Shown piece by piece: positions 1 to 64,000 of a DNA stretch of 64,000 bases; positions within the stretch are counted from its first letter, which is position 1, and each line of letters begins with the position of its first letter. The position numbers and the translations under genes were made by a program. The notes beneath the pieces were generated by a model, which was not told where the DNA came from, did no database searches, and was given only the letters and a program-made list of their open reading frames with translations. Origin of the DNA: Centipeda noxia ATCC 43541 (GTDB lineage Bacteria; Bacillota; Negativicutes; Selenomonadales; Selenomonadaceae); assembly GCF_000160555.1 (NCBI RefSeq), contig NZ_GG749281.1, forward strand, positions 225,955-289,954. The letters are read 5' to 3'.

Positions 1-348
1 CCGTCCGTCGTCACCTACTGCGCGACGAAATTCTACGTCAGCGCCTTTACCGAAGGGCTCGCACAGGAACTCGCAGCGCGCGGGGCGAAACTCCGCGCAA
101 AGCTCCTCGCTCCCGCCGCAACGCAGACCGAGTTCGGCGCCGTCGCCAACGACAACCCTGCCTACGACTACGACAAGGCATTCGGCACCTACCACACGAG
201 CGCCCAGATGGCAGAATTCCTGCTCGCCCTCTACGACAGCGACGCCGTCCTCGGCATCGTCGACCGCGAGACGCTGGCCTTCCGCCTCACCGCCCCGCAG
301 CTGCCGTACGCAGGCGGCTCTGCGCGCAATCAGAAAATCTCCGATTGA
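1..348 (+). CDS. Short-chain dehydrogenase/reductase, C-terminal part (5' end outside window)
   Basis: Frame 1 is open from the left edge to a TGA at 346-348 and gives the last 115 residues of a classical SDR. The catalytic Tyr-x-x-x-Lys motif is visible at residues 6-10 of the fragment (YCATK). It is followed by the substrate-loop pattern after the sixth strand (LAPAATQTEFG). The Rossmann glycine motif and catalytic Ser lie upstream of the window. The substrate cannot be inferred. Its 3' end overlaps the convergent WYL regulator by 19 bp. Confidence 0.85.
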   Translation, partial: PSVVTYCATKFYVSAFTEGLAQELAARGAKLRAKLLAPAATQTEFGAVANDNPAYDYDKAFGTYHTSAQMAEFLLALYDSDAVLGIVDRETLAFRLTAPQLPYAGGSARNQKISD

Positions 349-1295
349 GGCATGTCTGCCCCCACCCTCTCATAATGCGCCGTCAGCGCGCGCAGCCGCA
401 CGCGGATCACGTCCCGCAGCACCTGAGGCCGAATCTCCAGCACCGCATCCCCACAGCGGATAAAATAGTCCGCAATGAACGTCTCCTCGCCTGGGTTGTA
501 AAACCCGCAAATACAGCACTGCCTGTCCTGCTCTGTAAGGTGCATGGACGGGTAGTGTTCTTTATGAAATAGATCACGGCCGCGCTCCGTGACCCGCACG
601 GCAAAGGAGACCGCATCCGCAGAGCGATAGAGTTCCTCGGCGGAGCGTGCAAACGCGGGCAGGGCTCTGCCCTCCTCCGCAGACGGGCGCACCGAGACAA
701 TCCGATCGCAGCGAAAGACCTGCACCCGCCCCGTCTCAAAATTGTACGCCGTCCCGTACCACTGCCCATATGCCGCGCTGATCCGGAAGAACTGCAGCGT
801 ATAGGTGCGCAGCGTTCCCTTGCGATATGCAATCGTGCAGGGCTGCTCCTCCATGGCAAACCGCAGGAGATCCTTGAGGCAGGCACTCTCGTTCGGGTGC
901 CACACCGCATCCAGGCGCAGGATCTCCGCCATGCGGTGCAGGCGCTCGATGTGCACGGGCGCAAGACAGCCCTCGAACTTCTCCCGCAGACGCGCAATAT
1001 CCAGATGGAACGGCGTTGTCTGATAGGCATCCAGTGTGCGCATCGCAACGTAGAGTGCATACATCTCGTCTGCCGTGAAAACAACCGGCGCAAGCAGCCG
1101 GTTCGGCAGGATGCCGTATGACCCGCCGCGCCCGGGACGCGAAAAGATCGGCATGCCCAGCTCCTCAAGCGCGCGGACATCGCGCAGGGCAGAGCTGCGG
1201 GAAATGCCGTATTTCTCCATCAGATCGCGCAGGTTAAAGTGGTCTTTCCCCGCGAGATAACGCATCATGTCATTCAGCCGCTCAGATTTATGCAT
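330..1295 (-). CDS. HTH/WYL-domain transcriptional regulator (YafY type)
   Basis: The 321-residue protein has an N-terminal winged HTH (residues about 5-55: LNDMMRYLAGKDHFNLRDLMEKYGIS...). A WYL-type sensor domain follows at about residues 130-210, with the signature present as WYG (GQWYGTAYNF). The start at 1295 is chosen because a GGAG lies 9 nt upstream; the frame stays open to 1472 without protein-like sequence. It is divergent from the pyridoxamine-oxidase-like gene at 1381, with an inverted repeat between them, which suggests it represses itself and its neighbour. WYL proteins of this architecture are usually single-gene regulators of a divergent enzyme. The ligand is unknown. Confidence 0.85.
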   Translation of the reverse strand: MHKSERLNDMMRYLAGKDHFNLRDLMEKYGISRSSALRDVRALEELGMPIFSRPGRGGSYGILPNRLLAPVVFTADEMYALYVAMRTLDAYQTTPFHLDIARLREKFEGCLAPVHIERLHRMAEILRLDAVWHPNESACLKDLLRFAMEEQPCTIAYRKGTLRTYTLQFFRISAAYGQWYGTAYNFETGRVQVFRCDRIVSVRPSAEEGRALPAFARSAEELYRSADAVSFAVRVTERGRDLFHKEHYPSMHLTEQDRQCCICGFYNPGEETFIADYFIRCGDAVLEIRPQVLRDVIRVRLRALTAHYERVGADMPQSEIF

Positions 1296-1310
1296 CGTCA
1301 CCATCTCCAT

Positions 1311-1337
1311 AAAAGGTGCCGCAAATTGACACCTTTT
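1311..1337. promoter_or_regulatory. Inverted-repeat operator in the WYL/PNPOx divergent promoter
   Basis: The 8-bp arms AAAAGGTG (1311-1318) and CACCTTTT (1330-1337) are perfect inverted repeats 11 bp apart. They sit between the divergent starts at 1295 and 1381. Two overlapping TATACT -10 candidates for the rightward gene lie at 1338-1348, directly beside the right arm. A bound regulator would therefore block the promoter. That the WYL protein binds here is inferred. Confidence 0.6.
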
Positions 1338-1380
1338 TATACTATACTCCAAGTATTCCGGAAAGAAAAGGAGAATGACA

Positions 1381-1800
1381 ATGAACATGACGGATGAATT
1401 TCTTCGCTTGATGCGCACGCAGAGGGAGATTGCTCTCGCGACCTCCGCGGACAATACGCCCCATGTGCGCATCGTGAACTTTATCTATGCCCCGGAGGAG
1501 CGGCGCATTTACTTTGCCACCTTTGCCGACAATGCAAAGGTCAGCGAGATGGCTGCAAACAACACCGTCTCCTTTACGACCATCCCGCATGACGGGAGCA
1601 CGGCGCACGTCCGCGCAGTCGGCACAGCGGCGCCGAGCACGCACAGCATCTTCGACCTCGCCGATGCCTTTGCGGCGAAGATTCCGGGCTACGACGAGAC
1701 CATCGCCGCCGTCGGCAGTGAACTGCTCCTCTACGAGATCACATTCGATACGGCGGCCGTCACCGTGGACATGGAGCACAGCGGGACAGTTTGCCTCTAG
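1381..1800 (+). CDS. Pyridoxamine 5'-phosphate oxidase family (flavin-binding split-barrel) protein
   Basis: The 139-residue protein has the small split-barrel fold typical of PNPOx-like FMN or heme binders (MRTQREIALATSADNTPHVRIVNF at the N-terminus, then IYFATFADNAKVSEM). AAGGAG at 1368-1373 is 7 nt before the ATG at 1381. Another in-frame ATG at 1375 is too close to it. It is short for a true PdxH (about 210 residues), so it is probably a general flavin reductase or detoxification protein, not the vitamin B6 enzyme. It is divergent from a WYL regulator, a common arrangement for this family. Confidence 0.8.
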   Translation: MNMTDEFLRLMRTQREIALATSADNTPHVRIVNFIYAPEERRIYFATFADNAKVSEMAANNTVSFTTIPHDGSTAHVRAVGTAAPSTHSIFDLADAFAAKIPGYDETIAAVGSELLLYEITFDTAAVTVDMEHSGTVCL

Positions 1801-1847
1801 ACTTTGCCAAACACGGAGGCCTATCCTTGCTTTTTTATGCCTCTTTC

Positions 1848-1876
1848 TTGTCCTGGCTGTTCATACATTGTATAAT
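1848..1876 (+). promoter_or_regulatory. Sigma-70-type promoter for the DUF4160/DUF2442 pair
   Basis: TTGTCC (1848-1853) is followed by a 17-bp spacer and a perfect TATAAT (1871-1876). It lies 35 bp upstream of the ATG at 1911, which has its own AGGAGG. Confidence 0.7.
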
Positions 1877-1910
1877 AGAATCAACAACCGGATCGAAGGA
1901 GGCAGCGTCT

Positions 1911-2171
1911 ATGCCAACGATTTCCATGTTCTTCGGGATCATCATTCGCATGTATAACAACGGCGAACACAATCCGCCGCATTTCCACGCCTCGTATCAG
2001 GGCTGCCATGCGGTGTTTGATATGAACGGCGACCTCACAGATGGGGATATGCCGCGAAAACAGCAAAAGCTGATCGCCGCATGGGCAGAGCTGCACCATG
2101 ACGAGCTGCTCGCAAACTGGGAGCTCGCCATAAACGAGCAGCCGCTCTATAAGATCGCCCCACTGCGCTGA
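1911..2171 (+). CDS. DUF4160 domain protein
   Basis: The 86-residue protein carries the DUF4160 signature: an N-terminal ISMFFGIIIRMYNNGEHNPPHFHA block and a C-terminal LLANWELAINEQPLYKI. A purine-rich AAGGAGG lies about 9 nt before the ATG. It is followed 18 nt later by a DUF2442 gene. The pair recurs in many bacteria and has been suggested to be a toxin-antitoxin-like module, but biochemical function is not established. The conserved HFH could bind metal; that is inference. Confidence 0.85.
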   Translation: MPTISMFFGIIIRMYNNGEHNPPHFHASYQGCHAVFDMNGDLTDGDMPRKQQKLIAAWAELHHDELLANWELAINEQPLYKIAPLR

Positions 2172-2189
2172 GGAAAGGAGGCCTCTGTT

Positions 2190-2447
2190 ATGAAACGTCC
2201 TGTCTGGCTCGTCGAGGATGTCAAGCCACAGCGTGACTATACCCTGCTGATTACCTTTGCAGACGGCAGTCGGCGTCTCTACGACGCGCGCCCTCTGCTC
2301 GAAAAGGAACTCTATGCCATGCTCAAAAATCCTGCTTTTTTCCTGCGTGCGCGTGCGGAATACGGTACCGTCGTCTGGAGCGACGATGTGGACATCGCCC
2401 CCGAGCATCTGTATGAATGCAGCCGCCGTGTCGAAAAATCGGCGTAG
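2190..2447 (+). CDS. DUF2442 domain protein
   Basis: The 85-residue protein is recognised by its N-terminal PRDYTLLITFADGS-like strand region and the closing pattern VVWSDDVDIAPEHLYE. It starts 18 nt after the DUF4160 gene behind AGGAAAGGAGG, so the two are almost certainly co-transcribed. Function is unknown. The pairing with DUF4160 is conserved across phyla, which suggests a shared complex or an antitoxin-like role. Confidence 0.85.
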   Translation: MKRPVWLVEDVKPQRDYTLLITFADGSRRLYDARPLLEKELYAMLKNPAFFLRARAEYGTVVWSDDVDIAPEHLYECSRRVEKSA

Positions 2448-2467
2448 GAACCGCACTGCCCGCAGAT

Positions 2468-2478
2468 CCCCCCCCCCC
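2468..2478 (+). repeat. Homopolymeric poly-C tract (11 C) upstream of purH
   Basis: Eleven consecutive cytosines lie 52 bp before the purH-like ATG and 20 bp after the DUF2442 stop. Tracts of this length are prone to slipped-strand length change. An AT-rich stretch (AAATAAATAC) that could hold the -10 follows immediately. Confidence 0.7.
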
Positions 2479-2529
2479 GCTGCTAAATAAATACAGAACA
2501 ACCGATGCGAGAGAAAAGGAGCGCTCACG

Positions 2530-3702
2530 ATGAACGAAATCGCACTGAAATACGGCTGCAACCCGAACCAGACACCCGCGCGCGTCTATGCGGACGGCGG
2601 CCTCCCCTTCACCGTCCTCAACGGACGCCCCGGCTACATCAACCTGCTCGATGCGCTGAACAGCTGGCAGCTCGTCCGCGAGCTGCGGGAGATGTCGGGG
2701 CTGCCCGCCGCGGCCTCCTTCAAACACGTCAGCCCCGCAGGCGCCGCACTCGGCCTGCCGCTCTCCGAGATGCTTGCCCGCGCCTGTGCGGCGGAGGGGC
2801 GCGACCTCTCGCCCGTCGCCTGCGCCTATGTCCGCGCACGCGGCGCCGACCGCATGAGCTCCTACGGCGACTTTGCCGCCGTCTCCGACATCTGTGACGA
2901 GGGCCTTGCAGAGTTCCTGCGCGGCGAGGTCTCCGACGGCATCATCGCGCCGGGCTATACGGAAAAGGCTCTTGAGATTCTAAAGAGCAAGCGCAAAGGC
3001 AGCTACCTCATCCTCCAGATGGATGAGCGCTACACGCCGCCCGCCCTCGAGCGCAAGGACGTGTACGGCGTCACCTTCGAACAGCAGCGCAACAACGTGC
3101 AGATCACAGAGGACTGCCTCACCGAGCGTCCGACGGCGAACAAAGACATCCCCGCCGAGGCCCGCCGCGACCTCCTGCTCGCCCTCATCACGCTGAAATA
3201 CACCCAGTCCAACTCCGTCTGCTACGCCGTCGACGGACAGGCGATCGGCGTCGGCGCGGGACAGCAGTCGCGCGTCCACTGCACGCGCCTCGCGGGGAAC
3301 AAGGCGGACATCTGGCACCTGCGCCAGAGCCCGCAGGTGCGCGCGCTCCCGTTCCGTGACGACATCCGGCGTCCCGACCGCGACAACGCCATCGACGTCT
3401 ACACCGCGGGCGACGAGGACGACTACGCTCTGCTCGCCGCGGACTGGCAGCGCCTCTTCACAGAGAAGCCCGCCCCCTTTACGCGCACGGAAAAACGCGC
3501 CTATCTGAGCACGATCAAAGGGGTCGCCCTCGGCTCAGATGCCTTCTTCCCGTTCGGCGACAACGTCGAGCGCGCGCATCAGAGCGGCGTCTCCTACATC
3601 GCGCAGAGCGGCGGTTCCATCCGCGACGACAACGTCATCGAGACCTGCGACAAATACGGCATCGCAATGGCGATGACCCACATTCGCCTGTTCCATCACT
3701 GA
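2530..3702 (+). CDS. purH: Stand-alone phosphoribosylaminoimidazolecarboxamide (AICAR) formyltransferase
   Basis: The 390-residue enzyme matches the AICAR transformylase half of PurH. It opens with LKYGCNPNQTPARVY and carries the active-site SFKHVSPAGAA motif at about residues 63-73, where the Lys and His are catalytic. The SNSVCYAVDGQAIGVGAGQQSR block and the C-terminal SDAFFPFGDNVERA motif are also present. The N-terminal IMP cyclohydrolase domain of normal about 520-residue PurH is absent, so this gene gives the formyl transfer step of purine synthesis only. IMP cyclisation needs another protein (such as a PurO or a second PurH), not seen here. It is monocistronic, with a terminator just downstream. 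Confidence 0.9.
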   Translation: MNEIALKYGCNPNQTPARVYADGGLPFTVLNGRPGYINLLDALNSWQLVRELREMSGLPAAASFKHVSPAGAALGLPLSEMLARACAAEGRDLSPVACAYVRARGADRMSSYGDFAAVSDICDEGLAEFLRGEVSDGIIAPGYTEKALEILKSKRKGSYLILQMDERYTPPALERKDVYGVTFEQQRNNVQITEDCLTERPTANKDIPAEARRDLLLALITLKYTQSNSVCYAVDGQAIGVGAGQQSRVHCTRLAGNKADIWHLRQSPQVRALPFRDDIRRPDRDNAIDVYTAGDEDDYALLAADWQRLFTEKPAPFTRTEKRAYLSTIKGVALGSDAFFPFGDNVERAHQSGVSYIAQSGGSIRDDNVIETCDKYGIAMAMTHIRLFHH

Positions 3703-3731
3703 GCCCGCCGCGCGGACATCGCCCGCAGCGC

Positions 3732-3763
3732 AGCCCCGCAAGCACACCATGCGGGGCTTTTTT
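3732..3763 (+). terminator. Rho-independent terminator of purH
   Basis: Perfect 8-bp stem AGCCCCGC/GCGGGGCT with an 11-nt loop and a six-T tract, 30 bp after the purH stop. Confidence 0.9.
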
Positions 3764-3888
3764 GTGTGCACAGATGCGGCAAGTGCACAGCGCTGAATCT
3801 TCGCCTGTTTTATTCTCATATATTGCTCTTTCATTAAGGTTTTCTATTTGCTTTCTTTATCTGAATTATGTTATCATTCCGTTATCTT

Positions 3889-3907
3889 TGAGATAATGAG
3901 TCTCATT
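3889..3907 (+). promoter_or_regulatory. Fur-family-like operator upstream of the TonB receptor
   Basis: TGAGATAATGAGTCTCATT contains the perfect palindrome AATGAG-T-CTCATT and matches the left half and core of the classic Fur box. It lies 27 bp before the ATG and 13 bp before the AGGAGG. It suggests metal-dependent repression by a Fur, Zur or related protein. Which metal is not clear, because the downstream receptor looks copper-type. Confidence 0.6.
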
Positions 3908-3933
3908 TTTGCACTTTACAGGAGGTACACTGA

Positions 3934-6066
3934 ATGACCCGACAACTCAGCCGCCGCCTCGCGCTCCTCAGCATAGCGCTCGGCACCGTATCCCTCAGCG
4001 CACACGCCTACGCGGCGGAGACGATGCAGGCCGATACGGGCGGCACGACGATGGATATGCCCGCCGTGGCGAGCTCTGCCGCCCCAGAGGATGCGCCCTA
4101 CGAATTTACGCTTGGCGAGGTCATCGTCACCGGCTACCGCACGCGCACGCCGCTCACGCTCGCAACCGATCCGCGCAGACCGCGCCAGCCCATCCCTGCA
4201 GCCGACGGCGCGGGCTACCTGAAGACGATCCCCGGTTTCTCCGTCGTGCGCAAGGGAGGCCTCGGCGGCGACCCGATGATGCGCGGCATGGGCGGGTCAC
4301 GCATGGTGATGGACATGAACGGCGGCGGGATGGCAGGCAGCTGCCCGAACCGCATGGATCCCACAGCCACCTATGCCTTCCCTGAGACGTTCAGCCGCAT
4401 CATCGTGAACAAGGGACCGCAGAGCGTCCGCTACGGTGCAAGCATTGCGGGCAATGTCGTCTTTGAGCGCATAACAGAGCGTTTTGAAGCCCCCGGCGTG
4501 CGCGGAAATATCTCCGTGCTCGGCGCGAGCAGTCACCGGTTCGATGATCTCATCGACATCACGGCGGGCGGCAAAGAGGGCTACCTGCGCCTCATTCAGA
4601 CGCGCAATTATGCGCAGGACTACAAGGACGGCGGCGGGCACCGCATCCACTCGGGCTACGGCCGCCACAGCCTCACGGGCATCGTCGGTCTGACGCCCGA
4701 TCCCGATACCCTCTTCGAGCTCTCCTACGACCGCAGCCGCGGCTGGGCAAAATACGCACACGGCATGATGGACGGTCCGCAGTTCGACCGCGACAGCTAC
4801 GGTGTGAAATTCGAGCACGCACACCTCTCGCCTGTGGTCGAGAGGCTCACAGTTCAGCTCAACCACAACACGATTGATCACATCATGGACAACTACACCC
4901 TGCGCCCCGCAGGAGGGATGGCGATGGGCACAGATGTGAAACGCGTGCAGTACGGTGCGCGCGCCGCCCTTGATCTGCGTTTCTCGCCAAAGAGCACCGG
5001 TGCCGTCGACATCGAGATGCGGCATGACGCGCATTTCTTCGCCGAGGCACATCGGATGCTCAAGGGATCGTTCAGCAACGACATGGACATCAAGAATTTC
5101 GGCATATTCCTCGAGTACAACCGTGATCTCGCCGCGTGCAGCCGTCTCCTCACGGGTCTGCGCTACGACAAGATCGACACGGACTATCATAACGCACGCT
5201 TCCGGAATCCGATGGGGATGCTCACGCGCGATCTCGTCCCCGGCAGTACGAGCGACCGTGCCGTCAGCGGCTTCGTTCGCTGGGAACGCACGGCAAAGAA
5301 GCAGCCGCTCACGTTCTACGTCGGCGTCGGGCATGCGGAGCGTCCCGCGGACTACTGGGAGGCCTATCATACCTGGCTCGCTTACAGCAATCGCCGTCTC
5401 GGCATGCACGCCGACCCCGCCGCCCACCGTCCGCGCCGTGAGAAGAACACACAGCTCGACCTCGGATGGGTCTACAAGGGCAAGAAGACGAGCGCAAACC
5501 TCTCGCTTTATTACGCGCACATCCACGACTACATCCTGCGCCTGCCGCAGATCGGGATGGGCATGAACGCGCGCACGCCCTACGGAAATGTAAATGCCCG
5601 CCTCTACGGGTTCGAGGCGGAGATCACGCGCAAACTCTCGCCGCGCTGGACACTTGGCGCCTCGCTCGCCTACACGCGCGGCGAGGACCGCACAAACAAT
5701 GCGCCCCTCCCGCAGATCGCACCGCTCGAGGCAAATCTCACGGCGAAATACAGCCACAAAAAAGTCGAGGCAAACGCTGTCTGGCGCCTCGTCAGCCGTC
5801 AAAACCGCTATCATAGGGGCTACGGCAGCGTCACGGGCACGGACTACGGTCCCACGGGCGGATTCGGCACACTCGGGCTCAGCATTGCCTACCGTCCCGA
5901 TGAGAATCTGACATTCTCCCTCGGCGTCGACAATCTGTTCAACAAGACCTATGCCGAGTTCGTCAATTACAGCGAGGCTGCCATCGCCGGTCTCGGCATC
6001 CCCGCCGGCGGTCATATCTCCGAGCCGGGGCGCACCCTCTGGTTTCGGAGCAATTACCGGTTCTAA
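3934..6066 (+). CDS. TonB-dependent copper receptor (OprC/NosA type), outer membrane
   Basis: The 710-residue outer-membrane protein has a signal peptide (cut near residue 27, after AYA). A TonB-box-like strand and plug domain follow (EVIVTGYR, then YLKTIPGFSVVRKGGLGGDPMMRGMGGSR). The OprC/NosA hallmark SCPNRMDPTATYAFPE follows the Met-rich VMDMNGGGMAG. The beta barrel closes with a terminal Phe (FRSNYRF), as expected for BAM substrates. Met and His clusters fit copper binding. It is monocistronic, behind AGGAGG and a Fur-like box. Its presence in an otherwise Firmicute-like genome is direct evidence for a diderm envelope. Copper specificity is by family, not shown. Confidence 0.9.
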   Translation: MTRQLSRRLALLSIALGTVSLSAHAYAAETMQADTGGTTMDMPAVASSAAPEDAPYEFTLGEVIVTGYRTRTPLTLATDPRRPRQPIPAADGAGYLKTIPGFSVVRKGGLGGDPMMRGMGGSRMVMDMNGGGMAGSCPNRMDPTATYAFPETFSRIIVNKGPQSVRYGASIAGNVVFERITERFEAPGVRGNISVLGASSHRFDDLIDITAGGKEGYLRLIQTRNYAQDYKDGGGHRIHSGYGRHSLTGIVGLTPDPDTLFELSYDRSRGWAKYAHGMMDGPQFDRDSYGVKFEHAHLSPVVERLTVQLNHNTIDHIMDNYTLRPAGGMAMGTDVKRVQYGARAALDLRFSPKSTGAVDIEMRHDAHFFAEAHRMLKGSFSNDMDIKNFGIFLEYNRDLAACSRLLTGLRYDKIDTDYHNARFRNPMGMLTRDLVPGSTSDRAVSGFVRWERTAKKQPLTFYVGVGHAERPADYWEAYHTWLAYSNRRLGMHADPAAHRPRREKNTQLDLGWVYKGKKTSANLSLYYAHIHDYILRLPQIGMGMNARTPYGNVNARLYGFEAEITRKLSPRWTLGASLAYTRGEDRTNNAPLPQIAPLEANLTAKYSHKKVEANAVWRLVSRQNRYHRGYGSVTGTDYGPTGGFGTLGLSIAYRPDENLTFSLGVDNLFNKTYAEFVNYSEAAIAGLGIPAGGHISEPGRTLWFRSNYRF

Positions 6067-6084
6067 ATAACATCATTCCCCACG

Positions 6085-6120
6085 GAGCTGCCGCCCCCAA
6101 CGCGACAGCTTCTTTTTTCT
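6085..6120 (+). terminator. Terminator of the TonB receptor gene
   Basis: The 9-bp stem AGCTGCCGC/GCGACAGCT has one mismatch and is followed by a T-rich run (TCTTTTTTCTT), 20 bp after the stop. Confidence 0.75.
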
Positions 6121-6195
6121 TCCCCTTTTCACTCTGCTATGCTATAATAAAACATTATTAGAACGATGCGTGCAAAGACGAGGAGGTGATTGGTC

Positions 6196-6627
6196 GTGAT
6201 CGAAGCGGCCAAGACATTCGAGGAGTATCTCAAGAAGGAAAACATCTCGGGCTTTCAGGTCCGCGAGGCAGGCGACGACCGCGATACGGCGATCTTTGAG
6301 AGCGAGGTTGAGATCGAGGGGCGCCGTCTGCCCATCGTCGTCCTCATTGACGCAACCGCCTACGCCACCATCCGCATCCGCCTCGCGCAGAATGCCGTCG
6401 ATGATACGAATGCCATGCTCCTCACCGGCTGGCTCATGCGGCAGAACCAGGACAGCCGCCTCATCAAGTTCTACCTCACCTCCGACACGACCATCCTCGC
6501 CGACGTCGTCGTCCCGCACAACCCCGAGGCATTCGATCCTGATGTCATGACGAGCGTCCTGCGCGTTTTCATCCGCGACATCACGAAGCTCATGCCCGAT
6601 CTTGCCATGCTCCTCCCGGAGGAGTGA
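6196..6627 (+). CDS. Small acidic protein of unknown function (YbjN / type III chaperone-like)
   Basis: The roughly 143-residue protein has an N-terminal helix (IEAAKTFEEYLKKENI), a sheet region and a C-terminal helix (SVLRVFIRDITKLMPDLAMLL). The overall pattern recalls the YbjN/secretion-chaperone fold. AGGAGG at 6181-6186 is 9 nt before a GTG at 6196, preferred over a TTG at 6190 that is only 3 nt away. No catalytic motif or signal peptide is visible. It is monocistronic, between the TonB receptor and tRNA-Gly. The fold assignment is tentative. Confidence 0.7.
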   Translation: MIEAAKTFEEYLKKENISGFQVREAGDDRDTAIFESEVEIEGRRLPIVVLIDATAYATIRIRLAQNAVDDTNAMLLTGWLMRQNQDSRLIKFYLTSDTTILADVVVPHNPEAFDPDVMTSVLRVFIRDITKLMPDLAMLLPEE

Positions 6628-6641
6628 GCGCCTCCGCGCGT

Positions 6642-6670
6642 TTGACAAACCGCGCCGAATCTGCTATTAT
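6642..6670 (+). promoter_or_regulatory. Promoter of tRNA-Gly
   Basis: TTGACA (6642-6647), 17-bp spacer, TATTAT (6665-6670), 10 bp before the tRNA 5' end. Confidence 0.85.
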
Positions 6671-6680
6671 ACTCAAGATT

Positions 6681-6754
6681 GCGGGCATAGTTCATCGGTA
6701 GAATGAAAGCTTCCCAAGCTTTAGAGGTGGGTTCGATTCCCATTGCCCGCTCCA
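6681..6754 (+). tRNA. tRNA-Gly (anticodon CCC), 3' CCA encoded
   Basis: A complete cloverleaf is visible. The acceptor arms GCGGGCA/TGCCCGC pair perfectly. The D-arm contains TTCATCGGTAGAA, the anticodon loop is TTCCCAA, and the T-arm contains GGTTCGATTCC. Discriminator T is followed by encoded CCA at 6752-6754. A consensus promoter and a terminator bracket it as a single-gene unit. Confidence 0.95.
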
Positions 6755-6764
6755 TAGAGAATGC

Positions 6765-6793
6765 AGAGCTGTCAGAAATGACAGCTCTTTTTT
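6765..6793 (+). terminator. Terminator of tRNA-Gly
   Basis: Perfect 10-bp stem AGAGCTGTCA/TGACAGCTCT with a GAAA tetraloop and a six-T tract. Confidence 0.9.
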
Positions 6794-6823
6794 AAATCAG
6801 GGATGCTCGGAAAGGGGACCGCG

Positions 6824-7172
6824 ATGATAAAGCAAAGGAAACCGCTGCGGATCTGGGCCGCCCTCGCCCTCCTCTGCGGCGCCCTCCTCTCCGGCTGCAC
6901 GTCGACGCTGGCGACAGAGGGCAGCGATCCGTACACGCCGGATGATGTGATCGCGATGGCAGAGGACAAATTCGCCGCTGATCTTTTGCGCATTTTCGCA
7001 CGCCATGCTGCCGGCAGATGCCCTGCAGCTTCGCGCCGCCGACAGATGAGTTTATCGCGGGTCTTGCCGCCGCAGCAGCATCCAGTACAAGCGCCCCGAC
7101 CGCATCACGAATCGGATGGAGTCCTCCCTGCTGCGCGAGGTGGACTTGGCCGAGGAGAATGAAGCCGCATAA
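6824..7172 (+). pseudogene. Decayed lipoprotein gene (frameshifted)
   Basis: From the ATG at 6824 the first about 60 codons look real: a signal peptide with lipobox LLSGC, then YTPDDVIAMAEDKFAADLLRI. After that the frame becomes Arg/Pro/Ser-rich and no longer protein-like. Protein-like text continues in other frames: FAPPTDEFIAGLAAA near 7025-7075, then KRPDRITNRMESSLLREVDL down to the stop at 7170-7172. At least two frameshifts are therefore needed to restore a single protein of about 115 residues. The parental family is not recognised. Confidence 0.6.
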
Positions 7173-7215
7173 TCCACGCACGTCGTAGAGCAAACTTTTC
7201 GATTACACTTTCTTC

Positions 7216-7244
7216 TTGTATTCTCCCCTCCCTGTTTCTATAAT
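7216..7244 (+). promoter_or_regulatory. Promoter of the MFS transporter gene
   Basis: TTGTAT (7216-7221), 17-bp spacer, TATAAT (7239-7244), 34 bp before the ATG. Confidence 0.7.
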
Positions 7245-7278
7245 GCAGGTAAGTATCTGCAGACGCGGAGGTTTTTCT

Positions 7279-8466
7279 ATGAGAGTTCCAATGCGTCAAT
7301 ATATGGCGCTGCTCGGCATTACGATTGCCGCATTTATCTTTAACACATCCGAGTTCATACCGATCGCCCTGCTCATCGATATCTCGGAGTCGTTCTCCAT
7401 GACGGAGGCGGCGGCGGGGCAGATGATCACGATCTATGCATGGGTGGTTGCGCTGCTCTCGCTGCCGCTCATGCTGCTGACCTGCCGCATGGAGCTGAAA
7501 AGGCTCCTGCTCCTGATGGTTGCGCTCTTTGGCATCGGACAGCTCGTCTCGGGACTCGCGTCGAGCTATGATATGCTGCTCGGCGCACGCATCATCGTCG
7601 CCTGCGCGCACTCGATTTTCTGGTCGATTGCCGCACCGCTTGCGACGCGTCTCGTGACGCGCGAGCATCGGCCGATGGCGCTGAGCATGATCGTGACGGG
7701 CAGCTCCGTCGCGACGATTGTCGGGCTCCCGCTCGGGCGTGTGATCGGTCTCGCGGCGGGGTGGCGCATGACGTTCCTGCTGCTCGCCGTGGTTGCCGCC
7801 ATCGCGTTTGTTTATCTCGCGCTTCTTCTGCCGAAACGGGCACCGGGAGAGGGGTTCACCATCGGCGAACTGCCGTCGCTCGTCCGCCAGCCTGTGCTTG
7901 CATGTATTTACATCATGACGGCACTCTTTGCGACGGCGTACTTCACGATGTACAGCTACATCGAACCGTTCCTGCACAATGTCGCGGCGTTCTCGCCCGA
8001 TCTGATTACGGCGGCACTCATGCTGCTCGGGGTCAGCGGCATCCTCGCGAGCCTCGTTTTCTCCAGGATGTATGGAAAGCGCCGCTTTTTCCTGCTGCGC
8101 TGGTGTCTCGTGGGAGTCGCGGTTATGCTCTTCCTCTGGCAGGCGGCATCCATCTCCGTCGGCACGATGATCGTGCTCACGATGCTGCTCGGGATACTCG
8201 CAACGCTCTACAACACGATGTTCCAGGCGGAGGTTCTCGCAACGGTCCCGCGCGACGCATCGACCGTTGCGACGGCGATCTACTCGGGCATCTTCAACCT
8301 CGGCATCGGCAGTGGAACGTACATCGGCGGGATTGCGGCGGGGGACGGCCACCTCGCCCACATCGGCTACATCGGAGCGGCGATTGCCGGTGCCGCCGCC
8401 CTGCTCTGCCGCTGTGTCTATGTGAGTGCCGTGCAGCCGAAGTGGTCGACGACGAAGCCCATGTAG
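7279..8466 (+). CDS. MFS transporter, SotB/AraJ-like (DHA1) efflux permease
   Basis: The 395-residue protein has 12 predicted hydrophobic segments. It opens with the SotB-family pattern NTSEFIPIALLIDISESFSMTEAAAGQMITIYAWVV. This subfamily exports sugars or small drugs by proton antiport in the inner membrane. The start at 7279 is set by CGGAGGT 7 nt upstream; the frame is open further back without an RBS. The substrate cannot be told from sequence. Its 3' end overlaps what looks like a remnant of another MFS gene on the opposite strand. Confidence 0.88.
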   Translation: MRVPMRQYMALLGITIAAFIFNTSEFIPIALLIDISESFSMTEAAAGQMITIYAWVVALLSLPLMLLTCRMELKRLLLLMVALFGIGQLVSGLASSYDMLLGARIIVACAHSIFWSIAAPLATRLVTREHRPMALSMIVTGSSVATIVGLPLGRVIGLAAGWRMTFLLLAVVAAIAFVYLALLLPKRAPGEGFTIGELPSLVRQPVLACIYIMTALFATAYFTMYSYIEPFLHNVAAFSPDLITAALMLLGVSGILASLVFSRMYGKRRFFLLRWCLVGVAVMLFLWQAASISVGTMIVLTMLLGILATLYNTMFQAEVLATVPRDASTVATAIYSGIFNLGIGSGTYIGGIAAGDGHLAHIGYIGAAIAGAAALLCRCVYVSAVQPKWSTTKPM

Positions 8467-8575
8467 ACGCCCGCGAACATGGAGCCGACGATGCGGCCCA
8501 TGAGGCCGGGCGCGCCACTGGTCGCAGCATGCGGCACCATGTCCGCCGCGTTTACTGAAGTGCGCGGCTGAAATG
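8430..8575 (-). pseudogene. Remnant of an MFS transporter gene (one membrane segment)
   Basis: Read leftward, this stretch encodes GLMGRIVGSMFAGVYMGFVVDHFG, a typical MFS transmembrane helix ending in the cytoplasmic loop. It is preceded by SVNAADMVPHAA. There is no start codon or upstream gene body: the frame runs into the terminator hairpin at 8588. It overlaps the last codons of the intact MFS gene, so it is probably the end product of a deletion between two transporter genes. Confidence 0.35.
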
Positions 8576-8587
8576 ATGGACTCCTCC

Positions 8588-8638
8588 AAAAAAGTGCTGC
8601 TGCACGAAGTTTTCCGGCTTCGTACAGCAGCACTTTTC
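8588..8638. terminator. Bidirectional terminator between MFS and ade
   Basis: A long inverted repeat (AAAGTGCTGCTG...CAGCAGCACTTT, with ACGAAG/CTTCGT inside) has a loop of about 8 nt. It is flanked by A-run and T-run. It serves the leftward ade operon, which stops at 8640, and the rightward side. Confidence 0.85.
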
Positions 8639-8639
8639 G

Positions 8640-10349
8640 TTACACAATCAAAGGCACTGCGGCGCCTTTTTTCACGTCGATGATGCCCTTATCGGTCAGT
8701 TTGAAATACGGGCTCACAGGCAGCGGAATGGTGCTCAGGGACATGATGACATTGTCGTGGCGATAGCCACAGTCCGCAAGGACGCGGCGAACACGCGCGA
8801 TCTGCTCGCCGAGAACGGGGAGCGGGCGGTCAGAGAGGATGCCCGCGATCGGCAGCGGCGCAAAGGCCTGCACACTGCTGTCCCGCACCGCAGCAAACCC
8901 GCCCTGCGCCTCAATGACGGCGTTCGCCGCCGCCTGCATATCCGCTGCGGTCTGTCCGAGGACGAGCAGGTTGTGGCTGTCGTGCGCATAGGTGGTCGCC
9001 GCTGCGCCGCGCGTGAGCGCTGTCCCGCCGACGAGCGCCATGCCGCAGCCGCCATTTTTGCCGTGTCGCTCAAAGACACAGGCAAGGTTGTAGGGGCTGC
9101 TCTCCCAGTCGATCACGCCGCCGCGCACGGGCAGCTCTGCCCGCCCCTTCGCGACAAAGGTCGTATGCTCCTGCACCTCGAGGATGCGGCAGAGCACCGT
9201 CCCCTCCGCGATCGGCGCACGCAGGACGAAGTCCTCGGCACTGCGCGGCGCCAGATGCACGCTGCGGTAAAAATGCGCGGGGAACGACGTGTCCCGTTCC
9301 GGCTCCTCCCACGCCTCGCCGCGCGCAAAGACCTGCCGTCCCGCGCGCCAGACACGCTCGATCTCAAAGGCCCGCAGATCCGAGAGCACGACGAAGTCGG
9401 CGATGCGGCCGGGGGCAATCACGCCCTTATCCCGCAGTCCCATATGCTGCGCGGGTGCATAGGTCGCCGCATAGACCGCCTCCTCGGGCGCAAGGCCGAG
9501 CTCCATGCTCCGCCGGACGAGGTGGTCCAGCTGCCCGCGCCGCATGAAGTCATCGGGCATCGTGTCGTCCGTGACGAAGGCAAAACGCCCCGACAGACGG
9601 TTCTCCATGAGATAGTCGAGGAACTCTTTCTTCAGGGTCTTTTCCTGCAGCTGGATGAACATTCCATTTGCGGCGCGCTGTGCGAGCCCCTCAAGCGACT
9701 GATCCGTATGATCGGAGCGAATGCCGCGGTAGAGGAGCTGTGCCAGCTCCCATCCGACGAAGCGCGGGCAGTGCCCCTCGATGGAGAAATCCGGCCGGCC
9801 GTGCTGAATCTGGCGGATCAGACGATTCGTCTTGGAGTGCGCGTCCGCAATGACCTCGCGGCAGTTCATCACCTCGCCGAGGCAGACCACCTGATCCATG
9901 TGCATGAGCGCCTCGACATCATCGTTCTCGATCGCGGCACCTGCCGTCTCGAGCGCGTCATTCGTCGACGGAACGGACGAGGGGATGGCGATGCGGACGT
10001 CACAGGGGCCGTCCTGCGCACTCTGCATCAGCGCGCGGATGCCCGCGAGACCGAATACATTTGCGATCTCATGCGGCTCCGCGATGAGCGTCGTCACACC
10101 GCTGCGTACCGCGCCTTTCATAAACGTACGCGGCGCGCACATCGTACTTTCAATGTGCATGTGGCAGTCGATCAGCCCGGGGATGACGTACTGCCCCGCG
10201 AGATCGACCGTGCACCGCGGTGTGAGCGGCAGTTCGTCCATGCCGACATAGGCGAAGCGATCGCCGCTGACGGCAATATTGCCCGGGATGAATTTTTTGA
10301 GATAGCTGTTGTAGACCTGTCCTCCCGTCAACAGTGTGTCGATGTGCAT
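8640..10349 (-). CDS. ade: Adenine deaminase
   Basis: The 569-residue amidohydrolase converts adenine to hypoxanthine and ammonia. The metal-binding DCHMHIEST motif is at residues 61-69, after VIPGLI. Further family blocks are EPHEIANVFG, EGHCPRF, FVTDDTMPDDF and ADFVVLSDL. The C-terminal PLPVSPYFKLTDKGIIDV is characteristic of adenine deaminase. Length is normal (about 570-600). It follows the NCS2 purine permease gene by 9 nt, so uptake and deamination of adenine are co-expressed as a salvage operon. Confidence 0.95.
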   Translation of the reverse strand: MHIDTLLTGGQVYNSYLKKFIPGNIAVSGDRFAYVGMDELPLTPRCTVDLAGQYVIPGLIDCHMHIESTMCAPRTFMKGAVRSGVTTLIAEPHEIANVFGLAGIRALMQSAQDGPCDVRIAIPSSVPSTNDALETAGAAIENDDVEALMHMDQVVCLGEVMNCREVIADAHSKTNRLIRQIQHGRPDFSIEGHCPRFVGWELAQLLYRGIRSDHTDQSLEGLAQRAANGMFIQLQEKTLKKEFLDYLMENRLSGRFAFVTDDTMPDDFMRRGQLDHLVRRSMELGLAPEEAVYAATYAPAQHMGLRDKGVIAPGRIADFVVLSDLRAFEIERVWRAGRQVFARGEAWEEPERDTSFPAHFYRSVHLAPRSAEDFVLRAPIAEGTVLCRILEVQEHTTFVAKGRAELPVRGGVIDWESSPYNLACVFERHGKNGGCGMALVGGTALTRGAAATTYAHDSHNLLVLGQTAADMQAAANAVIEAQGGFAAVRDSSVQAFAPLPIAGILSDRPLPVLGEQIARVRRVLADCGYRHDNVIMSLSTIPLPVSPYFKLTDKGIIDVKKGAAVPLIV

Positions 10350-10358
10350 AGCGGCCTC

Positions 10359-11675
10359 CTATTTCACGCCCGCAATGGCGTAGAAGTAGTACGCGAGCAG
10401 GAGAGCAAGCAGATAGTGTCCCTTGTGCAGCTCGCTCATGCGCCCTGCGGCGAGCTTCATGAGGACAAATGCGATGAAGGCCACAGAGATGCCGTTGGCA
10501 ATGTTGAACGTATACGCGGTAAAAGCGATGCAGAGGAACGCGGGAATGTACTCGGCAATATCCGTATAGTCAAGGTTGCGCATCCCCGCCATCATGCTGA
10601 CGCCGACGTAGATAAGGACGGGCGCCGTCGCCGCCGCGGGGATCATCAGCGCGAGCGGCGTCACCGCGAGAGTGAGCAGGAAGGCGACCGCCGTCGTGCA
10701 CGCCGTCAGCCCTGTGCGCCCGCCTGCCTCAACACCTGCACCGGACTCGAGATAGGTGATGAGCACCGGAATCGTGAAGAAGGAGCCCACCGTCGCGGCG
10801 ATGGAGTCGACATGAAAGACCTTGTCGAGCCCCGGCAGATCGCCGTTTTTGTCGAGGAAACCTGCCTTGCCGCCGATGCCGATCGCCGTGCCGAAGCTCG
10901 AGAAGAAATCCGGCAGGAAGAACGCGAAGAGGAACGGCAGATATTGAAGATCGAGCGCCCCCACAAGATCAAAGTTGAAGAAGATCGGCGCGATGTTGTC
11001 CGGCATGCGCAGGATGCTCTCCGGAATCTTCGTAATGCCCATCGGGATGCCGATGACCGTCCCCGCAAGGATGCTGATGAGCGCGGCGCCGCGTACCTTG
11101 CGCGCCGTGAGCATGAGGAGAATGACGAAGGTGATCGCCGCGAGGATAACGACGGGCTGCGTGAGATCGCCGAACGAGAGCGCGACCTTTTTCGCATTGA
11201 CCGCGATCAGCTTTGCATTGCGCATGCCGATCACGGCGAGGAAGATACCTACGCCTGCACTGATTGAGATCTTGATGCCGCGCGGTATTGTCATGACAAT
11301 GAATTGACGAATGCCAAGCACCGTAACGAGGATGAACAGCACGCCGCTCAGAAAGACAATCGCGCTCGCAACGCTGATCGGCACATTTTGGAGCTGTACC
11401 ATCGTGATCGAGAAGATCGCGACGCTGCCCATGCCGGGCGCGAGGGCAAACGGGCGGTTCGTATAGAGCCCCATCGCCATCGACGTAGCGAAGATCATGA
11501 GCACCATGCCCGTGAGCATCGCCCCCGTTGGAACCCCTGCCTCCCCCATCATATGCGGCACAACGGCGAGCACATAGCCCATCGTCGCGAACGTCGTGAG
11601 ACCCGCGAGGATCTCCGTACTGACAGAGGAGTGATACTCCTGCAGCCGGAACTGTCGTTCAAAGAATGAATTCAT
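10359..11675 (-). CDS. NCS2 family purine permease (adenine/hypoxanthine/guanine type)
   Basis: The 438-residue inner-membrane transporter is of the AdeQ/PbuG branch. It has an N-terminal FFERQFRLQEYHSSVSTEILAG leader, GLTTFATMGYVLAVVP in TM1, and the substrate-site GMGSVAIFSITMV and SGAGVEAGGRTGLTA motifs. It is the first gene of the operon with ade, which points to adenine as substrate. The promoter lies 48 bp upstream, leaving no room for a purine riboswitch. Confidence 0.92.
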   Translation of the reverse strand: MNSFFERQFRLQEYHSSVSTEILAGLTTFATMGYVLAVVPHMMGEAGVPTGAMLTGMVLMIFATSMAMGLYTNRPFALAPGMGSVAIFSITMVQLQNVPISVASAIVFLSGVLFILVTVLGIRQFIVMTIPRGIKISISAGVGIFLAVIGMRNAKLIAVNAKKVALSFGDLTQPVVILAAITFVILLMLTARKVRGAALISILAGTVIGIPMGITKIPESILRMPDNIAPIFFNFDLVGALDLQYLPFLFAFFLPDFFSSFGTAIGIGGKAGFLDKNGDLPGLDKVFHVDSIAATVGSFFTIPVLITYLESGAGVEAGGRTGLTACTTAVAFLLTLAVTPLALMIPAAATAPVLIYVGVSMMAGMRNLDYTDIAEYIPAFLCIAFTAYTFNIANGISVAFIAFVLMKLAAGRMSELHKGHYLLALLLAYYFYAIAGVK

Positions 11676-11997
11676 TGGACACGCCTCCCAAAGGCAATCA
11701 TAAAAAATTTGAAGACGTTTTTATTATAAACCCATTATCAAACTTTTCCAACAATAAAGGCGAAAATATTTCTGTGTCTCTAAAATCCCGCACCCCTGCC
11801 AATATGAGGAGGATTATGGCACGCGCGCAGCCAACGCCGAGCGAGCGCCGGACGGCAATGCAGAGAAATGGTTCCGCCGTATTAAGGATTTTCGACTACA
11901 GAGAGAACGAAAGGTAAGGTATCATTTCTATCGCAAGGAAGGTCTATGGGGGAGTGCGTGCGGCCGGGATATGCGGCGATTTCCCAGCCCCCAATCT
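11676..11997. other. Intergenic region between permease and mannanase genes
   Basis: This 322-bp gap holds the leftward permease promoter. From about 11817 on the plus strand there is a short open stretch with two competing frames, one starting MARAQPTPSERR and one reading WFRRIKDFRLQRERKVRYHFYRKE near 11868-11940. Neither has both a start signal and adequate length. They may be a gene relic. No RNA gene or terminator is seen. Confidence 0.5.
11723..11751 (-). promoter_or_regulatory. Promoter of the purine permease-ade operon
   Basis: On the minus strand TTGGAA (11746-11751), a 17-bp spacer and TATAAT (11723-11728). Transcription would begin near 11716, a leader of about 40 nt. Confidence 0.7.
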
Positions 11998-13359
11998 TTA
12001 TTCCTGCACCGGCACAGGCAATCCGCGCCAATCTCCGAGGCCGCCCGCAAAGAGCGAGGTCTCCTCATTATAGTAGTCGATGAATCCGTCGACGAGCTCG
12101 TGGCCGCGCGTATCGCTGACCATGAAGGGCTGGTAGAAGTTCTTCTCCTCCTGCTCAAAGTTCGCCCACGTCATGAGATACGGGATATGATGACGCCGCG
12201 CGACGGCTGCCGCCGCACTCGTCCAATGCGGATCGTCATTGCCCGTGAGCGCGAGCCCGCCGCCGTTTTTATGAACGCCGACCTCGGTGAGCGCGGGGAG
12301 TTTGCCGTGCGCATCCGCTGCGGACACAACCAGCGCCGCCGCATGCTCGAGCCGCTTCAAAAAGGCGGGCGTATCGTCGTCATCGTCGTAGAAGTCAAAG
12401 CCGAATACGTCCACATACGCATCGCCCGGATAGCGGTCGAGATAGTCCTCCGCCGATGAGAACGGCGCGTTCGGCGCATAGACGTAGAGCGCATTGTGCA
12501 CGCCGCGCACATCGCGCAGATAGTGGACCGTGTACTGCCAGAGCGCAGTGTAGTCCGCGCCGTCCGTCCCCTTTACGCCCCACCAGAACCAGTCTCCGTT
12601 GTGCTCATGGAGCGGGCGAAAGAGTATGGGGATGCCGCGCCTCTGCATGCGCAGCAGAAAATCCGCGACCATATCGAGGTAGGCCGTATAGACCGGATGC
12701 AGATCGCCGCCCGGAACGGCGCGGTGCAGAACATGCCCCGAGAGATCGTCCGGCGAATAGCCCGAAAAGTCATAACCGCCGGCCGCCTGCGGACGCTTTG
12801 CCGCGCGCGCGAGGTTGGGGATGTGCATGGAGAGCGTCAGGATCGCGCCCTCATTCGACGCCTCCGCCGCGATGCGCTCGAGTTTGTCCGCGCAGCTCAT
12901 GCCCGCCGCGCGCTCCGCATCGGTCAGCTCCAGCTCCTCACCCGTCAGCGAGAGTGCGTCGAGCCCGACAATCCCTGCGAGTGCGCCCGTCATGTCCTTC
13001 GTATCGGAGTTCGTACCGCTGTCGATGCGAAAAAATTTATGATGCGCATCGTTCTGATGTCCGTAGATCGTGTACTGCAGCTGCCCGAGCGCTGTAAGAT
13101 ACGCATAGAGCTGCCGCGTCTCCGCCGTCGCCGCCGCATCGGCGAGATGCACCGTCCGCGGAGCAGCGGCGCGGAGCGTCTCGAGTGCCGGTGCGTCGCG
13201 GCGCGCCTTTGCCGCGTCGGGCAGAACCGTCCGCGCCCGGTAGACAGGATCCGCCGGATCATCCACGGGATGTGCAGCGGCAGAGAGCGGCATGAGTCCG
13301 AGCAGAGCGCCGATCAGGGCACATGCGCGCATTGCCCCGGCAAAAGTTGAATATATCAT
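11998..13359 (-). CDS. Secreted glycoside hydrolase family 26 (endo-beta-1,4-mannanase-like)
   Basis: The 453-residue protein has a signal peptide (MIYSTFAGAMRACALIGALLG..., cut after AAA near residue 29) and a single GH26 barrel. The acid/base Glu sits in RPLHEHNGDWFWWG. The nucleophile Glu is in LTEVGVH. QLQYTIYGHQND is the usual family entry. The start at 13359 has AGGAGG 7 nt upstream. It should cut mannan-type beta-1,4 links (or a related beta-glycan) outside the cytoplasm. No carbohydrate-binding module or transporter is beside it. Confidence 0.88.
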   Translation of the reverse strand: MIYSTFAGAMRACALIGALLGLMPLSAAAHPVDDPADPVYRARTVLPDAAKARRDAPALETLRAAAPRTVHLADAAATAETRQLYAYLTALGQLQYTIYGHQNDAHHKFFRIDSGTNSDTKDMTGALAGIVGLDALSLTGEELELTDAERAAGMSCADKLERIAAEASNEGAILTLSMHIPNLARAAKRPQAAGGYDFSGYSPDDLSGHVLHRAVPGGDLHPVYTAYLDMVADFLLRMQRRGIPILFRPLHEHNGDWFWWGVKGTDGADYTALWQYTVHYLRDVRGVHNALYVYAPNAPFSSAEDYLDRYPGDAYVDVFGFDFYDDDDDTPAFLKRLEHAAALVVSAADAHGKLPALTEVGVHKNGGGLALTGNDDPHWTSAAAAVARRHHIPYLMTWANFEQEEKNFYQPFMVSDTRGHELVDGFIDYYNEETSLFAGGLGDWRGLPVPVQE

Positions 13360-13387
13360 TCGATTTCCTCCTTTGCAGATATTATAG

Positions 13388-13424
13388 CACAAAAAAACAC
13401 CCGCTCCCGTGGGAGTGGGTGCCC
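13388..13424 (-). terminator. Terminator of the first small secreted-protein gene
   Basis: On the minus strand CACCCaCTCCC pairs with GGGAGcGGGTG (one mismatch), followed by seven T. It lies 16 bp past the stop at 13440. A closely similar hairpin follows the paralogue at 13904. Confidence 0.8.
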
Positions 13425-13439
13425 TATGATCTCCGAATA

Positions 13440-13715
13440 TCAGGTGTTCTTCGCAATGATCGCGCCAACGACAGCGCCTGCGATGGCGGCCGTAGTCATG
13501 CTGCCCTGCGAGTAGCGCTTGCCGCCGCTCTTGCGCCGTCCGCCCCATGCGAGCTGCTGAACATCATTGCGTCCGTCAAAGCTCGTGTACGATGCGCGCT
13601 CTGCCGGCACGCTGAGCGCGTGCGCGGATACCTCGGCCACGCCTGCGGCACCGTAGCTCATGGCGCCGACAATCGCGGCGATTGCAGTCCGCTTCATCAT
13701 CTTTGTTGTCATCAT
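13440..13715 (-). CDS. Small secreted protein, paralogue 1
   Basis: The 91-residue product has a Met-rich signal peptide (MMTTKMMKRTAIAAIVGAMSYG, cut near VSA). A conserved ASYTSFDGRNDVQQLAW segment and a short basic GGRRKSGGKR linker follow. The C-terminal glycine/alanine helix SMTTAAIAGAVVGAIIAKNT could insert in membrane. The start is ATG at 13715 with AAAGGA 11 nt upstream. A GTG three codons earlier is too close. It is a tandem copy of the gene at 13904. No known family is recognised. Confidence 0.75.
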   Translation of the reverse strand: MMTTKMMKRTAIAAIVGAMSYGAAGVAEVSAHALSVPAERASYTSFDGRNDVQQLAWGGRRKSGGKRYSQGSMTTAAIAGAVVGAIIAKNT

Positions 13716-13821
13716 GTGAACCACATCCTTTCAAACGGCTTTGCCGCTGTGCACTTCTTTGGTACAAGTAGAGCATACGACGCGCGCATGGGAAATACAT
13801 TCGAACGGAATTTAATTTTCG

Positions 13822-13838
13822 TTAGGAGTTGCTCCTAA
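13822..13838. promoter_or_regulatory. Palindromic element upstream of secreted paralogue 1
   Basis: TTAGGAG-TTG-CTCCTAA is a perfect 7-bp inverted repeat about 107 bp upstream of the gene. A diverged version (TTAGGACTTACTGCTAA) lies at the same relative place before paralogue 2, so the element has been kept after duplication. Confidence 0.5.
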
Positions 13839-13855
13839 ATTTTATCACTGTATGA

Positions 13856-13888
13856 AAAAGCACCCGTTCCCGTGGGATTGGGTGCTCT
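13856..13888 (-). terminator. Terminator of secreted paralogue 2
   Basis: On the minus strand, GCACCCaaTCCC pairs with GGGAacGGGTGC, then CTTTTT. It occupies the same position relative to its gene as the terminator at 13388. Confidence 0.7.
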
Positions 13889-13903
13889 GCCGAACGGGAC
13901 AGC

Positions 13904-14272
13904 TCATATGCTCCTCGCAATGATCGCACCGATCACGGCGCCGGCGATCACAGCGGTGTTGATGCTGCCCTGCGAGTAGCGCTTGCCGCTCCGGCGGCGG
14001 TCATTGCGGTGATCGCGGTCACGGTCGCGTTCCCAACGCTCCCGATCGCGCCGGTCACGATCACGTTCCCAGCGGTCGCGGTCGCGATCACGGCGGCTCT
14101 TCCACGCGAGCTGCTGGACATCATCGCGTCCGTCAAAGCTCGTGTACGATGCGCGCTGCTCCGGCACGCTGAGCGCACTCGCAGAGACCTCAGCCACACC
14201 TGCAGCGCCGTAGCTCATGACGCCGACCAGCGCTGCCATCGCAGTCCTCTTCATCATCTTTGTTGTCATCAT
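13904..14272 (-). CDS. Small secreted protein, paralogue 2, with Arg/Asp repeat insert
   Basis: The 122-residue product shares signal peptide, the ASYTSFDGRDDVQQLAW block and the C-terminal SGKRYSQGS...AIAGAVIGAIIA helix with the gene at 13440. In place of the short linker it carries about 35 residues of charged repeats (units such as RDRDRWE and RDRRDRERWE, residues about 60-95). The repeats probably grew by slippage at repeated CGATCGCG-type DNA. It has its own terminator and a conserved upstream element, so the two genes are independently expressed duplicates. The function is unknown. Confidence 0.75.
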   Translation of the reverse strand: MMTTKMMKRTAMAALVGVMSYGAAGVAEVSASALSVPEQRASYTSFDGRDDVQQLAWKSRRDRDRDRWERDRDRRDRERWERDRDRDHRNDRRRSGKRYSQGSINTAVIAGAVIGAIIARSI

Positions 14273-14377
14273 GCGGATCGCATCCTTTCAGACGGCGCTG
14301 CCGTCAACTTGTCGCTGTTTCTGGGGACAGAATACGATGCGCATATGGGAAATGGATATAAGATGAATTTAAGTTCC

Positions 14378-14394
14378 GTTAGGACTTACTGCTA
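14378..14394. promoter_or_regulatory. Semi-palindromic element upstream of secreted paralogue 2
   Basis: TTAGGACTTACTGCTAA is an imperfect inverted repeat. It matches the perfect palindrome upstream of paralogue 1, with shared flanking text (TCGTTAGG / CCGTTAGG and AATTTTTA). Confidence 0.4.
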
Positions 14395-14432
14395 ATTTTT
14401 ATGGCTGCATAAAATGACGGGAGGACACGGCG

Positions 14433-14567
14433 TCAGTTCATCGCGTCACTCGCAGCCAGAAAGGGATCGAGCAGAGCGTGCAGGCAGAGGTCCGTTGAGC
14501 GTGAGGCGAACGCCATAAATGCGTTCAGTATGACGAGGAAGGAATGCCTGTGTTTTGTTTGTTCCAT
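14433..14567 (-). pseudogene. Truncated TetR-family regulator (N-terminal stub)
   Basis: The 44-residue open frame starts MEQTKHRHSFLVILNAFMAFAS, which looks like the first helix of a TetR DNA-binding domain. The sequence then jumps to unrelated text (LHALLDPFLAASDAMN) and stops. The helix-turn-helix and ligand domain are missing, consistent with an internal deletion. AAGGGA lies 7 nt upstream of the ATG, and two operator-like palindromes sit over its promoter, as in autoregulated TetR genes. The TetR identity is inferred from this short segment and the operators. Confidence 0.4.
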
Positions 14568-14593
14568 GATAATCCCTTGATTTCTCCAATAAA

Positions 14594-14638
14594 ATGACCG
14601 CCGGTCATATTTGCTGACATTATATGACTGACGGTCAT
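14594..14638. promoter_or_regulatory. Two TetR-type operators flanking a -10 box
   Basis: The perfect palindrome ATGACCG-C-CGGTCAT (14594-14608) and the near-perfect ATGACTG-A-CGGTCAT (14624-14638) have centres 30 bp apart, about three helical turns. A minus-strand TATAAT (14619-14624) lies between them. The layout is that of a repressor controlling the stub gene at 14433. Confidence 0.7.
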
Positions 14639-14712
14639 TTTTATCGAATCGATAGGAATTTGTGGGATACCGTGATCGTATATGAGGATCCTCTCTGCCC
14701 TGGCGGGACAGT

Positions 14713-15330
14713 CTATTTGTGCTCCCGATACCACTGTGCCTTTCCTCGGAGCACATCGCCGCCGCGCGTGCCGTCCTCTGCCCAGGGGCGAAAGGCGGGG
14801 CTCTCGTGCGTGCCGAGGTACTCAAGGTCCCATCGCTCGCATGTCGAGCGCGGGCCGTAGGGGGCATGGGCGCGCACACCGTCCTCGTTGTCGGCCGCCT
14901 CGCCGTGCGTCAGGATGCGCGCCTTGTCGATCGTCAGCCAGAGGCCGTCCGCAAGCGCCGTCACCGCCATCGCCATGGCCTCGATCTGCGCGGCCGTCGG
15001 TGGCTCCGCGCCGAGATGTTCCGTCGTTGCACCACAGGCTCCGAGAACGGCAACGCTCACACTCCCGCTGTTGCGCCGATAGGTCGCGGCGAGCAGCACA
15101 TCAAGCGCACCATCGCCGATCACATAGAGCGTACCGTCCGCGTCGATCTGGACATGATAGTCCGCGAAGAACTGCCCGTAGTGCCCCGCCGTCCAGTGGA
15201 GGTATATCTTCGTCTCACGCGCGCACTGCGCAGCGGCATAATAGAGGGCGGGGCGGTATGCCGCGGCAAGGTTTTTTAGTTCCGCGCAGGTCACGCGCCG
15301 CATGGCCGATGCGGGCAGCACCGCGCTCAT
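14713..15330 (-). CDS. Phage-type N-acetylmuramoyl-L-alanine amidase (endolysin)
   Basis: The 205-residue protein has an amidase_2/PGRP domain. LHWTAGHYGQ gives the first zinc His (residue 45), YHVQI the next (residue 59), and GTHESPAFRPWA near residue 175 the distal zinc region. There is no signal peptide, as usual for endolysins released by a holin. Its start overlaps the stop of the upstream 57-residue membrane protein by 4 bp, so the two are translationally coupled as a lysis cassette. No other phage genes are nearby, so it is a remnant or a domesticated module. Confidence 0.8.
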   Translation of the reverse strand: MSAVLPASAMRRVTCAELKNLAAAYRPALYYAAAQCARETKIYLHWTAGHYGQFFADYHVQIDADGTLYVIGDGALDVLLAATYRRNSGSVSVAVLGACGATTEHLGAEPPTAAQIEAMAMAVTALADGLWLTIDKARILTHGEAADNEDGVRAHAPYGPRSTCERWDLEYLGTHESPAFRPWAEDGTRGGDVLRGKAQWYREHK

Positions 15331-15500
15331 CGCGGCGCCTCCTTCTCGCCCCGCATCATGACCGTGCGCCCGAGAAAGCCGATCAGCCCCGAGGCGATGT
15401 TGCTCGTCAGCTCCGCGCTCCCATAGAAGACGGACAGGATCGCAACGACGACGAGCCCTGTCCCGACCATCCAGTCCACGCGCGGCAGATAGTTTCGCAT
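15327..15500 (-). CDS. Small membrane protein, probable holin-like partner of the endolysin
   Basis: The 57-residue protein has one clear membrane segment (MVGTGLVVVAILSVFYG), a second weaker one (SNIASGLIGFLG), and a charged tail (RGEKEAPR). The start at 15500 has AAAGGAG 7 nt upstream. It overlaps the amidase start by 4 bp. Size, topology and coupling fit a holin, but no family is recognised with certainty. Confidence 0.6.
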   Translation of the reverse strand: MRNYLPRVDWMVGTGLVVVAILSVFYGSAELTSNIASGLIGFLGRTVMMRGEKEAPR

Positions 15501-15506
15501 AAAAAT

Positions 15507-15571
15507 TCTCCTTTCCGATCTTACAGATGTTCCTTCCATAGAAGTAACTGCTGCAAAGATCGAAAAGGAGA
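15507..15571. repeat. Imperfect inverted repeat upstream of the lysis pair
   Basis: Arms TCTCCTTTCCGATCTT (15507-15522) and AAGATCG-AAAAGGAGA (15556-15571) pair with one mismatch around 33 nt. The left arm contains the ribosome-binding site of the holin-like gene, so a hairpin in its leader would sequester it. Confidence 0.5.
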
Positions 15572-15596
15572 GGTTTGTTTGACCGTTGGAAGTGCC

Positions 15597-16940
15597 CTAC
15601 TTTTTCATCTTCTCCAGATATGTCCGCGTCTCACGCACTACGATGCCCGAGAGCGCGATGAGGGCGATGAGGTTCGGGATGGCCATGAGGCCGTTGACGA
15701 TATCCGCGAGTACCCAGATCGCCTCGAGCTTCAGGAACGCGCCGCATGCGATGAGCGCAATGAACACGAGCCGGTACGGCAGGATCGCGCGCATGCCCGC
15801 CAGATACAGCACGGCGCGCTCGCCGTAGTAATTCCAGCCGAGGATGGTCGTAAAGGCAAACAGCGCGAGCGAGACGGTGAGCAATGCTCCGCCGATCGAG
15901 CCGTAAAGGCTCGTAAACGCCGCGCCCGTCATCGCCGCGCCCGCCGCATCGCCGTGCCATGCACCCGTGAGGACGAGCACCAGCCCTGTCATGGAGCAGA
16001 TGATGATCGTGTCGATGAATGTCCCCGTCATGGAGATGAGTCCCTGCTCGGCCGGCTCCTTCGTCTTTGCCGCCGCCGCCGCGATCGGCGCAGAGCCGAG
16101 ACCCGACTCGTTCGAGAACACGCCGCGCGCAATGCCGTTCTTCATCGCCATCATCACGGTCGAGCCGGCAAATCCGCCCGCCGCCGCTGTGCCCGTGAAT
16201 GCACTGTCCAGGATGAGCGCGATCGCCGCGGGGATCTCGGAGAGGTGCATGAGGATGATCCCTGCACAGATGACAATGTAGAGTACGGCCATAAAGGGAA
16301 TGATGCGCGCGGAAACGTGAGCGATGCTCCTCAGCCCGCCGATCGTGATCGCCGCGATGAGCGCCGTGAGCACGAGGTCGGTTGCGATGCGCGGAACGCC
16401 GAAGGACAGCTCCACCGAGTCGACGATGGCATTGACCTGCGGGAACGTGCCGATGCCGAAGAACGCAACGAGTACCGTCGCCGCTGCGAAGAACGTCGCA
16501 AGCGGACGGTATTTCTCCCCCATGCCGTGCCGGATGTAGTACATCGGGCCGCCCGCGATCTCGCCGCGCTCGTCCGTCGTGCGGTATTTCACCGCGAGCA
16601 GACCCTCGGCATACTTCGTCGCCATGCCGAAGAACGCCGCCATCCACATCCAGAAGATCGCGCCGGGGCCGCCGACCTTGACCGCGGTCGCAACGCCGAC
16701 GATGTTGCCCGTGCCGATCGTCGCGGCAAGTGCGACGCACAGCGCTTTAAAGCTCGAGATGTCGCCTTCGCCGTGATTCTTTGCGCGCAGGATCAGCGCG
16801 AGTGCACGCGGCAGATGCACGACCTGGATGAGCGAGAGCCGGATGGTCAGCAGGATGCCCGTCCCGACGAGCAGCGTGATGAGCGGCACGCCCCAGAGGA
16901 ACGAGTCGACCGCGTTCAGCATGGGGAGAAATGATTCCAT
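15597..16940 (-). CDS. Alanine/glycine:cation symporter (AGCS family)
   Basis: The 447-residue inner-membrane transporter has family motifs. GTGNIVGVATAVKVGGPGAIFWMW is at about residues 75-100, with the helix-breaking GTGNI. GEIAGGPMYYIRHGMG, NESGLGSAPIAAAAAKT and the C-terminal ALFAFTTILGWNYYGERA also match. It imports alanine or glycine with sodium or protons. The start at 16940 has GGAGG 7 nt upstream; an ATG two codons earlier is too close. Monocistronic. Confidence 0.92.
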   Translation of the reverse strand: MESFLPMLNAVDSFLWGVPLITLLVGTGILLTIRLSLIQVVHLPRALALILRAKNHGEGDISSFKALCVALAATIGTGNIVGVATAVKVGGPGAIFWMWMAAFFGMATKYAEGLLAVKYRTTDERGEIAGGPMYYIRHGMGEKYRPLATFFAAATVLVAFFGIGTFPQVNAIVDSVELSFGVPRIATDLVLTALIAAITIGGLRSIAHVSARIIPFMAVLYIVICAGIILMHLSEIPAAIALILDSAFTGTAAAGGFAGSTVMMAMKNGIARGVFSNESGLGSAPIAAAAAKTKEPAEQGLISMTGTFIDTIIICSMTGLVLVLTGAWHGDAAGAAMTGAAFTSLYGSIGGALLTVSLALFAFTTILGWNYYGERAVLYLAGMRAILPYRLVFIALIACGAFLKLEAIWVLADIVNGLMAIPNLIALIALSGIVVRETRTYLEKMKK

Positions 16941-17118
16941 ATCCATACCTCCAATTAAGATAAAATTTTCAAAAATGAAAATATGCGGGTATTTTACCAT
17001 GATAAAGCATGAAAAGTCCATGTATACATGAAGGATCCGCATTTTATTTTACACGCGCGTCAAAATGCAGTACAATGAGCCATCGGATCAAAACGGACAG
17101 AGAGAGGTTGTGAAGGTC

Positions 17119-17835
17119 ATGCCGGGCATCGGAATTCTTGCGAACGCAGCCGCCGTCATGCTCGGAGGAATCTTGGGGCTCGGCTGCGGCCGCCTCATCA
17201 CCGAGCGCTTTCAAAAGACGATCATGAGCGCCTGCGGTCTCTGCGTGATCTTCCTCGGTCTCGGCGGAGCGCTCCGCGAGATGCTCCGGATCGGGGCGGA
17301 CGGGCAGCTCGTCTTCGTCGGCGTCAACATGATGCTCGCCAGTCTCATCGGCGGTGCAATCATCGGCGAAATCCTCAACATCGAGGACCGCATGACGGCG
17401 TTCGGCGCATGGCTGAAACGCGTCTCGGGCAGCAGCGGCGATGCGCATTTCATCGACGGGTTTGTCAGCGCGTCGCTGACCCTCTGCGTCGGCGCGATGG
17501 CCGTCATCGGCGCGGTGAGCGACCGCCTGCTTGCCGACCCGTCCATCCTCTTCGCCAAGAGCGTCCTCGACGGCATCGTCGTCATGCTGCTCACCGCGGC
17601 ACTCGGGCGGGGCTGCATTTTCTCCGCGCTCTCGGTCGGCATCTTCGAGGGGGCGATCTTCCTCGCCGCCGGCGCGATCGAGCCGATCATGACCCCCGCC
17701 GCGCTCCAGAACCTCAGCTACGTCGGCAGTATCCTCATCTTCTGCGTCGGCACGAACCTCTTCGGCCTGCCGTACATCCGCGTCGCAAATTTTCTCCCCA
17801 CCCTTGTAATCGCTGTCCTCTGGGGTGCGGCGTAG
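17119..17835 (+). CDS. DUF554 family membrane protein (YqgA/YdfK-like)
   Basis: The 238-residue polytopic protein carries DUF554 hallmarks: GILANAAAVMLGGILGLGCGRL at the start, VNMMLASLIGGAIIGEILNIE in the middle, and FIDGFVSASLTLCVGAMAVIGAVSDR. The start is chosen at MPGIG, where homologues begin. Family members are inner-membrane proteins of unknown transport function. A terminator follows within 30 bp. Confidence 0.88.
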   Translation: MPGIGILANAAAVMLGGILGLGCGRLITERFQKTIMSACGLCVIFLGLGGALREMLRIGADGQLVFVGVNMMLASLIGGAIIGEILNIEDRMTAFGAWLKRVSGSSGDAHFIDGFVSASLTLCVGAMAVIGAVSDRLLADPSILFAKSVLDGIVVMLLTAALGRGCIFSALSVGIFEGAIFLAAGAIEPIMTPAALQNLSYVGSILIFCVGTNLFGLPYIRVANFLPTLVIAVLWGAA

Positions 17836-17863
17836 CTTCTCATAGACCCAGAACTCTGCTGTA

Positions 17864-17911
17864 CCATAGAAATGGGGCGGATGCGCAAAGCATTCGCCCC
17901 ATTTTTCTATG
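17864..17911. terminator. Bidirectional terminator between DUF554 and Fic genes
   Basis: GGGGCGGATGC pairs with GCATTCGCCCC (one G-T) around GCAAA, extended by CATAGAAAT/ATTTTTCTATG. It sits between the converging stops at 17835 and 17938. Confidence 0.85.
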
Positions 17912-17937
17912 AAGTTCATACACGTTTCGTCTGTGCA

Positions 17938-19143
17938 TCAAGCAAATGCGTCCAAACACAGCATGTAGTGATACGGACGGCTGCTCCGATGCTGAATCAT
18001 ATGCTCTTCGGGAATCGATTTCAGCTTTGCATAGACCGTTGTCTCTGTCTGATCAAGGGCCTCCGCAATCTCGGCAACCGTCGCCCCGACATCCGAGAAC
18101 ACCGCCGCCTGGAGCAGGATATCATACACATTGCGCAGCTTCTTATCATGCACCGCGTTCATCACACGGCCATGGTACGCCCGATAGCGCCGAAGGCGGT
18201 CATCCAGCGCATCCCCCGTAAAGCGGACCGCCTCATAGATAAAGCGGAGCGTTCCGATGATAAACGGCGTCAGATCGCCCCTGTTAAACTCGGATGTGGT
18301 ATCGGCGAACAGCTTATAGTAGCCCTTGCGGCGCTTCTTGATGAGCAGCGACAGCTGGAATGCGATGGTCGGATGAAGTTCACGCGCGAGAAAATATGTT
18401 GTGATGAAGCGCGACATGCGCCCGTTGCCGTCATAGAACGGATGAATATAGCCAAAGAGATAGTGAAACACAGCAATGCGGAACAGGAGCGGCATGCTCT
18501 CCTCGTGCAGGAGTGCAAGCGCATATCCCATCTCGTGCATGATCTTTTTCTCGGGATAGCTGCCGCGGTGAATGACCTTTTGCGACGGCGATACAATGTC
18601 AACGGAGCCCTTGCGGAACAGCTGTCCATCCGGGAGATTCGCCGGGTCATCGCGGCGGATCTCATCGGCGATAAAGCTGTCAAAGAGAGCGCGCACATCT
18701 GCCGCTGTGTCCAGGGGAATCTCCTCGCCCTGCAAAATCCGTGCGTATTTATTGACCACGCCGCCGAGCCGCATGCGCACGCGATCTGCCGGTGCCGTCT
18801 CCATCGCCGCGCGTATCTCGCGCTTCGTGCTGTGCACGCCCTCGATCGCATTCGTCGCCAGAATCTCCTCCACCATACAGGTGTGCAGGAACTGCTCAAT
18901 GCCCGCTTTCGGAATATGTCCGATCATCCCAAGAAGCGTCGTAAAATCCCGTCCGATCGCCTCCTGCAGGAGAGCAAGCTCCTCCGTATAGCAGTAGAAG
19001 GCCGGATAGGACTGTGCTCGTCCATACTCCTGCAGCGCGATGGGAAGGTGCCGCGTCATCGGACTATTGCGGCGCTGCCGGTGTTCCTCTGCCCATCGCG
19101 CAGCATTCTTGCGGTAAAGAAGAACGAGACTTTCATATGCCAT
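17938..19143 (-). CDS. Fic family protein (class II, with C-terminal HTH)
   Basis: The 401-residue protein has the catalytic HPFYDGNGR loop at residues 234-242, with His and the full HxFx(D/E)GNGR motif intact. The inhibitory motif (S/T)xxxE(G/N) precedes it as TNAIEG at residues 97-102, which defines class II autoinhibited Fic. A C-terminal winged-helix region (about residues 330-390: VGATVAEIAEALDQTETTVYAKLKSI) could bind DNA. It likely transfers AMP to, or removes it from, a protein target. The target is unknown and no antitoxin gene is adjacent. A series of AT-rich repeats precedes it. Confidence 0.9.
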   Translation of the reverse strand: MAYESLVLLYRKNAARWAEEHRQRRNSPMTRHLPIALQEYGRAQSYPAFYCYTEELALLQEAIGRDFTTLLGMIGHIPKAGIEQFLHTCMVEEILATNAIEGVHSTKREIRAAMETAPADRVRMRLGGVVNKYARILQGEEIPLDTAADVRALFDSFIADEIRRDDPANLPDGQLFRKGSVDIVSPSQKVIHRGSYPEKKIMHEMGYALALLHEESMPLLFRIAVFHYLFGYIHPFYDGNGRMSRFITTYFLARELHPTIAFQLSLLIKKRRKGYYKLFADTTSEFNRGDLTPFIIGTLRFIYEAVRFTGDALDDRLRRYRAYHGRVMNAVHDKKLRNVYDILLQAAVFSDVGATVAEIAEALDQTETTVYAKLKSIPEEHMIQHRSSRPYHYMLCLDAFA

Positions 19144-19166
19144 CGCGGTGTACCCCCAAAAATTGT

Positions 19167-19263
19167 GTTTTTTATAGATGGAAAAATCGAGTTATAAAAA
19201 ACTTCATTTTTTTATACGTAAATCATATGAAATATAAAAAACAGCGTTTTTTTATATTTCATA
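19167..19263. repeat. Cluster of GTTTTTTATA / TATAAAAAAC boxes upstream of fic
   Basis: Exact copies lie at 19167-19176 (GTTTTTTATA) and, inverted, at 19193-19202 and 19233-19242 (TATAAAAAAC). Near copies lie at 19207-19216 and 19246-19256. The outer part folds as one long inverted repeat: TATGAAATATAAAAAA (19226-19241) against TTTTTTATATTTCATA, ending at 19263. This AT-rich block contrasts with the GC-rich surroundings and covers the fic promoter region. Confidence 0.65.
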
Positions 19264-19360
19264 GTATAGCCTTTTGCCGCCGCAGAATCAATCCATTTTT
19301 GCAGGAGCTTCGCGCCGCACAGCGAATACATAATAGAGATATATCGAGAGGAGGAGTCTC

Positions 19361-20743
19361 ATGTCCATATTGGCAGCCTACGCCGTTCCCCATCCGCCGC
19401 TGATCCTGCCGGAGATCGGGAAAGGCGAGGAGAAAAAAATACAGCTGACCGTGAATGCCTATGAGCGCGCAATGAAGGAGGCCGCCGCGCTGCAGCCAGA
19501 TACGGTGATCGTCGCGAGTCCGCACACGGTCATGTACGCCGACTACTTTCACATCGCGCCGGGCGAGGAGGCATCGGGCAGCTTTGCGCAGTTCGGCGCG
19601 CCTGAGGTCACGGTCGAGGCGCACTATGACGCAGTGCTCGCCAAGGAGATCGAGATGGAGGCAGGAGCCGAAGGCATCGCAGCGGGGCCCGTCGGGGGAC
19701 GCAACGCCGCGCTCGATCACGGCGTCATGATTCCGCTCCGCTTCCTGCACGCGCATACGCGGGAGTTCCGCCTCGTGCGCGTCGGCATCTCCGGGCTCTC
19801 CCCGCTCGCACACTACAATTTCGGCAAATGCATCGCGCGCGCCGCGGAAACGCTCGGACGGCGCGCCGTCTTCATCGCGAGCGGCGACCTCTCGCACAAG
19901 CTCACGCCCGAGGGTCCCTACGGCTTTGCACCAGAGGGGCCGCGCTTTGACAAGGCATGCATGAAGCACCTCGAGGAGGGCGACTTCCTGAAGCTCCTGC
20001 GCATGGACCCCGCGCTCTATCAGCCGGCGGCGGAATGCGGTCTGCGCACGTTCTGGATGATGGCGGGCGCGCTCGATGCGAAGACGCTGAAGATCAAGAA
20101 GCTCTCCTACCAGGGACCGTTCGGCGTCGGCTACGGTGTCGTCTCGCTGCGGGTGACGCGCGAGGACCCGCGCCGCAGCTTTGCCGAACGCTACGAGATG
20201 CTCGAGCAGCGTTCGATGGAGGAGCGGCGCGCCGCCGAGGACGACTTTGTGCGGCTCGCGCGCAGTGCCGTCGAGGCGATTGTCACCGCAGGAGAGCCCG
20301 CCCCGCTCCCATCCGAACTCCCACCTGAGATGACGGAGCGCGCCGGCGTTTTCGTCTCGCTGAAAAAGGACGGCGCGCTGCGCGGCTGCATCGGAACATT
20401 CGATCCGACGGCAAAGAACATCGCTGCGGAGATTCTGCAGAATGCCGCAAGCGCCGCCCTGCGCGACCCGCGGTTCCCGCCCGTACAGGAGGAGGAGCTG
20501 CCCGCCCTCGTGTACAGCGTCGATGTGCTCACGGAGCCGGAGCTGGTCAGCGGCGCAGACGATCTCGACGCAAAGCGCTACGGCGTCATCGTCGAGTACC
20601 GCGCGCGCAAGGGTCTGCTCCTGCCCGACCTCGACGGGGTGAATACAGTCGAGGAGCAGCTGCGCATTGCACGTCAAAAGGGAGGAATCCCCGCCGATGC
20701 GCCGATCCGCATCTGGCGCTTTACCGTCGAGCGGCACTGCTGA
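19361..20743 (+). CDS. AmmeMemoRadiSam protein: MEMO/LigB-like domain fused to AMMECR1 domain
   Basis: The 460-residue fusion has two parts. Residues about 1-265 are a MEMO/class III extradiol dioxygenase-like domain (AYAVPHPPLILPEIGKGEEKK; SPHTVMYADYFHIAP; LDHGVMIPLRFL; FIASGDLSHKL, with the metal-site His residues). Residues about 280-458 are AMMECR1 (GVFVSLKKDGALRGCIGTF; AALRDPRFPPVQEEEL; DGVNTVEEQLRIARQKGGI). These are system components B and A. The radical SAM component starts 1 nt after its stop. The three parts are conserved together from bacteria to archaea. The substrate they modify is not settled to my knowledge. Confidence 0.9.
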   Translation: MSILAAYAVPHPPLILPEIGKGEEKKIQLTVNAYERAMKEAAALQPDTVIVASPHTVMYADYFHIAPGEEASGSFAQFGAPEVTVEAHYDAVLAKEIEMEAGAEGIAAGPVGGRNAALDHGVMIPLRFLHAHTREFRLVRVGISGLSPLAHYNFGKCIARAAETLGRRAVFIASGDLSHKLTPEGPYGFAPEGPRFDKACMKHLEEGDFLKLLRMDPALYQPAAECGLRTFWMMAGALDAKTLKIKKLSYQGPFGVGYGVVSLRVTREDPRRSFAERYEMLEQRSMEERRAAEDDFVRLARSAVEAIVTAGEPAPLPSELPPEMTERAGVFVSLKKDGALRGCIGTFDPTAKNIAAEILQNAASAALRDPRFPPVQEEELPALVYSVDVLTEPELVSGADDLDAKRYGVIVEYRARKGLLLPDLDGVNTVEEQLRIARQKGGIPADAPIRIWRFTVERHC

Positions 20744-20744
20744 G

Positions 20745-21635
20745 ATGAGCACCGCAGCCGCATATCGAGATGATTCCGCGCAGATCTCCCTGCGCAGCGG
20801 AGATGACCGCGCCGTCTGCGGTCTCTGCCCCCATGCCTGCCGCCTGAGCCCGGGCGAGATGGGATTCTGCCGCACGCGCGCGAACCGCGCGGGTACGATC
20901 CGCCCGCTGAACTACGGCCGCTTTACCTCGCTCGCGCTCGACCCGATCGAGAAGAAGCCGCTGTACCATTTTCACCCCGGCAGCTTCATCCTCTCCGTCG
21001 GCAGTTTCGGCTGCAATCTCGCCTGCCCCTTCTGCCAGAACGCCTCCATCGCAACGGCAGACACATCGGCTGCAACGGAGGACATCACACCTGCGCGCCT
21101 TTCCGCGCTCGCGGGGGAACTCAGCCGCCGCGCCCCCGGCAACATCGGCGTCGCATTCACCTACAACGAGCCGCTGCTGAGCTTCGAGTACATCATGGAC
21201 GCAGCCCCCCTCCTGCACGCGGCGAATCTTGCGGTCGTCCTCGTCACGAACGGCACGATCTGCGCCGCGCCGCGCGCGCGTCTCCTGCCGCACGTCGATG
21301 CGATGAATATTGACCTCAAGGGCTGGCAGGAGGATTTCTACCGCTGGGTCGGCGGCGATCTCGGGACGGTCCGGGAGACGATCGAACATGCCGTCACGCA
21401 CGGCGTACACGTCGAGGTGACGACCCTCATCATCCCCGGCAGGAACGACAGCGCGGCTGACATGGATGCCGAGGCGCGCTGGCTCGCCTCCCTCTCCCCC
21501 GAGATTCCTCTGCACATCAGCCGCTATTTCCCGCGCCACCGCGTAAGCACTCCACCGACGCCCATCGCGTCGATCGACCGCCTTGCGGAAATCGCCCGCC
21601 GCCATCTGCGCCATGTACACCGCGGGAATTGCTGA
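20745..21635 (+). CDS. AmmeMemoRadiSam system radical SAM enzyme
   Basis: The 296-residue protein has an N-terminal CGLCPHACRLSPGEMGFCRTR cysteine segment (possible extra metal site) and the radical SAM cluster motif CNLACPFC at about residues 89-96. SAM-binding blocks GVAFTYNEPLLSFEY and VLVTNGT follow. AMNIDLKGWQEDFYRWVGG is typical of the AmrS/PflA-like branch. The ATG at 20745 is 1 nt after the upstream stop, so translation is coupled. It acts with the fused B-A protein on an unknown substrate. Confidence 0.9.
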   Translation: MSTAAAYRDDSAQISLRSGDDRAVCGLCPHACRLSPGEMGFCRTRANRAGTIRPLNYGRFTSLALDPIEKKPLYHFHPGSFILSVGSFGCNLACPFCQNASIATADTSAATEDITPARLSALAGELSRRAPGNIGVAFTYNEPLLSFEYIMDAAPLLHAANLAVVLVTNGTICAAPRARLLPHVDAMNIDLKGWQEDFYRWVGGDLGTVRETIEHAVTHGVHVEVTTLIIPGRNDSAADMDAEARWLASLSPEIPLHISRYFPRHRVSTPPTPIASIDRLAEIARRHLRHVHRGNC

Positions 21636-21730
21636 GGGCAAACAGGAATATGGCTTTTTTTCGCGAATATCTATACTGAATAGAGTTTCACCTTTCTGCT
21701 CTGCAGATCGTCAAAGGAGATGTTGTCGGA

Positions 21731-23239
21731 ATGAACACAGGTAAAAATCTCTGGCTGCGCGGTGCTGTCGCCGCTGTATTATCCGCTGTCTTCCTGCTTT
21801 TGGGAAATACGGGACAGGGAATCTCGCTGCCCGTCGCAGAGGCGCAGGTCGCCGGGGCCAACGCCTCCGCACCGTTTGCCATTGTGCGGCAGGGCAAGAA
21901 GTGGGGCGCAGTCAACCCCTCGGGTGCCCTCGTCATCCCGGCGGAATACGATGAGATTGCATCCTACTCCGCCGACGCGGTCGCCGTCCGCCAGGGAAAG
22001 AGCTGGGGCATCGTCCGCCTCGACGGCTCGCTCGTCGTACCCGTCGCCTACAAGACCATACAGCCGCTCAGCAATGATATGATCGTCGTGCAGGATGCAA
22101 AGAACAATTACGGCGCATACAACACGGCAGGCAAACTGATCCTGCCGGCCGAATACCTCAGCATCAGTCCCTTCAACGATGATATTTCCTGTGTGCAGCG
22201 AAAGGATAAGAAATACGTTTTTTATCGGCAGGACGGCAGCTTGCTGACGGGCGATACATACCCCTTTGCGCAGCCCTTCTCCGAGGGGCTTGCGGCAGCA
22301 GCAGCGGAAAAGAAGCAGTTCGGCTACATTGACACAACAGGCGCAGAGGTCATTCCCTCTGCCTATGAGCTTGCGCAAAACTTTCAGGAGGGGCTTGCTC
22401 CCGTTATGTCGGGCGGCAAATGGGGCTTTATCGACAAGACGGGCAGTGTGGTCATCCCGCTGCAGATCCGTGCCAAATCCATCCGCGGCTTTTCCGAAGG
22501 GCTCGCGATGGTAAAGGAAAAGAAGTACTGGGCGTTCATCGACAAGACCGGCAAGAAGGTGATCGAGACGCGCTATGAGGATGTCGATCCGTTTAAGGAC
22601 GGGCTTGCCGAAGTGCGCCGTGAGGTGAAGTCGACGAACTTCATCGGCGCGGTTCTCAGTATCGCGGCGGCGACTGCGGGCCATATTATGTATGATCCGG
22701 TAATGCTGGACGATGAAAAGATCAAGCGCGGCTACATCGACCGCACGGGCGCGGAGGTTGTCTCGGCCAAAAACGATTACAACTCCACCTTCATGAACGG
22801 TGTCGCGCTCGTCCGCGTGAAGAACAAATGGGGCATCGTCGATCGGAAGGGCGCCTACGTCATCGAACCGAAGTACAAGGGCATTCACTTCTTCTATGAC
22901 GACCTCGCGGCAGTGCAGGACGGTGACAAGTGGGGCTTTGTCGGTCGTGATGGCGCAATGGTGATTGCACCGAAGTACGATGATGTGCACGACTTTACCG
23001 ATGGAATCGCCGCCGTGCGGCAGGGCTCAAAGAGCTTCTTCATCGACAAGACGGGGCGCGTCCCCTTCCTCCTCCCAAGCACGATCACGGATATCGGCAT
23101 GTTCATCTCGGGACTTGCCCCCGTGAAGATCGACGACAAGTGGGGCTTTATCGACAAGACCGGCACCATTGTCATCGCGCCCGCCTACGCCGAGGTGCGC
23201 ACGCACCAGTACGACACGGACAATCTGAATAGGCGCTGA
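21731..23239 (+). CDS. Secreted WG-repeat protein
   Basis: The 502-residue protein has a signal peptide or anchor (LRGAVAAVLSAVFLLLGNTG). About ten WG-type repeats of roughly 45 residues follow (core KWGAVNPSGALVIPAEYDEI, KWGFIDKTGSVVIP, KWGFVGRDGAMVIAPKYD). One unit at about residues 295-335 is interrupted by a hydrophobic insert (FIGAVLSIAAATAGHIMY). WG repeats form beta structures used for protein contacts at the cell surface, but no specific ligand can be inferred. Monocistronic with a strong terminator. Confidence 0.85.
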   Translation: MNTGKNLWLRGAVAAVLSAVFLLLGNTGQGISLPVAEAQVAGANASAPFAIVRQGKKWGAVNPSGALVIPAEYDEIASYSADAVAVRQGKSWGIVRLDGSLVVPVAYKTIQPLSNDMIVVQDAKNNYGAYNTAGKLILPAEYLSISPFNDDISCVQRKDKKYVFYRQDGSLLTGDTYPFAQPFSEGLAAAAAEKKQFGYIDTTGAEVIPSAYELAQNFQEGLAPVMSGGKWGFIDKTGSVVIPLQIRAKSIRGFSEGLAMVKEKKYWAFIDKTGKKVIETRYEDVDPFKDGLAEVRREVKSTNFIGAVLSIAAATAGHIMYDPVMLDDEKIKRGYIDRTGAEVVSAKNDYNSTFMNGVALVRVKNKWGIVDRKGAYVIEPKYKGIHFFYDDLAAVQDGDKWGFVGRDGAMVIAPKYDDVHDFTDGIAAVRQGSKSFFIDKTGRVPFLLPSTITDIGMFISGLAPVKIDDKWGFIDKTGTIVIAPAYAEVRTHQYDTDNLNRR

Positions 23240-23305
23240 TCAAGAAAGCAGCGTTCCGAATTTCATCCTGATCACGCAATCGGATCCATTGCATTGCACA
23301 CAAAT

Positions 23306-23347
23306 AACCCTCCGAGAACGGCATTTCTGCCGACCTCGGAGGGTTTT
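23306..23347 (+). terminator. Terminator of the WG-repeat gene
   Basis: An 11-bp perfect stem AACCCTCCGAG/CTCGGAGGGTT encloses a smaller ACGGCA...TGCCG hairpin and ends in TTTTT. Confidence 0.85.
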
Positions 23348-23363
23348 TGCCGTGATGAATCCG

Positions 23364-23771
23364 TCACAGCATCGCAGATGCGGCTGCGGCAGTCGCAGCA
23401 GAACTCTGCGCCGCGCGTGCCGCGAGCAGCGGATCCGCGCTCTGCTCATGTGCCTGCCGCTTCATCTTCTCGATGGTTTCGGAGACGAGCTCCTTGCCCT
23501 GCTCAGGGTGCGAGCCGCGCGTCACGATCTGGGAGACGAGCTTCGTCCCCTGGTAGATCTGCGTGATGACCGTACCGTCCGCGAGGATGCGCGTGATGAC
23601 GGTGTCGCCTACCTTCTCCGCCCAGTCACGTGCCTCTGCCGCCTTCATCTCTTTGAAGTTCTGCAGCACGCGCGCGAATGTGTCGGCGGTATCCTCCTTC
23701 GCGGGGACGGTGCGCCGCACAGACGCATCTGTACGTTGAATCGACGCGCCAAAGATTTTCTCGAGTTCCAT
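23364..23771 (-). CDS. 135-residue protein of unknown function, paralogue 1 (sigma-28-like promoter)
   Basis: The 135-residue protein begins MELEKIFGAS, has a helical N-half (TADTFARVLQNFKEMKAAEARDWAE), a beta-rich centre (VITRILADGTVITQIYQGTKLVSQIVTRG) and an Ala-rich tail ending in SAML. It is identical in length and about half identical in sequence to the next gene at 23957. No signal peptide is present. An AAGGGAGG-type RBS precedes the ATG. The upstream TAAG/CCGATAG boxes suggest expression with the flagellar or motility regulon. No known family is recognised. Confidence 0.8.
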   Translation of the reverse strand: MELEKIFGASIQRTDASVRRTVPAKEDTADTFARVLQNFKEMKAAEARDWAEKVGDTVITRILADGTVITQIYQGTKLVSQIVTRGSHPEQGKELVSETIEKMKRQAHEQSADPLLAARAAQSSAATAAAASAML

Positions 23772-23821
23772 TTCATTCCCTCCCTTCGCGCCTCCTGCAT
23801 GGGATTGCTGTCCTTACCTTT

Positions 23822-23849
23822 ACTATCGGAGGAATATGCCCGCCCTTAA
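23822..23849 (-). promoter_or_regulatory. Sigma-28 (FliA/SigD)-like promoter of paralogue 1
   Basis: On the minus strand TAAG and TCCGATAG are 14 nt apart, close to the motility consensus TAAA-N14/16-GCCGATAT. It is about 50 bp before the ATG. The same elements with the same spacing occur before paralogue 2. Confidence 0.55.
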
Positions 23850-23892
23850 CTTTTCTTAAAGGATCGCTTGATCCGTGCTTCCCTGCACATAC

Positions 23893-23934
23893 AAAAAGAC
23901 CTCTCACTCCATCCACAGTGTGAGAGGTCTTTTT
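23893..23934. terminator. Bidirectional terminator after paralogue 2
   Basis: A near-perfect stem (AAAAAGACCTCTCAC/GTGAGAGGTCTTTTT) lies 23 bp beyond the leftward stop at 23957. A-run and T-run flank it. Confidence 0.85.
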
Positions 23935-23956
23935 GGCTGCCGACTCTATTTCATCG

Positions 23957-24364
23957 TTACAGCATAGTGCTCACGAGCGCCGCCGTGCCGATCGAGCTCT
24001 GCGCCGCCTTCGACGCGAGCAGCGGGTTCTGTGTCTCGCCTATGGAATCGAGCTTCAGCTTCTCTGTCCGCTCGATGATGATCTCCTTGCCCGCCTCGGG
24101 ATTCGCGCCGCGCGTCATCGTCTCGGAGATGATCTTCGTTCCTTTGTAGACCCGCACGATGACCGATCCGTCCGCAAGTACGCGCGTGACGATGGTATCT
24201 CCCTCTGCATCGGAACGGTCGCGGCTGTTCGCCGGTTTCGACTCACGCAGATTCTGCAGGATCCGCGCGAACGCATCAGAGGTCTCCTCTTTCTCCGAGG
24301 ATGCATGCTGTGCACGCAGCGCTGCCGTAACGCCGCGGCTGCCGTAGATTTTTTCCAGATCCAT
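23957..24364 (-). CDS. 135-residue protein of unknown function, paralogue 2 (sigma-28-like promoter)
   Basis: The 135-residue protein starts MDLEKIYGSRG and shares the whole layout of the gene at 23364: the TSDAFARILQNLRESKP helix, VTRVLADGSVIVRVYKGTKIISETMTRGANPEAGKEI and the tail KAAQSSIGTAALVSTML. The start at 24364 has AGGAGG 9 nt upstream. The frame is open upstream but not conserved with paralogue 1. Both coding and promoter regions are duplicated, and each copy has its own terminator. Function unknown. Confidence 0.8.
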   Translation of the reverse strand: MDLEKIYGSRGVTAALRAQHASSEKEETSDAFARILQNLRESKPANSRDRSDAEGDTIVTRVLADGSVIVRVYKGTKIISETMTRGANPEAGKEIIIERTEKLKLDSIGETQNPLLASKAAQSSIGTAALVSTML

Positions 24365-24415
24365 TCGTTGTTCCTCCTTTCGCGCATCCTGCTTCGTATC
24401 GCTGTCCTTACTCAT

Positions 24416-24443
24416 ACTATCGGAGAAAAATCCAAGCACTTAA
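24416..24443 (-). promoter_or_regulatory. Sigma-28 (FliA/SigD)-like promoter of paralogue 2
   Basis: On the minus strand TAAG (24439-24442), 14 nt, TCCGATAG, 52 bp before the ATG at 24364. Box sequences and spacing are identical to the copy before paralogue 1, while the spacer bases differ, which argues for selection on the boxes. Confidence 0.55.
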
Positions 24444-24522
24444 CAAAATTCTGTAATTTTAGTTGAATTCTAACAACTTACCATTACAATGTAAGAAATG
24501 AAAAGAATATAAGGAAAGAGAG

Positions 24523-25566
24523 ATGGGATTCATGAACGAACGGCTGTCCTTTGCCTCGGACTATATGGAGGGCGCGCATCCGGAGATTCTGCAGCGGCTC
24601 GCACAGACGAATCTGGAGCAGACGGCGGGCTACGGCCTCGACATATACTCCGATGCAGCGCGGGAAAAGATCCGTGCGGCATGCCGGGCACCGCATGCGG
24701 AGGTACACTTCCTCACGGGCGGCACACAGACGAACCGGACGGTGATCTCGGCGCTCCTGCACCCCTATGAGGGCGTCATCGCGGCAGACTCCGGCCATAT
24801 CACCGTGCACGAGGCGGGTGCGGTCGAGGCGGGCGGGCACAAGGTGCTCGCCCTGCCGCACGCAGACGGCAAACTCACAGCGCGTGCCGTCGAGAGATGC
24901 CTGCGCACCTTTCACGAGGATGCGAACCGCGATCATATGGTGCGCCCCGGGATGGTCTACCTCTCGCAGCCGACGGAGTACGGGACGCTCTACACGCGCA
25001 ATGAACTGGAGATCATCAGCGCCGTCTGCCGCGCAAACAAGATCCCGCTCTTCCTCGACGGCGCACGCCTCGCCTATGCACTCGGCTGCCCGGCAAATGA
25101 CGTGACCCTCCCCGTCATCGCACATCTCTGCGATGTGTTCTCCATCGGCGGAACGAAATGCGGCGCACTCTTCGGCGAGGCCGTGGTCTTCCCGCGGCCG
25201 GACACGGTGCCGCATTTCTTCACCATCATCAAGCAGAACGGCGCGCTGCTCGCAAAAGGACGCGTGCTCGGCCTCCAGTTTGATACTCTCTTCACGGACG
25301 GACTCTATGAGCGCGGCGGTGCACACGGCGTCGCCATGGCAGACCGCATCCGCGCGGCGCTCACGGCGAAGGATTACCGCCTCGCCGCCGACGCACCGAC
25401 GAATCAGATCTTCCTCACGCTCAACGCGGCGCAGCTCGCCCGCCTCTCCGAGCACGTCGTCATGGGGTTTTGGGAAAAGCGCGGCGAGGATGAGACCGTC
25501 ATGCGCATCGCGACCAGCTGGGCAACGCAGGAGGCGGATGTCGAGCGGCTGATCGCGGTGCTGTAA
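24523..25566 (+). CDS. PLP-dependent threonine aldolase / beta-eliminating lyase family enzyme
   Basis: The 347-residue fold type I PLP enzyme has HFLTGGTQTNRTVISALL, DSGHITVHEAGAVEAGGH and PLFLDGARLAYALG, where the Asp contacts the PLP ring. SIGGTKCGALFGEAVVF contains the Schiff-base Lys. It likely cleaves L-threonine or allo-threonine to glycine and acetaldehyde. Some relatives act on other beta-hydroxy amino acids. RBS AAGGA is 7 nt upstream of the ATG. It is a single-gene unit next to the toxin-antitoxin candidate. Confidence 0.88.
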   Translation: MGFMNERLSFASDYMEGAHPEILQRLAQTNLEQTAGYGLDIYSDAAREKIRAACRAPHAEVHFLTGGTQTNRTVISALLHPYEGVIAADSGHITVHEAGAVEAGGHKVLALPHADGKLTARAVERCLRTFHEDANRDHMVRPGMVYLSQPTEYGTLYTRNELEIISAVCRANKIPLFLDGARLAYALGCPANDVTLPVIAHLCDVFSIGGTKCGALFGEAVVFPRPDTVPHFFTIIKQNGALLAKGRVLGLQFDTLFTDGLYERGGAHGVAMADRIRAALTAKDYRLAADAPTNQIFLTLNAAQLARLSEHVVMGFWEKRGEDETVMRIATSWATQEADVERLIAVL

Positions 25567-25614
25567 AGAAAAAATCCGCTTGCATCAGGGCAGGCGGACG
25601 GTTCTACTAGATGC

Positions 25615-25709
25615 AGAAAGAAGCGTCTTTGACGGCATCTTTCCAAGGTTACTTAATATTCTTTCGAATAACCGCTCACTCCGTCAAAAGCTGGGCGGTT
25701 ACTTTTTTT
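25615..25709 (+). ncRNA. Candidate antisense antitoxin RNA
   Basis: A plus-strand promoter (TTGCAT 25580-25585, 17-bp spacer, TCTACT 25603-25608) would start an RNA near 25615. It would end at the hairpin TAACCGCTC/GGGCGGTTA (25669-25701) with a seven-T tract. The terminator overlaps the stop codon of the leftward 23-residue peptide gene, so the RNA would pair with the 3' end of that mRNA, as RatA does with txpA. Start and existence are inferred. Confidence 0.4.
25669..25709 (+). terminator. Terminator of the candidate antisense RNA
   Basis: A 9-bp stem TAACCGCTC/GGGCGGTTA with a 15-nt loop is followed by seven T. A comparable hairpin is seen at known holin-like-toxin loci of Firmicutes. Confidence 0.75.
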
Positions 25710-25770
25710 GTATTGCAGGCAAGCAGCCTGTTGCCACGATGAATAACACAATCGTGACAATTTCACTCAT
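25699..25770 (-). CDS. 23-residue membrane peptide, probable type I toxin
   Basis: The peptide MSEIVTIVLFIVATGCLPAI plus QKK is a single hydrophobic helix with a short basic tail, the usual form of type I (holin-like/TxpA-type) toxins. Its SD (GGGGGTG) lies in the 3' arm of a CCCCC-GAAA-GGGGG hairpin (25780-25793), which would restrain translation. A minus-strand promoter (TTGTAT-N17-TATATA, 25841-25869) gives a leader of about 64 nt. The stop codon overlaps the terminator of a convergent RNA. It is too short to be caught by ordinary gene finding. Confidence 0.5.
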   Translation of the reverse strand: MSEIVTIVLFIVATGCLPAIQKK

Positions 25771-25840
25771 ACTCACGCACCCCCTTTCGGGGGAAAGATA
25801 CCGCCGCAGAATCTCTCCTGCCCAGGACTTTTCATCTCTA

Positions 25841-25869
25841 TATATATCTTTTATTTCACCAAAATACAA
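25841..25869 (-). promoter_or_regulatory. Promoter of the small toxin-like peptide
   Basis: On the minus strand TTGTAT (25864-25869), a 17-bp spacer and TATATA (25841-25846). Confidence 0.55.
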
Positions 25870-25910
25870 ACATATTTTCGCCTTTGAGCACATCGTGTTC
25901 AAGGGTCTTT

Positions 25911-27017
25911 TTATATCACCGACCGCTTGAATTTCCGCACGGCGGTGCCGAAGAAGACGAGGATAAAGAGGGCGAGAAAGGCGGTCTGCTGATAGAGCGC
26001 CATGATGCCGCCGCCCTTGAGGAAGATCATGCGCAGGATCTCGATGTAGTGCGTCATGGGGATGGCAAGGCTGAGGTATTGAAAGAACACGGGCATGGCC
26101 TCGCGCGGGAACATGAAGCCCGAGAGGAGGAAGCCCGGCAGGAGGGTCGCGATGCTCATGAGCCCCGCCTGCAGCTGGTTCTGTGCGAGCGATGCGATCA
26201 TAAGCCCCATCGTGAGCGAGGCGAGGAGGAAGAGGGTCGTGAGTCCGTAGAGGAGCAGGATGCTCCCGCGCAGGGGCACGCCGAAGACCGCAAGGGCGAT
26301 GAGGACGCAGATCGTCGTCTGAATGTAGCCGAGGATGATGTAGGGCAGGATCTTGCCGATGAGCAGTTCCCATACATGCAGCGGCGTTACAAGAAGCTGC
26401 TCGAGTGTGCCCGCCTCGCGCTCGCGCACGATGGACATGGAGACCATGACCACCATGGTGATCGAGAGAATGATGCCCATGAGCGCGGGCAGCATGTAGT
26501 ATGAGGTGACGGCGTCGGGGTTGTACCACGCGCGGATGCGCACGTCATAGGCCGGCGCCGCGGCAGATGCGCCGTGTGCGGCCGTGGGACGGACCTGCAT
26601 TCCGAGCCCTGTTGCCGCCGCGATGGCGGAGGTCGAGGCGATGGAGTCCGAGGCGTCGACGATCATCTGGATCGGCACGGTGCGTCCGGCATTCGCCTCC
26701 TGCACGAGATCGGGCGGGAAGACGACGCCGATCTTTGCATCGCCGCGCTCGATCCGCTCGTTCAGCTCATCGTAGCTCCATGCGATATAGCGCAGGTCGA
26801 AATAGCCGCTCGCCGTCATCGCAGCAAGGAAGCTGCGGCTCTCTTCGCTCCGCGACTGATCGAATACGACCGTGGACTGGTGCCGCACGTCCGTACGGAT
26901 GGCAAAGCCGAACACGACGAGATAGATGACGGGCAGGAGGAAAGTCACGCCGATCGTCATCGGGTCGCGCCGCATCTGAATGAGCTCCTTTGCGAGCAGT
27001 GCGAGAATGCGCATCAT
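25911..27017 (-). CDS. ABC-2 type efflux permease (YhhJ/YbhR-like)
   Basis: The 368-residue permease has one N-terminal membrane helix (PMTIGVTFLLPVIYLVVFGFAI) and a large outside domain (residues about 40-190). Five C-terminal helices follow, including the ABC-2 signature REREAGTLEQLLVTPLHVWELLIGKILPYI. Its ATG overlaps the ATPase stop (ATGA). It forms the membrane part of an HlyD-ATPase-permease efflux system. The substrate is unknown; relatives export drugs or hydrophobic compounds. Confidence 0.9.
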   Translation of the reverse strand: MMRILALLAKELIQMRRDPMTIGVTFLLPVIYLVVFGFAIRTDVRHQSTVVFDQSRSEESRSFLAAMTASGYFDLRYIAWSYDELNERIERGDAKIGVVFPPDLVQEANAGRTVPIQMIVDASDSIASTSAIAAATGLGMQVRPTAAHGASAAAPAYDVRIRAWYNPDAVTSYYMLPALMGIILSITMVVMVSMSIVREREAGTLEQLLVTPLHVWELLIGKILPYIILGYIQTTICVLIALAVFGVPLRGSILLLYGLTTLFLLASLTMGLMIASLAQNQLQAGLMSIATLLPGFLLSGFMFPREAMPVFFQYLSLAIPMTHYIEILRMIFLKGGGIMALYQQTAFLALFILVFFGTAVRKFKRSVI

Positions 27018-27943
27018 CCCTGCGCCCCCCTCTGCCGCCGGTCGTAGTAGATGAAGACATCCTCCATCGTGAGCTCCCACGGTGCCGCGTGCAGCTGCTC
27101 CGGCAGCACAGTCTCCCGCGGAACGAGCGCACGCACCTGCCGTCCGAACACATAGACTTCGTCGCAGGGCACACCCGCCGCCCGCAGCGCCGCCTCCCCC
27201 TCCTCCGCACTGTCCTGCGGCAGGACGTAGAGCCGCGCGGGCAGCTCCTCCTTGAGCGCAGACGGCGAACCGGAGGCGATCTTCTTCCCGCGCTGCAGGA
27301 AGGCAATCTCATCGCAGTGCTCCGCCTCATCCATAAAATGCGTCGTGACAAAGATCGTCGTCCGCTCCGTGCCCGCCATCTCCGAGAGCAGGTTCCAAAA
27401 GAGCCGCCGCGAGGTCGGGTCAACGGCGGAGGTCGGCTCGTCGAGCACGAGGAGCGCGGGACGGTGGAGAATGGCGCAGCCGAGCGCGAGGCGCTGCTTC
27501 TGCCCGCCCGAGAGGCCGCCCGCGAGCACGTCGGCGCGGTCCATGAGCTGCATCCGTGCGATCACCTCCGCGGTGCGCGCGCGCCGCTCCTCCCGCGGCA
27601 GACCATAGAGACCGCCGTAGAACATCATGTTTTCACGAACGGTCATATTCGTATAGAGGCTGAACCGCTGCGACATGTAGCCGAGCGCCTGCCGCGCGCG
27701 CTCCGGATGCACGGCGGTATTGCAGCCGAGCACAAATGCCGTGCCGCTCGTCGGCGGGAGGAGACCGCAGATCATGCGGATGGCCGTGGACTTCCCCGAT
27801 CCGTTCGAGCCGATGAAGCCGTAGATCGCCCCGCGCGGCACGGAGAGATTCAGCCGGTCTACCGCGGTGTAGCTGCCGAATACGCGCGTGAGGTCGTGCG
27901 TCTCGATCACGGGCGCGTCGTCCGTGCGCGGCTCACGTTCCAT
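27014..27943 (-). CDS. ABC transporter ATP-binding protein (efflux, YhiH/YbhF-like)
   Basis: The 309-residue ATPase has Walker A GSNGSGKST, Q-loop MSQRFSLYTNMTV, signature LSGGQKQR, Walker B ALLVLDEPTSAVD and H-loop THFMDEAEHCD. It has one nucleotide domain plus a C-terminal extension that ends ELTMEDVFIYYDRR, as in drug-efflux ATPases. The start at 27943 has GGAG 8 nt upstream and overlaps the end of the HlyD gene by 11 bp. It pairs with the downstream ABC-2 permease. Confidence 0.93.
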   Translation of the reverse strand: MEREPRTDDAPVIETHDLTRVFGSYTAVDRLNLSVPRGAIYGFIGSNGSGKSTAIRMICGLLPPTSGTAFVLGCNTAVHPERARQALGYMSQRFSLYTNMTVRENMMFYGGLYGLPREERRARTAEVIARMQLMDRADVLAGGLSGGQKQRLALGCAILHRPALLVLDEPTSAVDPTSRRLFWNLLSEMAGTERTTIFVTTHFMDEAEHCDEIAFLQRGKKIASGSPSALKEELPARLYVLPQDSAEEGEAALRAAGVPCDEVYVFGRQVRALVPRETVLPEQLHAAPWELTMEDVFIYYDRRQRGAQG

Positions 27944-28925
27944 TTCGGGGCTCCAAGTCCACATCCGCGGGCATGCCGGGCTTTAGAATGCCCGCGGCAT
28001 TATCCACCGCGACCTTTACGCCAAAGACGAGGTTCGCGCGCTCGTTCTTTGTGATGCTCTGGCGCAGGGTAAACTCCGCCGCATCGCTGATCTCCTTGAT
28101 CGTGCCGTCCAAAGGCTCCATCTGTCCGTCGATGTAGACCTTCGCCGGATTCCCGATGCGCAGATCGCCGAGTACGTCGGTCGTCACGTAGACCTTGACC
28201 CAAACGTCCTGCGGGTCGATGAGCGTTGCAATCGGCGTGCCCGCGCGGACGAACTCGCCCCGTTCATAGTTCTTTGACAGAACGATGCCGTCCTTCGGCA
28301 CGCGGACCGTGAGATCGCTGACCGCAGAGGCGTCGATTTCGAGGATTGCCTGCTGGCGCCGCACATCCTCCTCCGCCATGCGGATATCCTCGGGACGGCT
28401 GCCGCTCTCCATGAGCGCCTGTTCCTGCTGTGCCGCGCGCAGGTTCGCATTCGCCGTGTCGCGCGCCTCGCGCAGTCCGTCAAATGCCTGTTGGGAGATT
28501 GCTCCGCCCGCAATGAGCTCCGCGCCGCGCGCATAGTCGGCATCTGCTTTCTCTGCGGCAGCGCGTGCGGCATTCGTCCGCTCCGCGGCCGCGCGAATCT
28601 CCTCCGCACGGTTGCCGCTCTGCGTCCGCTGGAGGCTCGTCTCGGCATGAGCAAGCGCCGCCTCATCGCGCAGAACCGCGGCATCCAGATCACGCCGGCC
28701 GATGCGTGCCGCTGCGTCGCCGGCACGCACCGTCATCCCCTCCTGAAGAAAGAGCTCCTCGATGTAGCCGCTCTCCTTCGTGCTGACCTCCACCCGCGTC
28801 GCCTCGACCGTCCCCGTGAGGAGCTGCGCGCGCAGCTCCTGCGCTGCGTATTCACGGTAGGCAAATACAGCGAGCAGGATAAGCGCGCCAAGGAGCAGAA
28901 CGATCCGTGCCATCTTCATCTTCAT
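27933..28925 (-). CDS. HlyD-family membrane fusion protein
   Basis: The 330-residue periplasmic adaptor has an N-terminal membrane anchor (RIVLLLGALILLAVFAY), a lipoyl-like half (GYIEELFLQEGMTVRAGDAAARI), and a long coiled-coil hairpin (residues about 80-190, Ala/Glu/Arg-rich). The returning half (RVPKDGIVLSKNYERGEFV) and a beta-barrel region (VWVKVYVTTDVLGDLRIGNPAKVYI) follow. It heads the operon with the ATPase and ABC-2 permease. It would link the inner-membrane pump to an outer-membrane channel, again implying a diderm cell. Confidence 0.92.
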   Translation of the reverse strand: MKMKMARIVLLLGALILLAVFAYREYAAQELRAQLLTGTVEATRVEVSTKESGYIEELFLQEGMTVRAGDAAARIGRRDLDAAVLRDEAALAHAETSLQRTQSGNRAEEIRAAAERTNAARAAAEKADADYARGAELIAGGAISQQAFDGLREARDTANANLRAAQQEQALMESGSRPEDIRMAEEDVRRQQAILEIDASAVSDLTVRVPKDGIVLSKNYERGEFVRAGTPIATLIDPQDVWVKVYVTTDVLGDLRIGNPAKVYIDGQMEPLDGTIKEISDAAEFTLRQSITKNERANLVFGVKVAVDNAAGILKPGMPADVDLEPRNGT

Positions 28926-29076
28926 GCAGCGCTCTCCTTTCCGCAAAATCATATAATCTTATACAGTATATCATTGGAGTGCGCTCAGAGGAATTGATAT
29001 GTGATTAAAATGGTCTGGTGCTCCTCAGGGTCTTCAAATTTTTTCCTGCGATTCGAATACAAACATAGTTTCGCTC

Positions 29077-29115
29077 AAAAAGAGCCTATCCGCTGCAGAT
29101 AGGCTCTTTCTTTTT
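29077..29115. terminator. Terminator of mnmG (bidirectional)
   Basis: Perfect 12-bp stem AAAGAGCCTATC/GATAGGCTCTTT, 8 bp beyond the leftward mnmG stop. T-rich on both sides. Confidence 0.9.
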
Positions 29116-29122
29116 ATCTGAA

Positions 29123-31003
29123 TTACGATGTACGCCGCGCCCTCTCGAGGTACACGAGCAGGACGGAGATGTCGGCCGGCGAAACGCCGCTGATGCGCGA
29201 CGCCTGTCCGATGGAGCGCGGGCGAACGGCTGCGAGTTTCTCTGCCGCCTCAAGGCGCAGGCTCGTGACCGCCGCATAGTCGAACTCCGCGGGGATGCGC
29301 CGGCTCTCAAGGCGCTCCATGCGCGCGATCTGCTCCTCTTGCTTTCGGATGTAGCCGTCGTAGCGCGCCGTGATCTCAACCTCCTCGCGCACGTCGTCTG
29401 CGAGCGCGGGGAGGTCAAAGAGCGCGGCCAGCACGCGATAGTCTCCCTCGCGCGAAAGCAGGGCAAAGAGACTCATCGGCACGCGCAGCGGAGAGATGCC
29501 CGCGTCTGCGAGCAGCGCCTCTGTCTCGGCGCTCGGGCTGAGCCGCCGCTCCCGCAGGAGAGCGAGCGCCGCATCGATGGCGTCCCGCTTTGCCGTAAAG
29601 CGCACCCAGCGCTCGTCGGTCACGAGCCCGACCGCGCGCCCCCGCGGCGTCAGCCGCAGATCGGCATTGTCCTGCCGGAGGACGAGCCGGTACTCCGCGC
29701 GGCTCGTCATCATGCGGTAGGGCTCCTCCGTCCCCTTCGTCACGAGGTCATCGATGAGGACGCCGATGTAGCCGTCACTGCGCCGCAGGACGAGCGGCTC
29801 CTCCCCGCCAATGCTGCGTGCGGCATTGATGCCCGCGATCAGACCCTGTGCCGCCGCCTCCTCGTAGCCGCTCGTCCCGTTTGACTGCCCGGCGGAGTAG
29901 AGTCCCGCAATGCCCTTGACCGCAAGCGTTGCCTCCAGCTGCAGCGGGTCGAGGCAGTCGTACTCGATCGCGTAGCCGGGGCGCATGATGCGTGCATGCT
30001 CGAGGCCCGGGATCGTCGTGAGAAACGCCTCCTGCACATCTGTCGGCAGGCTTGTGGACATACCCTGTACATACATTTCGTTTGTATGCAGGCCCTCCGG
30101 CTCGAGGAAGAGCTGATGCCGCTCCTTATCCGGGAAGCGCGCGATCTTCGTCTCGACTGACGGGCAGTAGCGCGGGCCGATGCCCTCGATCACGCCGTTT
30201 GCCATCGGCGCACGGTGCAGATTCGCCCGAATGACCGCGTGCGTTTCCTCGTTCGTATAGGTGAGCCAGCAGGGCGTCTGCTCCGCGGGCATCTCATTGG
30301 TCAGAAAGGAGAATGCGGGCGCAGCGGGGTCGCCCTCCTGCATGGAGGTCTTTGCAAAGTCGATGCTCCGCCGATCGATGCGCGCGGGCGTCCCCGTCTT
30401 GAACCGCATCAGCTTCAGTCCGACAGCACGCAGAGAGTCCGAGAGCGACATCGACGGGCGCTGTCCGTTCGGACCGCTGTCGTAGATGGTCTCGCCGAGG
30501 ATGATGCGCCCGCGCAGATAGGTCCCCGTCGCCAGAATGACCGCGCGTGCCGTCAGACGCTCCCCCGTCTCGCAGACAATGCCCGTGACGCGCTTTTCTC
30601 CCGCATGTTCCTCTGAGAGGAGCTCCGTTACGAGCAGCTGGCGCACATGGAGGTTCTCCGTGTTCTCGAGCGTCTCCTTCATGATACGCTGGTAGAGGAA
30701 TTTATCCGCCTGCATGCGCAGAGCGTGAACAGCGGGTCCCTTGCCCGTGTTCAGCAGACGGCGCTGGATGCTCGCCCGGTCCGCCGCAATCCCCATCTCG
30801 CCGCCGAGCGCGTCAATCTCGCGCACGAGATGGCTCTTGCCCGGGCCGCCGATGGACGGGTTGCACGGCATCATCGCGATGTTGTCGAGCGAGAGCGTGA
30901 GGATGAGCGTACGCCTCCCCATGCGTGCCGCGGCAAGCGCTGCCTCGACGCCCGCATGGCCCGCGCCGATCACGATGATATCATAGTTTGTATTGCTGCT
31001 CAC
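29123..31003 (-). CDS. mnmG: tRNA uridine-5-carboxymethylaminomethyl modification enzyme MnmG (GidA)
   Basis: The 626-residue FAD enzyme has dinucleotide motif VIGAGHAGVEAALAAARMG at residues 11-29 and PCNPSIGGPGKSHLVREIDALGGEMG with the catalytic Cys. FKTGTPARID and GYEEAAAQGLIAGINAA are also present. The C-terminal SGVSPADISVLLVYL helical domain is complete. With MnmE it installs the cmnm5 group on U34 of tRNAs. It is the last gene of the leftward origin-proximal group, 54 bp after mnmE. Confidence 0.97.
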   Translation of the reverse strand: MSSNTNYDIIVIGAGHAGVEAALAAARMGRRTLILTLSLDNIAMMPCNPSIGGPGKSHLVREIDALGGEMGIAADRASIQRRLLNTGKGPAVHALRMQADKFLYQRIMKETLENTENLHVRQLLVTELLSEEHAGEKRVTGIVCETGERLTARAVILATGTYLRGRIILGETIYDSGPNGQRPSMSLSDSLRAVGLKLMRFKTGTPARIDRRSIDFAKTSMQEGDPAAPAFSFLTNEMPAEQTPCWLTYTNEETHAVIRANLHRAPMANGVIEGIGPRYCPSVETKIARFPDKERHQLFLEPEGLHTNEMYVQGMSTSLPTDVQEAFLTTIPGLEHARIMRPGYAIEYDCLDPLQLEATLAVKGIAGLYSAGQSNGTSGYEEAAAQGLIAGINAARSIGGEEPLVLRRSDGYIGVLIDDLVTKGTEEPYRMMTSRAEYRLVLRQDNADLRLTPRGRAVGLVTDERWVRFTAKRDAIDAALALLRERRLSPSAETEALLADAGISPLRVPMSLFALLSREGDYRVLAALFDLPALADDVREEVEITARYDGYIRKQEEQIARMERLESRRIPAEFDYAAVTSLRLEAAEKLAAVRPRSIGQASRISGVSPADISVLLVYLERARRTS

Positions 31004-31057
31004 GAATATACTTTCCCCTATTTTTATAACATAAATCTGATTTTATTTGTGTTATGT

Positions 31058-32434
31058 TTACTTTCCGATGCAGAACTCGCTGAAAATGCGGTCGATGAGA
31101 TCCGTGTCCGCCGTCTCGCCGAGGATTTCGCCGAGGATGTCATAGGCAGCACGCAGATCAATGGAGACGAAGTCCGTGCCCATATCCGCCGCAAGCGCCG
31201 CAGCTGCCTCATCGAGATGTCCGGCGGCGCGGCGCAGCGCATCGACCTCGCGCTCCTTGTTCGGCAGAGCCCCGTCGCTGAGTTCGCCCTCCCTAGTGGC
31301 AACGCGCGCAGCGATGGCCGCACGGAGCGCATCCAGGCCTGTCCCCTCCCGCGCGGAGATCGTGAGAACGGGCGCATCCAAGGCAAAATCCGCGGCTGTG
31401 AGAACGGCGCTGCGATCCTCCTTGTTGCAGAGCACGAGAATATCCGCCGCCGTATTCTGCAGCCGCGCAAGGAGATCTCTGTCCTCATCCGTCAGCGCTG
31501 CCGATGCGTCAAAGACAGCGAGGATGAGCTCGGCATCGGCGAGATGCTCCTCCGTACGCCGCACCCCGATCTGCTCGACCGCATCCTCCGCCGCGCGCAG
31601 CCCCGCGGTATCGAGAAGGCGCAGGGGAATCCCCTCGACAATGATCTCCTCCTCGATGACATCGCGCGTCGTGCCGGGCACGTCGGTGACGATGGCGCGC
31701 TCCATGCCGAGGAGCGCGTTGAGGAGACTCGATTTCCCGACGTTGGGCCGCCCGACGATAACGGTCTTGACGCCCTCGCGCAGAACGCGCCCCGCATCCG
31801 CGCCCGCAAGCAGGCGCCGCACGGCTGCAGATGCCTCCTCCACATCCGCGGAGAGCGCCGCCGTGTGCACCTCCGGGAGATCGTCCTCAGGAAAATCGAT
31901 GCCCGCCTCGATGCGTGCGATCGCGCCGAGAAGACGCTGCCGGACCGCCGTGATCTCCGCCGAGAAAGCCCCCTCTATACGCGCACGCGCAGCATGGGCG
32001 GCACGTGCGCTCTTTGCCGTGATGAGCTCCATGACCCCCTCGGCGCGCGCAAGATCGAGCCGGCCGTTCAAAAAGGCGCGCTTCGTGAACTCCCCCGCCT
32101 CCGCGGGCCGCGCACCGGCCTCCCATGTCCTGAGGAGCACCGCACGCAGGACAACGCGCCCGCCGTGGCACTGCAGCTCGACCGTATCCTCCCCCGTATA
32201 GGAATGCGGCGCACGCATATAGAGAAGGATGCACTCGTCGATCACGCTGCCGTCCGCCGCCGTGATATGACCATAGCGCGCGGTATAGGGCGCCATGTCG
32301 CCGAGCACGCCGCCTGCCGCAGGACGGAACACGCGCCGCGCAATGGGGAGCGCCTGTACGCCGCTCATGCGGATAATGCCGATACCGCCCGCTCCGGGTG
32401 CCGTTGCGGTCTGACTGATGGTGTCCTCGGTCAT
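31058..32434 (-). CDS. mnmE: tRNA modification GTPase MnmE (TrmE)
   Basis: The 458-residue GTPase has the N-terminal tetrahydrofolate-binding domain (AGGIGIIRMSG; FTKRAFLNGRLDLARAEGVMELI). The G domain follows from about residue 215 (G1 GRPNVGKSSLLNALLG, G3 DTAGLR, G4 NKED) and the protein ends FCIGK with the invariant Cys. It works with MnmG. The start at 32434 has GGGAG upstream. A terminator separates it from jag, so it has its own promoter. Confidence 0.97.
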   Translation of the reverse strand: MTEDTISQTATAPGAGGIGIIRMSGVQALPIARRVFRPAAGGVLGDMAPYTARYGHITAADGSVIDECILLYMRAPHSYTGEDTVELQCHGGRVVLRAVLLRTWEAGARPAEAGEFTKRAFLNGRLDLARAEGVMELITAKSARAAHAARARIEGAFSAEITAVRQRLLGAIARIEAGIDFPEDDLPEVHTAALSADVEEASAAVRRLLAGADAGRVLREGVKTVIVGRPNVGKSSLLNALLGMERAIVTDVPGTTRDVIEEEIIVEGIPLRLLDTAGLRAAEDAVEQIGVRRTEEHLADAELILAVFDASAALTDEDRDLLARLQNTAADILVLCNKEDRSAVLTAADFALDAPVLTISAREGTGLDALRAAIAARVATREGELSDGALPNKEREVDALRRAAGHLDEAAAALAADMGTDFVSIDLRAAYDILGEILGETADTDLIDRIFSEFCIGK

Positions 32435-32462
32435 GGCGCTCCCTTTCCTTGTGTACCGTTTA

Positions 32463-32490
32463 AAAAAGGCAGCGCTTCGCTGCCTTTTTC
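32463..32490 (-). terminator. Terminator between jag and mnmE
   Basis: Stem AAAGGCAGCG/CGCTGCCTTT with a TTTTTT tract on the minus strand. It ends the rpmH-to-jag operon before mnmE. Confidence 0.8.
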
Positions 32491-32508
32491 GATATCTCTG
32501 CCACACGC

Positions 32509-33489
32509 TCAGCGCTCGCCGATGCTCTCCTCATAGTCCCGCCCATAGCGCCTGCGCTTGGGGACGATGACGACGTAGCGGCGCGGATTCTCCCCCGCGC
32601 TGTACGTGGTAACGCGGCGGTTGTCCTGCAGCGCCGTGTGGATGATCTTGCGCTCGTGGCGGCTCATGGGCTCGAGGCGGATCTCCTCGCCGATGCGGCA
32701 CGCCTTGTCCGCGAGATGTCCCGCGAGGCGCGTGAGTGTCTCCTCGCGGCGCGCACGGTAGTCCTCCACGTCAAGGATGACACGCGCGTAGCCGTTCTCC
32801 GTAATCTTGTTGACGACGAGATTCGTAAGGTACTGGAGTGCGTCGAGTGTTGCACCGTGCTTGCCGATGAGGATGCCGAGGTTCTCCCCCTGCATGTTGA
32901 AGACCGTGCCCGCCGGCGTATCCGTGCGGTGCAGGGCAACGCTGAGACGCATGGAGGCAAAGATCTCGCCGAGGAATTTCTCGGCGGCGGCGGTCATTGC
33001 GGGCGTCAGCGGCACGAGCGGCGTCTCGCTGCGCGGGCGGCGCTGCTGATCGTCGCCTGCATCCGTGTTCTCATAGCGTCCGGGACGTTCGCGGCGCATA
33101 TCCGGACGCGCGTTCTGCGGCCGGCCTTCGCTCTGCGCATACTGCTCCGCATTATTTTTTCGCGCACGTGAGCGCAGATCGGTATGGAACCGCTTCGGAC
33201 GCGGGGAGAATCCGTCGGCATCCCCCTGATTTTCCTGCGCGTCTGTCTTTTGCTGCGCGATGACGGTCGGCTGTGCCGGGAGCGGAATCTCCGTGTGCCG
33301 CGCCGGAATCACAGGCCGCGTGGTGACGCGGATACGTGCCTCGCGCTTGCCCCAGAGGCCGAGGAATCCGCTCGAGGGCTTCTGCAGGATCTCGTAGGTG
33401 ATCTCAGCGCGGCCGCAGCCGAGTTTGTCGAGCGCAAAAGAAAGCGCATCCTCGACGGTTTTGCCGGTGGCTTCAATGATCTCCGCCAT
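32509..33489 (-). CDS. khpB: Jag/KhpB, RNA-binding KH-R3H protein
   Basis: The 326-residue protein has a Jag_N domain (MAEIIEATGKTVEDALSFALDKLGCGRAEI..., ending GLWGKREARI). A charged, disordered linker spans residues about 70-170. A KH domain (NLGILIGKHGATLDALQYLTNLVVNK) and a C-terminal R3H domain (LEPMSRHERKIIHTALQ) follow. The partner KhpA is not in the window. It directly follows yidC, as in most Firmicutes, and probably acts in post-transcriptional control of envelope growth. Confidence 0.93.
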   Translation of the reverse strand: MAEIIEATGKTVEDALSFALDKLGCGRAEITYEILQKPSSGFLGLWGKREARIRVTTRPVIPARHTEIPLPAQPTVIAQQKTDAQENQGDADGFSPRPKRFHTDLRSRARKNNAEQYAQSEGRPQNARPDMRRERPGRYENTDAGDDQQRRPRSETPLVPLTPAMTAAAEKFLGEIFASMRLSVALHRTDTPAGTVFNMQGENLGILIGKHGATLDALQYLTNLVVNKITENGYARVILDVEDYRARREETLTRLAGHLADKACRIGEEIRLEPMSRHERKIIHTALQDNRRVTTYSAGENPRRYVVIVPKRRRYGRDYEESIGER

Positions 33490-34164
33490 TCAGATCGCCT
33501 CCTTTGCCACGGGTCCCTCGCTGCGGTACATCCACCACTGCTGGATGATCTGCACGACATTCATCGTCACCCAGTAGAGCACGAGGCCGGACGGGAACTT
33601 GAGGCTGATCCAGCCGATGAAGAGAGGCATGACGGTCATCATGATCTTCATCTGGGCATTCATCTCGGTGGAGGTCATCTTCTGCTGGAGGAAGGTGGTC
33701 AGCGCCGAGAGGACGGGCAGGATGTAGAGCGGATCGGGCTCCGACATGTTCGGCAGCCAGAAGAACGCCGCCGCCGCCGCGCTCGGGAAGGTAAAGTTAA
33801 AGAGCGCGTAGTACATGCCCATGAGGATCGGCATCTGCACGAGGAGCGGCAGACAGCCCGCGAGCGGATTGACGCCGGCATTTCGAAAGAGCTCGCCCGT
33901 CTTCTGCTGGAGCATCTGCGGGTTGTTCTTGTACTTTTCCTGGATCTTTTTCATCTTCGGCTGGATTTCCTGCATCGCCTTCATGGATTTGACCTGCTTG
34001 ACAGTGAGCGGATAGGTCACGAGCTTGATGAGGATGGTGAGCAGGATGATCGGATAGCCGTAGCTCTCGAGCCCTGCGGCGCTGGTAACGCTGTAGAATG
34101 CGCCGAGGATCATCTGCAGAATATGGATGATGGGTTCAAACAGATTGCTGAAAAATTCGATCAA
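33490..34164 (-). CDS. yidC: Membrane protein insertase YidC (Oxa1/SpoIIIJ type)
   Basis: The 224-residue insertase is of the short Oxa1 form without a large periplasmic domain. It has about five membrane segments, with IILLTILIKLVTYPLTVKQVKSMKAMQEIQPKMKKIQEKY in the conserved cytoplasmic hairpin. NPLAGCLPLLVQMPILMGMYYALF follows. It lacks the Gram-positive lipobox; the membrane start is MIEFFSNLFEPIIHILQ. It sits in the rpmH-rnpA-yidD-yidC-jag operon and inserts membrane proteins with or without Sec. Confidence 0.95.
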   Translation of the reverse strand: MIEFFSNLFEPIIHILQMILGAFYSVTSAAGLESYGYPIILLTILIKLVTYPLTVKQVKSMKAMQEIQPKMKKIQEKYKNNPQMLQQKTGELFRNAGVNPLAGCLPLLVQMPILMGMYYALFNFTFPSAAAAAFFWLPNMSEPDPLYILPVLSALTTFLQQKMTSTEMNAQMKIMMTVMPLFIGWISLKFPSGLVLYWVTMNVVQIIQQWWMYRSEGPVAKEAI

Positions 34165-34259
34165 CGGTAGTTCCTCCTACTAATGTTTGGGAAATTTGAC
34201 AAAATATTCCACGCGGAAAGCAGCTTGTTTATGTGTTCGTGCAAGATCGGAAGATAACA

Positions 34260-34469
34260 TTACGGTACGGGATCGTAGCCGCCCCGATGAAACGGATGAC
34301 ATCGCAGAATGCGCCTGAGCGCCATCCACCCGCCGCGCCAAGCGCCGTATCGTTCGATCGCCTCCGCCGCGTAGGCCGAGCAGGTTGGATAATAGCGGCA
34401 GTGCGGCGGCATAAGCGGGGAGACGCCGCTGCGGTAAAAATGAATCAGAAGAAGGAGCAGCCGCTTCAT
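34260..34469 (-). CDS. yidD: Membrane protein insertion efficiency factor YidD
   Basis: The 69-residue protein has the conserved [32 protein letters not shown] block with its Cys pair, and [17 protein letters not shown] at the C-terminus. It overlaps the rnpA stop by 4 bp, so it is translationally coupled. It assists YidC-dependent insertion at the inner membrane. Confidence 0.95.
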
Positions 34470-34858
34470 CGGTGCTCCCCCGTGCGGGGTGCAGCGCTCC
34501 CCTCTCCAAAGATCTTTGCGCGGCGCGCAAGGCGGCGCAGCTCTGCGGCCGCATCCTGCATTTTGCATGCGGCGAGCCCCGCGCGCCCGATGAGGAGGAT
34601 CCCGACGTCCGTGCGCAGCTCATGCTGCATATGGCGATATGCCTCGCGCAGGAGACGCTTCGTGCGGCTGCGCACGGCGGCGCAGCCGAGTTTTTTCCCG
34701 GCGGCAAAGCCGACTTTGCCCGCAACGCGCGGATCGCGCAGAACGTAGAGGATCATTCCCCGCCCCGGCACAACCGCGCCGTTTTGATAGACATTCTGAA
34801 AATCGCTCCGCCGCTTAATGATCTTCGCGCGCGGCAGCGTGTATCTCTTTTTTTCCAT
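34466..34858 (-). CDS. rnpA: Ribonuclease P protein component
   Basis: The 130-residue basic protein has [24 protein letters not shown] at the N-terminus and the RNR-like signature [16 protein letters not shown] (about residues 58-75). It binds RnpB RNA for tRNA 5' maturation. It lies between rpmH and yidD. A hairpin in the rpmH-rnpA gap likely lowers its expression relative to rpmH. Confidence 0.96.
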
Positions 34859-34863
34859 ATCGT

Positions 34864-34893
34864 TAAAAAAGAGGTCACCCGCGGTGACCTCCT
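34864..34893 (-). terminator. Attenuating terminator between rpmH and rnpA
   Basis: On the minus strand GAGGTCACC-GCG-GGTGACCTC followed by TTTTTT, 19 bp after rpmH. It probably lets only a fraction of transcripts reach rnpA. Confidence 0.75.
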
Positions 34894-34911
34894 GCTCAAA
34901 GTCCAGCGAAA

Positions 34912-35046
34912 TTACGCCGAAAGTTTCTTTCTTCCGCGCTGACGCCTTCTCTTGAGTACGAGGCGGCCGCCTTTCGTCTTCATGCGTTCACGGAATCCAT
35001 GTGTCTTTTTTCTCCAATGATTGTTGGGCTGAAATGTTCTCTTCAC
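34912..35046 (-). CDS. rpmH: 50S ribosomal protein L34
   Basis: The 44-residue L34 starts [17 protein letters not shown] after the initiator and ends [10 protein letters not shown], standard length and sequence. The start codon is GTG at 35046-35044, with GGAGG 9 nt upstream. No ATG is available in the right place; the ATG further inside would remove conserved residues. It is the first gene of the leftward origin operon. Confidence 0.96.
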
Positions 35047-35131
35047 CTCTCGTCACCTCCTTTTCTACCGCGCACAGTCGCGGTATGTGCCGCCGAGCGG
35101 CAACTTCTTTTATATGATTTCACTAGGGGTC

Positions 35132-35161
35132 ATTATAGACGAAGAAAACCTCTACTGTCAA
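35132..35161 (-). promoter_or_regulatory. Promoter of the rpmH operon
   Basis: On the minus strand a perfect TTGACA (35156-35161), 18-bp spacer and perfect TATAAT (35132-35137), 86 bp before rpmH. Confidence 0.85.
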
Positions 35162-35209
35162 GGCGCGCACGCGCTATTTCCGCGTTTTTTTCGGCGGATG
35201 AACCAAAAG

Positions 35210-35400
35210 CCCCTGTTGATAAGTCGTCTTTTTTTTGCTAAAATATTCCCTGTGCATTGTGGAAAACCTGTGAAAAAATCGTGTACAATTTTGTTCCCGC
35301 ACACAATATCTGCGTTTTTTCGCCGATAAAGTTATCCACATCTGTGAATAACACTGTGGATAAGGAAAATATCTGCATACATAAAAATTTTTTTGAAGGG
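35210..35400. other. oriC, upstream DnaA-box subregion
   Basis: The gap between rpmH and dnaA carries consensus DnaA boxes at 35332-35340 (TTATCCACA) and, inverted, 35355-35363 (TGTGGATAA). Weaker boxes lie at 35214-35222 (TGTTGATAA), 35258-35266 (TGTGGAAAA) and 35343-35351 (TGTGAATAA). The region is AT-rich in an otherwise GC-rich window. Together with the boxes after dnaA it forms a bipartite origin like that of Bacillus. Confidence 0.85.
35216..35244 (+). promoter_or_regulatory. Promoter of dnaA overlapping a DnaA box
   Basis: TTGATA (35216-35221), 17-bp spacer, TAAAAT (35239-35244). The -35 lies inside the DnaA box-like TGTTGATAA, which would allow self-repression by DnaA. Confidence 0.65.
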
Positions 35401-35410
35401 ACGCACCCCC

Positions 35411-36847
35411 ATGGCCGTAGAAAAGAATCTCCCGCTCGAACCCCTGTGGCAAAAGGTCCTCGCAAAGACGGATGGCATTCTGCCAAAGGACGCCGTAAAT
35501 CAATGGATCTCCCGCATCATGCCCGTCGCACTGGAAAACGGCGAACTCGTCCTCGCGGTCCGAGACACGTTCACAAAGCAGTACATTGAGCCGCGCTATC
35601 TCGCCCTCCTCGGCGATGCAGTGCACCAGGCGCTCGGCGCAGACTACACGATCCGTCTCGTGGTCGATGCAAAGAAGGCGGAACCGGCAAAGGAGTCCAT
35701 ATTGAGGCCGGAGCCCGCACCGACAAAAGAAGAGCCGAAGCAGAGCGCCGACACGCCGGCGCAGGGCAGTCTCCCGCTGACGCCGACGCCGAGCGACACA
35801 CACGCCGCTGCGCCCGATGACGCGACAACGCTCAATCCGAAGTACACCTTCGACGCCTTCGTCACGGGACGCTCCAACCAGTTCCCCTACGCGATGGCAA
35901 AGGCAGTCGCCGACGCGCCGGGCCTCCCCTCGCACAATCCGCTCTTTATTTACGGCGGCGTGGGGCTCGGCAAGACGCATCTCATGCACGCGGTCGGCCA
36001 CAAGATTCTCGCCGACCATCCGGACCGGCGCGTCCTCTACATCGCGAGCACGGATTTTACGAACGAATTCATCCGCTCGATCCGCGAGAAGAACATGGAC
36101 GCGTTCCGTGAGAAATATTACAGTATCGACGTCCTGCTGATCGACGACATCCAGTTCTTCGCCGGGCAGGAGCAGACGCAGACCGAGTTCTTCCAGACGT
36201 TCAACAAGCTGCGCGACAACGGCAGCCAGATCATCCTGACCTCGGACCGCCAGCCGCAGGACGTCAAGGGACTCGAGGACCGCCTCATCTCGCGCTTTGC
36301 CGGCGGCGCACCGGTGGACATCCAGCCGCCGGAGTTCGAAACGCGCGTGGCGATCCTGCAGAAAAAAGCACAGTCCGAGGAGGTCGACATCCCCGAGGAT
36401 GTGGTCACCTACATCGCGAGCCGCGTCGACAGCAACATCCGCGAACTCGAGGGCGCACTCACGCGCCTCATCAAATACGCCTCAACCATGCGCATGCCGA
36501 TCGACGAGACGACCTGCGTCGCCGCGCTCGGCAACTATCTGCGCGGAGAGACAGGACGGCGCATCACGATGGAGATGATCGAGCGCATCGTCTGCACGCA
36601 TTTCAAAGTGACGAGCGAAGACATCCGCTCCACCAAGCGCAGCAACGACATCGCCTATCCGCGTCAGATCGCCATGTACCTCTGCCACGAACTCACAGAC
36701 GTATCGTGGCCGACGATCGGCGGCTTCTTCAACCGCGACCACTCGACCGTCATCCACGCACACAAGAAGATTCAGAGCCTCACAAGCGAGGATGCAGCGA
36801 CCGACGCGCTCGTCAAGTCGCTGAGCATCCAGATCCGAGGAATATAA
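35411..36847 (+). CDS. dnaA: Chromosomal replication initiator protein DnaA
   Basis: The 478-residue initiator has domain I (residues about 5-85), a Pro/Thr/Ala-rich linker (about 95-145), and an AAA+ domain. In it are Walker A GGVGLGKTH, Walker B LLIDDIQFFAG and sensor 2 in DSNIRELEGALTR. The C-terminal DNA-binding domain ends with SWPTIGGFFNRDHSTVIHAHKKI. The ATG at 35411 is preferred over a TTG at 35393 because GAAGGG at 35395-35400 sits 10 nt upstream. It opens the rightward replication operon. Confidence 0.97.
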   Translation: MAVEKNLPLEPLWQKVLAKTDGILPKDAVNQWISRIMPVALENGELVLAVRDTFTKQYIEPRYLALLGDAVHQALGADYTIRLVVDAKKAEPAKESILRPEPAPTKEEPKQSADTPAQGSLPLTPTPSDTHAAAPDDATTLNPKYTFDAFVTGRSNQFPYAMAKAVADAPGLPSHNPLFIYGGVGLGKTHLMHAVGHKILADHPDRRVLYIASTDFTNEFIRSIREKNMDAFREKYYSIDVLLIDDIQFFAGQEQTQTEFFQTFNKLRDNGSQIILTSDRQPQDVKGLEDRLISRFAGGAPVDIQPPEFETRVAILQKKAQSEEVDIPEDVVTYIASRVDSNIRELEGALTRLIKYASTMRMPIDETTCVAALGNYLRGETGRRITMEMIERIVCTHFKVTSEDIRSTKRSNDIAYPRQIAMYLCHELTDVSWPTIGGFFNRDHSTVIHAHKKIQSLTSEDAATDALVKSLSIQIRGI

Positions 36848-37110
36848 GCCCTCTCTTCCCCCCTCCCTGTGGAAATCGCTGTGCACAGCGCGCAGAATTT
36901 CATGTGGACGCTTTGTGGATAATAAGTCTTTCCTCCTTCGTCTGTGCAAACTGTGGATAACCGCGTGACAAATGCACCCGTTTTATCCACAGGAACAGCC
37001 GCGTCCCATCCGAGCTCTTCCTTCTTTTCCACAAATCCACAGTCCCTACTACTACCGTTACTATATTTATTTACAACACGCAATCATAGAAAAACAGCAA
37101 ACTCTCCCAT
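36848..37110. other. oriC, downstream DnaA-box subregion with unwinding element
   Basis: Between dnaA and dnaN lie DnaA boxes at 36914-36922 and 36952-36960 (TGTGGATAA), 36983-36991 (TTATCCACA) and weaker ones at 37025-37033 (TTTTCCACA) and 37033-37041 (AAATCCACA). From 37046 the strand reads CTA-CTA-CTA-CCG-TTA-CTA, then an AT-rich stretch to about 37100. This is the layout of the basal unwinding system of Bacillus: DnaA boxes, then DnaA-trios, then the melting region. Confidence 0.8.
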
Positions 37111-37125
37111 CGGAAAGGAACGCCC

Positions 37126-38268
37126 ATGAACATCTCACTTGCCAAGAACGACCTCATCTCTGCACTGCAGATCGTCAGCAAAGGTCTCTCCACCAAACCG
37201 CAGACGCCGATCCTTTCGGGCATCTACATGACGGCAAAAGAAGGACAGCTCGAACTCCAGACTACCAACTATGAGCTCGGCTTTATCCTCACCATCCCTG
37301 CCGAGATCCACAATACGGGCACAGCAGTGCTGCCCGGAAAGTATCTCACTGAGTTCGCGCGCAAACTGCCGGCAGAGGAAGTCTCCATCGATACGGATTC
37401 TGCCGACGGCCTTGCCGTCATCCAATCAGGCGCTGCCCGCTTCACCCTGCGGACAATGGAGATCAGTGATTTTCCTGTACTTCACCATATGGACGGAACG
37501 CTGCACTTTACTATTAAAGACCGTACTCTTGCGCGTCTTGTCAAAAAATCTGCATTTGCCTGTCTGCGTGAGGAGCAGCGTGACCGCCGTCCGATCTTCA
37601 CGGGCTGCCAGCTCGAGGTTGAGGGGAAGGAAATCACCTTTGCCGCGACGAATGTCCACCGCCTTGCAGTCAAAAGCGAACAGCTCGAAGAGGATGCCGG
37701 ACAGATCCGCGTCATCATCCCGGCAAAGTTCCTCGAGGAAGTCACGCGCACCATCAGCAGCGAGGTTCCCGCCGACATTCATGTCACATGCTCCTACAAT
37801 CAGGTCAGCATGTCCTCAGGCAGCATCTATATGACTGCGCGCCTGATCGAGGGAACATTCCCCGACTACCGCCGCGTTATCCCGCGCGAGGAGAATATCC
37901 GCACGAAGGTAACCCTCGACGCCGCGTCGTTCGCATCTGCCGTCGACCGCGCTTCGCTCATTGCGCGTGCGGATCAGTATAATATTGTAAAGCTCTCCTT
38001 TACGCAGGGATTGATGCGCATCTCCTCGAACAGCCCGGAGATCGGCGAGGCCGAGGAGACGATTCCGGCGGAGGTCACAGGCGATGATGTGACGATCGCG
38101 TTCAACGCATCCTATCTCATGGATGCGTTGAAGTCGCTTGACAGCGATACCTGCATTCTTTCCCTCCAGGGATCGAACGAGCAGGGCGTGAATCTTTCTC
38201 CGATGACGATCCGGGAGGAAGCTGATCCAAATTATATTTACGTTGTAACGCCGGTGAGGACACACTGA
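37126..38268 (+). CDS. dnaN: DNA polymerase III beta subunit (sliding clamp)
   Basis: The 380-residue clamp has three repeated domains. It opens ISLAKNDLISALQIVSKGLSTKPQTPILSGIYM and has FTGCQLEVEGKEITFAATNVHRLAVKSE in the centre. The C-terminus SPMTIREEADPNYIYVVTPVRTH matches the family hydrophobic-groove end (xTPVR). GGAAAGGAACG precedes the ATG. It follows the unwinding region of oriC. Confidence 0.97.
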   Translation: MNISLAKNDLISALQIVSKGLSTKPQTPILSGIYMTAKEGQLELQTTNYELGFILTIPAEIHNTGTAVLPGKYLTEFARKLPAEEVSIDTDSADGLAVIQSGAARFTLRTMEISDFPVLHHMDGTLHFTIKDRTLARLVKKSAFACLREEQRDRRPIFTGCQLEVEGKEITFAATNVHRLAVKSEQLEEDAGQIRVIIPAKFLEEVTRTISSEVPADIHVTCSYNQVSMSSGSIYMTARLIEGTFPDYRRVIPREENIRTKVTLDAASFASAVDRASLIARADQYNIVKLSFTQGLMRISSNSPEIGEAEETIPAEVTGDDVTIAFNASYLMDALKSLDSDTCILSLQGSNEQGVNLSPMTIREEADPNYIYVVTPVRTH

Positions 38269-38269
38269 G

Positions 38270-38485
38270 TTGACAGATATAGAGATTCGTACGGATTTTA
38301 TTCAGCTTGATCAGTTTCTCAAACTTGCCGGTGCCGTGCCGAGCGGCGGCATGGTAAAGGAGCTTCTCTCAGGCGGGGGGATACTGCGCAATGGAGAGCC
38401 GGAGACGGCGCGCCGGCGCAAGCTTGTGTCCGGCGATGTGGTTGCGGTGGACGGCATCGGGGTCTACCGCGTTGTACGGATTTGA
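38270..38485 (+). CDS. yaaA: S4-domain RNA-binding protein YaaA
   Basis: The 71-residue S4-like protein has EIRTDFIQLDQFLKLAGAVPSGGMVKELLSGGGILRNGE, the small RNA-binding motif typical between dnaN and recF. The start is TTG at 38270, 1 nt after the dnaN stop, with GAGGA 10 nt upstream. Relatives are linked to ribosome assembly. Confidence 0.9.
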   Translation: MTDIEIRTDFIQLDQFLKLAGAVPSGGMVKELLSGGGILRNGEPETARRRKLVSGDVVAVDGIGVYRVVRI

Positions 38486-38488
38486 CAG

Positions 38489-39610
38489 ATGCAGATAACA
38501 GAGCTCTCTCTGCGTTCGTATCGGAATTATGAGGATCTTGCGCTCGGTTTTGACGACGGGGCACAGATCTTTCTCGGGGCGAACGCGCAGGGCAAGACGA
38601 ATATCATTGAGGCGCTCTACTACGCCGCATTCGGACGCTCCCATCGCACATCCAGCGATGCGGAGCTTATTCGTATGGGCGACGACGGGGCGCATATCGG
38701 TCTGCGCTTTGTGCGGCACGATGTGCCGAGGGAACTTTCTTTTACCTTTCAGCGCGGCGCGCGGCGGCGCATCGAGTACGCCGGAGAGAATCTCCGTCAG
38801 CGCGACCTCGTCGGCATTCTGCCGATGGTGCTCTTCTCCCCGGAGGATCTTTTCCTCGTTAAGGGAGCGCCCGCGCTGCGCCGCCGCTATCTGGATGCGG
38901 AGCTCTCGCAGGCAAGTCCTGCCTACTACGGCGAGCTTTTGCGCTATACGCACATCCTGCGCCAGAGGGGCGCTGTTCTGAAGGACATCCGCGAGCGGCT
39001 CGCGCCTGTGGATGCGCTCCTTCCGTGGGATGCGCAGCTTGCGCGCAGTGCCGCATGGATCGTGACGCGGCGCATCGCGGCGGTTGCGGATCTCGGTGCG
39101 CTTTCCACGCGCGTGCAGGCGGTGCTCGCGGACGGCGAGGAGCTGACCCTCTCCTATGAGATCGCAGGCGCGGACGAGGATGTTCCAGGGGCGAAAGAGG
39201 GCATGGCGCAGCGGCTCGAACTGTGGTATAATGAGATGCTTATAGAAAATCGCGCGCGCGATATTGTGCGCGCCGCGACGGGAACGGGTCCGCATTTGGA
39301 TGATCTCGTTCTGCGCGTTGACGGTATGAGCCTCCGCAGTTACGGTTCGCAGGGACAGCAGCGCACAGGCGCGCTGGCGCTTAAGATCGCAGAGCTCTTC
39401 TACCTGCGGGAGAAGACGAGCGAGGCGCCGATTCTCCTGCTCGATGATGTGATGAGCGAGCTGGATGCCGATCGGCGCAGGGCGCTTCTCGATTTCATCC
39501 GGTGCGAGCGCATCCAGACGTTTATCACCGCGACGGATGCGGCGTATTTTCCCGCTGAGCGCATGGGGACGTACCGCCATGTGCAGGCGGGACAGGTTTT
39601 GGAGGATTAG
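38489..39610 (+). CDS. recF: DNA replication and repair protein RecF
   Basis: The 373-residue SMC-like ATPase has Walker A FLGANAQGKTNIIEALYYAAFGRSHR, signature GSQGQQRTGALALKIAELF, and Walker B PILLLDDVMSELDADRRRALL. It loads RecA on gapped DNA. The start is 3 nt after yaaA and the stop is 11 nt before dciA, so it is inside the replication operon. Confidence 0.96.
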   Translation: MQITELSLRSYRNYEDLALGFDDGAQIFLGANAQGKTNIIEALYYAAFGRSHRTSSDAELIRMGDDGAHIGLRFVRHDVPRELSFTFQRGARRRIEYAGENLRQRDLVGILPMVLFSPEDLFLVKGAPALRRRYLDAELSQASPAYYGELLRYTHILRQRGAVLKDIRERLAPVDALLPWDAQLARSAAWIVTRRIAAVADLGALSTRVQAVLADGEELTLSYEIAGADEDVPGAKEGMAQRLELWYNEMLIENRARDIVRAATGTGPHLDDLVLRVDGMSLRSYGSQGQQRTGALALKIAELFYLREKTSEAPILLLDDVMSELDADRRRALLDFIRCERIQTFITATDAAYFPAERMGTYRHVQAGQVLED

Positions 39611-39621
39611 GAGGGAAAGCG

Positions 39622-40536
39622 ATGCGCACAACGCTTGGTACGGCGGCTGCAGACGATGATGTGCGCGCAGCGATTCATCGGCTCGGTCCCTCCTTTGAGC
39701 GTGGTTATATTTCGCATCTGACGCTCGCGCACTGGGCGGACATCATGGGTGAGATGGTTGCGCGCCGCGTGCGTGCGGTCTATGTCAAGGACAGTAAGCT
39801 CTACCTCTATGCGCCCGATGCCGTCTGGAAGAATGAGATGCGCATGAGCGCGCCCGAGATCGTCCAGCGCGTCAACAACTTCGCCGGCGGGCGCATGATC
39901 CGTGAAATTGCCTTTGCACGGTCGGCGCGTCTGCCGATCGTCCCTGCCGGGGACAGGGGTGATGAGGAGATGCCTGCGGACTATGCCCGTGCTCTCGTGC
40001 AGACGGGGCTTACGGACGAGGAGATCGCGCATGGCTCTGCGCTGGCGGCATCTGTGGAGGATGAGAAACTAGCCTCCTCCATTCAGCGTGCCTATCAAAA
40101 TATGCGCAAGGCACGGCGGCTCAAGGAGCAGCGCGGATTTACTCCCTGCCCCATTTGCGGACGGCTGGTCCAGGGGATCTGCCTTGATTGCCGCCGCAGC
40201 GAGGAGCGCAGCGTACGGCGCGAGGTGCGCGCCATTCTGCGCCGGGAGCCGTGGATCAAGCTTGCGGACATCGTCCGGCGGATTCCCTCCTGCGACGCGC
40301 TCATGCTCGGCAGCGAGCGCGCCGACCTCATCCGCCGGATTGCTGGCGAGACGGCATATACAGAGCAGGACAGCGAGAATGCACGCATGCTCACCATGCT
40401 GCACCGCGGACTTCCCCCCGAGGAGGTCACGCCGAAGAAGATCCGGAGTACCTTTTGGGAACTGCGCAATGAGCTCATCACCACGCGCGAATTCTGGGAA
40501 GAAATGAAGCAGCGCAGGGCAAAGAAGAAATCATAA
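39622..40536 (+). CDS. DciA-like (DUF721) protein with C-terminal zinc-finger extension
   Basis: The 304-residue protein has an N-terminal DUF721 domain (about residues 10-100: YISHLTLAHWADIMGEMVARRVRAVYVKDSKLYLYAPDAVWKNEMRM). This family includes the DciA replicative helicase loader. A Cys4 motif follows at about residues 174-190 (CPICGRLVQGICLDC), with a helical tail to the end. Typical DciA is about 100-170 residues, so the finger plus helical half is an extension. Position between recF and gyrB supports a role in replication. The DciA assignment is by domain and context. Confidence 0.85.
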   Translation: MRTTLGTAAADDDVRAAIHRLGPSFERGYISHLTLAHWADIMGEMVARRVRAVYVKDSKLYLYAPDAVWKNEMRMSAPEIVQRVNNFAGGRMIREIAFARSARLPIVPAGDRGDEEMPADYARALVQTGLTDEEIAHGSALAASVEDEKLASSIQRAYQNMRKARRLKEQRGFTPCPICGRLVQGICLDCRRSEERSVRREVRAILRREPWIKLADIVRRIPSCDALMLGSERADLIRRIAGETAYTEQDSENARMLTMLHRGLPPEEVTPKKIRSTFWELRNELITTREFWEEMKQRRAKKKS

Positions 40537-40839
40537 CGAAAGGGGCGTTTCCGATGATCCTCAGTATTGATGAAATCCGTGATAAAATCCGCCCCATTTG
40601 CGAGAAATACAAGGTCGAAAAGGTATGGCTCTTCGGCTCGTATGCACGCGGTGAGGCGCGCGAGGACAGCGATGTAGACTTTTATGTCAAGACAGCTAAG
40701 GAAATGAGGTTTCTTGAACTTGGAGGTCTTTATGCAGACCTCGAAGAAGTTCTGGGCAAAGAAGTCGATATGATTACAAGAATCCCGGAGGAGTATAAAA
40801 TCTTCAAGAAATATGTGGAAAGGGATGAGATACTGATCT

Positions 40840-43307
<2,468 letters not shown>

Positions 43308-43311
43308 AGAT

Positions 43312-43346
43312 AAGGGAATCTGTCATGCAAACAGATTCCCTTTTTT
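43312..43346 (+). terminator. Terminator of the dnaA-gyrB operon
   Basis: Perfect 12-bp stem AAGGGAATCTGT/ACAGATTCCCTT with a 7-nt loop and six T, 5 bp after gyrB. Confidence 0.92.
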
Positions 43347-43354
43347 GAAGAAAA

Positions 43355-44053
43355 ATGGATATGAAGAAATTTTTTGATCGGCTTTCGGTGGATCGGAGCG
43401 ACTGGCGTGATGTTTTTTCTGCGTGCCTCGGCAAGATGATGTGCGTCCAGAATGCCTGCGGCGAGCTTGTGGTGCAGAATGAGAATTGGAACATTGACCT
43501 TGGGCGCGGCGTTATATTCTTCGGCATGCGGGAGTATCCGATTCAGTTCATTGGAAGTGTATCCAAGTCGAGCGGCACATGGCTCTGGGGATGGGAAAAC
43601 ATCAATCATTTCCCCGACGAGATCATCCGTCTTGCCAATGAGACAAAGGCATACGGCGAGGAATGGCATCTGGAGGCTCTGACAGCAGCAGAGTTCGATC
43701 TGAACGATACATTTAATGGACACAACCTCTCCATTGCAGCCTGCGGGATTGCGGATCATTTTGCCTACTACCGTTGTCCGCATGAGGGAGGTGCGATTTT
43801 TGTTGCGGTCGGCGGCGTGCCGGAGGAGGTCTTTGCGCCCGTCGATTTTCCGCGTTTCGTCTCTCTTCTGACGCAGTGCCTCGAGCAGTACGAGGTCGAT
43901 CATCGCATCTTTGCCGAGGCGTTCCTCCTGTGGAACCGCACGCCGTACGATTGGGACGGCAATACGCTGACCGCGCACTTCACGCAGGATCTTGTCATCA
44001 CATTTGAGCAGGCGGGCGACGATCTGCGCATTTCGTCAATTTCGAGTTTGTAA
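43355..44053 (+). CDS. DUF6882 family protein
   Basis: The 232-residue cytoplasmic protein has the family block FIGSVSKSSGTWLWGWEN in the centre and no signal or membrane segment. It begins 9 bp after the gyrB terminator with only a weak purine-rich RBS. Proteins of this family are uncharacterised. A terminator follows at 44068. Confidence 0.75.
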   Translation: MDMKKFFDRLSVDRSDWRDVFSACLGKMMCVQNACGELVVQNENWNIDLGRGVIFFGMREYPIQFIGSVSKSSGTWLWGWENINHFPDEIIRLANETKAYGEEWHLEALTAAEFDLNDTFNGHNLSIAACGIADHFAYYRCPHEGGAIFVAVGGVPEEVFAPVDFPRFVSLLTQCLEQYEVDHRIFAEAFLLWNRTPYDWDGNTLTAHFTQDLVITFEQAGDDLRISSISSL

Positions 44054-44067
44054 TCTCATTTCTTTTG

Positions 44068-44099
44068 AGGGCGTTGACTTAGGACAGCGTCCTTTTTCT
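44068..44099 (+). terminator. Terminator of the DUF6882 gene
   Basis: Stem AGGGCGTTG/CAGCGTCCT with two G-T pairs, then TTTTTCTTTTTT. Confidence 0.75.
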
Positions 44100-44124
44100 T
44101 TTTTCAAAAAAATTATTGTACCTA

Positions 44125-44153
44125 TTGAAATTATGATTTTTATATGCTATACT
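44125..44153 (+). promoter_or_regulatory. Promoter of the NAD(P)-binding oxidoreductase gene
   Basis: TTGAAA (44125-44130), 17-bp spacer, TATACT (44148-44153), 48 bp before the ATG. Confidence 0.8.
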
Positions 44154-44200
44154 CATTTTGTAATCGAGATAATTACTAAATGTTTATGGAGGTATTTCAT

Positions 44201-44830
44201 ATGAAAATCGCAGTTGCAGCATCGAACGGGAAGGCAAGCCGTGCAGTCATCAGCGAACTGATCGCGCGCGGACATGAGGTGACGGCATTTGCACGCAGCG
44301 AGAACAAAAGTGCAGCAAAGAATTTCGTACAGAAGGACATCATGGACCTGACGAAGGATGATCTGGCAGGATTTGATGCGGTCGTGGACGGGTTCGGCGC
44401 GTATACGCCGGAGATGCTGCCGCTGCACACAAAGACAAGCCAGCATCTCGCGGATCTCGTCGCGGGTACGAAGACGCGTCTCTATATTGTCGGCGGTGCG
44501 GGCAGTCTCTATGTCGATCCGGAGCACCGTGTGCAGCTGCTCGATACCCCGGAATTCCCGGCGGAGTTCTATGCGCTGGCGAAGGCGCAGACGGAGGAGC
44601 TGGCGGCGCTCCGCTCCCGCACGGATGCGAAGTGGGTCTTTGTGAGCCCCGCAGCGGACTTCCGTGCCGGCGGGGCAAAGACGGGCAGGTATATCCTCGG
44701 CGGCGAGGAGCTGACGCTGAGCGCGGCGGGCGAGAGTATCATCAGCTATGCGGACTATGCACTCGGGATGGCCGACCTGATCGAGAGTGGGACTCATATC
44801 GGTGAGCGCGTGTCTCTCGTGCAGGCGTAA
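44201..44830 (+). CDS. NAD(P)H-binding oxidoreductase (atypical SDR / NmrA-like)
   Basis: The 209-residue protein has an N-terminal Rossmann strand MKIAVAASNGKASRAVISELIARGHEVTAFAR, where the glycine motif is loose. DAVVDGFGAY and YIVGGAGSLYVD follow. Such proteins are atypical SDRs that bind NAD(P) as sensors or small reductases. No catalytic Tyr-x-x-x-Lys is seen. GGAGG precedes the ATG at 44201. Next genes are the macrodomain/sirtuin pair, 33 bp later, possibly co-transcribed. Confidence 0.8.
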   Translation: MKIAVAASNGKASRAVISELIARGHEVTAFARSENKSAAKNFVQKDIMDLTKDDLAGFDAVVDGFGAYTPEMLPLHTKTSQHLADLVAGTKTRLYIVGGAGSLYVDPEHRVQLLDTPEFPAEFYALAKAQTEELAALRSRTDAKWVFVSPAADFRAGGAKTGRYILGGEELTLSAAGESIISYADYALGMADLIESGTHIGERVSLVQA

Positions 44831-44863
44831 ATGTGATCAAAAATCTATGAAGGAAGTGGTTCG

Positions 44864-45646
44864 ATGTCCCTTGCTCTCATTCAAAGGCTGAATGCGATGC
44901 TCCTCGCTGAGATGCCGGAGTATCGCGGGCAGGCGGCGGGGGTCGGAGAGACGGAGGCAGCGCAGCGGAATCTGCTGCGTGCGCTCATGAATGTCCGTCC
45001 TCCCCTGCCGCTCACAGAGGAGTTCGTGCGCCTGCAGGATGAACTGCTCGCCGCAGAGCGGGAGGAGCGCGGCGTCATCGATGTGACGGCACTGTCCACC
45101 GCCCCATCGGATGAGCGCATTACCCTCTGGCAGGGTGACATCACGCGCCTCTCTGCGGATGCGATTGTCAACGCGGCGAACGCGGCTCTCCTCGGCTGCT
45201 TCATCCCCTGCCACCGCTGCATCGACAACGCGATTCACAGTGCGGCGGGTCTGCAGCTGCGCGCGGAATGCGCCGCGCTCATGGAGCGTCAGGGACATCC
45301 GGAGGAGACGGGCACGGCGAAGATCACGCAGGGGTACAATCTCCCTGCGCGCCACGTCATCCATACGGTCGGACCGATCGTCAGCGGAGCTCTGACGGAT
45401 GAACACAGGGAGCTCCTTGCCTCCTGCTATCGCTCCTGCCTGCATCTCGCGGCGGAGCATGGCCTCAGGAGCATCGTCTTTTGCTGCATCTCAACCGGAG
45501 AGTTTCATTTTCCAAACAAAGAAGCGGCTGAGATCGCCGTACGCGAGGTGCGGGCGTTTCTCGCGCAGAATAAATCAATGGAACGCGTGGTATTCAACGT
45601 CTTCAAAGACGAGGACCGCATGATTTACGAAAGACTGCTGTCATGA
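44864..45646 (+). CDS. Zinc-dependent macrodomain protein-ADP-ribose hydrolase
   Basis: The 260-residue protein has a helical N-terminal part and a macrodomain from about residue 90. It contains DAIVNAANAALLGCFIPCHRCIDNAIHSAAG, with the Cys/His zinc pattern of the SirTM-linked class, and HVIHTVGPIV and FCCISTGEFHFPNKEAAEIAV. It removes ADP-ribose from proteins. The sirtuin starts 4 bp before its stop, matching the SirTM-macrodomain operons known from Staphylococcus and Streptococcus. Confidence 0.9.
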   Translation: MSLALIQRLNAMLLAEMPEYRGQAAGVGETEAAQRNLLRALMNVRPPLPLTEEFVRLQDELLAAEREERGVIDVTALSTAPSDERITLWQGDITRLSADAIVNAANAALLGCFIPCHRCIDNAIHSAAGLQLRAECAALMERQGHPEETGTAKITQGYNLPARHVIHTVGPIVSGALTDEHRELLASCYRSCLHLAAEHGLRSIVFCCISTGEFHFPNKEAAEIAVREVRAFLAQNKSMERVVFNVFKDEDRMIYERLLS

Positions 45647-46533
45647 AAGAAGGCATTGCGAAACTGAAAAACGCCCTCGCCTCTGCCGAATGCATTCTCA
45701 TCGGCGCGGGTGCAGGATTGTCGGCGGCGGCCGGCTACGAATACGGCGGGGCGCGGTTTTTAAAATATTTTTCGGATTTTCATGAGCGCTTCGGCATCAA
45801 TGACATCTACACGGGCGGATTCTACCCGTTCCCGACGCGCGGACTGTTCTGGGCCTGGTGGAGCCGGAGCATCTACATCAACCGCTACGCGCCGATACCG
45901 GAGAGCGATGTCTATCCGAACCTGCTCCGCCTCGCTGCGGGGCGAGATTATTTCGTCCTCACGACGAATGTCGATCATGCCTTTCAGCGCACGGGATTTG
46001 ACAAGGAGCGTCTCTTCTATACGCAGGGAGATTTCGGGCTCTTTCAGAGCAGCAGGCCTGCGGGCGCATCGGCAGGAAGGACGTATGACAACGAGGAACA
46101 GGTACGCGCGATGCTCAGGGCGCAGGGATTCACATTTGCGCCGAACGGAGCACTTCTCCTGCCGGAGGACGGTGTGCCTTTGATGGAGGTGCCGGCGTAT
46201 CTCATCCCGTACTGCCCGGACGACGGCACAGAGATGACGACGAATCTGCGCGCGGATGCATCCTTCGTGGAGGATGCAGGCTGGCATGCCGCTGCTGCGC
46301 GCTATGAGGACTGGCTCGTGCGCAGTGAGGGACGGCGGATGCTCCTCCTCGAGCTCGGGGTCGGGGCGAATACGCCCGGCATCATCAAGTATCCGTTCTG
46401 GCGCATGACGGCGGCGCGCGCGGATGTGACGCTTGCGGCAATCAATCTGGGGGCATATGTCCCCGATGAGATTCGCGGCCGGAACATCGCACTGGACGGG
46501 CATATCGAAGAGGTCTTGCGGGAGCTGCTGTAA
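45643..46533 (+). CDS. Sir2-family protein (class M sirtuin, SirTM type)
   Basis: The 296-residue protein begins with the NAD-binding IGAGAGLSAAAGYEYGG and has VLTTNVDHAFQRTGFDKERLFYTQGDFG, where Asn/Asp/His are the sirtuin active-site residues. The second Rossmann half ends LLELGVGANTPGIIKYPFWRM. Class M sirtuins ADP-ribosylate a lipoylated GcvH-like carrier. Here no GcvH-L or lipoate ligase gene is adjacent, so the substrate may lie elsewhere or differ. It overlaps the macrodomain gene by 4 bp. Confidence 0.88.
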   Translation: MKEGIAKLKNALASAECILIGAGAGLSAAAGYEYGGARFLKYFSDFHERFGINDIYTGGFYPFPTRGLFWAWWSRSIYINRYAPIPESDVYPNLLRLAAGRDYFVLTTNVDHAFQRTGFDKERLFYTQGDFGLFQSSRPAGASAGRTYDNEEQVRAMLRAQGFTFAPNGALLLPEDGVPLMEVPAYLIPYCPDDGTEMTTNLRADASFVEDAGWHAAAARYEDWLVRSEGRRMLLLELGVGANTPGIIKYPFWRMTAARADVTLAAINLGAYVPDEIRGRNIALDGHIEEVLRELL

Positions 46534-46544
46534 TTTTAAAGAGG

Positions 46545-46582
46545 AACTGCCATGCGGAGAGCCGTCCGTATGGCAGTTTTGC
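46545..46582 (+). terminator. Terminator of the macrodomain/sirtuin operon
   Basis: Stem AACTGCCAT/ATGGCAGTT, extended by CGGA/TCCG, followed by a short T-run, 11 bp after the stop. Confidence 0.75.
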
Positions 46583-46606
46583 TTGTAAAATATCTTACGA
46601 AAACAA

Positions 46607-46635
46607 TTGTGATTTGTCCTCGATGGTGTTATATT
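46607..46635 (+). promoter_or_regulatory. Promoter and AT-rich leader of the YhcH gene
   Basis: TTGTGA (46607-46612), 17-bp spacer, TATATT (46630-46635). The following leader to 46758 is about 115 nt and very AT-rich (AATAAATAATATTTTATT-like text), unlike the GC-rich flanks. Confidence 0.6.
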
Positions 46636-46758
46636 CTAAGCATCGATGATTCCATGTGCATTGATCCGTAAAATAAAAACAATAGGGAAAAATAAATAAT
46701 ATTTTATTATAAATAGAAAATAAAATAAATAAATTACTTCGAAATGGAGAGAAAAACA

Positions 46759-47211
46759 ATGATCTACGGCAGCATCCATCACGAAAAGACCTATGCATTC
46801 CTGCCTCCCGCCATACAGAAGGCGCTCTCCTTCGCGCGGACGCACGATCTCGCAGCGCTCCCGACGGGGCGCAATGAGATCGACGGGGATGCGCTCTATG
46901 TGAACATCGCGCACTATACAACAGGACCCTCTGAGGAGAAGATCTGGGAGGCGCACCGCTCCTATATCGATATCCATGTTCTCGCTGAGGGAACGGAGCG
47001 CATCGATGTCAGCCCGATTGAGCGCATGCAGACGGGCGCCTATGAGAAGGACAGGGATTTCACGCCCGCCGAGGGCGACGCAGCATCCGCTGCGGTGATG
47101 CGCCCCGGCGACTTTCTCATCTGCTTTCCGGAGGATGTGCACCGCTCCGGCGTGATGACGGACGCGCCCGCTCCGCTGAAAAAGGGGATTTTTAAAATTC
47201 GCGTGGAATAA
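46759..47211 (+). CDS. YhcH/YjgK/YiaL family protein
   Basis: The 150-residue cupin-like protein has DALYVNIAHYTTGPSEEKIWEAHRSYIDIHVLAEGTERIDV, the family core with the metal-binding Glu/His set. FLICFPEDVHRSGVM and KKGIFKI form the C-terminus. In enterobacteria these accompany sialic-acid catabolism. Here it stands alone, so a sugar-linked role is only suggested. GGAGAG precedes ATG 46759. Confidence 0.88.
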   Translation: MIYGSIHHEKTYAFLPPAIQKALSFARTHDLAALPTGRNEIDGDALYVNIAHYTTGPSEEKIWEAHRSYIDIHVLAEGTERIDVSPIERMQTGAYEKDRDFTPAEGDAASAAVMRPGDFLICFPEDVHRSGVMTDAPAPLKKGIFKIRVE

Positions 47212-47220
47212 AATTTGCAC

Positions 47221-47263
47221 AAAAAAGCGCTCTGTTTCTCCTGATGAGAAACAGAGCGCTTTG
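47221..47263. terminator. Bidirectional terminator between yhcH-like gene and gyrA
   Basis: A 17-bp perfect stem (AAAGCGCTCTGTTTCTC...) with a 5-nt loop lies between converging stops. Six T on the gyrA side. Confidence 0.93.
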
Positions 47264-47276
47264 TATGCAGATTTAT

Positions 47277-49724
<2,448 letters not shown>

Positions 49725-49765
49725 AATGTCACCTCTCCGTGTTTATTTCACAATAGAACATGATA

Positions 49766-49795
49766 ATTATAGCATTTTCGCGGGGAAAAGTCTAT
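49766..49795 (-). promoter_or_regulatory. Promoter of gyrA
   Basis: On the minus strand TATAAT (49766-49771) with TAGACT 17 bp upstream, 42 bp before gyrA. The -35 is weak. Confidence 0.5.
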
Positions 49796-49860
49796 GTTTT
49801 GAGAGGGGCTGCCTCATTCTGCCACAAAATATTGGCGTAAATTTTCGGCCCTCTTTCATT

Positions 49861-49874
49861 TGCTGTCGACAGCA
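49861..49874. promoter_or_regulatory. Perfect 14-bp palindrome upstream of the OGT-like gene
   Basis: TGCTGTCGACAGCA is a perfect palindrome in the 288-bp gap between gyrA and the glycosyltransferase. It could be an operator for either gene. No other gene or RNA is seen in this gap. Confidence 0.35.
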
Positions 49875-50012
49875 GGCAATATCGTTGGCATCCAGCCGCT
49901 CTTTTTCGGACAATCTTGGGGCGTGCAGCGCCGTATGGAAGGGCATGCGAAAAGGGATTCTGCGTACGCTCGTCGAATAAACAGCGGAGGAACGCCAAAG
50001 AGGAGGGACGAT

Positions 50013-51725
50013 GTGGAGGATATGCAGGAGCTGCGGCAGGCGATTCTGCTGCGTGCAAACGAGCTCTACGAGGCAAAGGAATATGTGCGTGCGGCGGAGG
50101 TAGCACGGGAGCTGCTCGCGGCTCTGCCCGAGGATGCGGAGATGCGCTATATCCGTGCGGCCGCCCTGACTGCATGCGGCTCCTATGCGGAGGCGCGTGC
50201 AGAGATTGCCCGCATCCGCACGATAAATCCGGCGCATGCGGGAGCAGCGCGGCAGGAGATCTACATCGACCGCGCGGAGGGAAAGATCCAAGCGGAGATC
50301 GCGCATCTCCATGCACTGATCGCCCGGCTGAAGGAGCGCATCGCCGCAGAGGAAGAGAGCCGCGCCTACTGCACGGTCTTTCTCGCGAGCGCATACAGTC
50401 TCCTCGGCGCCGCGCTGAGCCGCGCGGGCGCAGTCGAGGACGCCGTCGCGGCGTTCCTCTCCTCCAGCCAGCTCGAGACGGAGCGGGAAAAAAAGGCCGT
50501 CGAGTACAGCAATGCGCTCTTTGCCGCAAACTATCTGCCGGCGCATCGGCGCGCGGCGTATGCGGGGCTTGCGCGCGGATATGCCGCTCTTTACGCCGAT
50601 GTGCTGCCTCTCTCCTCTCCGGAGGACGTCGTGCGCGGGCACGACCGCATCCGCATCGGCTATATCTCGCCCGATCTGCGCACGCATCCGGTGGCGACGC
50701 TGCTGCAGCCGCTCCTGCAGTTCTTTGACCGTACGGCATTCTCGGTGTACTGCTATGCGAACTGCGCCGCGGACGAAACCTCCCGGCGGCTGCGCGCAGC
50801 AGCCGATGCATGGCGGAATATCCGCGGCATGACGGCAGAGGAGGCGGCAGCGCTCGTGCGGCGCGACGAGATCGATATTCTCGTCGATCTGGCGGGGCAT
50901 ACGCAGGACAACTGCCTGCCCGTGCTCGCGCATAAGCCCGCACCGGTGCAGGTGACGGGCATCGGCTATTTCAATACGACGGGACTGCCTGCCGTAGACT
51001 ACATGCTCTCGGATGTGTATGTGGACCCTGCAGGCGCGGCGGACGAATCCTTTACGGAGGAGATCATCCGCCTGCCGCACAGCCACTTTTGCTATACGCT
51101 GCGCGCGGATCTGCCCGATGTCGCCCCGCTGCCGATGGAGCGGCGCGGCTGTGCAACGTTCGGCAGCTTCAATAATTTCAGCAAGGCGACGGACGAGGTG
51201 CTCGCACTCTGGCAGCGCGTGCTGGATGCTGTGCCCGGAGCGCGTCTCCTCGTCAAGAGCAAACTCTTTGACAGCGCCGAGGGGCGGGAGATCGCAGCGG
51301 AACGTTTTGCGCGCGCGGGCATTCCGATGGAGCGCACAGAGATGCGCGGGTTCAGCCGCGCGCATCTCTCAGAGTACGCGGATGTGGATATTGCGCTCGA
51401 TACCTTCCCCTATACGGGCGGCATCACGACCTGTGAGGCGCTCGCGATGGGCGTGCCGGTTGTGACGCTCCGCGGGACGAGCCACGGAGCGTGCTTCGGA
51501 GAGAGCCTGCTCGCCAATGCGAACCTGCCCGAGCTCATCGCCGCGTCGCCCGAGGACTACGTGCGGATCGCGGCGGCCCTCGCCTCTGCGCCCGACACGC
51601 TGCGCATCCTGCGGAGGAATCTGCGTGCGATTCTCGGACGCGCGCCGCTGACCGATGCGCGCGGCTATGTGCGCGATGTGGAGCACGCCTATCGGGAGAT
51701 CTGGGAGCGATTCGCGCGTGCTTGA
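50013..51725 (+). CDS. TPR protein with SPINDLY/OGT-like GT41 glycosyltransferase domain
   Basis: The 570-residue protein has N-terminal TPR-like helices (residues about 1-180: ANELYEAKEYVRAAEVARELLAALPEDAEMRYIRAAALTACGSY). A GT41 domain follows: RIGYISPDLRTHPVATLLQPLL, DILVDLAGHTQDNCLPVLAHKPAPVQVTGIGY, GCATFGSFNNFSKATDEVLALW, DVDIALDTFPYTGGITTCEALAMGVPVVTLRG. GTG 50013 is chosen because AGGAGG is 6 nt upstream. It should O-glycosylate proteins in the cytoplasm. In flagellated bacteria such enzymes often modify flagellin, but no flagellar gene is adjacent. Confidence 0.88.
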   Translation: MEDMQELRQAILLRANELYEAKEYVRAAEVARELLAALPEDAEMRYIRAAALTACGSYAEARAEIARIRTINPAHAGAARQEIYIDRAEGKIQAEIAHLHALIARLKERIAAEEESRAYCTVFLASAYSLLGAALSRAGAVEDAVAAFLSSSQLETEREKKAVEYSNALFAANYLPAHRRAAYAGLARGYAALYADVLPLSSPEDVVRGHDRIRIGYISPDLRTHPVATLLQPLLQFFDRTAFSVYCYANCAADETSRRLRAAADAWRNIRGMTAEEAAALVRRDEIDILVDLAGHTQDNCLPVLAHKPAPVQVTGIGYFNTTGLPAVDYMLSDVYVDPAGAADESFTEEIIRLPHSHFCYTLRADLPDVAPLPMERRGCATFGSFNNFSKATDEVLALWQRVLDAVPGARLLVKSKLFDSAEGREIAAERFARAGIPMERTEMRGFSRAHLSEYADVDIALDTFPYTGGITTCEALAMGVPVVTLRGTSHGACFGESLLANANLPELIAASPEDYVRIAAALASAPDTLRILRRNLRAILGRAPLTDARGYVRDVEHAYREIWERFARA

Positions 51726-51781
51726 CGAAGTGGGAGCAGGTGTGCCTATCGCAGACACAGAAAAAGGCGCTGCTGGTGAAC

Positions 51782-51827
51782 AAAAAAATGCCGCCGAAGG
51801 ATCCATTGCCTTCGGCGGCATTTTTTC
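51782..51827. terminator. Bidirectional terminator between OGT-like and malic enzyme genes
   Basis: An 18-bp perfect stem (AAAAAATGCCGCCGAAGG...) with an 8-nt loop, A-run and T-run on the two sides. Confidence 0.93.
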
Positions 51828-51841
51828 GTTTTTGTATGGGC

Positions 51842-53086
51842 TCAGCGTGCCGCGTTTCCGAGTAGTTCGCGCGTGTGTGCGGCGACGTCCTCGGGCGTGA
51901 GGTCGGTGCGGCGTGCGACACCGGTGTCGAGCGCTGCCTTTGCGACGGCGGCGGCGACGGTCGGCGCGACACGCGGGTCGAGCGGGCTCGCGATGATGTT
52001 GGTCTCGTTGAGCTCAGACTCCGGGATGAGGGATGCGATGGCACCGGCAGCAGCGATCTTCATCTCCTCGTTGATCTCCTTCGCACGCACGTCGAGCGCG
52101 CCGCGGAAGATGCCCGGGAAGGCGAGCAGGTTGTTGACCTGATTCGGGAAGTCCGAGCGGCCGGTGCAGACGATGCGTGCGCCCGCGGCCTTTGCCTCGT
52201 CCGGCAGAATCTCGGGCACGGGGTTCGCCATCGCCATGACGACGGGCGCGGGGCTCATGGTCCGGATCATGTCCTGTGTGAGGCTGCCAGGTGCGGAGAC
52301 GCCGATGAAGATGTCCTTGCCCTTGACGACCTCGGCGAGCGTGCCGTGCTCCTTCTGGAGGTTGGAGACCTTGGCGATGCTCTCCTTGTACGGGTTCATG
52401 TTCTCCTTGCGGCCCTCGTAGATGGCACCGGTGGTGTCGCAGAGGACGACGGTCTTTGCGCCGTAGGCGAAGAGGAGGCGTGCGATGGCCTGACCCGCAG
52501 CGCCTGCGCCGTTGATGACGATCTTCGCGGTCTTCAGGTCGCGGTCGAGGTACTTGTATGCGTTGAGCAGGGCAGAGACAACGACAATCGCCGTGCCGTG
52601 CTGGTCGTCGTGGAAGACGGGGATGTCGAGCGTCTTCTTCAGCTCGTTCTCGATGTCAAAGCACTGCGGCGCCTTGATGTCCTCGAGATTGATGCCGCCG
52701 TAGGTCGGCGCGATGAGCTGGCAGACCTTGACGACGTCCTCGACCTTCGGGCTGTCCACGCAGACGGGAACGGAGTCGACGCCGGCGAAGCCCTTGAAGA
52801 GAATGGATTTGCCCTCCATGACAGGAAGTCCTGCGCCCGCGCCGATGTTGCCGAGACCGAGGACGGCGGTGCCGTTCGTGACGACGGCGACCATGTTGCC
52901 CTTCGTTGTGTAGTCGTAGATGGTCTCGGGCTTCTCCTTGATTGCAAGGCACGGCGCCGCGACACCCGGCGTGTAGGCGCGGCTGAGGTCGTCGCGCGAG
53001 CCGAGGGGCACGGTCGGGACGGTTGCCAGCTTGCCGTGATGGCTCTTGTGGAGCTCGAGTGCCTCTGCGTCAAATTTACTTGCCAT
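51842..53086 (-). CDS. NAD(P)-dependent malic enzyme (malate dehydrogenase, decarboxylating)
   Basis: The 414-residue enzyme has [17 protein letters not shown] near the N-terminus and metal and malate blocks ([35 protein letters not shown]). The Rossmann motif is [18 protein letters not shown], and [13 protein letters not shown] follows. It converts malate to pyruvate and CO2 and feeds pyruvate metabolism in a fermenter. The length is that of the short bacterial type without a phosphotransacetylase tail. Confidence 0.95.
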
Positions 53087-53218
53087 GATGAATCTTCCTT
53101 TCTCCGGGGAATCGCTCAGGCGTTTCCCGCTGCTCTTTGTCGGACGGCGGCGCTGTGCGCGCTGTCCATATATATAATGTTTGGGAAAGCTGGTGTAGGC
53201 GGCGGCAGGAGGAACCTA

Positions 53219-54541
53219 TCACTCCTGCTTGCCTGCAGAGCCGCCGCCGCGGGTCGGCGCCCCATCGGAACCGCCCGTCCTGCCGCTCTGTGCGGCGGGG
53301 GCATCGTTCTGGCGGGTGCTCGCGTGCCGCCTGCTCGTGTCGGAGGATGTCCCGGCACCCGAGCTGCGGGGCGGCGAAGATGCATTCGTATCGCCTGTCC
53401 GCGCGCGGTCGCTGCCGGAGCGGCGCTCAGAGGATGTGCCCGAGCGGCCGCGCTCCTCGTCCCCGTCTTTGTCGTCCCTGCGGCTGCGCGCTTCGTCGGA
53501 GCTGACGGCGCGTCCGACGGAGGTGTCGCCCGCGGGGATCTCGGCCGCATCGGCGGGGATGGAGTCCTCGTACTCGCGTACGGCACGTTCCATGCGGCTG
53601 CGCTCATTCGCGGTGAGAGTGACGCCGAGGAGGTCGACCATCGAGCGGCGCAGCTGGCCCATGTCGGGGATCCAGTAGCTGATCTCATTGATGTAGAGCG
53701 GCCGGCCGGGGACCATCTCGGTCCGGAGGCCCTTCGCCTGCGATTCCTTCAGCGTGCCGATGAACTCGAGCATCTGGCGGACACTGAGGTCCGTCTTGAC
53801 GCTGTCGATGACGCTTGCGATAATGCCCGGCAGACGCGGCAGGATGGCGGGCGTTGTCACCGCGTCCATGCAGGCGCGCATGAATTTCTGCTGGCGCTTG
53901 ACGCGGCCGATATCGCCCTCCTCGTCACGGTAGCGCACGTAGGTGACGGCGGTCTTGCCGTCCATATGCTGCATGCCGGGGCGCAGGTCGATGATGAGTC
54001 CCCCGTCGTCATCCCACGGATCCTCGTAGTACATCCGCTTCTCCACGTCGATATCGATGCCGCCGATGGCGTCGACGATCTTTTGAAAAGCGTGGATGTT
54101 GACGATGATATAGTGATCGATGCGGATGCCGAGGAAATCCTCGACCGTCCGCTGCGTTAGCTGCTCGCCGCCGTAGGCATAAGCTGCGTTGATCTTGTCG
54201 TAGCCGTTGCGCGGGATCGCGACGCGCGTGTCGCGCGGGATGGAGAGAAGCGCAGCCTCCTTGCGCGCCGGGTCGATGGTCGCGACCATCAGCGTGTCGC
54301 TGCGCCCGACATCGTCGCTGCGCTCATCCACGCCCATGATCATGATGGTCGCTTTGTCCTTTGCGGTGAGCAGTTCCTCCTTTTGTTCCGTTGTCTTTGC
54401 CCGGTCGAGCAGACTGCTTTGGGCGAAAAATGCGCCCGCGATGGCCGCCAGAACAAAGATGAAAATCGTGCCGAGCACGACATATGGCCAGACTCTTTTC
54501 TTCGGTTTCGATGATAATTTCTTAGGTGGTAGTTTCGTCAA
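53219..54541 (-). CDS. LytR-CpsA-Psr (LCP) family protein with long disordered tail
   Basis: The 440-residue protein has an N-terminal membrane helix (VWPYVVLGTIFIFVLAAIAGAFF) and an LCP domain (residues about 60-225: MIMGVDERSDDVGRSDTLMVATIDPARKEAALLSIPRDTRV; KINAAYAYGG; LTYVRYR-like VTYVRYRDEEGDIGRVKRQQ). After residue about 330 comes roughly 110 residues of low-complexity Ser/Arg/Gly/Asp/Thr text. LCP enzymes attach glycopolymers to peptidoglycan. In a diderm the acceptor may differ. The tail is outside the membrane and unusual. Confidence 0.9.
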   Translation of the reverse strand: MTKLPPKKLSSKPKKRVWPYVVLGTIFIFVLAAIAGAFFAQSSLLDRAKTTEQKEELLTAKDKATIMIMGVDERSDDVGRSDTLMVATIDPARKEAALLSIPRDTRVAIPRNGYDKINAAYAYGGEQLTQRTVEDFLGIRIDHYIIVNIHAFQKIVDAIGGIDIDVEKRMYYEDPWDDDGGLIIDLRPGMQHMDGKTAVTYVRYRDEEGDIGRVKRQQKFMRACMDAVTTPAILPRLPGIIASVIDSVKTDLSVRQMLEFIGTLKESQAKGLRTEMVPGRPLYINEISYWIPDMGQLRRSMVDLLGVTLTANERSRMERAVREYEDSIPADAAEIPAGDTSVGRAVSSDEARSRRDDKDGDEERGRSGTSSERRSGSDRARTGDTNASSPPRSSGAGTSSDTSRRHASTRQNDAPAAQSGRTGGSDGAPTRGGGSAGKQE

Positions 54542-54778
54542 TGCGGGATCGGTCCTTTCCTCCCTTTGTCGGCATATTCCCTACCTGCCGGATGCGGACG
54601 CATGTATTCAGCGCCGCGCGGTTGCGTTCTTGAGGAAGCACTGATACAATGAAGAGCATCAATTTGTCCCGCTGGGAAACAAATCGCATGTTCATCCGTT
54701 CAGTACCACATAATATATAGCAAACGGGCGGAATATGCAAGGTATACTTCGATAAGAATACAGAGAGGAGTGGGCTCC

Positions 54779-55306
54779 ATGGGGGTGGAAATCGAACGAA
54801 AATTCAAGGTGCGCGGCGATTTTCGGCCGAGCGGCAGCGGAACGGAGATCGCACAGGGCTATCTCTCGCGCGATCCGAAGCGGACGGTGCGGGTTCGCAT
54901 CGCGGGGAGCCGCGGATTCCTGACGATCAAGGGAGAGAACCGCGGCGCCGTGCGCGCCGAATACGAGTATGCGATCCCGCTCCCCGATGCGCGCGAACTG
55001 CTCGCGCTCTGCGAGGCGCCGCGCATCGAAAAGACGCGCTATGTCGAGACGGCCGCAGGGCGGCGCTGGGAGATCGACGTATTCCACGGCGCGAACGACG
55101 GTCTCATCATCGCAGAGGTGGAGCTGCCCTCGGCTGATGCGGAGGTGACGCTTCCGCCGTGGGCAGAGGCCGAAGTAACAGGCGAGAGCCGCTACTATAA
55201 TTCTGCACTCATAACACATCCCTATGCACAGTGGACGAAAGAAGAAAGAGTCGGATATCCACGCGAGGCTGTGGACAAGTTCCCCACTCCTGCGCACAAA
55301 ATATAG
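54779..55306 (+). CDS. CYTH domain protein (triphosphatase-like)
   Basis: The 175-residue protein begins with the ExExK signature (VEIERKFKVRG) and has RVRIAGSRGFLTIKGENRGAVRAEYEY and WEIDVFHGANDGLIIAEVEL, the alternating charged strands that form the triphosphate tunnel. It probably hydrolyses inorganic or nucleoside triphosphates. The ATG at 54779 has AGAGGAG 8 nt upstream. Its 3' end already lies in the DnaA-box-rich stretch described at 55270. Confidence 0.9.
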   Translation: MGVEIERKFKVRGDFRPSGSGTEIAQGYLSRDPKRTVRVRIAGSRGFLTIKGENRGAVRAEYEYAIPLPDARELLALCEAPRIEKTRYVETAAGRRWEIDVFHGANDGLIIAEVELPSADAEVTLPPWAEAEVTGESRYYNSALITHPYAQWTKEERVGYPREAVDKFPTPAHKI

Positions 55307-55482
55307 AATGAGATGAAAATTTCATGCTACATATGGGGTTATCCACTACTTTATCCACATTATCCACAGAAATCGGAAAACCGTTCGGAAAAATTATGCA
55401 CACTGTGCAAAGATATGTGGATAAAGGAATTCTCGGATTTTGAAACAAATTTTTCCACAGGGTTTTGCACAACTGGGGATAA
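55270..55482. other. DnaA-box cluster outside oriC
   Basis: Within 213 bp lie consensus boxes TTATCCACA at 55351-55359 and 55360-55368 (directly abutting) and TGTGGATAA at 55416-55424. Near-consensus boxes lie at 55270-55278 (TGTGGACAA), 55339-55347 (TTATCCACT), 55451-55459 (TTTTCCACA) and 55474-55482 (TGGGGATAA). The stretch from 55307 to 55539 holds no gene and is AT-rich. It is 18-20 kb from dnaA. It could be a DnaA titration site, a control region for mgtC, or an origin accessory. Confidence 0.8.
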
Positions 55483-55539
55483 CTTATGATGAAGTATTGA
55501 TTTTTCATAATTTATCTATTCGGAAAGGAATCTTTACCT

Positions 55540-56217
55540 ATGCAAGAATGGGAAGTCTGCCTGCGGCTCGTGCTCTCCTGCATCATGGGCGGCATCATCG
55601 GCTACGAGCGGCAGATGCGGCACAAGTCGGCAGGTCTGCGGACGAATATGCTCGTTGCGCTCGGTGCGTGCCTCATCATGCTCCTGTCGCAGGCGCTCTA
55701 CGACAACGTCGAGGGCAAGACGAACGCCGATCCCGCACGGCTTGCGGCGCAGGTTGTCAGCGGCATCGGCTTTCTCGGCGCCGGTGCGATCATGAAGGAG
55801 GGCCTGACCGTCACGGGCCTCACAACGGCGGCGACGCTCTGGGTCGTTGCAGGTGTCGGGCTCGCCGTCGGGGCGGGGTTCTATCTCGGCGCGGGGGTGA
55901 CGACCGGCGTCGTCTTCCTCATCCTCTGGAACCTTTCGCGGCTTGATATGTGGGTCGATCACGACCGCATCCTCGCACTCTCCATCTATACCCTCGACCG
56001 GCCGGGGCAGATCATGCGCATCAGCGCCTGCATCGAGGATCTGCACCTGCGCGCGCGCGGCGTCAAGGTAAAGACCGATGAGGACGAGGCGGAGACGGGC
56101 GGCGAACGGCGGGTCTACCTCAACTTTGAGGTGTACAACAGCGAGAGCCTGCGGCGCGCTTTCATCATCGACGCACTCCGTCAAGTTGACGGCGTGCTGC
56201 GCGTCGATGTGGTGTGA
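55540..56217 (+). CDS. MgtC/SapB family membrane protein
   Basis: The 225-residue protein has the MgtC core CIMGGIIGYERQMRHKSAGLRTNMLVALGACLIMLLSQ, with RQ and the RT region, and then ARLAAQVVSGIGFLGAGAIMKEG. Four or five membrane helices occupy residues 1-130 and a soluble ACT-like tail follows (YTLDRPGQIMRISACIEDL). It may modulate ion or ATP homeostasis. It starts just downstream of the DnaA-box cluster. Confidence 0.92.
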   Translation: MQEWEVCLRLVLSCIMGGIIGYERQMRHKSAGLRTNMLVALGACLIMLLSQALYDNVEGKTNADPARLAAQVVSGIGFLGAGAIMKEGLTVTGLTTAATLWVVAGVGLAVGAGFYLGAGVTTGVVFLILWNLSRLDMWVDHDRILALSIYTLDRPGQIMRISACIEDLHLRARGVKVKTDEDEAETGGERRVYLNFEVYNSESLRRAFIIDALRQVDGVLRVDVV

Positions 56218-56306
56218 TGCTTGACGAAATATATCGAGTGACGTAAAATGAGCGGAGAAAAGGGGCTGCCGCACCGCCGGCCGCCCCATAACATGAGGGA
56301 AGGATA

Positions 56307-56342
56307 TCCGCCTGTTGTTGAAGCGCAGGGCGGATTTTCTTG
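56307..56342 (+). terminator. Possible terminator of mgtC
   Basis: Stem ATCCGCCTG/CAGGGCGGAT (one bulge) followed by TTTCTTGT. The T-run is short. Confidence 0.45.
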
Positions 56343-56372
56343 TCCGCAGTGCGATACGGAGAGGAAACGAAG

Positions 56373-56849
56373 ATGATTATCTCCTGGGACGAATACTTTA
56401 TGGGCGTAGCGATCTTCTCTGCCTACCGGAGCAAGGATCCGCACACGCAGGTCGGCGCGTGCATTGTGAATGAGGACAAGCACATCGTCGGCGTCGGCTA
56501 CAACGGCATGCCGAACGGCTGCGACGACAGCGTCTATCCGTGGGGGCGGACGGGCGACTTTGCCGATCAGAAATACCCCTACGTCGTGCATGCCGAGCTG
56601 AACGCGATCCTCAACGCGAGCACGTCGCTCAAGGGCTGCCGCATCTATGTCTCGCTCTTCCCCTGCAACGAGTGCTGCAAGGCGATCATCCAGAGCGGCA
56701 TCCGCGAGGTCGTCTACCTCTCGGACAAGTACGCGGCGACCGACAGCACGAAGGCGTCCAAGCGTATGCTCGCCTCGGCGGGCGTCACCTGCCGCCGCAT
56801 GGAGACTGACCTCACCTCCGTGCCGGTCAATTTTGTCGCAGAGGAATAG
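56373..56849 (+). CDS. dCMP deaminase family protein
   Basis: The 158-residue zinc deaminase has HAELNAIL (zinc His and catalytic Glu) and PCNECCKAI (zinc Cys pair), plus RSKDPHTQVGACIVNEDKHIVGVGYNGMPNG. It converts dCMP to dUMP for dTTP synthesis. Close relatives include ComEB. ATG 56373 has GAGAGGAAACG upstream. A terminator follows within 20 bp. Confidence 0.92.
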   Translation: MIISWDEYFMGVAIFSAYRSKDPHTQVGACIVNEDKHIVGVGYNGMPNGCDDSVYPWGRTGDFADQKYPYVVHAELNAILNASTSLKGCRIYVSLFPCNECCKAIIQSGIREVVYLSDKYAATDSTKASKRMLASAGVTCRRMETDLTSVPVNFVAEE

Positions 56850-56868
56850 AGGATTCGTATCCATCCGC

Positions 56869-56896
56869 AAAAAAGAGCCGCAGACGCGGCTCTTTT
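56869..56896 (+). terminator. Terminator of the dCMP deaminase gene
   Basis: Stem AAAAGAGCCGC/GCGGCTCTTTT with an AGAC loop, T-rich tail. Confidence 0.88.
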
Positions 56897-56968
56897 CTAT
56901 TTTATTTTCGTATTTTTCTGATATAATGAATGTAAGTCATTGCGCAAAGATACGGAGGAGGATTCCTT

Positions 56969-58156
56969 ATGCAAAGCTTTATCTATCATTGCCCGACGGA
57001 GATCGTCTTCGGGCGGGGCGCGGAGCATGCAGCCGCTGAGAAGCTGCGCGCGTTCGGTGCGAGCCGTATCCTCGTTCTCTACGGCGGCGGCAGCGTGCTC
57101 CGCTCGGGGCTGCTCTCGCGCATCGAGGAGGATCTGACCTCGCAGGGGCTTGCCTTCCTCGTTATCGGAGGCATTCAGCCGAACCCGCGCGTCTCCTTTG
57201 TCCGTGAGGCGATCCGCGAGGGGCTGGCGGCGGATGTGAACTTTGTCCTTGCGGTCGGCGGCGGCAGCGTCATCGACTCGGCAAAGGCGGTGGCCCACGG
57301 CATCGCAAATCCTACCGTCGACATCTGGGACATCTGGACGCGCAAGACGGAGATCACCAAGACGACACCGTTCGGCTCCGTTCTCACGATCCCCGCCGCA
57401 GGCAGCGAGACGAGCGACTCGGCTGTGCTCACGAATGAGGATACGGGGCGCAAAATCGGGCTGAACTCCCCGCTCAACCGTGCGGTGTTCGCCTTTATGA
57501 ATCCGGAACTGGCCTTCACCCTCCCGCGCGAGCAGATCGCGGCGGGTGCATCCGATATCATGATGCATACGATGGAGCGCTATTTCACCGATGTGAAGGA
57601 GACAAACGTATTCACGGACCGCGTTGCCGAGGCGCTCATCCGAACGGTGATGGAGTCCGTGCAGCGCCTGCTCGTCAGCCGCAAGGACTACGATGCGATG
57701 AGCGAGCTCATGTGGTGCGGCAGCGTATCGCACAGCAACTTCACCGAGCTCGGGCGGCGCAAGGACTTCTCCGTACACAAACTCGGACATGAGCTGTCTG
57801 CGCGCTTTGACGCAACCCATGCGATGACGCTCACGGCGCTCTGGGGATCGTGGGCACGTCATGTCTATCGGTACGACGCCGCGCGCTTTGCGCAGTTCGC
57901 CGGAGCGATCTTCGGCATTGATGCGGGGACGGACGAGGAACGTGCGCGCGCGGGCATCCGCTGCATGGAGGAGTTCTTTGCCTCCATCGAGATGCCGACG
58001 AGCCTTGCGGGGCTCGCCGAGATCGGCACGCTCACAAAGGGCGCGATCGAGGATATTGCGCGGGCGGCGACTGCGAACGATACCGTCCGCCTCGGCGTGT
58101 TCCATCCGCTGACCTGCGCGGATGCGATCGCGATCTACGAGATGGCAAATCACTGA
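56969..58156 (+). CDS. Iron-containing alcohol dehydrogenase (butanol dehydrogenase-like)
   Basis: The 395-residue enzyme has NAD motif GGGSVIDSAKAVAHG, TIPAAGSETSDSAVLTNE, and the iron-binding His set in HKLGHELSARFDATHAMTLTALW. It opens FIYHCPTEIVFGRGAE. It reduces aldehydes to alcohols in the cytoplasm, and an NADPH preference is common in this branch. A TATAAT at 56922-56927 lies 42 bp upstream. It is monocistronic. Confidence 0.93.
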   Translation: MQSFIYHCPTEIVFGRGAEHAAAEKLRAFGASRILVLYGGGSVLRSGLLSRIEEDLTSQGLAFLVIGGIQPNPRVSFVREAIREGLAADVNFVLAVGGGSVIDSAKAVAHGIANPTVDIWDIWTRKTEITKTTPFGSVLTIPAAGSETSDSAVLTNEDTGRKIGLNSPLNRAVFAFMNPELAFTLPREQIAAGASDIMMHTMERYFTDVKETNVFTDRVAEALIRTVMESVQRLLVSRKDYDAMSELMWCGSVSHSNFTELGRRKDFSVHKLGHELSARFDATHAMTLTALWGSWARHVYRYDAARFAQFAGAIFGIDAGTDEERARAGIRCMEEFFASIEMPTSLAGLAEIGTLTKGAIEDIARAATANDTVRLGVFHPLTCADAIAIYEMANH

Positions 58157-58168
58157 GACCAATCAAAA

Positions 58169-58209
58169 GCGCCGTTATGGGGACGATCTCCCATAACGGC
58201 GCTTTTTGT
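58169..58209. terminator. Bidirectional terminator between ADH and YdjM-like genes
   Basis: Perfect 16-bp stem AAAGCGCCGTTATGGG/CCCATAACGGCGCTTT with an 8-nt loop and T-run. Confidence 0.92.
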
Positions 58210-58218
58210 ATGCAAAAT

Positions 58219-58671
58219 TTAGTTGTATGAATGGATGATATACTGCGCTGCATATACAGCAACAATACAAAACAACACAAACAGATACTCACGGAGCGAG
58301 CCGACGGTGAAGAGGCGGATGCCGATCTTCTGCGTGGGGAAAAGAGCCGGGACCTTCCCGCAGACGGCGTCCTCTGCGATGTGGCACAGTGCGCCGAGGA
58401 GCAGCCAGGTGAGAGCGGAGAAGAACGCTGCGTCGTAGAAGAAGTACGCGCCTGCATGCGTGAGTGCGCCGAGCAGGGCAAGATAGAGCATGGGCCAGTG
58501 CGACCAGCCGCGGTGGCGGCTGCGCCAGGTGTTCCAGCCGACGCTGCCGGGCGTTCCCTCGATCTTGTCCGGGAGGACGGCACCGACGCATGCAGCGGCA
58601 GCCGGGAGCGGATCCGCGGTGACGGCATAGGCAATGGTTCCGGTGAGGACGATGTGGGATACCCACTTCAT
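58219..58671 (-). CDS. YdjM/DUF457-like membrane-bound metal-dependent hydrolase
   Basis: The 150-residue protein has an N-terminal MKWVSHIVLTGTIAYAV with the early His, CVGAVLPDKIEG (conserved Asp), and WRSRHRGWSHWPMLYLALLGALTHAG (conserved HRGxSHW). LLGALCHIAEDAVCGKVPALFP carries a further His/Asp pair. Four hydrophobic helices fit the inner membrane. Relatives are SOS-induced YdjM and other uncharacterised phospholipase-like proteins. Confidence 0.88.
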   Translation of the reverse strand: MKWVSHIVLTGTIAYAVTADPLPAAAACVGAVLPDKIEGTPGSVGWNTWRSRHRGWSHWPMLYLALLGALTHAGAYFFYDAAFFSALTWLLLGALCHIAEDAVCGKVPALFPTQKIGIRLFTVGSLREYLFVLFCIVAVYAAQYIIHSYN

Positions 58672-58826
58672 GCAGCAAACTCCTTTTCATTCGAGGCATC
58701 TTTTTCGCCCTGTTTTGCCGGCCTTTCGTCCCATCGTCCTTCGATGCGTGCGGCCGACCTCCGCGACAGGACAAAAAACTGTGCCGAACGGAGTGTACTC
58801 CCTGGGTGATGTCCGATCGAGGTCCT

Positions 58827-59270
58827 CTATGCTTCTTCCCCTACCCGCTCGCGCGTCTCTGCGATCACGTCGGCGAGTGTGGTCTGCTCCATCGAGTGCT
58901 CCATCGCGCGCTGTATTTGCGCAAGATGACCGTCAAGCACATTGTGGATGTTCCGCCCGACAGGGCAGGCAGGGTTTGGATTTTCGTGGAAGCTGAAGAG
59001 CGTATCGCTGCCGATGCTCTCGACGGCGCGAAAGATGTCGGCGAGGGTGATCTCACCGAGCGGGCGTACGATGTGGGCGCCCCCCTCGCGGCCGCGCGCC
59101 ACGGTGATGAGCCCCGCGCGGCGGAGCTGACCGAGGATGCGGCGGATGACGACGGGATGCACGCCGATGCTCCCGGCGAGCGACTCACTGGTCGCAGGTG
59201 CGTCCGCACTATAGAGGTCGACACAGATGAGGATATGGATGGCGATGGTAAAGCGGCTTGAGATCTGCAT
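58827..59270 (-). CDS. Rrf2 family transcriptional regulator (YwnA-like)
   Basis: The 147-residue protein has a winged HTH: SSRFTIAIHILICVDLYS, then SESLAGSIGVHPVVIRRILGQLRRAGLITVARGREGGAHIV. It lacks the three-Cys cluster of iron-sulfur Rrf2 members (only one Cys near residue 100, NPACPVG), so it belongs to the non-cluster YwnA-like branch. An inverted repeat covers its promoter, suggesting autoregulation. Confidence 0.9.
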   Translation of the reverse strand: MQISSRFTIAIHILICVDLYSADAPATSESLAGSIGVHPVVIRRILGQLRRAGLITVARGREGGAHIVRPLGEITLADIFRAVESIGSDTLFSFHENPNPACPVGRNIHNVLDGHLAQIQRAMEHSMEQTTLADVIAETRERVGEEA

Positions 59271-59271
59271 A

Positions 59272-59307
59272 TTGTATCCTCCGTTGTTCTATATCGATAT
59301 GATACAA
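59272..59307. promoter_or_regulatory. Operator-like inverted repeats upstream of the Rrf2 gene
   Basis: TTGTATC (59272-59278) and GATACAA (59301-59307) pair, with the perfect palindrome ATATCGATAT (59291-59300) inside. CCTCCGTTGTT and AACGAACGGAGG form a further overlapping repeat. They start 1 bp upstream of the Rrf2 start. Confidence 0.55.
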
Positions 59308-59367
59308 CGAACGGAGGAGAAATGCAAGTCCTGGGGAAGCAATGATAAATTCAGCACTGCCATTGCA

Positions 59368-59447
59368 GCGTATTTTTTCGGCAAATCCGCCGCATAGCCT
59401 TACGATACGTCCTCTTTGCGTTCTCGTTCAGACGAAAAAATCTACGC
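59368..59447. repeat. Imperfect inverted repeat in the Rrf2 upstream gap
   Basis: GCGTATTTTTTCG (59368-59380) and CGAAAAAATCTACGC (59433-59447) pair apart from 2 extra bases, around 52 nt. The 273-bp gap 59271-59543 contains no gene. The repeat could be a relic of a small mobile repeat. Confidence 0.35.
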
Positions 59448-59543
59448 CAATCTGACCGGCTTCATTGTATCAGCGATTCCCTGGATGCGAACTCCGCACT
59501 GTGCAGAGAGAGGCTTCTGGACTGTGTGCGGCGCACGCTCCGC

Positions 59544-60065
59544 TTAGGCAAGCTCCTCGGCGGACCGCAGCTGCCGCCGCACGTCGAGGAGGAGCTTATA
59601 GTGCACGGCACGCCCTTCGCGGACGAGCTTCCGTACGGTGAGTGGGCGCCAGAGCGTGTGGATGACGGTGCCGTTCTGGAGAGCGACATCTGTTCCTGCC
59701 GGCGCGTCGACGATGAGCGCAGCGCGCGCGATATTGATGTAGCCGAGGGTCCCGCGCCCTGCATCTGTGGGCCGCACCATGACAGGAGTGAGCACGCAGC
59801 CGTGCAGGATGGGGAGGATGATGTTGCGCCGCCGTGCAAGCTGACGGGCGGCATTCCTGCGGATGAGCCGCAGCTCCTTGTCTTCGCGTCCTGCAAGGCA
59901 GGAGAGGACGTATTCGGTCGCGGCGTGCAGAGTAAGGCTGGCGCCCCCGGCCGTGTGGACAACGGTATCACTGCCGCCGTCCGCCGTGCTCATGGGTACG
60001 AGTGCGAGAATGTCCGCCGCCGCGGGCAGGCACTGCATCAGCGCTTCTCTTTTCGTCCAATTCAT
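59544..60065 (-). CDS. Protein of unknown function (weak ComK-like pattern)
   Basis: The 173-residue protein shows no signal peptide or membrane segment. The half after residue 75 (NIILPILHGCVLTPVMVRPTDAGRGTLGYINIARAALIV) reads like a beta-rich nucleic-acid-binding domain and vaguely recalls ComK competence regulators. The resemblance is weak. The start at 60065 has AAAGGAG 6 nt upstream. A good promoter lies at 60158-60186, with a leader of about 85 nt that contains an inverted repeat. Confidence 0.65.
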   Translation of the reverse strand: MNWTKREALMQCLPAAADILALVPMSTADGGSDTVVHTAGGASLTLHAATEYVLSCLAGREDKELRLIRRNAARQLARRRNIILPILHGCVLTPVMVRPTDAGRGTLGYINIARAALIVDAPAGTDVALQNGTVIHTLWRPLTVRKLVREGRAVHYKLLLDVRRQLRSAEELA

Positions 60066-60120
60066 TTCGGATCTCCTTTCTGGTTCCTGCCTGCCGCTGG
60101 CGAGGCGCACAGGCACGAAT

Positions 60121-60186
60121 ATGCATCAATTTGGATCTCCTGTTCCTTTCTAGATGCATTATAGGGAAAATATGTTCGAATGTAAA
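60121..60186 (-). promoter_or_regulatory. Promoter and leader hairpin of the unknown gene at 59544
   Basis: On the minus strand TTTACA (60181-60186), 17-bp spacer, TATAAT (60158-60163). GATGCAT (60153-60159) and ATGCATC (60121-60127) are inverted repeats bracketing the start of the leader. GGATCTCC occurs twice on the plus strand (60069 and 60133). Confidence 0.6.
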
Positions 60187-60283
60187 GAAAAATTTTGAGC
60201 CTCCCCTCCTCTTTTTCTCTGCCCCGGCAGGTACTCCTGTGTAAGCCGCTTACGGACATCATAAAGGAAAGGAGTTGATCCGG

Positions 60284-60499
60284 ATGGCACGCAAAGATGC
60301 AGCGAGCAAGCTCACGCTGAAGGTCATCGCGGGGGTCGGCCTCGACGGCAAGACGATCTACAAGAACCGCACGATCGGCGGCATCGCGCCTGCGCTCACA
60401 GACGCAGATGCGCTCGTGGTCGGCAAGGGATTCGCAGATCTCCAGAAGCACGGCCTCAGCCAGGTATCGCGCACAGACACCGCGGTCCTCGCGGAGTAA
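60284..60499 (+). CDS. DUF1659 family protein
   Basis: The 71-residue protein has SKLTLKVIAGVGLDGKTIYKNRTIGGIAPALTDADALVVGKGFADLQKHGL, the DUF1659 pattern. It starts 9 nt after GGAG, and a TTG three codons earlier is too close. It is paired with the DUF2922 gene 37 nt downstream. The function of these small Firmicute proteins is unknown. Confidence 0.88.
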   Translation: MARKDAASKLTLKVIAGVGLDGKTIYKNRTIGGIAPALTDADALVVGKGFADLQKHGLSQVSRTDTAVLAE

Positions 60500-60536
60500 C
60501 GCACGGCCAAAGTAACGGAGAAAGGAGGAAGGAACG

Positions 60537-60755
60537 ATGTCGACGAAGAAACAGCTGCGCATGACGCTGAAACTCTCGACGGGCAAGGAGCTGACGCTCA
60601 GCCTCGCAGACCCGAAGGACGGGCTCACAAACGCGGAGGTCACGGCCTGCCTGCAGAACGTCATCGATAAGAAGGCAATCGTTGCAGGCGAGGCGTATCC
60701 CGTCTCCATCAAGGACATTGCCGTTCAGACGGTAGACACCGAAAAGCTCGCCTGA
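60537..60755 (+). CDS. DUF2922 family protein
   Basis: The 72-residue protein has RMTLKLSTGKELTLSLADPKDGLTNAEVTACLQNVIDKK, the DUF2922 pattern. GAAAGGAGGAAGGAACG precedes the ATG. It forms a conserved two-gene unit with DUF1659 and ends at a strong terminator. Function unknown; both proteins are small, soluble and strand-rich. Confidence 0.88.
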   Translation: MSTKKQLRMTLKLSTGKELTLSLADPKDGLTNAEVTACLQNVIDKKAIVAGEAYPVSIKDIAVQTVDTEKLA

Positions 60756-60777
60756 GCGCCCCTCGGACATCGGTCAA

Positions 60778-60812
60778 AGGGCCCCGCAGGAATTTTCCTG
60801 CGGGGCCTTTCT
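60778..60812 (+). terminator. Terminator of the DUF1659/DUF2922 operon
   Basis: A 13-bp stem GGCCCCGCAGGAA/TTCCTGCGGGGCC and a short T-run. Confidence 0.88.
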
Positions 60813-60849
60813 GGTGCACTCGCTTTTTCGTGTGATCGGCGTGCGGCGC

Positions 60850-60878
60850 TTGCATATCCTGCGCAATTTTGATACACT
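60850..60878 (+). promoter_or_regulatory. Promoter of tRNA-Arg
   Basis: TTGCAT (60850-60855), 17-bp spacer, TACACT (60873-60878), 9 bp before the tRNA. Confidence 0.7.
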
Positions 60879-60887
60879 TGGAGCAAT

Positions 60888-60964
60888 GCGGTTGTAGCTC
60901 AGATGGATAGAGCATCTGCCTCCTAAGCAGAGGGTCGCGCGTTCGACTCGCGCCAATCGCACCA
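60888..60964 (+). tRNA. tRNA-Arg (anticodon CCT), 3' CCA encoded
   Basis: Acceptor arms GCGGTTG/CAATCGC pair (one G-T). The D-arm contains AGCTCAGATGGATAGAGC, the anticodon loop is CTCCTAA between TCTGC and GCAGA, and the T-arm contains GTTCGACTC. A61 is followed by encoded CCA. It reads AGG. Confidence 0.95.
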
Positions 60965-60977
60965 TTTCTTTTGAATG

Positions 60978-61006
60978 AAAGACTTCTCGCGGCGAGGAGT
61001 CTTTTC
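60978..61006 (+). terminator. Terminator of tRNA-Arg
   Basis: Stem AAAGACTTCTC/GAGGAGTCTTT (one G-T) with a GCGGC loop, then TTCT. Confidence 0.75.
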
Positions 61007-61041
61007 TAAGTTTCGGCAGAATTTGAAGGGAGCAATGAGAG

Positions 61042-61144
61042 ATGAAGCGGAAGATCCTTGCGGGGCTCTTGGCGGCGCTCGTGGTCGGCGGTGCTGCGGC
61101 GGGATGAGTTCCCCGAGGTGTTTCGCGAGGATTGGCCAGAGTAA
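61042..61144 (+). pseudogene. Remnant of a small secreted-protein gene
   Basis: ATG 61042 behind GGGAG encodes a 21-residue signal peptide-like leader (KRKILAGLLAALVVGGAAAG) and stops at 61105-61107. In another frame protein-like text resumes (RRDEFPEVFREDWPE) up to a stop at 61142-61144. It looks like a start and an end joined by deletion and frameshift. It could also be a real 21-residue peptide. Confidence 0.4.
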
Positions 61145-61157
61145 ACTGTTTCGGACA

Positions 61158-61188
61158 TAAAAAAGGCGCCCCTGCGGGCGCCTTTTTT
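61158..61188. terminator. Bidirectional terminator before the zinc-ribbon gene
   Basis: Stem AAAAAGGCGCCC/GGGCGCCTTTTT with a CTGC loop. It serves the leftward gene that stops at 61194. Confidence 0.9.
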
Positions 61189-61193
61189 GTATG

Positions 61194-61472
61194 TCAGTTT
61201 TTCCCAAAGCCGAAGAGGGATTTGAGCCGCGTCCCGATGCCGCCGTCTGTGCGCGCATCGGTGCGTTCCCCATCGGCATCCGGCACGTCGTCGTAGAGAT
61301 CGGAGTCCATCACGGCGTGCGGCGGCGCGTCGTTGCGGCTCTCAGTATCGTCGCCGCCGAGGGCAAAGCCGCTGCCGTAGTTCGGTGAGAACCCCGAGAT
61401 GATGGGGATGCCGCAGTTCGGGCAGGCGGTTGCCGAGGAGGGAACGAATTTATCACATTTGGGACAGAACAT
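61194..61472 (-). CDS. Zinc-ribbon protein with acidic linker
   Basis: The 92-residue protein has an N-terminal double-Cys ribbon (MFCPKCDKFVPSSATACPNCG), a disordered acidic centre (DDTESRNDAPPHAVMDSDLYDDVPDADGERTDAR) and a short basic-aromatic tail (LKSLFGFGKN). The start at 61472 has GAGG 10 nt upstream. An ATG 3 codons earlier is too close. It is in line with the DUF805 genes upstream. Confidence 0.8.
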   Translation of the reverse strand: MFCPKCDKFVPSSATACPNCGIPIISGFSPNYGSGFALGGDDTESRNDAPPHAVMDSDLYDDVPDADGERTDARTDGGIGTRLKSLFGFGKN

Positions 61473-61533
61473 GGAGATCATGCCTCACTTTCTGCGGATG
61501 TACAGCAGTTTCTCCATACCGTTGAGGGATGCA

Positions 61534-62625
61534 TCACGCGGTGCCGGGCTGTGTATCTTCTCTCAGCAGGCGGAGTATGCCGACGAGAGAAGCAATGCCG
61601 CAGACGATCCAGAATGCGATGAAGGCGGTATCCGAGGCAGTGTTGCCGACGGCGAGGAGGAGCTCGACGCTCTGCGGGATGTCGCTCTCGGGGATGAGCT
61701 CGATTGTGCCGAAGATTTCTGCAACCGGGAGGCAGGAGAATGCCGACGGCAGGAGTGCGGCGAATACGAAGACGGCCTCGAGGCTGCTGCGGCCGAGCGT
61801 ATGAAGGCGTTGGACCACGAGCGGGAGTGCGGCAAGCGGATAGAGGACACACGCCAGGAGGAGGAGGAGGAGGTCCGCGCCGATCGGGAGGAGGCCGACG
61901 CTCTGGAGGAGCGCCGTGACCGGGTACAGGGTGAACTGCACGATGGTCGGCAGGGTCAGCCACGAAGCGGCGAGAACGAGGAGGGCGCGCACAGCGAAGG
62001 TGCGCCGGTCAATCCTGCCCTCCATTGAGAGAAACGCCCGGCGTACGGACGGGAGCGGCTCCTCGGCGGGCGGATCTCCGTAGGCGTTCGCACCGGGGGT
62101 GCCCTTTTTCAAAAAGATGTATATAGAGCACAGAGCTCCGATGAGAAATGTGAGGAGGTATCCGATGAGGAAGAGGACGAAGAGCCCGTCGAAGATCAGG
62201 TTGTCCTCTTCGGGATTCCCGCTGAAGGGCGTTGGGAGGCTATTCGATCCCAATACTGCATTGAGAAAGGAAAAGAGCAGGACGGCAGGAAAGAAGAGCG
62301 TAAAAAGACTCAGAAGGCCGAGCGGGAACGCAAACCATCCGCTGCGGCCGATGTCATGCAGGCGCCGTACGGCCGCGGGGATGGCGAGGAGCGGCATCAC
62401 AGCTGAGACGAGGAAGAAGAGGAGGACGCATCCCATGATGAAGATGACCCAGAACGAACTGGCCGTGTCGCGGAAGTAAAACGAGGCGCAGAGAAATGCG
62501 AACGGCAGGAGCACACAGAGCCCTGCTGAGAATGCAAGCGCTCCTCCGCCCATGATGGTTCCGATGGTCAGCGCGAAGCTGCGCCGTGAGAGTCTGCCCT
62601 CCCTGGAAAAGATCGGCGGGATCAC
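61534..62625 (-). CDS. Membrane protein with two tandem DUF805 domains
   Basis: The 363-residue protein has two DUF805-like units: residues about 5-175, with the hallmark VRRLHDIGRSGWF, and about 195-355, with VQRLHTLGRSSLEAVFVF. Each is introduced by a GRLSRRSFAL or GRIDRRTFAV segment and about four membrane helices. It probably sits in the inner membrane; function unknown. Its start overlaps the preceding DUF805 gene by 4 bp. Confidence 0.85.
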   Translation of the reverse strand: MIPPIFSREGRLSRRSFALTIGTIMGGGALAFSAGLCVLLPFAFLCASFYFRDTASSFWVIFIMGCVLLFFLVSAVMPLLAIPAAVRRLHDIGRSGWFAFPLGLLSLFTLFFPAVLLFSFLNAVLGSNSLPTPFSGNPEEDNLIFDGLFVLFLIGYLLTFLIGALCSIYIFLKKGTPGANAYGDPPAEEPLPSVRRAFLSMEGRIDRRTFAVRALLVLAASWLTLPTIVQFTLYPVTALLQSVGLLPIGADLLLLLLACVLYPLAALPLVVQRLHTLGRSSLEAVFVFAALLPSAFSCLPVAEIFGTIELIPESDIPQSVELLLAVGNTASDTAFIAFWIVCGIASLVGILRLLREDTQPGTA

Positions 62626-63155
62626 GAGCGCTCTCCGGGGTCCTGCGGCGTCTCCTCCGGCGGCGCAATATCCGTCGGGGCGGACTGCTCAGGAATGGAG
62701 CGCGCATAGGGACTCTCATCGATGGACGATTCTGCGGCGGCAAGCGGATCGGGGCCGTAGTCGTTCTCCCCTTCGGTACCCTTCTTGCAGAGGAGATAGA
62801 GGAACAGTCCGAGATTGACAATGGGAACGAAGTTGAGCAGGACAAAGAAGCCCGACAGGTTGACGTCGTGCAGACGACGTATCATCAACATATAGCTGGA
62901 GATGATAACAGGCAGCATGGCGAGTGTGAATAGTCCGTTGATGCCTGCCTGAAAGCGCGCGAGTTCGTATATCCCCATGTGCTCGGGGTCGACGCCCGAT
63001 GGGACGATGTAGGCGATGAACACCGCTGAACAGGCCGTGATGATAACTATACTGACGAGCCAGAGCAGGAGAGAGCGCTTGATATAGCGCTTGCGGTTGA
63101 GTCTCCCCTGCCAGCGGTAGAAATTTTGTCGGATTCCGTGGTCGATGGTATGCAT
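62622..63155 (-). CDS. DUF805 membrane protein (single domain)
   Basis: The 177-residue protein has the DUF805 start RWQGRLNRKRYIKRSLLLWLV and the motif IRRLHDVNLSGFFVLLNFVPIVNLGLFLYLLCKKGTEGENDYG. A Pro/Ser/Glu-rich tail follows. It overlaps the two-domain gene by 4 bp (ATGA), so the pair is an operon. AAAGGAG precedes the start. Confidence 0.88.
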   Translation of the reverse strand: MHTIDHGIRQNFYRWQGRLNRKRYIKRSLLLWLVSIVIITACSAVFIAYIVPSGVDPEHMGIYELARFQAGINGLFTLAMLPVIISSYMLMIRRLHDVNLSGFFVLLNFVPIVNLGLFLYLLCKKGTEGENDYGPDPLAAAESSIDESPYARSIPEQSAPTDIAPPEETPQDPGERS

Positions 63156-63221
63156 AGGATCTTCTCCTTTTCATAGGATTGATAAAAACGCCCTTATTGT
63201 AGCATATCGCTGTAAAATTGG

Positions 63222-63266
63222 CAAAAAAAGAACCACACGCCGCTTCCGCAAACGGCGTGCGGTGTT
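63222..63266 (-). terminator. Terminator of the right-edge DUF805 gene
   Basis: On the minus strand CACGCCG/CGGCGTG with an outer AACaCC/GGTT and a CTTTTTTT tract, 43 bp past the stop. Confidence 0.75.
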
Positions 63267-63308
63267 CCCAAAGCCGACGAGGCACGAGAACGTGAGAGGC
63301 AGTTCTTT

Positions 63309-64000
63309 CTATGGACGTGCGTCCGTATGCGGCGGATCGGCAGCAAGCAGGCGCATGATGCCGATGAGGGAGATGATGCCGCAGATGCACGAGAATATGA
63401 CGAATATATTCTCACAGCCGCTGATGGTATCGAGCAGCGGGGCTAGGGCCGCCCCGGGCAGTCCGCCCTCGTCCAGGGAGCCGAGGAGAACGAACATGTA
63501 TGTGATCGGAATGGAGATGAGGATGTAGGGAATGAGGACCGCAAATGGGAATATTGCCTCATATGTACTGCGTCCGAGCGTATGCAGCCGCCGTACGACG
63601 AGCGGGAGTACGGCGAATGGGAAGAGTGTCGCGCCAAGAAGGAATACGAAGTGGTCCGCTCCTATCGGCAGGACATTCACTGCAACGAGCAGAGAGGCCA
63701 TGGGCTGGACGACAAGCTGAACAGCAGTCGGGCCGGCAATCCCTATGAAGAAAAAGAGGAACAGTGTGCTGAGGATGAACTCCCGGCGTCCGATGGTCCC
63801 CTTCATGGAGAAGAATGCTGCACGTATGGAGGAGAAGGGGCGCTCTGTCGGAACATCGCCGTAGTCGTTGGGGAATGGATCGCCTTTTTTCAAGAATACC
63901 CATGCAGTGTAGAATACGAGGATGGCGCCGGTCGGAAAGGCCAGCAGTCCAAGCAATATGCTGAACGTGCCCACGACGAGCGCAAGGCTTTCATTTGGCA
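63309..64000 (-). CDS. DUF805 membrane protein, N-terminal part beyond window
   Basis: The frame is open from the stop at 63309 to the right edge, with protein-like text throughout (PNESLALVVGTFSILLGLLAF at the edge). The second DUF805 unit is complete: GTIGRREFILSTLFLFFFIGIAG, then VRRLHTLGRSTYEAIFPF. The linker FLKKGDPFPNDYGDVPTERPFSSIRAAFFSMKG matches that of the gene at 61534. It is therefore a close two-domain paralogue whose start lies upstream. Confidence 0.85.
   Translation of the reverse strand, partial: PNESLALVVGTFSILLGLLAFPTGAILVFYTAWVFLKKGDPFPNDYGDVPTERPFSSIRAAFFSMKGTIGRREFILSTLFLFFFIGIAGPTAVQLVVQPMASLLVAVNVLPIGADHFVFLLGATLFPFAVLPLVVRRLHTLGRSTYEAIFPFAVLIPYILISIPITYMFVLLGSLDEGGLPGAALAPLLDTISGCENIFVIFSCICGIISLIGIMRLLAADPPHTDARP

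Follow-up and report, generated by a model that had tools for sequence, protein, structure and literature searches.

A tandem gene pair of Centipeda noxia and a little-known family of small, predicted exported proteins with a near-fixed membrane-like tail and a highly variable charged middle

Two small genes lie side by side on one strand of the stretch of Centipeda noxia ATCC 43541 DNA analysed here (64,000 nucleotides, hereafter the window), with an amidase gene on one side and a glycosyl hydrolase family 26 gene on the other. The question raised by this locus is what kind of protein such a pair encodes and whether similar proteins are found elsewhere. The first-pass annotation had described two paralogues with a common signal peptide, an SFDGR-DVQQLAW block and a C-terminal glycine zipper, and both reading frames were found on the minus strand as described (Table 1). 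Judged from sequence comparison, gene 1 and gene 2 encode small, predicted exported proteins of a little-known family, in which a near-fixed membrane-like tail is combined with a charged middle that differs greatly between members. The existence and anatomy of the family can be accepted with very little doubt, while the mechanism considered below is tentative.

Table 1. Features of the tandem gene pair and its surroundings (positions in the window)
Feature	Positions	Strand	Basis
Gene 1, exported protein of 91 aa ending in GAIIAKNT; 13712 is a second in-frame ATG	13440..13715	-	sequence
Gene 2, paralogue of 122 aa with R/D/E/W insert, ending in GAIIARSI	13904..14272	-	sequence
Gene 1 signal peptide, predicted cleavage after ..AEVSA	13623..13715	-	simple rules, not a signal-peptide program
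Gene 2 signal peptide (predicted)	14180..14272	-	simple rules
Gene 1 SFDGRNDVQQLAW block; DVQQLA core recurs in other genera	13545..13583	-	family comparison
Gene 2 SFDGRDDVQQLAW block	14102..14140	-	family comparison
Gene 2 charged insert RDRDRDRWERDRDRRDRERWERDRDRDHRNDRRR	13991..14092	-	repeat search and codon comparison
Gene 1 C-terminal module YSQGSMTTAAIAGAVVGAIIAKNT (glycine zipper)	13443..13514	-	profile searches, tail column counts
Gene 2 C-terminal module YSQGSINTAVIAGAVIGAIIARSI	13907..13978	-	profile searches
Gene 1 upstream palindrome TTAGGAGCAACTCCTAA, perfect; related sequence upstream of genus orthologues	13822..13838	-	folding, alignment
Gene 2 upstream counterpart TTAGCAGTAAGTCCTAA, imperfect palindrome	14379..14395	-	folding, alignment
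Gene 1 intrinsic terminator (hairpin and T run)	13392..13425	-	duplication and folding; missed by simple scan
Gene 2 intrinsic terminator (hairpin and T run)	13855..13888	-	duplication and folding; missed by simple scan

The paralogy is visible in the DNA, at 82% over 233 nt and 80% over 86 nt, and the duplication includes 86 nt of upstream sequence (74%) and 34 nt of terminator (88%). The dN/dS ratio between gene 1 and gene 2 was 0.22, and a third, more distant paralogue was located in the same genome (G000:C18:502393-502674). The extra Arg, Asp, Glu and Trp residues described for gene 2 were present, but their net number is 31 (122 vs 91 aa) and not about 35. The duplication of the downstream terminators was borne out, with strong folding of both copies (z -3.4 and -4.4). 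The duplication of the upstream palindromes was borne out only in part; a related sequence stands upstream of both genes, but the gene 2 counterpart is imperfect and does not fold (z -0.3, against -6.1 for the gene 1 palindrome).

As neither the upstream region nor the terminator is shared between them, gene 1 and gene 2 may be expressed separately. No sigma-70-like promoter was found for either gene on the minus strand by a simple scan, which also missed both terminators. A palindrome regulon was considered and none was seen: with up to two mismatches allowed, the pattern occurred at two places in the genome, which were these two genes with 0 mismatches each, the pattern itself having been drawn from these two sequences, and a reversed control pattern gave 7 genome matches. 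The intergenic DNA ahead of gene 2 contains a 20-nt inverted repeat at 14591-14641, with arms 90% complementary and an 11-nt gap, which gives the impression of a regulator's operator.

Searches for described relatives of the whole protein returned little. No Pfam or NCBIfam model fitted the whole protein in scans of the window proteins and their relatives, no relative was found among solved structures (best E 0.45), and Rfam at gathering scores gave two tRNAs and nothing else. Literature searches, judged by title and the start of the abstract, contained no paper on this family among the matches listed. The NCBIfam model mini_HHHH (NF040554) resembled the signal-peptide half of two relatives, but the scores were 19.5 and 14.3 vs a cut-off of 40, and the tail was not reached.

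Relatives themselves were readily found. The 122-aa protein as query gave matches in 37 of 60 related genomes (E <= 0.1, weak ones counted), including Selenomonas infelix, S. flueggei, S. felix, S. artemidis and Centipeda periodontii, together with Mitsuokella, Pectinatus, Megamonas and S. ruminantium. S. flueggei, a close relative of this genome, is now listed as Centipeda flueggei (Selenomonadaceae, Negativicutes) in the NCBI taxonomy. Many of the species named here are oral. A profile built from the 34 C-terminal positions (A2) matched 64 of the 189 genomes of the window's family and 86 of 380 class genomes, and in a phylum sample of 398 genomes it matched 10. Nine of these ten belonged to the window's family, and the tenth, from outside it, was a weak match over 14 positions in a 429-aa frame. 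With a broader profile that includes the tails found with A2 (A5), 97 of the 380 class genomes were matched, comprising 64 of the window's family, 23 of f15, 7 of f4 and 3 elsewhere. Among 14 genomes of the same genus, two (G002 and G006) had no match in the A2 or A5 searches. In the searches made, the family thus appears essentially confined to Negativicutes. The proposal of a new small-protein family finds partial support in its presence in many Negativicutes and in the lack of a whole-protein Pfam or NCBIfam match, while the envelope location proposed with it draws on the rule-based signal peptide and the tail. An invariant repeat length together with a lack of homologues would have counted against the first-pass reading; homologues exist outside this locus.

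Several outlying sequences were observed besides the main set. A second group (L100-L106, from G028, G181, G188, G180, G175, G185 and G183) consists of small proteins (frames of 155-197 aa) whose middle is rich in Glu, Arg and Lys, and it matches the first profile over the last 16-17 positions only. Two copies in G003, at C10:31737-32020 (L122) and C4:14598-14993 (L108), have their signal-peptide and tail parts in different frames and look broken or affected by sequencing errors. Moreover, L023, L029 and L035 are secreted proteins with Arg/Glu/His-rich middles and ends like EIAALVLGVVIGHNT, and they are possible distant relatives.

The conserved part of the protein is its end. Among the fetched loci, 143 frames (79 distinct) reached 15 bits, and the profile match lay no more than 14 residues from the frame end in all 143 and further inside in none. 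By simple rules, 72 of the 79 distinct frames were split into signal peptide, linker and tail, and 7 were set aside. The tail pattern is approximately TAAIxGAVxGAxIAKNT, with a small residue at every fourth position. The match reached the last residue in 59 of the 72 members, corresponding to 42 distinct tails, and all 42 had Ala at -4, Ala at -7, Gly at -8 and small residues at -11 and -12, with a small residue at -16 in 41 and mostly Ile or Val between, although the counts include related members, some of which went into the profiles, and are therefore neither independent trials nor clear of circular reasoning. On the pattern of its residues, the tail is a glycine zipper with two small-residue stripes (-4, -8, -12 and -16; -7 and -11). 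No Cys was present in the mature part of any of the 72 members.

How such a tail relates to a membrane is less certain. The best 19-mer had a mean hydropathy of at least 1.6 in only 27 of 72 members. Since the tail is short and weakly hydrophobic, its membrane insertion is uncertain, and the tail may be a peripheral element or one that relies on oligomerisation. The stretch before the tail was net positive in 34, neutral in 7 and negative in 18 of 59 members, and gene 1 is strongly basic there, which counts against a simple N-out/C-in inner-membrane anchor. A 1370-aa frame in G001 was considered as a large protein carrying the tail and rejected; it ends in unrelated sequence and gave no 15-bit match.

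The middle of the protein varies as freely as the tail is fixed. The linker measured 14-178 residues (median 45.5) in the 72 members, the genome sets containing one genome per species and the variation therefore lying between species; the length-variable charged segment anticipated by the first-pass annotation is thus found across species. Charged residues together with His and Pro made up a median of 57% of the linker, and its composition ranged from Lys/Arg-rich, as in gene 1, to Arg/Asp, Glu/Arg and His/Pro. The net charge was positive in 43 members, zero in 10 and negative in 19. The SFDGR-DVQQLAW block was also followed beyond the pair, and its core recurs in other genera in variants such as EVQELA, EVTQLA, YQELS and similar, which are present in many Selenomonadaceae members. 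A motif picked after viewing the sequences, [QT][QEK]L[AS], occurred in 29 of 71 distinct linkers, compared with a mean of 0.29 and a maximum of 3 in 1000 shuffles.

From this comparison, the R/D insert of gene 2 is one case of the family-wide linker variability. The insert contains a 36-nt unit repeated 2.0 times at 82% match (14016-14086). Across 42 codons spanning it, Arg is encoded by CGC (11), CGT (5) and CGG (3), and Asp by GAC (6) and GAT (4). As the units are only 82% alike and the Arg and Asp codons are mixed, these data argue against a fresh perfect array that slips readily. In an AlphaFold2 model, residues 49-96 form one helix, with block means of 75-92 for residues 51-90; AlphaFold2 often draws charged repeats as helix. 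The model was poor overall (mean pLDDT 61.6, pTM 0.30), and its C-terminal helix (102-121) had low confidence, with block means of 48-59.

The nearest described kind of protein, on sequence grounds, is the two-helix glycine zipper 2TM domain PF05433 (Rick_17kDa_Anti), to which SlyB belongs. In both cases a small-xxx-small helix occurs in small exported proteins, and the family tail has a small residue every four positions in a hydrophobic segment. In several members a weak match covers positions of about 19-41 of the 43 in the profile. Neither gene 1 nor gene 2 gave a match, the best score in other members was 19.9 bits against a cut-off of 24.2 bits, and 1 of 29 aligned members was matched at E 0.01. 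Unlike PF05433 proteins, the family has one zipper segment, placed at the extreme C terminus, and no lipobox; the second half of the profile alone aligns, and the low-confidence model contains one C-terminal helix and not two consecutive zipper helices. The curated PF05433 cut-off was exceeded in 2 of 60 relatives, by sequences elsewhere in those genomes. Accordingly, the family is not a member of PF05433 by the tests made, and it may work like PF05433 proteins.

The whole mechanism that we favour, to which we would give slightly less than an even chance, is that of exported, membrane-associated peptides that form zipper oligomers and expose a polyampholyte linker within the envelope. A Sec-type signal peptide, predicted by simple rules, would direct export of the cysteine-free mature chain, after which the tail would enter or lie on an envelope membrane and pack into oligomers by way of the face that carries the small residues. 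In the periplasm or at the surface, the linker would then form a polyampholyte brush that might bind anionic envelope polymers such as LPS and peptidoglycan. Linker length would be tolerated and not measured, and the R/D insert of gene 2 would give a longer brush of denser charge.

The strong conservation of the tail relative to the rest of the protein could also be explained if the tail were a processing or sorting signal, in which a motif, a short hydrophobic stretch and a short polar end are cut or anchored by a dedicated enzyme. PEP-CTERM-like signals similarly place a short conserved C-terminal motif and a hydrophobic stretch after variable sequence. The match ending at the stop codon in most members, the terminal NT in all 42 distinct tails that match to the stop, and the match of the last 16-17 positions to the second, Glu/Arg/Lys-rich group all agree with such a signal. 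However, sorting tags are carried by many proteins that are unrelated and often large, whereas this tail was seen on small low-complexity proteins only, all A5 matches at E <= 1e-6 lying in frames of up to 281 aa. The terminus is also not invariant; 13 of the 72 members end otherwise, including gene 2, which lacks the terminal KNT (ARSI vs the consensus AKNT), and 4 run on for 9-14 residues past the match. We consider a sorting signal unlikely.

If the linker were instead the active part and the tail only its anchor, the proteins could buffer metals or acid in the periplasm by means of His, Asp and Arg. His/Pro-rich linkers occur in several relatives, and the relative L017 exceeded the cut-off of CbtA (PF09490; 31.5 vs 30.7 bits, E 2e-7), with CbtA matched at E <= 0.01 in 3 of 29 members. 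But the match falls on a His-rich stretch and is likely compositional, the linker chemistry is not conserved, and neither window protein, both with very little His, matches CbtA. Buffering is regarded as about as improbable as sorting.

A lower probability is assigned to a secreted antimicrobial or self-acting membrane peptide of the bacteriocin kind, that is, a basic mature peptide with a GxxxG helix. The gene 1 mature peptide, of about 60 residues, is basic and contains GAVVG, and L134 weakly matched a putative bacteriocin family (15.6 bits vs a cut-off of 40). In contrast, 19 of the 72 linkers are net acidic and a further 10 neutral, no recurrent immunity or transporter gene adjoined the loci in a crude gene calling, and gene 1 is under purifying selection by its substitution rates and has counterparts in many species, unlike most bacteriocins. 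Specifically, of 11 pairs with gene 1, ten had a dN/dS of 0.13-0.30, dS being saturated in one of them, and the ratio was undefined for the eleventh.

The neighbouring genes offered no common partner. Among 47 loci, of which at least three are the same place under two names, clustering of crudely called genes in windows of up to 15 kb gave no neighbour shared by the family as a whole. Radical-SAM genes with a CofH/MqnC C-terminal domain were near 12 of the 47 loci (ten labelled S. ruminantium and two others) and, like the amidase gene in the window's genus, are a lineage-specific neighbour. Next to the amidase gene, which is directly upstream of the pair (14713-15330, minus strand), lies a 70-aa reading frame with a hydrophobic stretch (15327-15539, minus strand), overlapping it by 4 bases, and by sequence the two look like an endolysin/holin pair. 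A phage-derived, spanin-like lysis accessory tied to this amidase is very improbable: the amidase matches the endolysin family phrog_5867 (1.3e-31) and amidase DNA stands upstream in 6 of the 8 loci of the genus that were compared, but the N-terminal lipobox Cys of a unimolecular spanin is found in 0 of 72 mature proteins since none has a Cys, PHROG gave no match for gene 1 and a weak low-complexity match for gene 2 (E 0.083), and other genera have different neighbours.

The nearest counterparts of gene 1 are those of S. flueggei and S. felix, each of which has a single gene at this place. As dS is 0.59 between the paralogues and 0.11 between gene 1 and S. flueggei, the pair looks older than the split from S. 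flueggei, and a recent tandem duplication was rejected on the same values. The 5' flank of the single gene is nearer gene 2 (118/130 and 117/130 vs 96/124 and 97/124 to gene 1), whereas its coding start (144/150 vs 129/150) and its 3' flank (112/117 vs 69/94 and 68/94) are nearer gene 1. The simplest reading of these alignments is that one copy was lost by recombination between older tandem copies; a tandem duplication whose copies evolved at uneven rates is a possible alternative. A crossover at the ribosome-binding site was considered and set aside, the bases shared there occurring in other genus members too. In G012 (L124), 100-base bins over 12000-13499, which cover the glycosyl hydrolase gene and reach into gene 1 at its 3' end, were 91-99% identical to the window, and the bins at 13500 and 13600, inside gene 1, were 80% and 73% identical. 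A recombination border inside gene 1 is therefore likely from this comparison, as a second sign of recombination at the locus.

A wider picture may be drawn for diderm Firmicutes, although we think it improbable: class-specific single-segment zipper peptides would build oligomeric envelope patches in the role that SlyB-type two-helix proteins have in other diderms, with the tail assembling the patch and hypervariable linkers, renewed by duplication and recombination, setting what it binds. Diderm Firmicutes have many outer-membrane proteins to which no function is assigned; in the outer-membrane protein list of Veillonella parvula given in PMC5491611, this applies to 28 of 78. The family offers a compact handle on that envelope. 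It occurs in roughly one in four of the 380 class genomes, with a near-fixed tail and a freely varying linker, and thus provides a natural experiment in the evolution of charged variable segments on a fixed anchor.

Follow-up and report, generated by a model that had tools for sequence, protein, structure and literature searches.

An intergenic DnaA-box cluster near oriC, conserved in most Selenomonadaceae, as a candidate DnaA-binding control locus

In Escherichia coli and Bacillus subtilis, DnaA-box clusters outside oriC have been characterised in detail. Joint removal of six such clusters in B. subtilis was found to cause early initiation, and free DnaA appears to be limiting in this species (PMC5295017); the gcp-ydiF cluster sits between two 3' ends (PMC4447404). 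In E. coli, DnaA and NrdR both control nrdAB (PMC8203912, PMC12176259). Published NrdR sites comprise two boxes separated by about three helical turns, with C-G pairs conserved at a distance of nine positions, and NrdR tetramers with ATP and dATP kink the DNA close to 90 degrees per box (PMC9110341), while sites with 14-17 bp spacers were bound in vitro (PMC12051234). A literature search yielded no description of DnaA-box clusters outside oriC in Negativicutes.

The locus presented here, from Centipeda noxia ATCC 43541, resembles the DnaA-box clusters (DBCs) of B. subtilis, e.g., those of the gcp-ydiF and ywlC regions, in that numerous TTATNCACA boxes gather in intergenic DNA away from oriC in a genome of the Bacillota, and like the gcp-ydiF DBC it can adjoin gene ends without a promoter. 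Unlike the B. subtilis DBCs, it occupies a different locus, repeats the dnaA-upstream trio of boxes at fixed geometry and includes a pair of NrdR-box-like sites. With E. coli datA, which acts with IHF, it has in common that a non-coding DnaA-box cluster lies away from oriC, and an adjacent DNA-bending protein may be involved here as well. DARS1 and DARS2 of E. coli are likened to it by description, not by core geometry, as non-coding DnaA-box loci, and it could alter the nucleotide state of DnaA. DnaA boxes and NrdR-like boxes adjoin as in the E. coli nrdAB promoter, but no nrd gene is adjacent to the cluster and the target gene is variable or absent. The best reading of the locus is that it would work most like a Bacillus DBC or datA; what is new is that the DnaA boxes include a repeat of the module found on the dnaA side of oriC and stand beside an NrdR-like pair.

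Composition and position of the cluster

The window, i.e., the whole stretch of 64,000 nucleotides that was analysed, corresponds to G000:C16:225955-289954 of a 2.05-Mb draft assembly in 19 contigs. It contains 26 sites with at most one mismatch to TTATCCACA, where 5.7 are expected, and eight such boxes lie within the 213 bp of 55270-55482 (Table 1), with starts at 55270(-), 55339(+), 55351(+), 55360(+), 55394(+), 55416(-), 55451(+) and 55474(-). Three of them are perfect, and the abutting perfect pair seen in the initial annotation was borne out at 55351-55359 and 55360-55368; its clustering of seven boxes stands as well, with the count corrected to eight at this threshold. The whole genome holds 416 sites with at most one mismatch in 2.05 Mb, equal to 0.043 expected per 213 bp, and mononucleotide shuffles of the cluster segment gave a mean of 0.066 and a maximum of two boxes.

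Density was ranked within 3 kb around each of the genome's 22 perfect boxes, a comparison covering places with at least one perfect box. Within it the cluster, with eight boxes, was the densest spot, followed by the region upstream of dnaA (five), the dnaA-dnaN gap (four), the nrdD promoter (three) and other places with one or two. The cluster is thus denser than either half of oriC, to which it had been equated, and no equally dense clusters scattered at random were found around these 22 boxes. It has the character of a DBC, being dense, outside oriC, intergenic and far above chance.

Pfam confirmed the CYTH and MgtC identities of the neighbours. The gap between them extends from 55307 to 55539 and contains most of the boxes, as had been stated, except the first, which lies in the 3' end of the CYTH gene (stop at 55306) and has a perfect or near-perfect counterpart at -83/-84 from the triple in other genera. 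The distance to the 3' end of dnaA amounts to 18.5 kb, in agreement with the 18-20 kb given before. In the degenerate second trio the outer boxes are still 23 bp apart, and relatives possess an intact trio at the homologous place. An Rfam scan of the site detected no RNA above the gathering score; what looks like a terminator stem at 55397-55409 of the minus strand probably reflects the palindrome TGCACAGTGTGCA.

Table 1. Features of the cluster, its neighbouring genes and oriC (positions in the window).
Feature	Position	Strand	Remark
dnaA-upstream trio TTATCCACA/TGTGAATAA/TGTGGATAA, offsets 0/11/23	35332..35363	+	module common to cluster
dnaA-dnaN half of oriC: 4 DnaA boxes + CTACTACTACCGTTACTA	36848..37125	.	
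CYTH-domain protein gene	54770..55306	+	PF01928; usual upstream neighbour
Upstream DnaA box TTGTCCACA	55270..55278	-	inside CYTH gene 3' end
NrdR-like box 1 core CAAAATATAG	55297..55306	+	C-N8-G core conserved in almost the whole family
NrdR-like box 2 core CTACATATGG	55327..55336	+	30 bp from box 1 (31 in most relatives)
T module: three same-direction DnaA boxes, offsets 0/+12/+21, last two abutting	55339..55368	+	
DnaA box TTATGCACA, +55 from T module	55394..55402	+	family-wide counterpart NTATNCACA
Perfect DnaA box at +77	55416..55424	-	oral Selenomonas; TATATTATAG in ruminal relatives
Degenerate second trio: TTTTCCACA 55451(+), TTTTGCACA 55463(+), TTATCCCCA 55474(-)	55451..55482	.	
mgtC-family gene	55540..56217	+	PF02308; downstream here, not constant
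dCMP/cytidine deaminase-family gene	56373..56849	+	PF00383; downstream of mgtC

Relation to oriC

The GC skew has its minimum and sign change at about 37-38 kb, at dnaA/dnaN, and remains above zero between about 38 kb and 64 kb; an inflection at the cluster (about 55 kb) is absent. In the dnaA-dnaN gap the final DnaA box is followed at 37046-37063 by CTACTACTACCGTTACTA, recognised by eye as a DnaA-trio-like unwinding motif; inspection by eye revealed no such motif at the cluster. Because the skew reverses at this point and CTACTACTACCGTTACTA lies in the dnaA-dnaN gap, oriC is placed at its usual position.

The trio consensus at the cluster locus is TTATCCACA/TGTGGATNA/TGTGGATAA with offsets 0/11/23, the geometry shared with the dnaA-upstream half of oriC. 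A trio was found directly upstream of dnaA in all 18 Selenomonadaceae dnaA regions fetched, and a search with the trio pattern in 50 genomes of the family gave 73 matches, 44 of them directly upstream of dnaA, 29 at the cluster locus and none elsewhere. As the trio has no other home than the stretch just before dnaA, the cluster locus repeats the dnaA-side module of oriC, whether by duplication or by convergence. In five relatives a T module, in some with only two of the three boxes near consensus, also stands 115-160 bp upstream of the dnaA trio, and in some of the relatives the distance between T module and trio is similar at both places. Apart from these likenesses, the locus differs from the dnaA-upstream half in its distance, in the lack of a DnaA-trio/DUE motif on inspection and in the presence of NrdR-like sites.

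In 26 of the 27 genomes that have site and dnaA on a single contig, 5-61 kb separate the two (median 31 kb), a range in which fragmented assemblies favour short values, although large single contigs agree; the exception is a complete genome (G275) with the site 419 kb from dnaA. The side of dnaA on which the site lies and its orientation both vary, even among members of the genus of the window, and the closeness of the site to oriC may in part reflect a general conservation of origin-proximal gene order.

A displaced origin element had been one suggestion of the initial annotation, and a distant portion of the origin or an additional start site of replication would indeed account for the trio being that of the dnaA-upstream half and for a spacing of T module and trio like that upstream of dnaA in several relatives. 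However, the lowest skew is found at dnaA/dnaN, where alone the DnaA-trio motif was recognised by eye, on which grounds the displaced origin was rejected, and the site switches sides of oriC among close species, so that this explanation is very improbable.

Conservation and neighbouring genes

The closest relatives of the mgtC gene belong to oral Selenomonas and Centipeda, followed by the Selenomonas ruminantium group and a Megamonas metagenome-assembled genome, and the boxes upstream of the relatives' mgtC genes recur at near base-exact spacing, which answers the question of their conservation raised beforehand. With a T-module pattern of 26 specified bases, TTATCCAC-N4-TTATCCACA-TTATCCACA, and up to three mismatches, matches were obtained in 14 of 14 genomes of the same genus and, across the class, in 146 of 380 genomes, the latter including matches at dnaA or beside tsaD and hence not all at the cluster locus; the reversed pattern used as control gave none. 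In most genera of the family the order from left to right is a box at about -84, the NrdR-like pair, the T module, a weaker box at about +55 and the trio at +112 to +128. A promoter-like TATATATTATAG element stands beside the DnaA boxes in many genera, between the box at about +55 and the trio.

A conserved promoter-like TATATATTATWGTARGAA element was also noted at about +80 from the triple, between the DnaA modules (L141, L145, L239, ruminal relatives), and is kept in genomes with convergent fruA as the next gene.

The site is missing in the Quinella-like g10 and in g6, g8 and g9 (no CYTH match), and since some lineages are without it, it is not essential. In two Quinella-like loci (L165, L168) mgtC follows closely after CYTH with no DnaA box between, an apparent clean loss of the site. 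Taken together, the sequences indicate a non-coding locus that is conserved throughout most of the Selenomonadaceae.

The genes around it are less constant. The upstream neighbour is usually CYTH, with genes of the LytR family and for malic enzyme farther out, and CYTH is lost in some relatives that keep the site. Common downstream orders are mgtC-dCMP deaminase, as in the genus of the window, mgtC-cytidine deaminase, and cytidine deaminase alone. Seven genomes (G099, G100, G137, G138, G223, G237, G280) keep the site without mgtC, at the limit of the search, and the next gene is convergent in four, namely fruA in G137, G138 and G223 and azlC in G099. Pairwise identities were 27/29 for the T module, 31/32 for the trio and 95/170 for the rest between G137 and G138; 28/29, 29/32 and 74/178 between G138 and G223; and 24/29, 27/32 and 71/193 between G099 and G100. 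T modules of the convergent-downstream genomes are thus 83-97% and trios 84-97% identical, against 37-56% for the spacers, and the DnaA modules are thus constrained where no promotable gene follows.

A DnaA-controlled mgtC promoter, likewise proposed initially, is not supported as the chief function, since the site persists in the seven genomes in which no mgtC was detected, convergent genes follow it in some, and the modules outlast the spacers; it was rejected on synteny, the site not being tied to mgtC across species. That the boxes bind a factor other than DnaA, or are a functionless relic, is hardly to be expected: the boxes have the canonical DnaA-box sequence, the modules next to dnaA are identical, and whole genera show strong constraint.

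Elsewhere in the Negativicutes, other families show a similar DnaA triple or cluster downstream of tsaD (gcp), mostly before a histidine kinase gene (L105-L114, L116-L118, L120, L121, L126, L133), to be compared with the B. subtilis gcp-ydiF cluster (PMC4447404). In further families a triple with two to three mismatches lies between Feo-type iron-transport-like and response-regulator-like genes, named by eye (L128, L129, L132), followed by mgtC in L129. Genus g52 (L122-L125) has a conserved DnaA cluster whose boxes, at -10/0/+12/+99, follow a 93-aa gene; in two genomes its distance to dnaA is about 310 kb.

The NrdR-like pair and the function of the locus

The two C-N8-G cores, which lie within the 48 bp preceding the triple, are spaced 30-32 bp across the family; the outer C of box 2 is absent in part of it, including many ruminal strains, and box 2 is degenerate in G099. 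The genome encodes NrdR (TIGR00244 over cut-off). A sequence profile (R1), built from the cluster locus only and run on 32 genomes, had its best match at the cluster locus in most of them. Among about 60 weak matches, two stand directly upstream of nrdJ (G237, E 0.12; G277, E 0.39), a gene present in just five of the genomes searched; by our estimate from 60 matches, five 300-bp promoters and about 84 Mb, position alone would give about 0.001 such coincidences. By consensus alone the pair is not unique within the window, and its support comes from the conservation and the nrdJ matches, not from consensus alone. No comparable pair was found in the dnaA-upstream regions. A pattern designed on the cluster locus and nrdD matches just those two places in the genome and is as such not independent.

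A second combination of DnaA and NrdR-like sites in this genome lies at G000:C17:450758-450950 (L023:9759-9951), ahead of nrdG and a short gene of the NRDD family; three perfect DnaA boxes there adjoin an NrdR-like pair with a spacing of 32 bp.

The locus is interpreted, with somewhat more confidence than doubt, as an intergenic, origin-proximal DnaA-binding control locus conserved in most of the Selenomonadaceae, and the element probably helps to tie the start of replication to the supply of initiator or DNA precursors. The timing site of the initial annotation is the idea that fits best with the deep conservation, the origin-proximal position and the repeated dnaA-side oriC module, so that its interpretation is supported in part. 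Counting against the control locus, most genera have a downstream deaminase operon, and promoter function explains many cases.

Its main rival is the control of this operon: the site would be the operator or promoter of the (mgtC-)pyrimidine deaminase operon, used jointly by DnaA and NrdR and matching deoxynucleotide supply to replication, with any effect on initiation incidental. In most of the genera examined, a cytidine or dCMP deaminase gene follows the site, either immediately or after mgtC; the NrdR-like pair and the promoter-like TATATATTATAG adjoin the DnaA boxes; the nrdD promoter of the genome likewise pairs NrdR-like sites with three perfect DnaA boxes; and E. coli nrdAB is bound by both proteins (PMC8203912; PMC12176259). 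However, the DnaA modules are under clear constraint where the sole downstream gene is the convergent fruA or azlC, Quinella-like genomes keep CYTH-mgtC without the site between, a consensus promoter scan of the window gave no more matches than shuffles, and an operator would need neither the dnaA module nor an origin-proximal position. Against the control locus, in turn, the downstream-gene losses could be fairly recent (one g7 species still has mgtC). Operon control as the whole explanation is possible but doubtful; it may coexist with replication control, and as a secondary role, where the operon is present, it is likely.

Under the preferred reading as a control locus, the cluster would bind DnaA cooperatively and with high affinity and would be replicated very soon after initiation, so that its doubling would draw DnaA off oriC and dnaA by titration; alternatively, it could promote the inactivation of DnaA as datA does. 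Titration or inactivation after initiation would be the most economical function, because B. subtilis without its six clusters initiates early and free DnaA appears to be limiting. More speculatively, NrdR loaded with ATP/dATP might kink the DNA and modulate the DnaA complex, taking the architectural part that IHF has at datA, and high dATP, as in idle replication, might alter the sequestration of DnaA. Such an NrdR-gated locus, at which the dATP/ATP level would set the amount of DnaA held off the origin, seems unlikely; if true, the gating would constitute a direct DNA-precursor checkpoint on replication initiation.

The interest of the locus lies in its near base-exact geometry throughout the family while the genes around it change, in its position near oriC and in its NrdR-like sites, and hence it may offer the Selenomonadaceae as a testable case in which replication timing is linked to initiator titration and to DNA-precursor levels.
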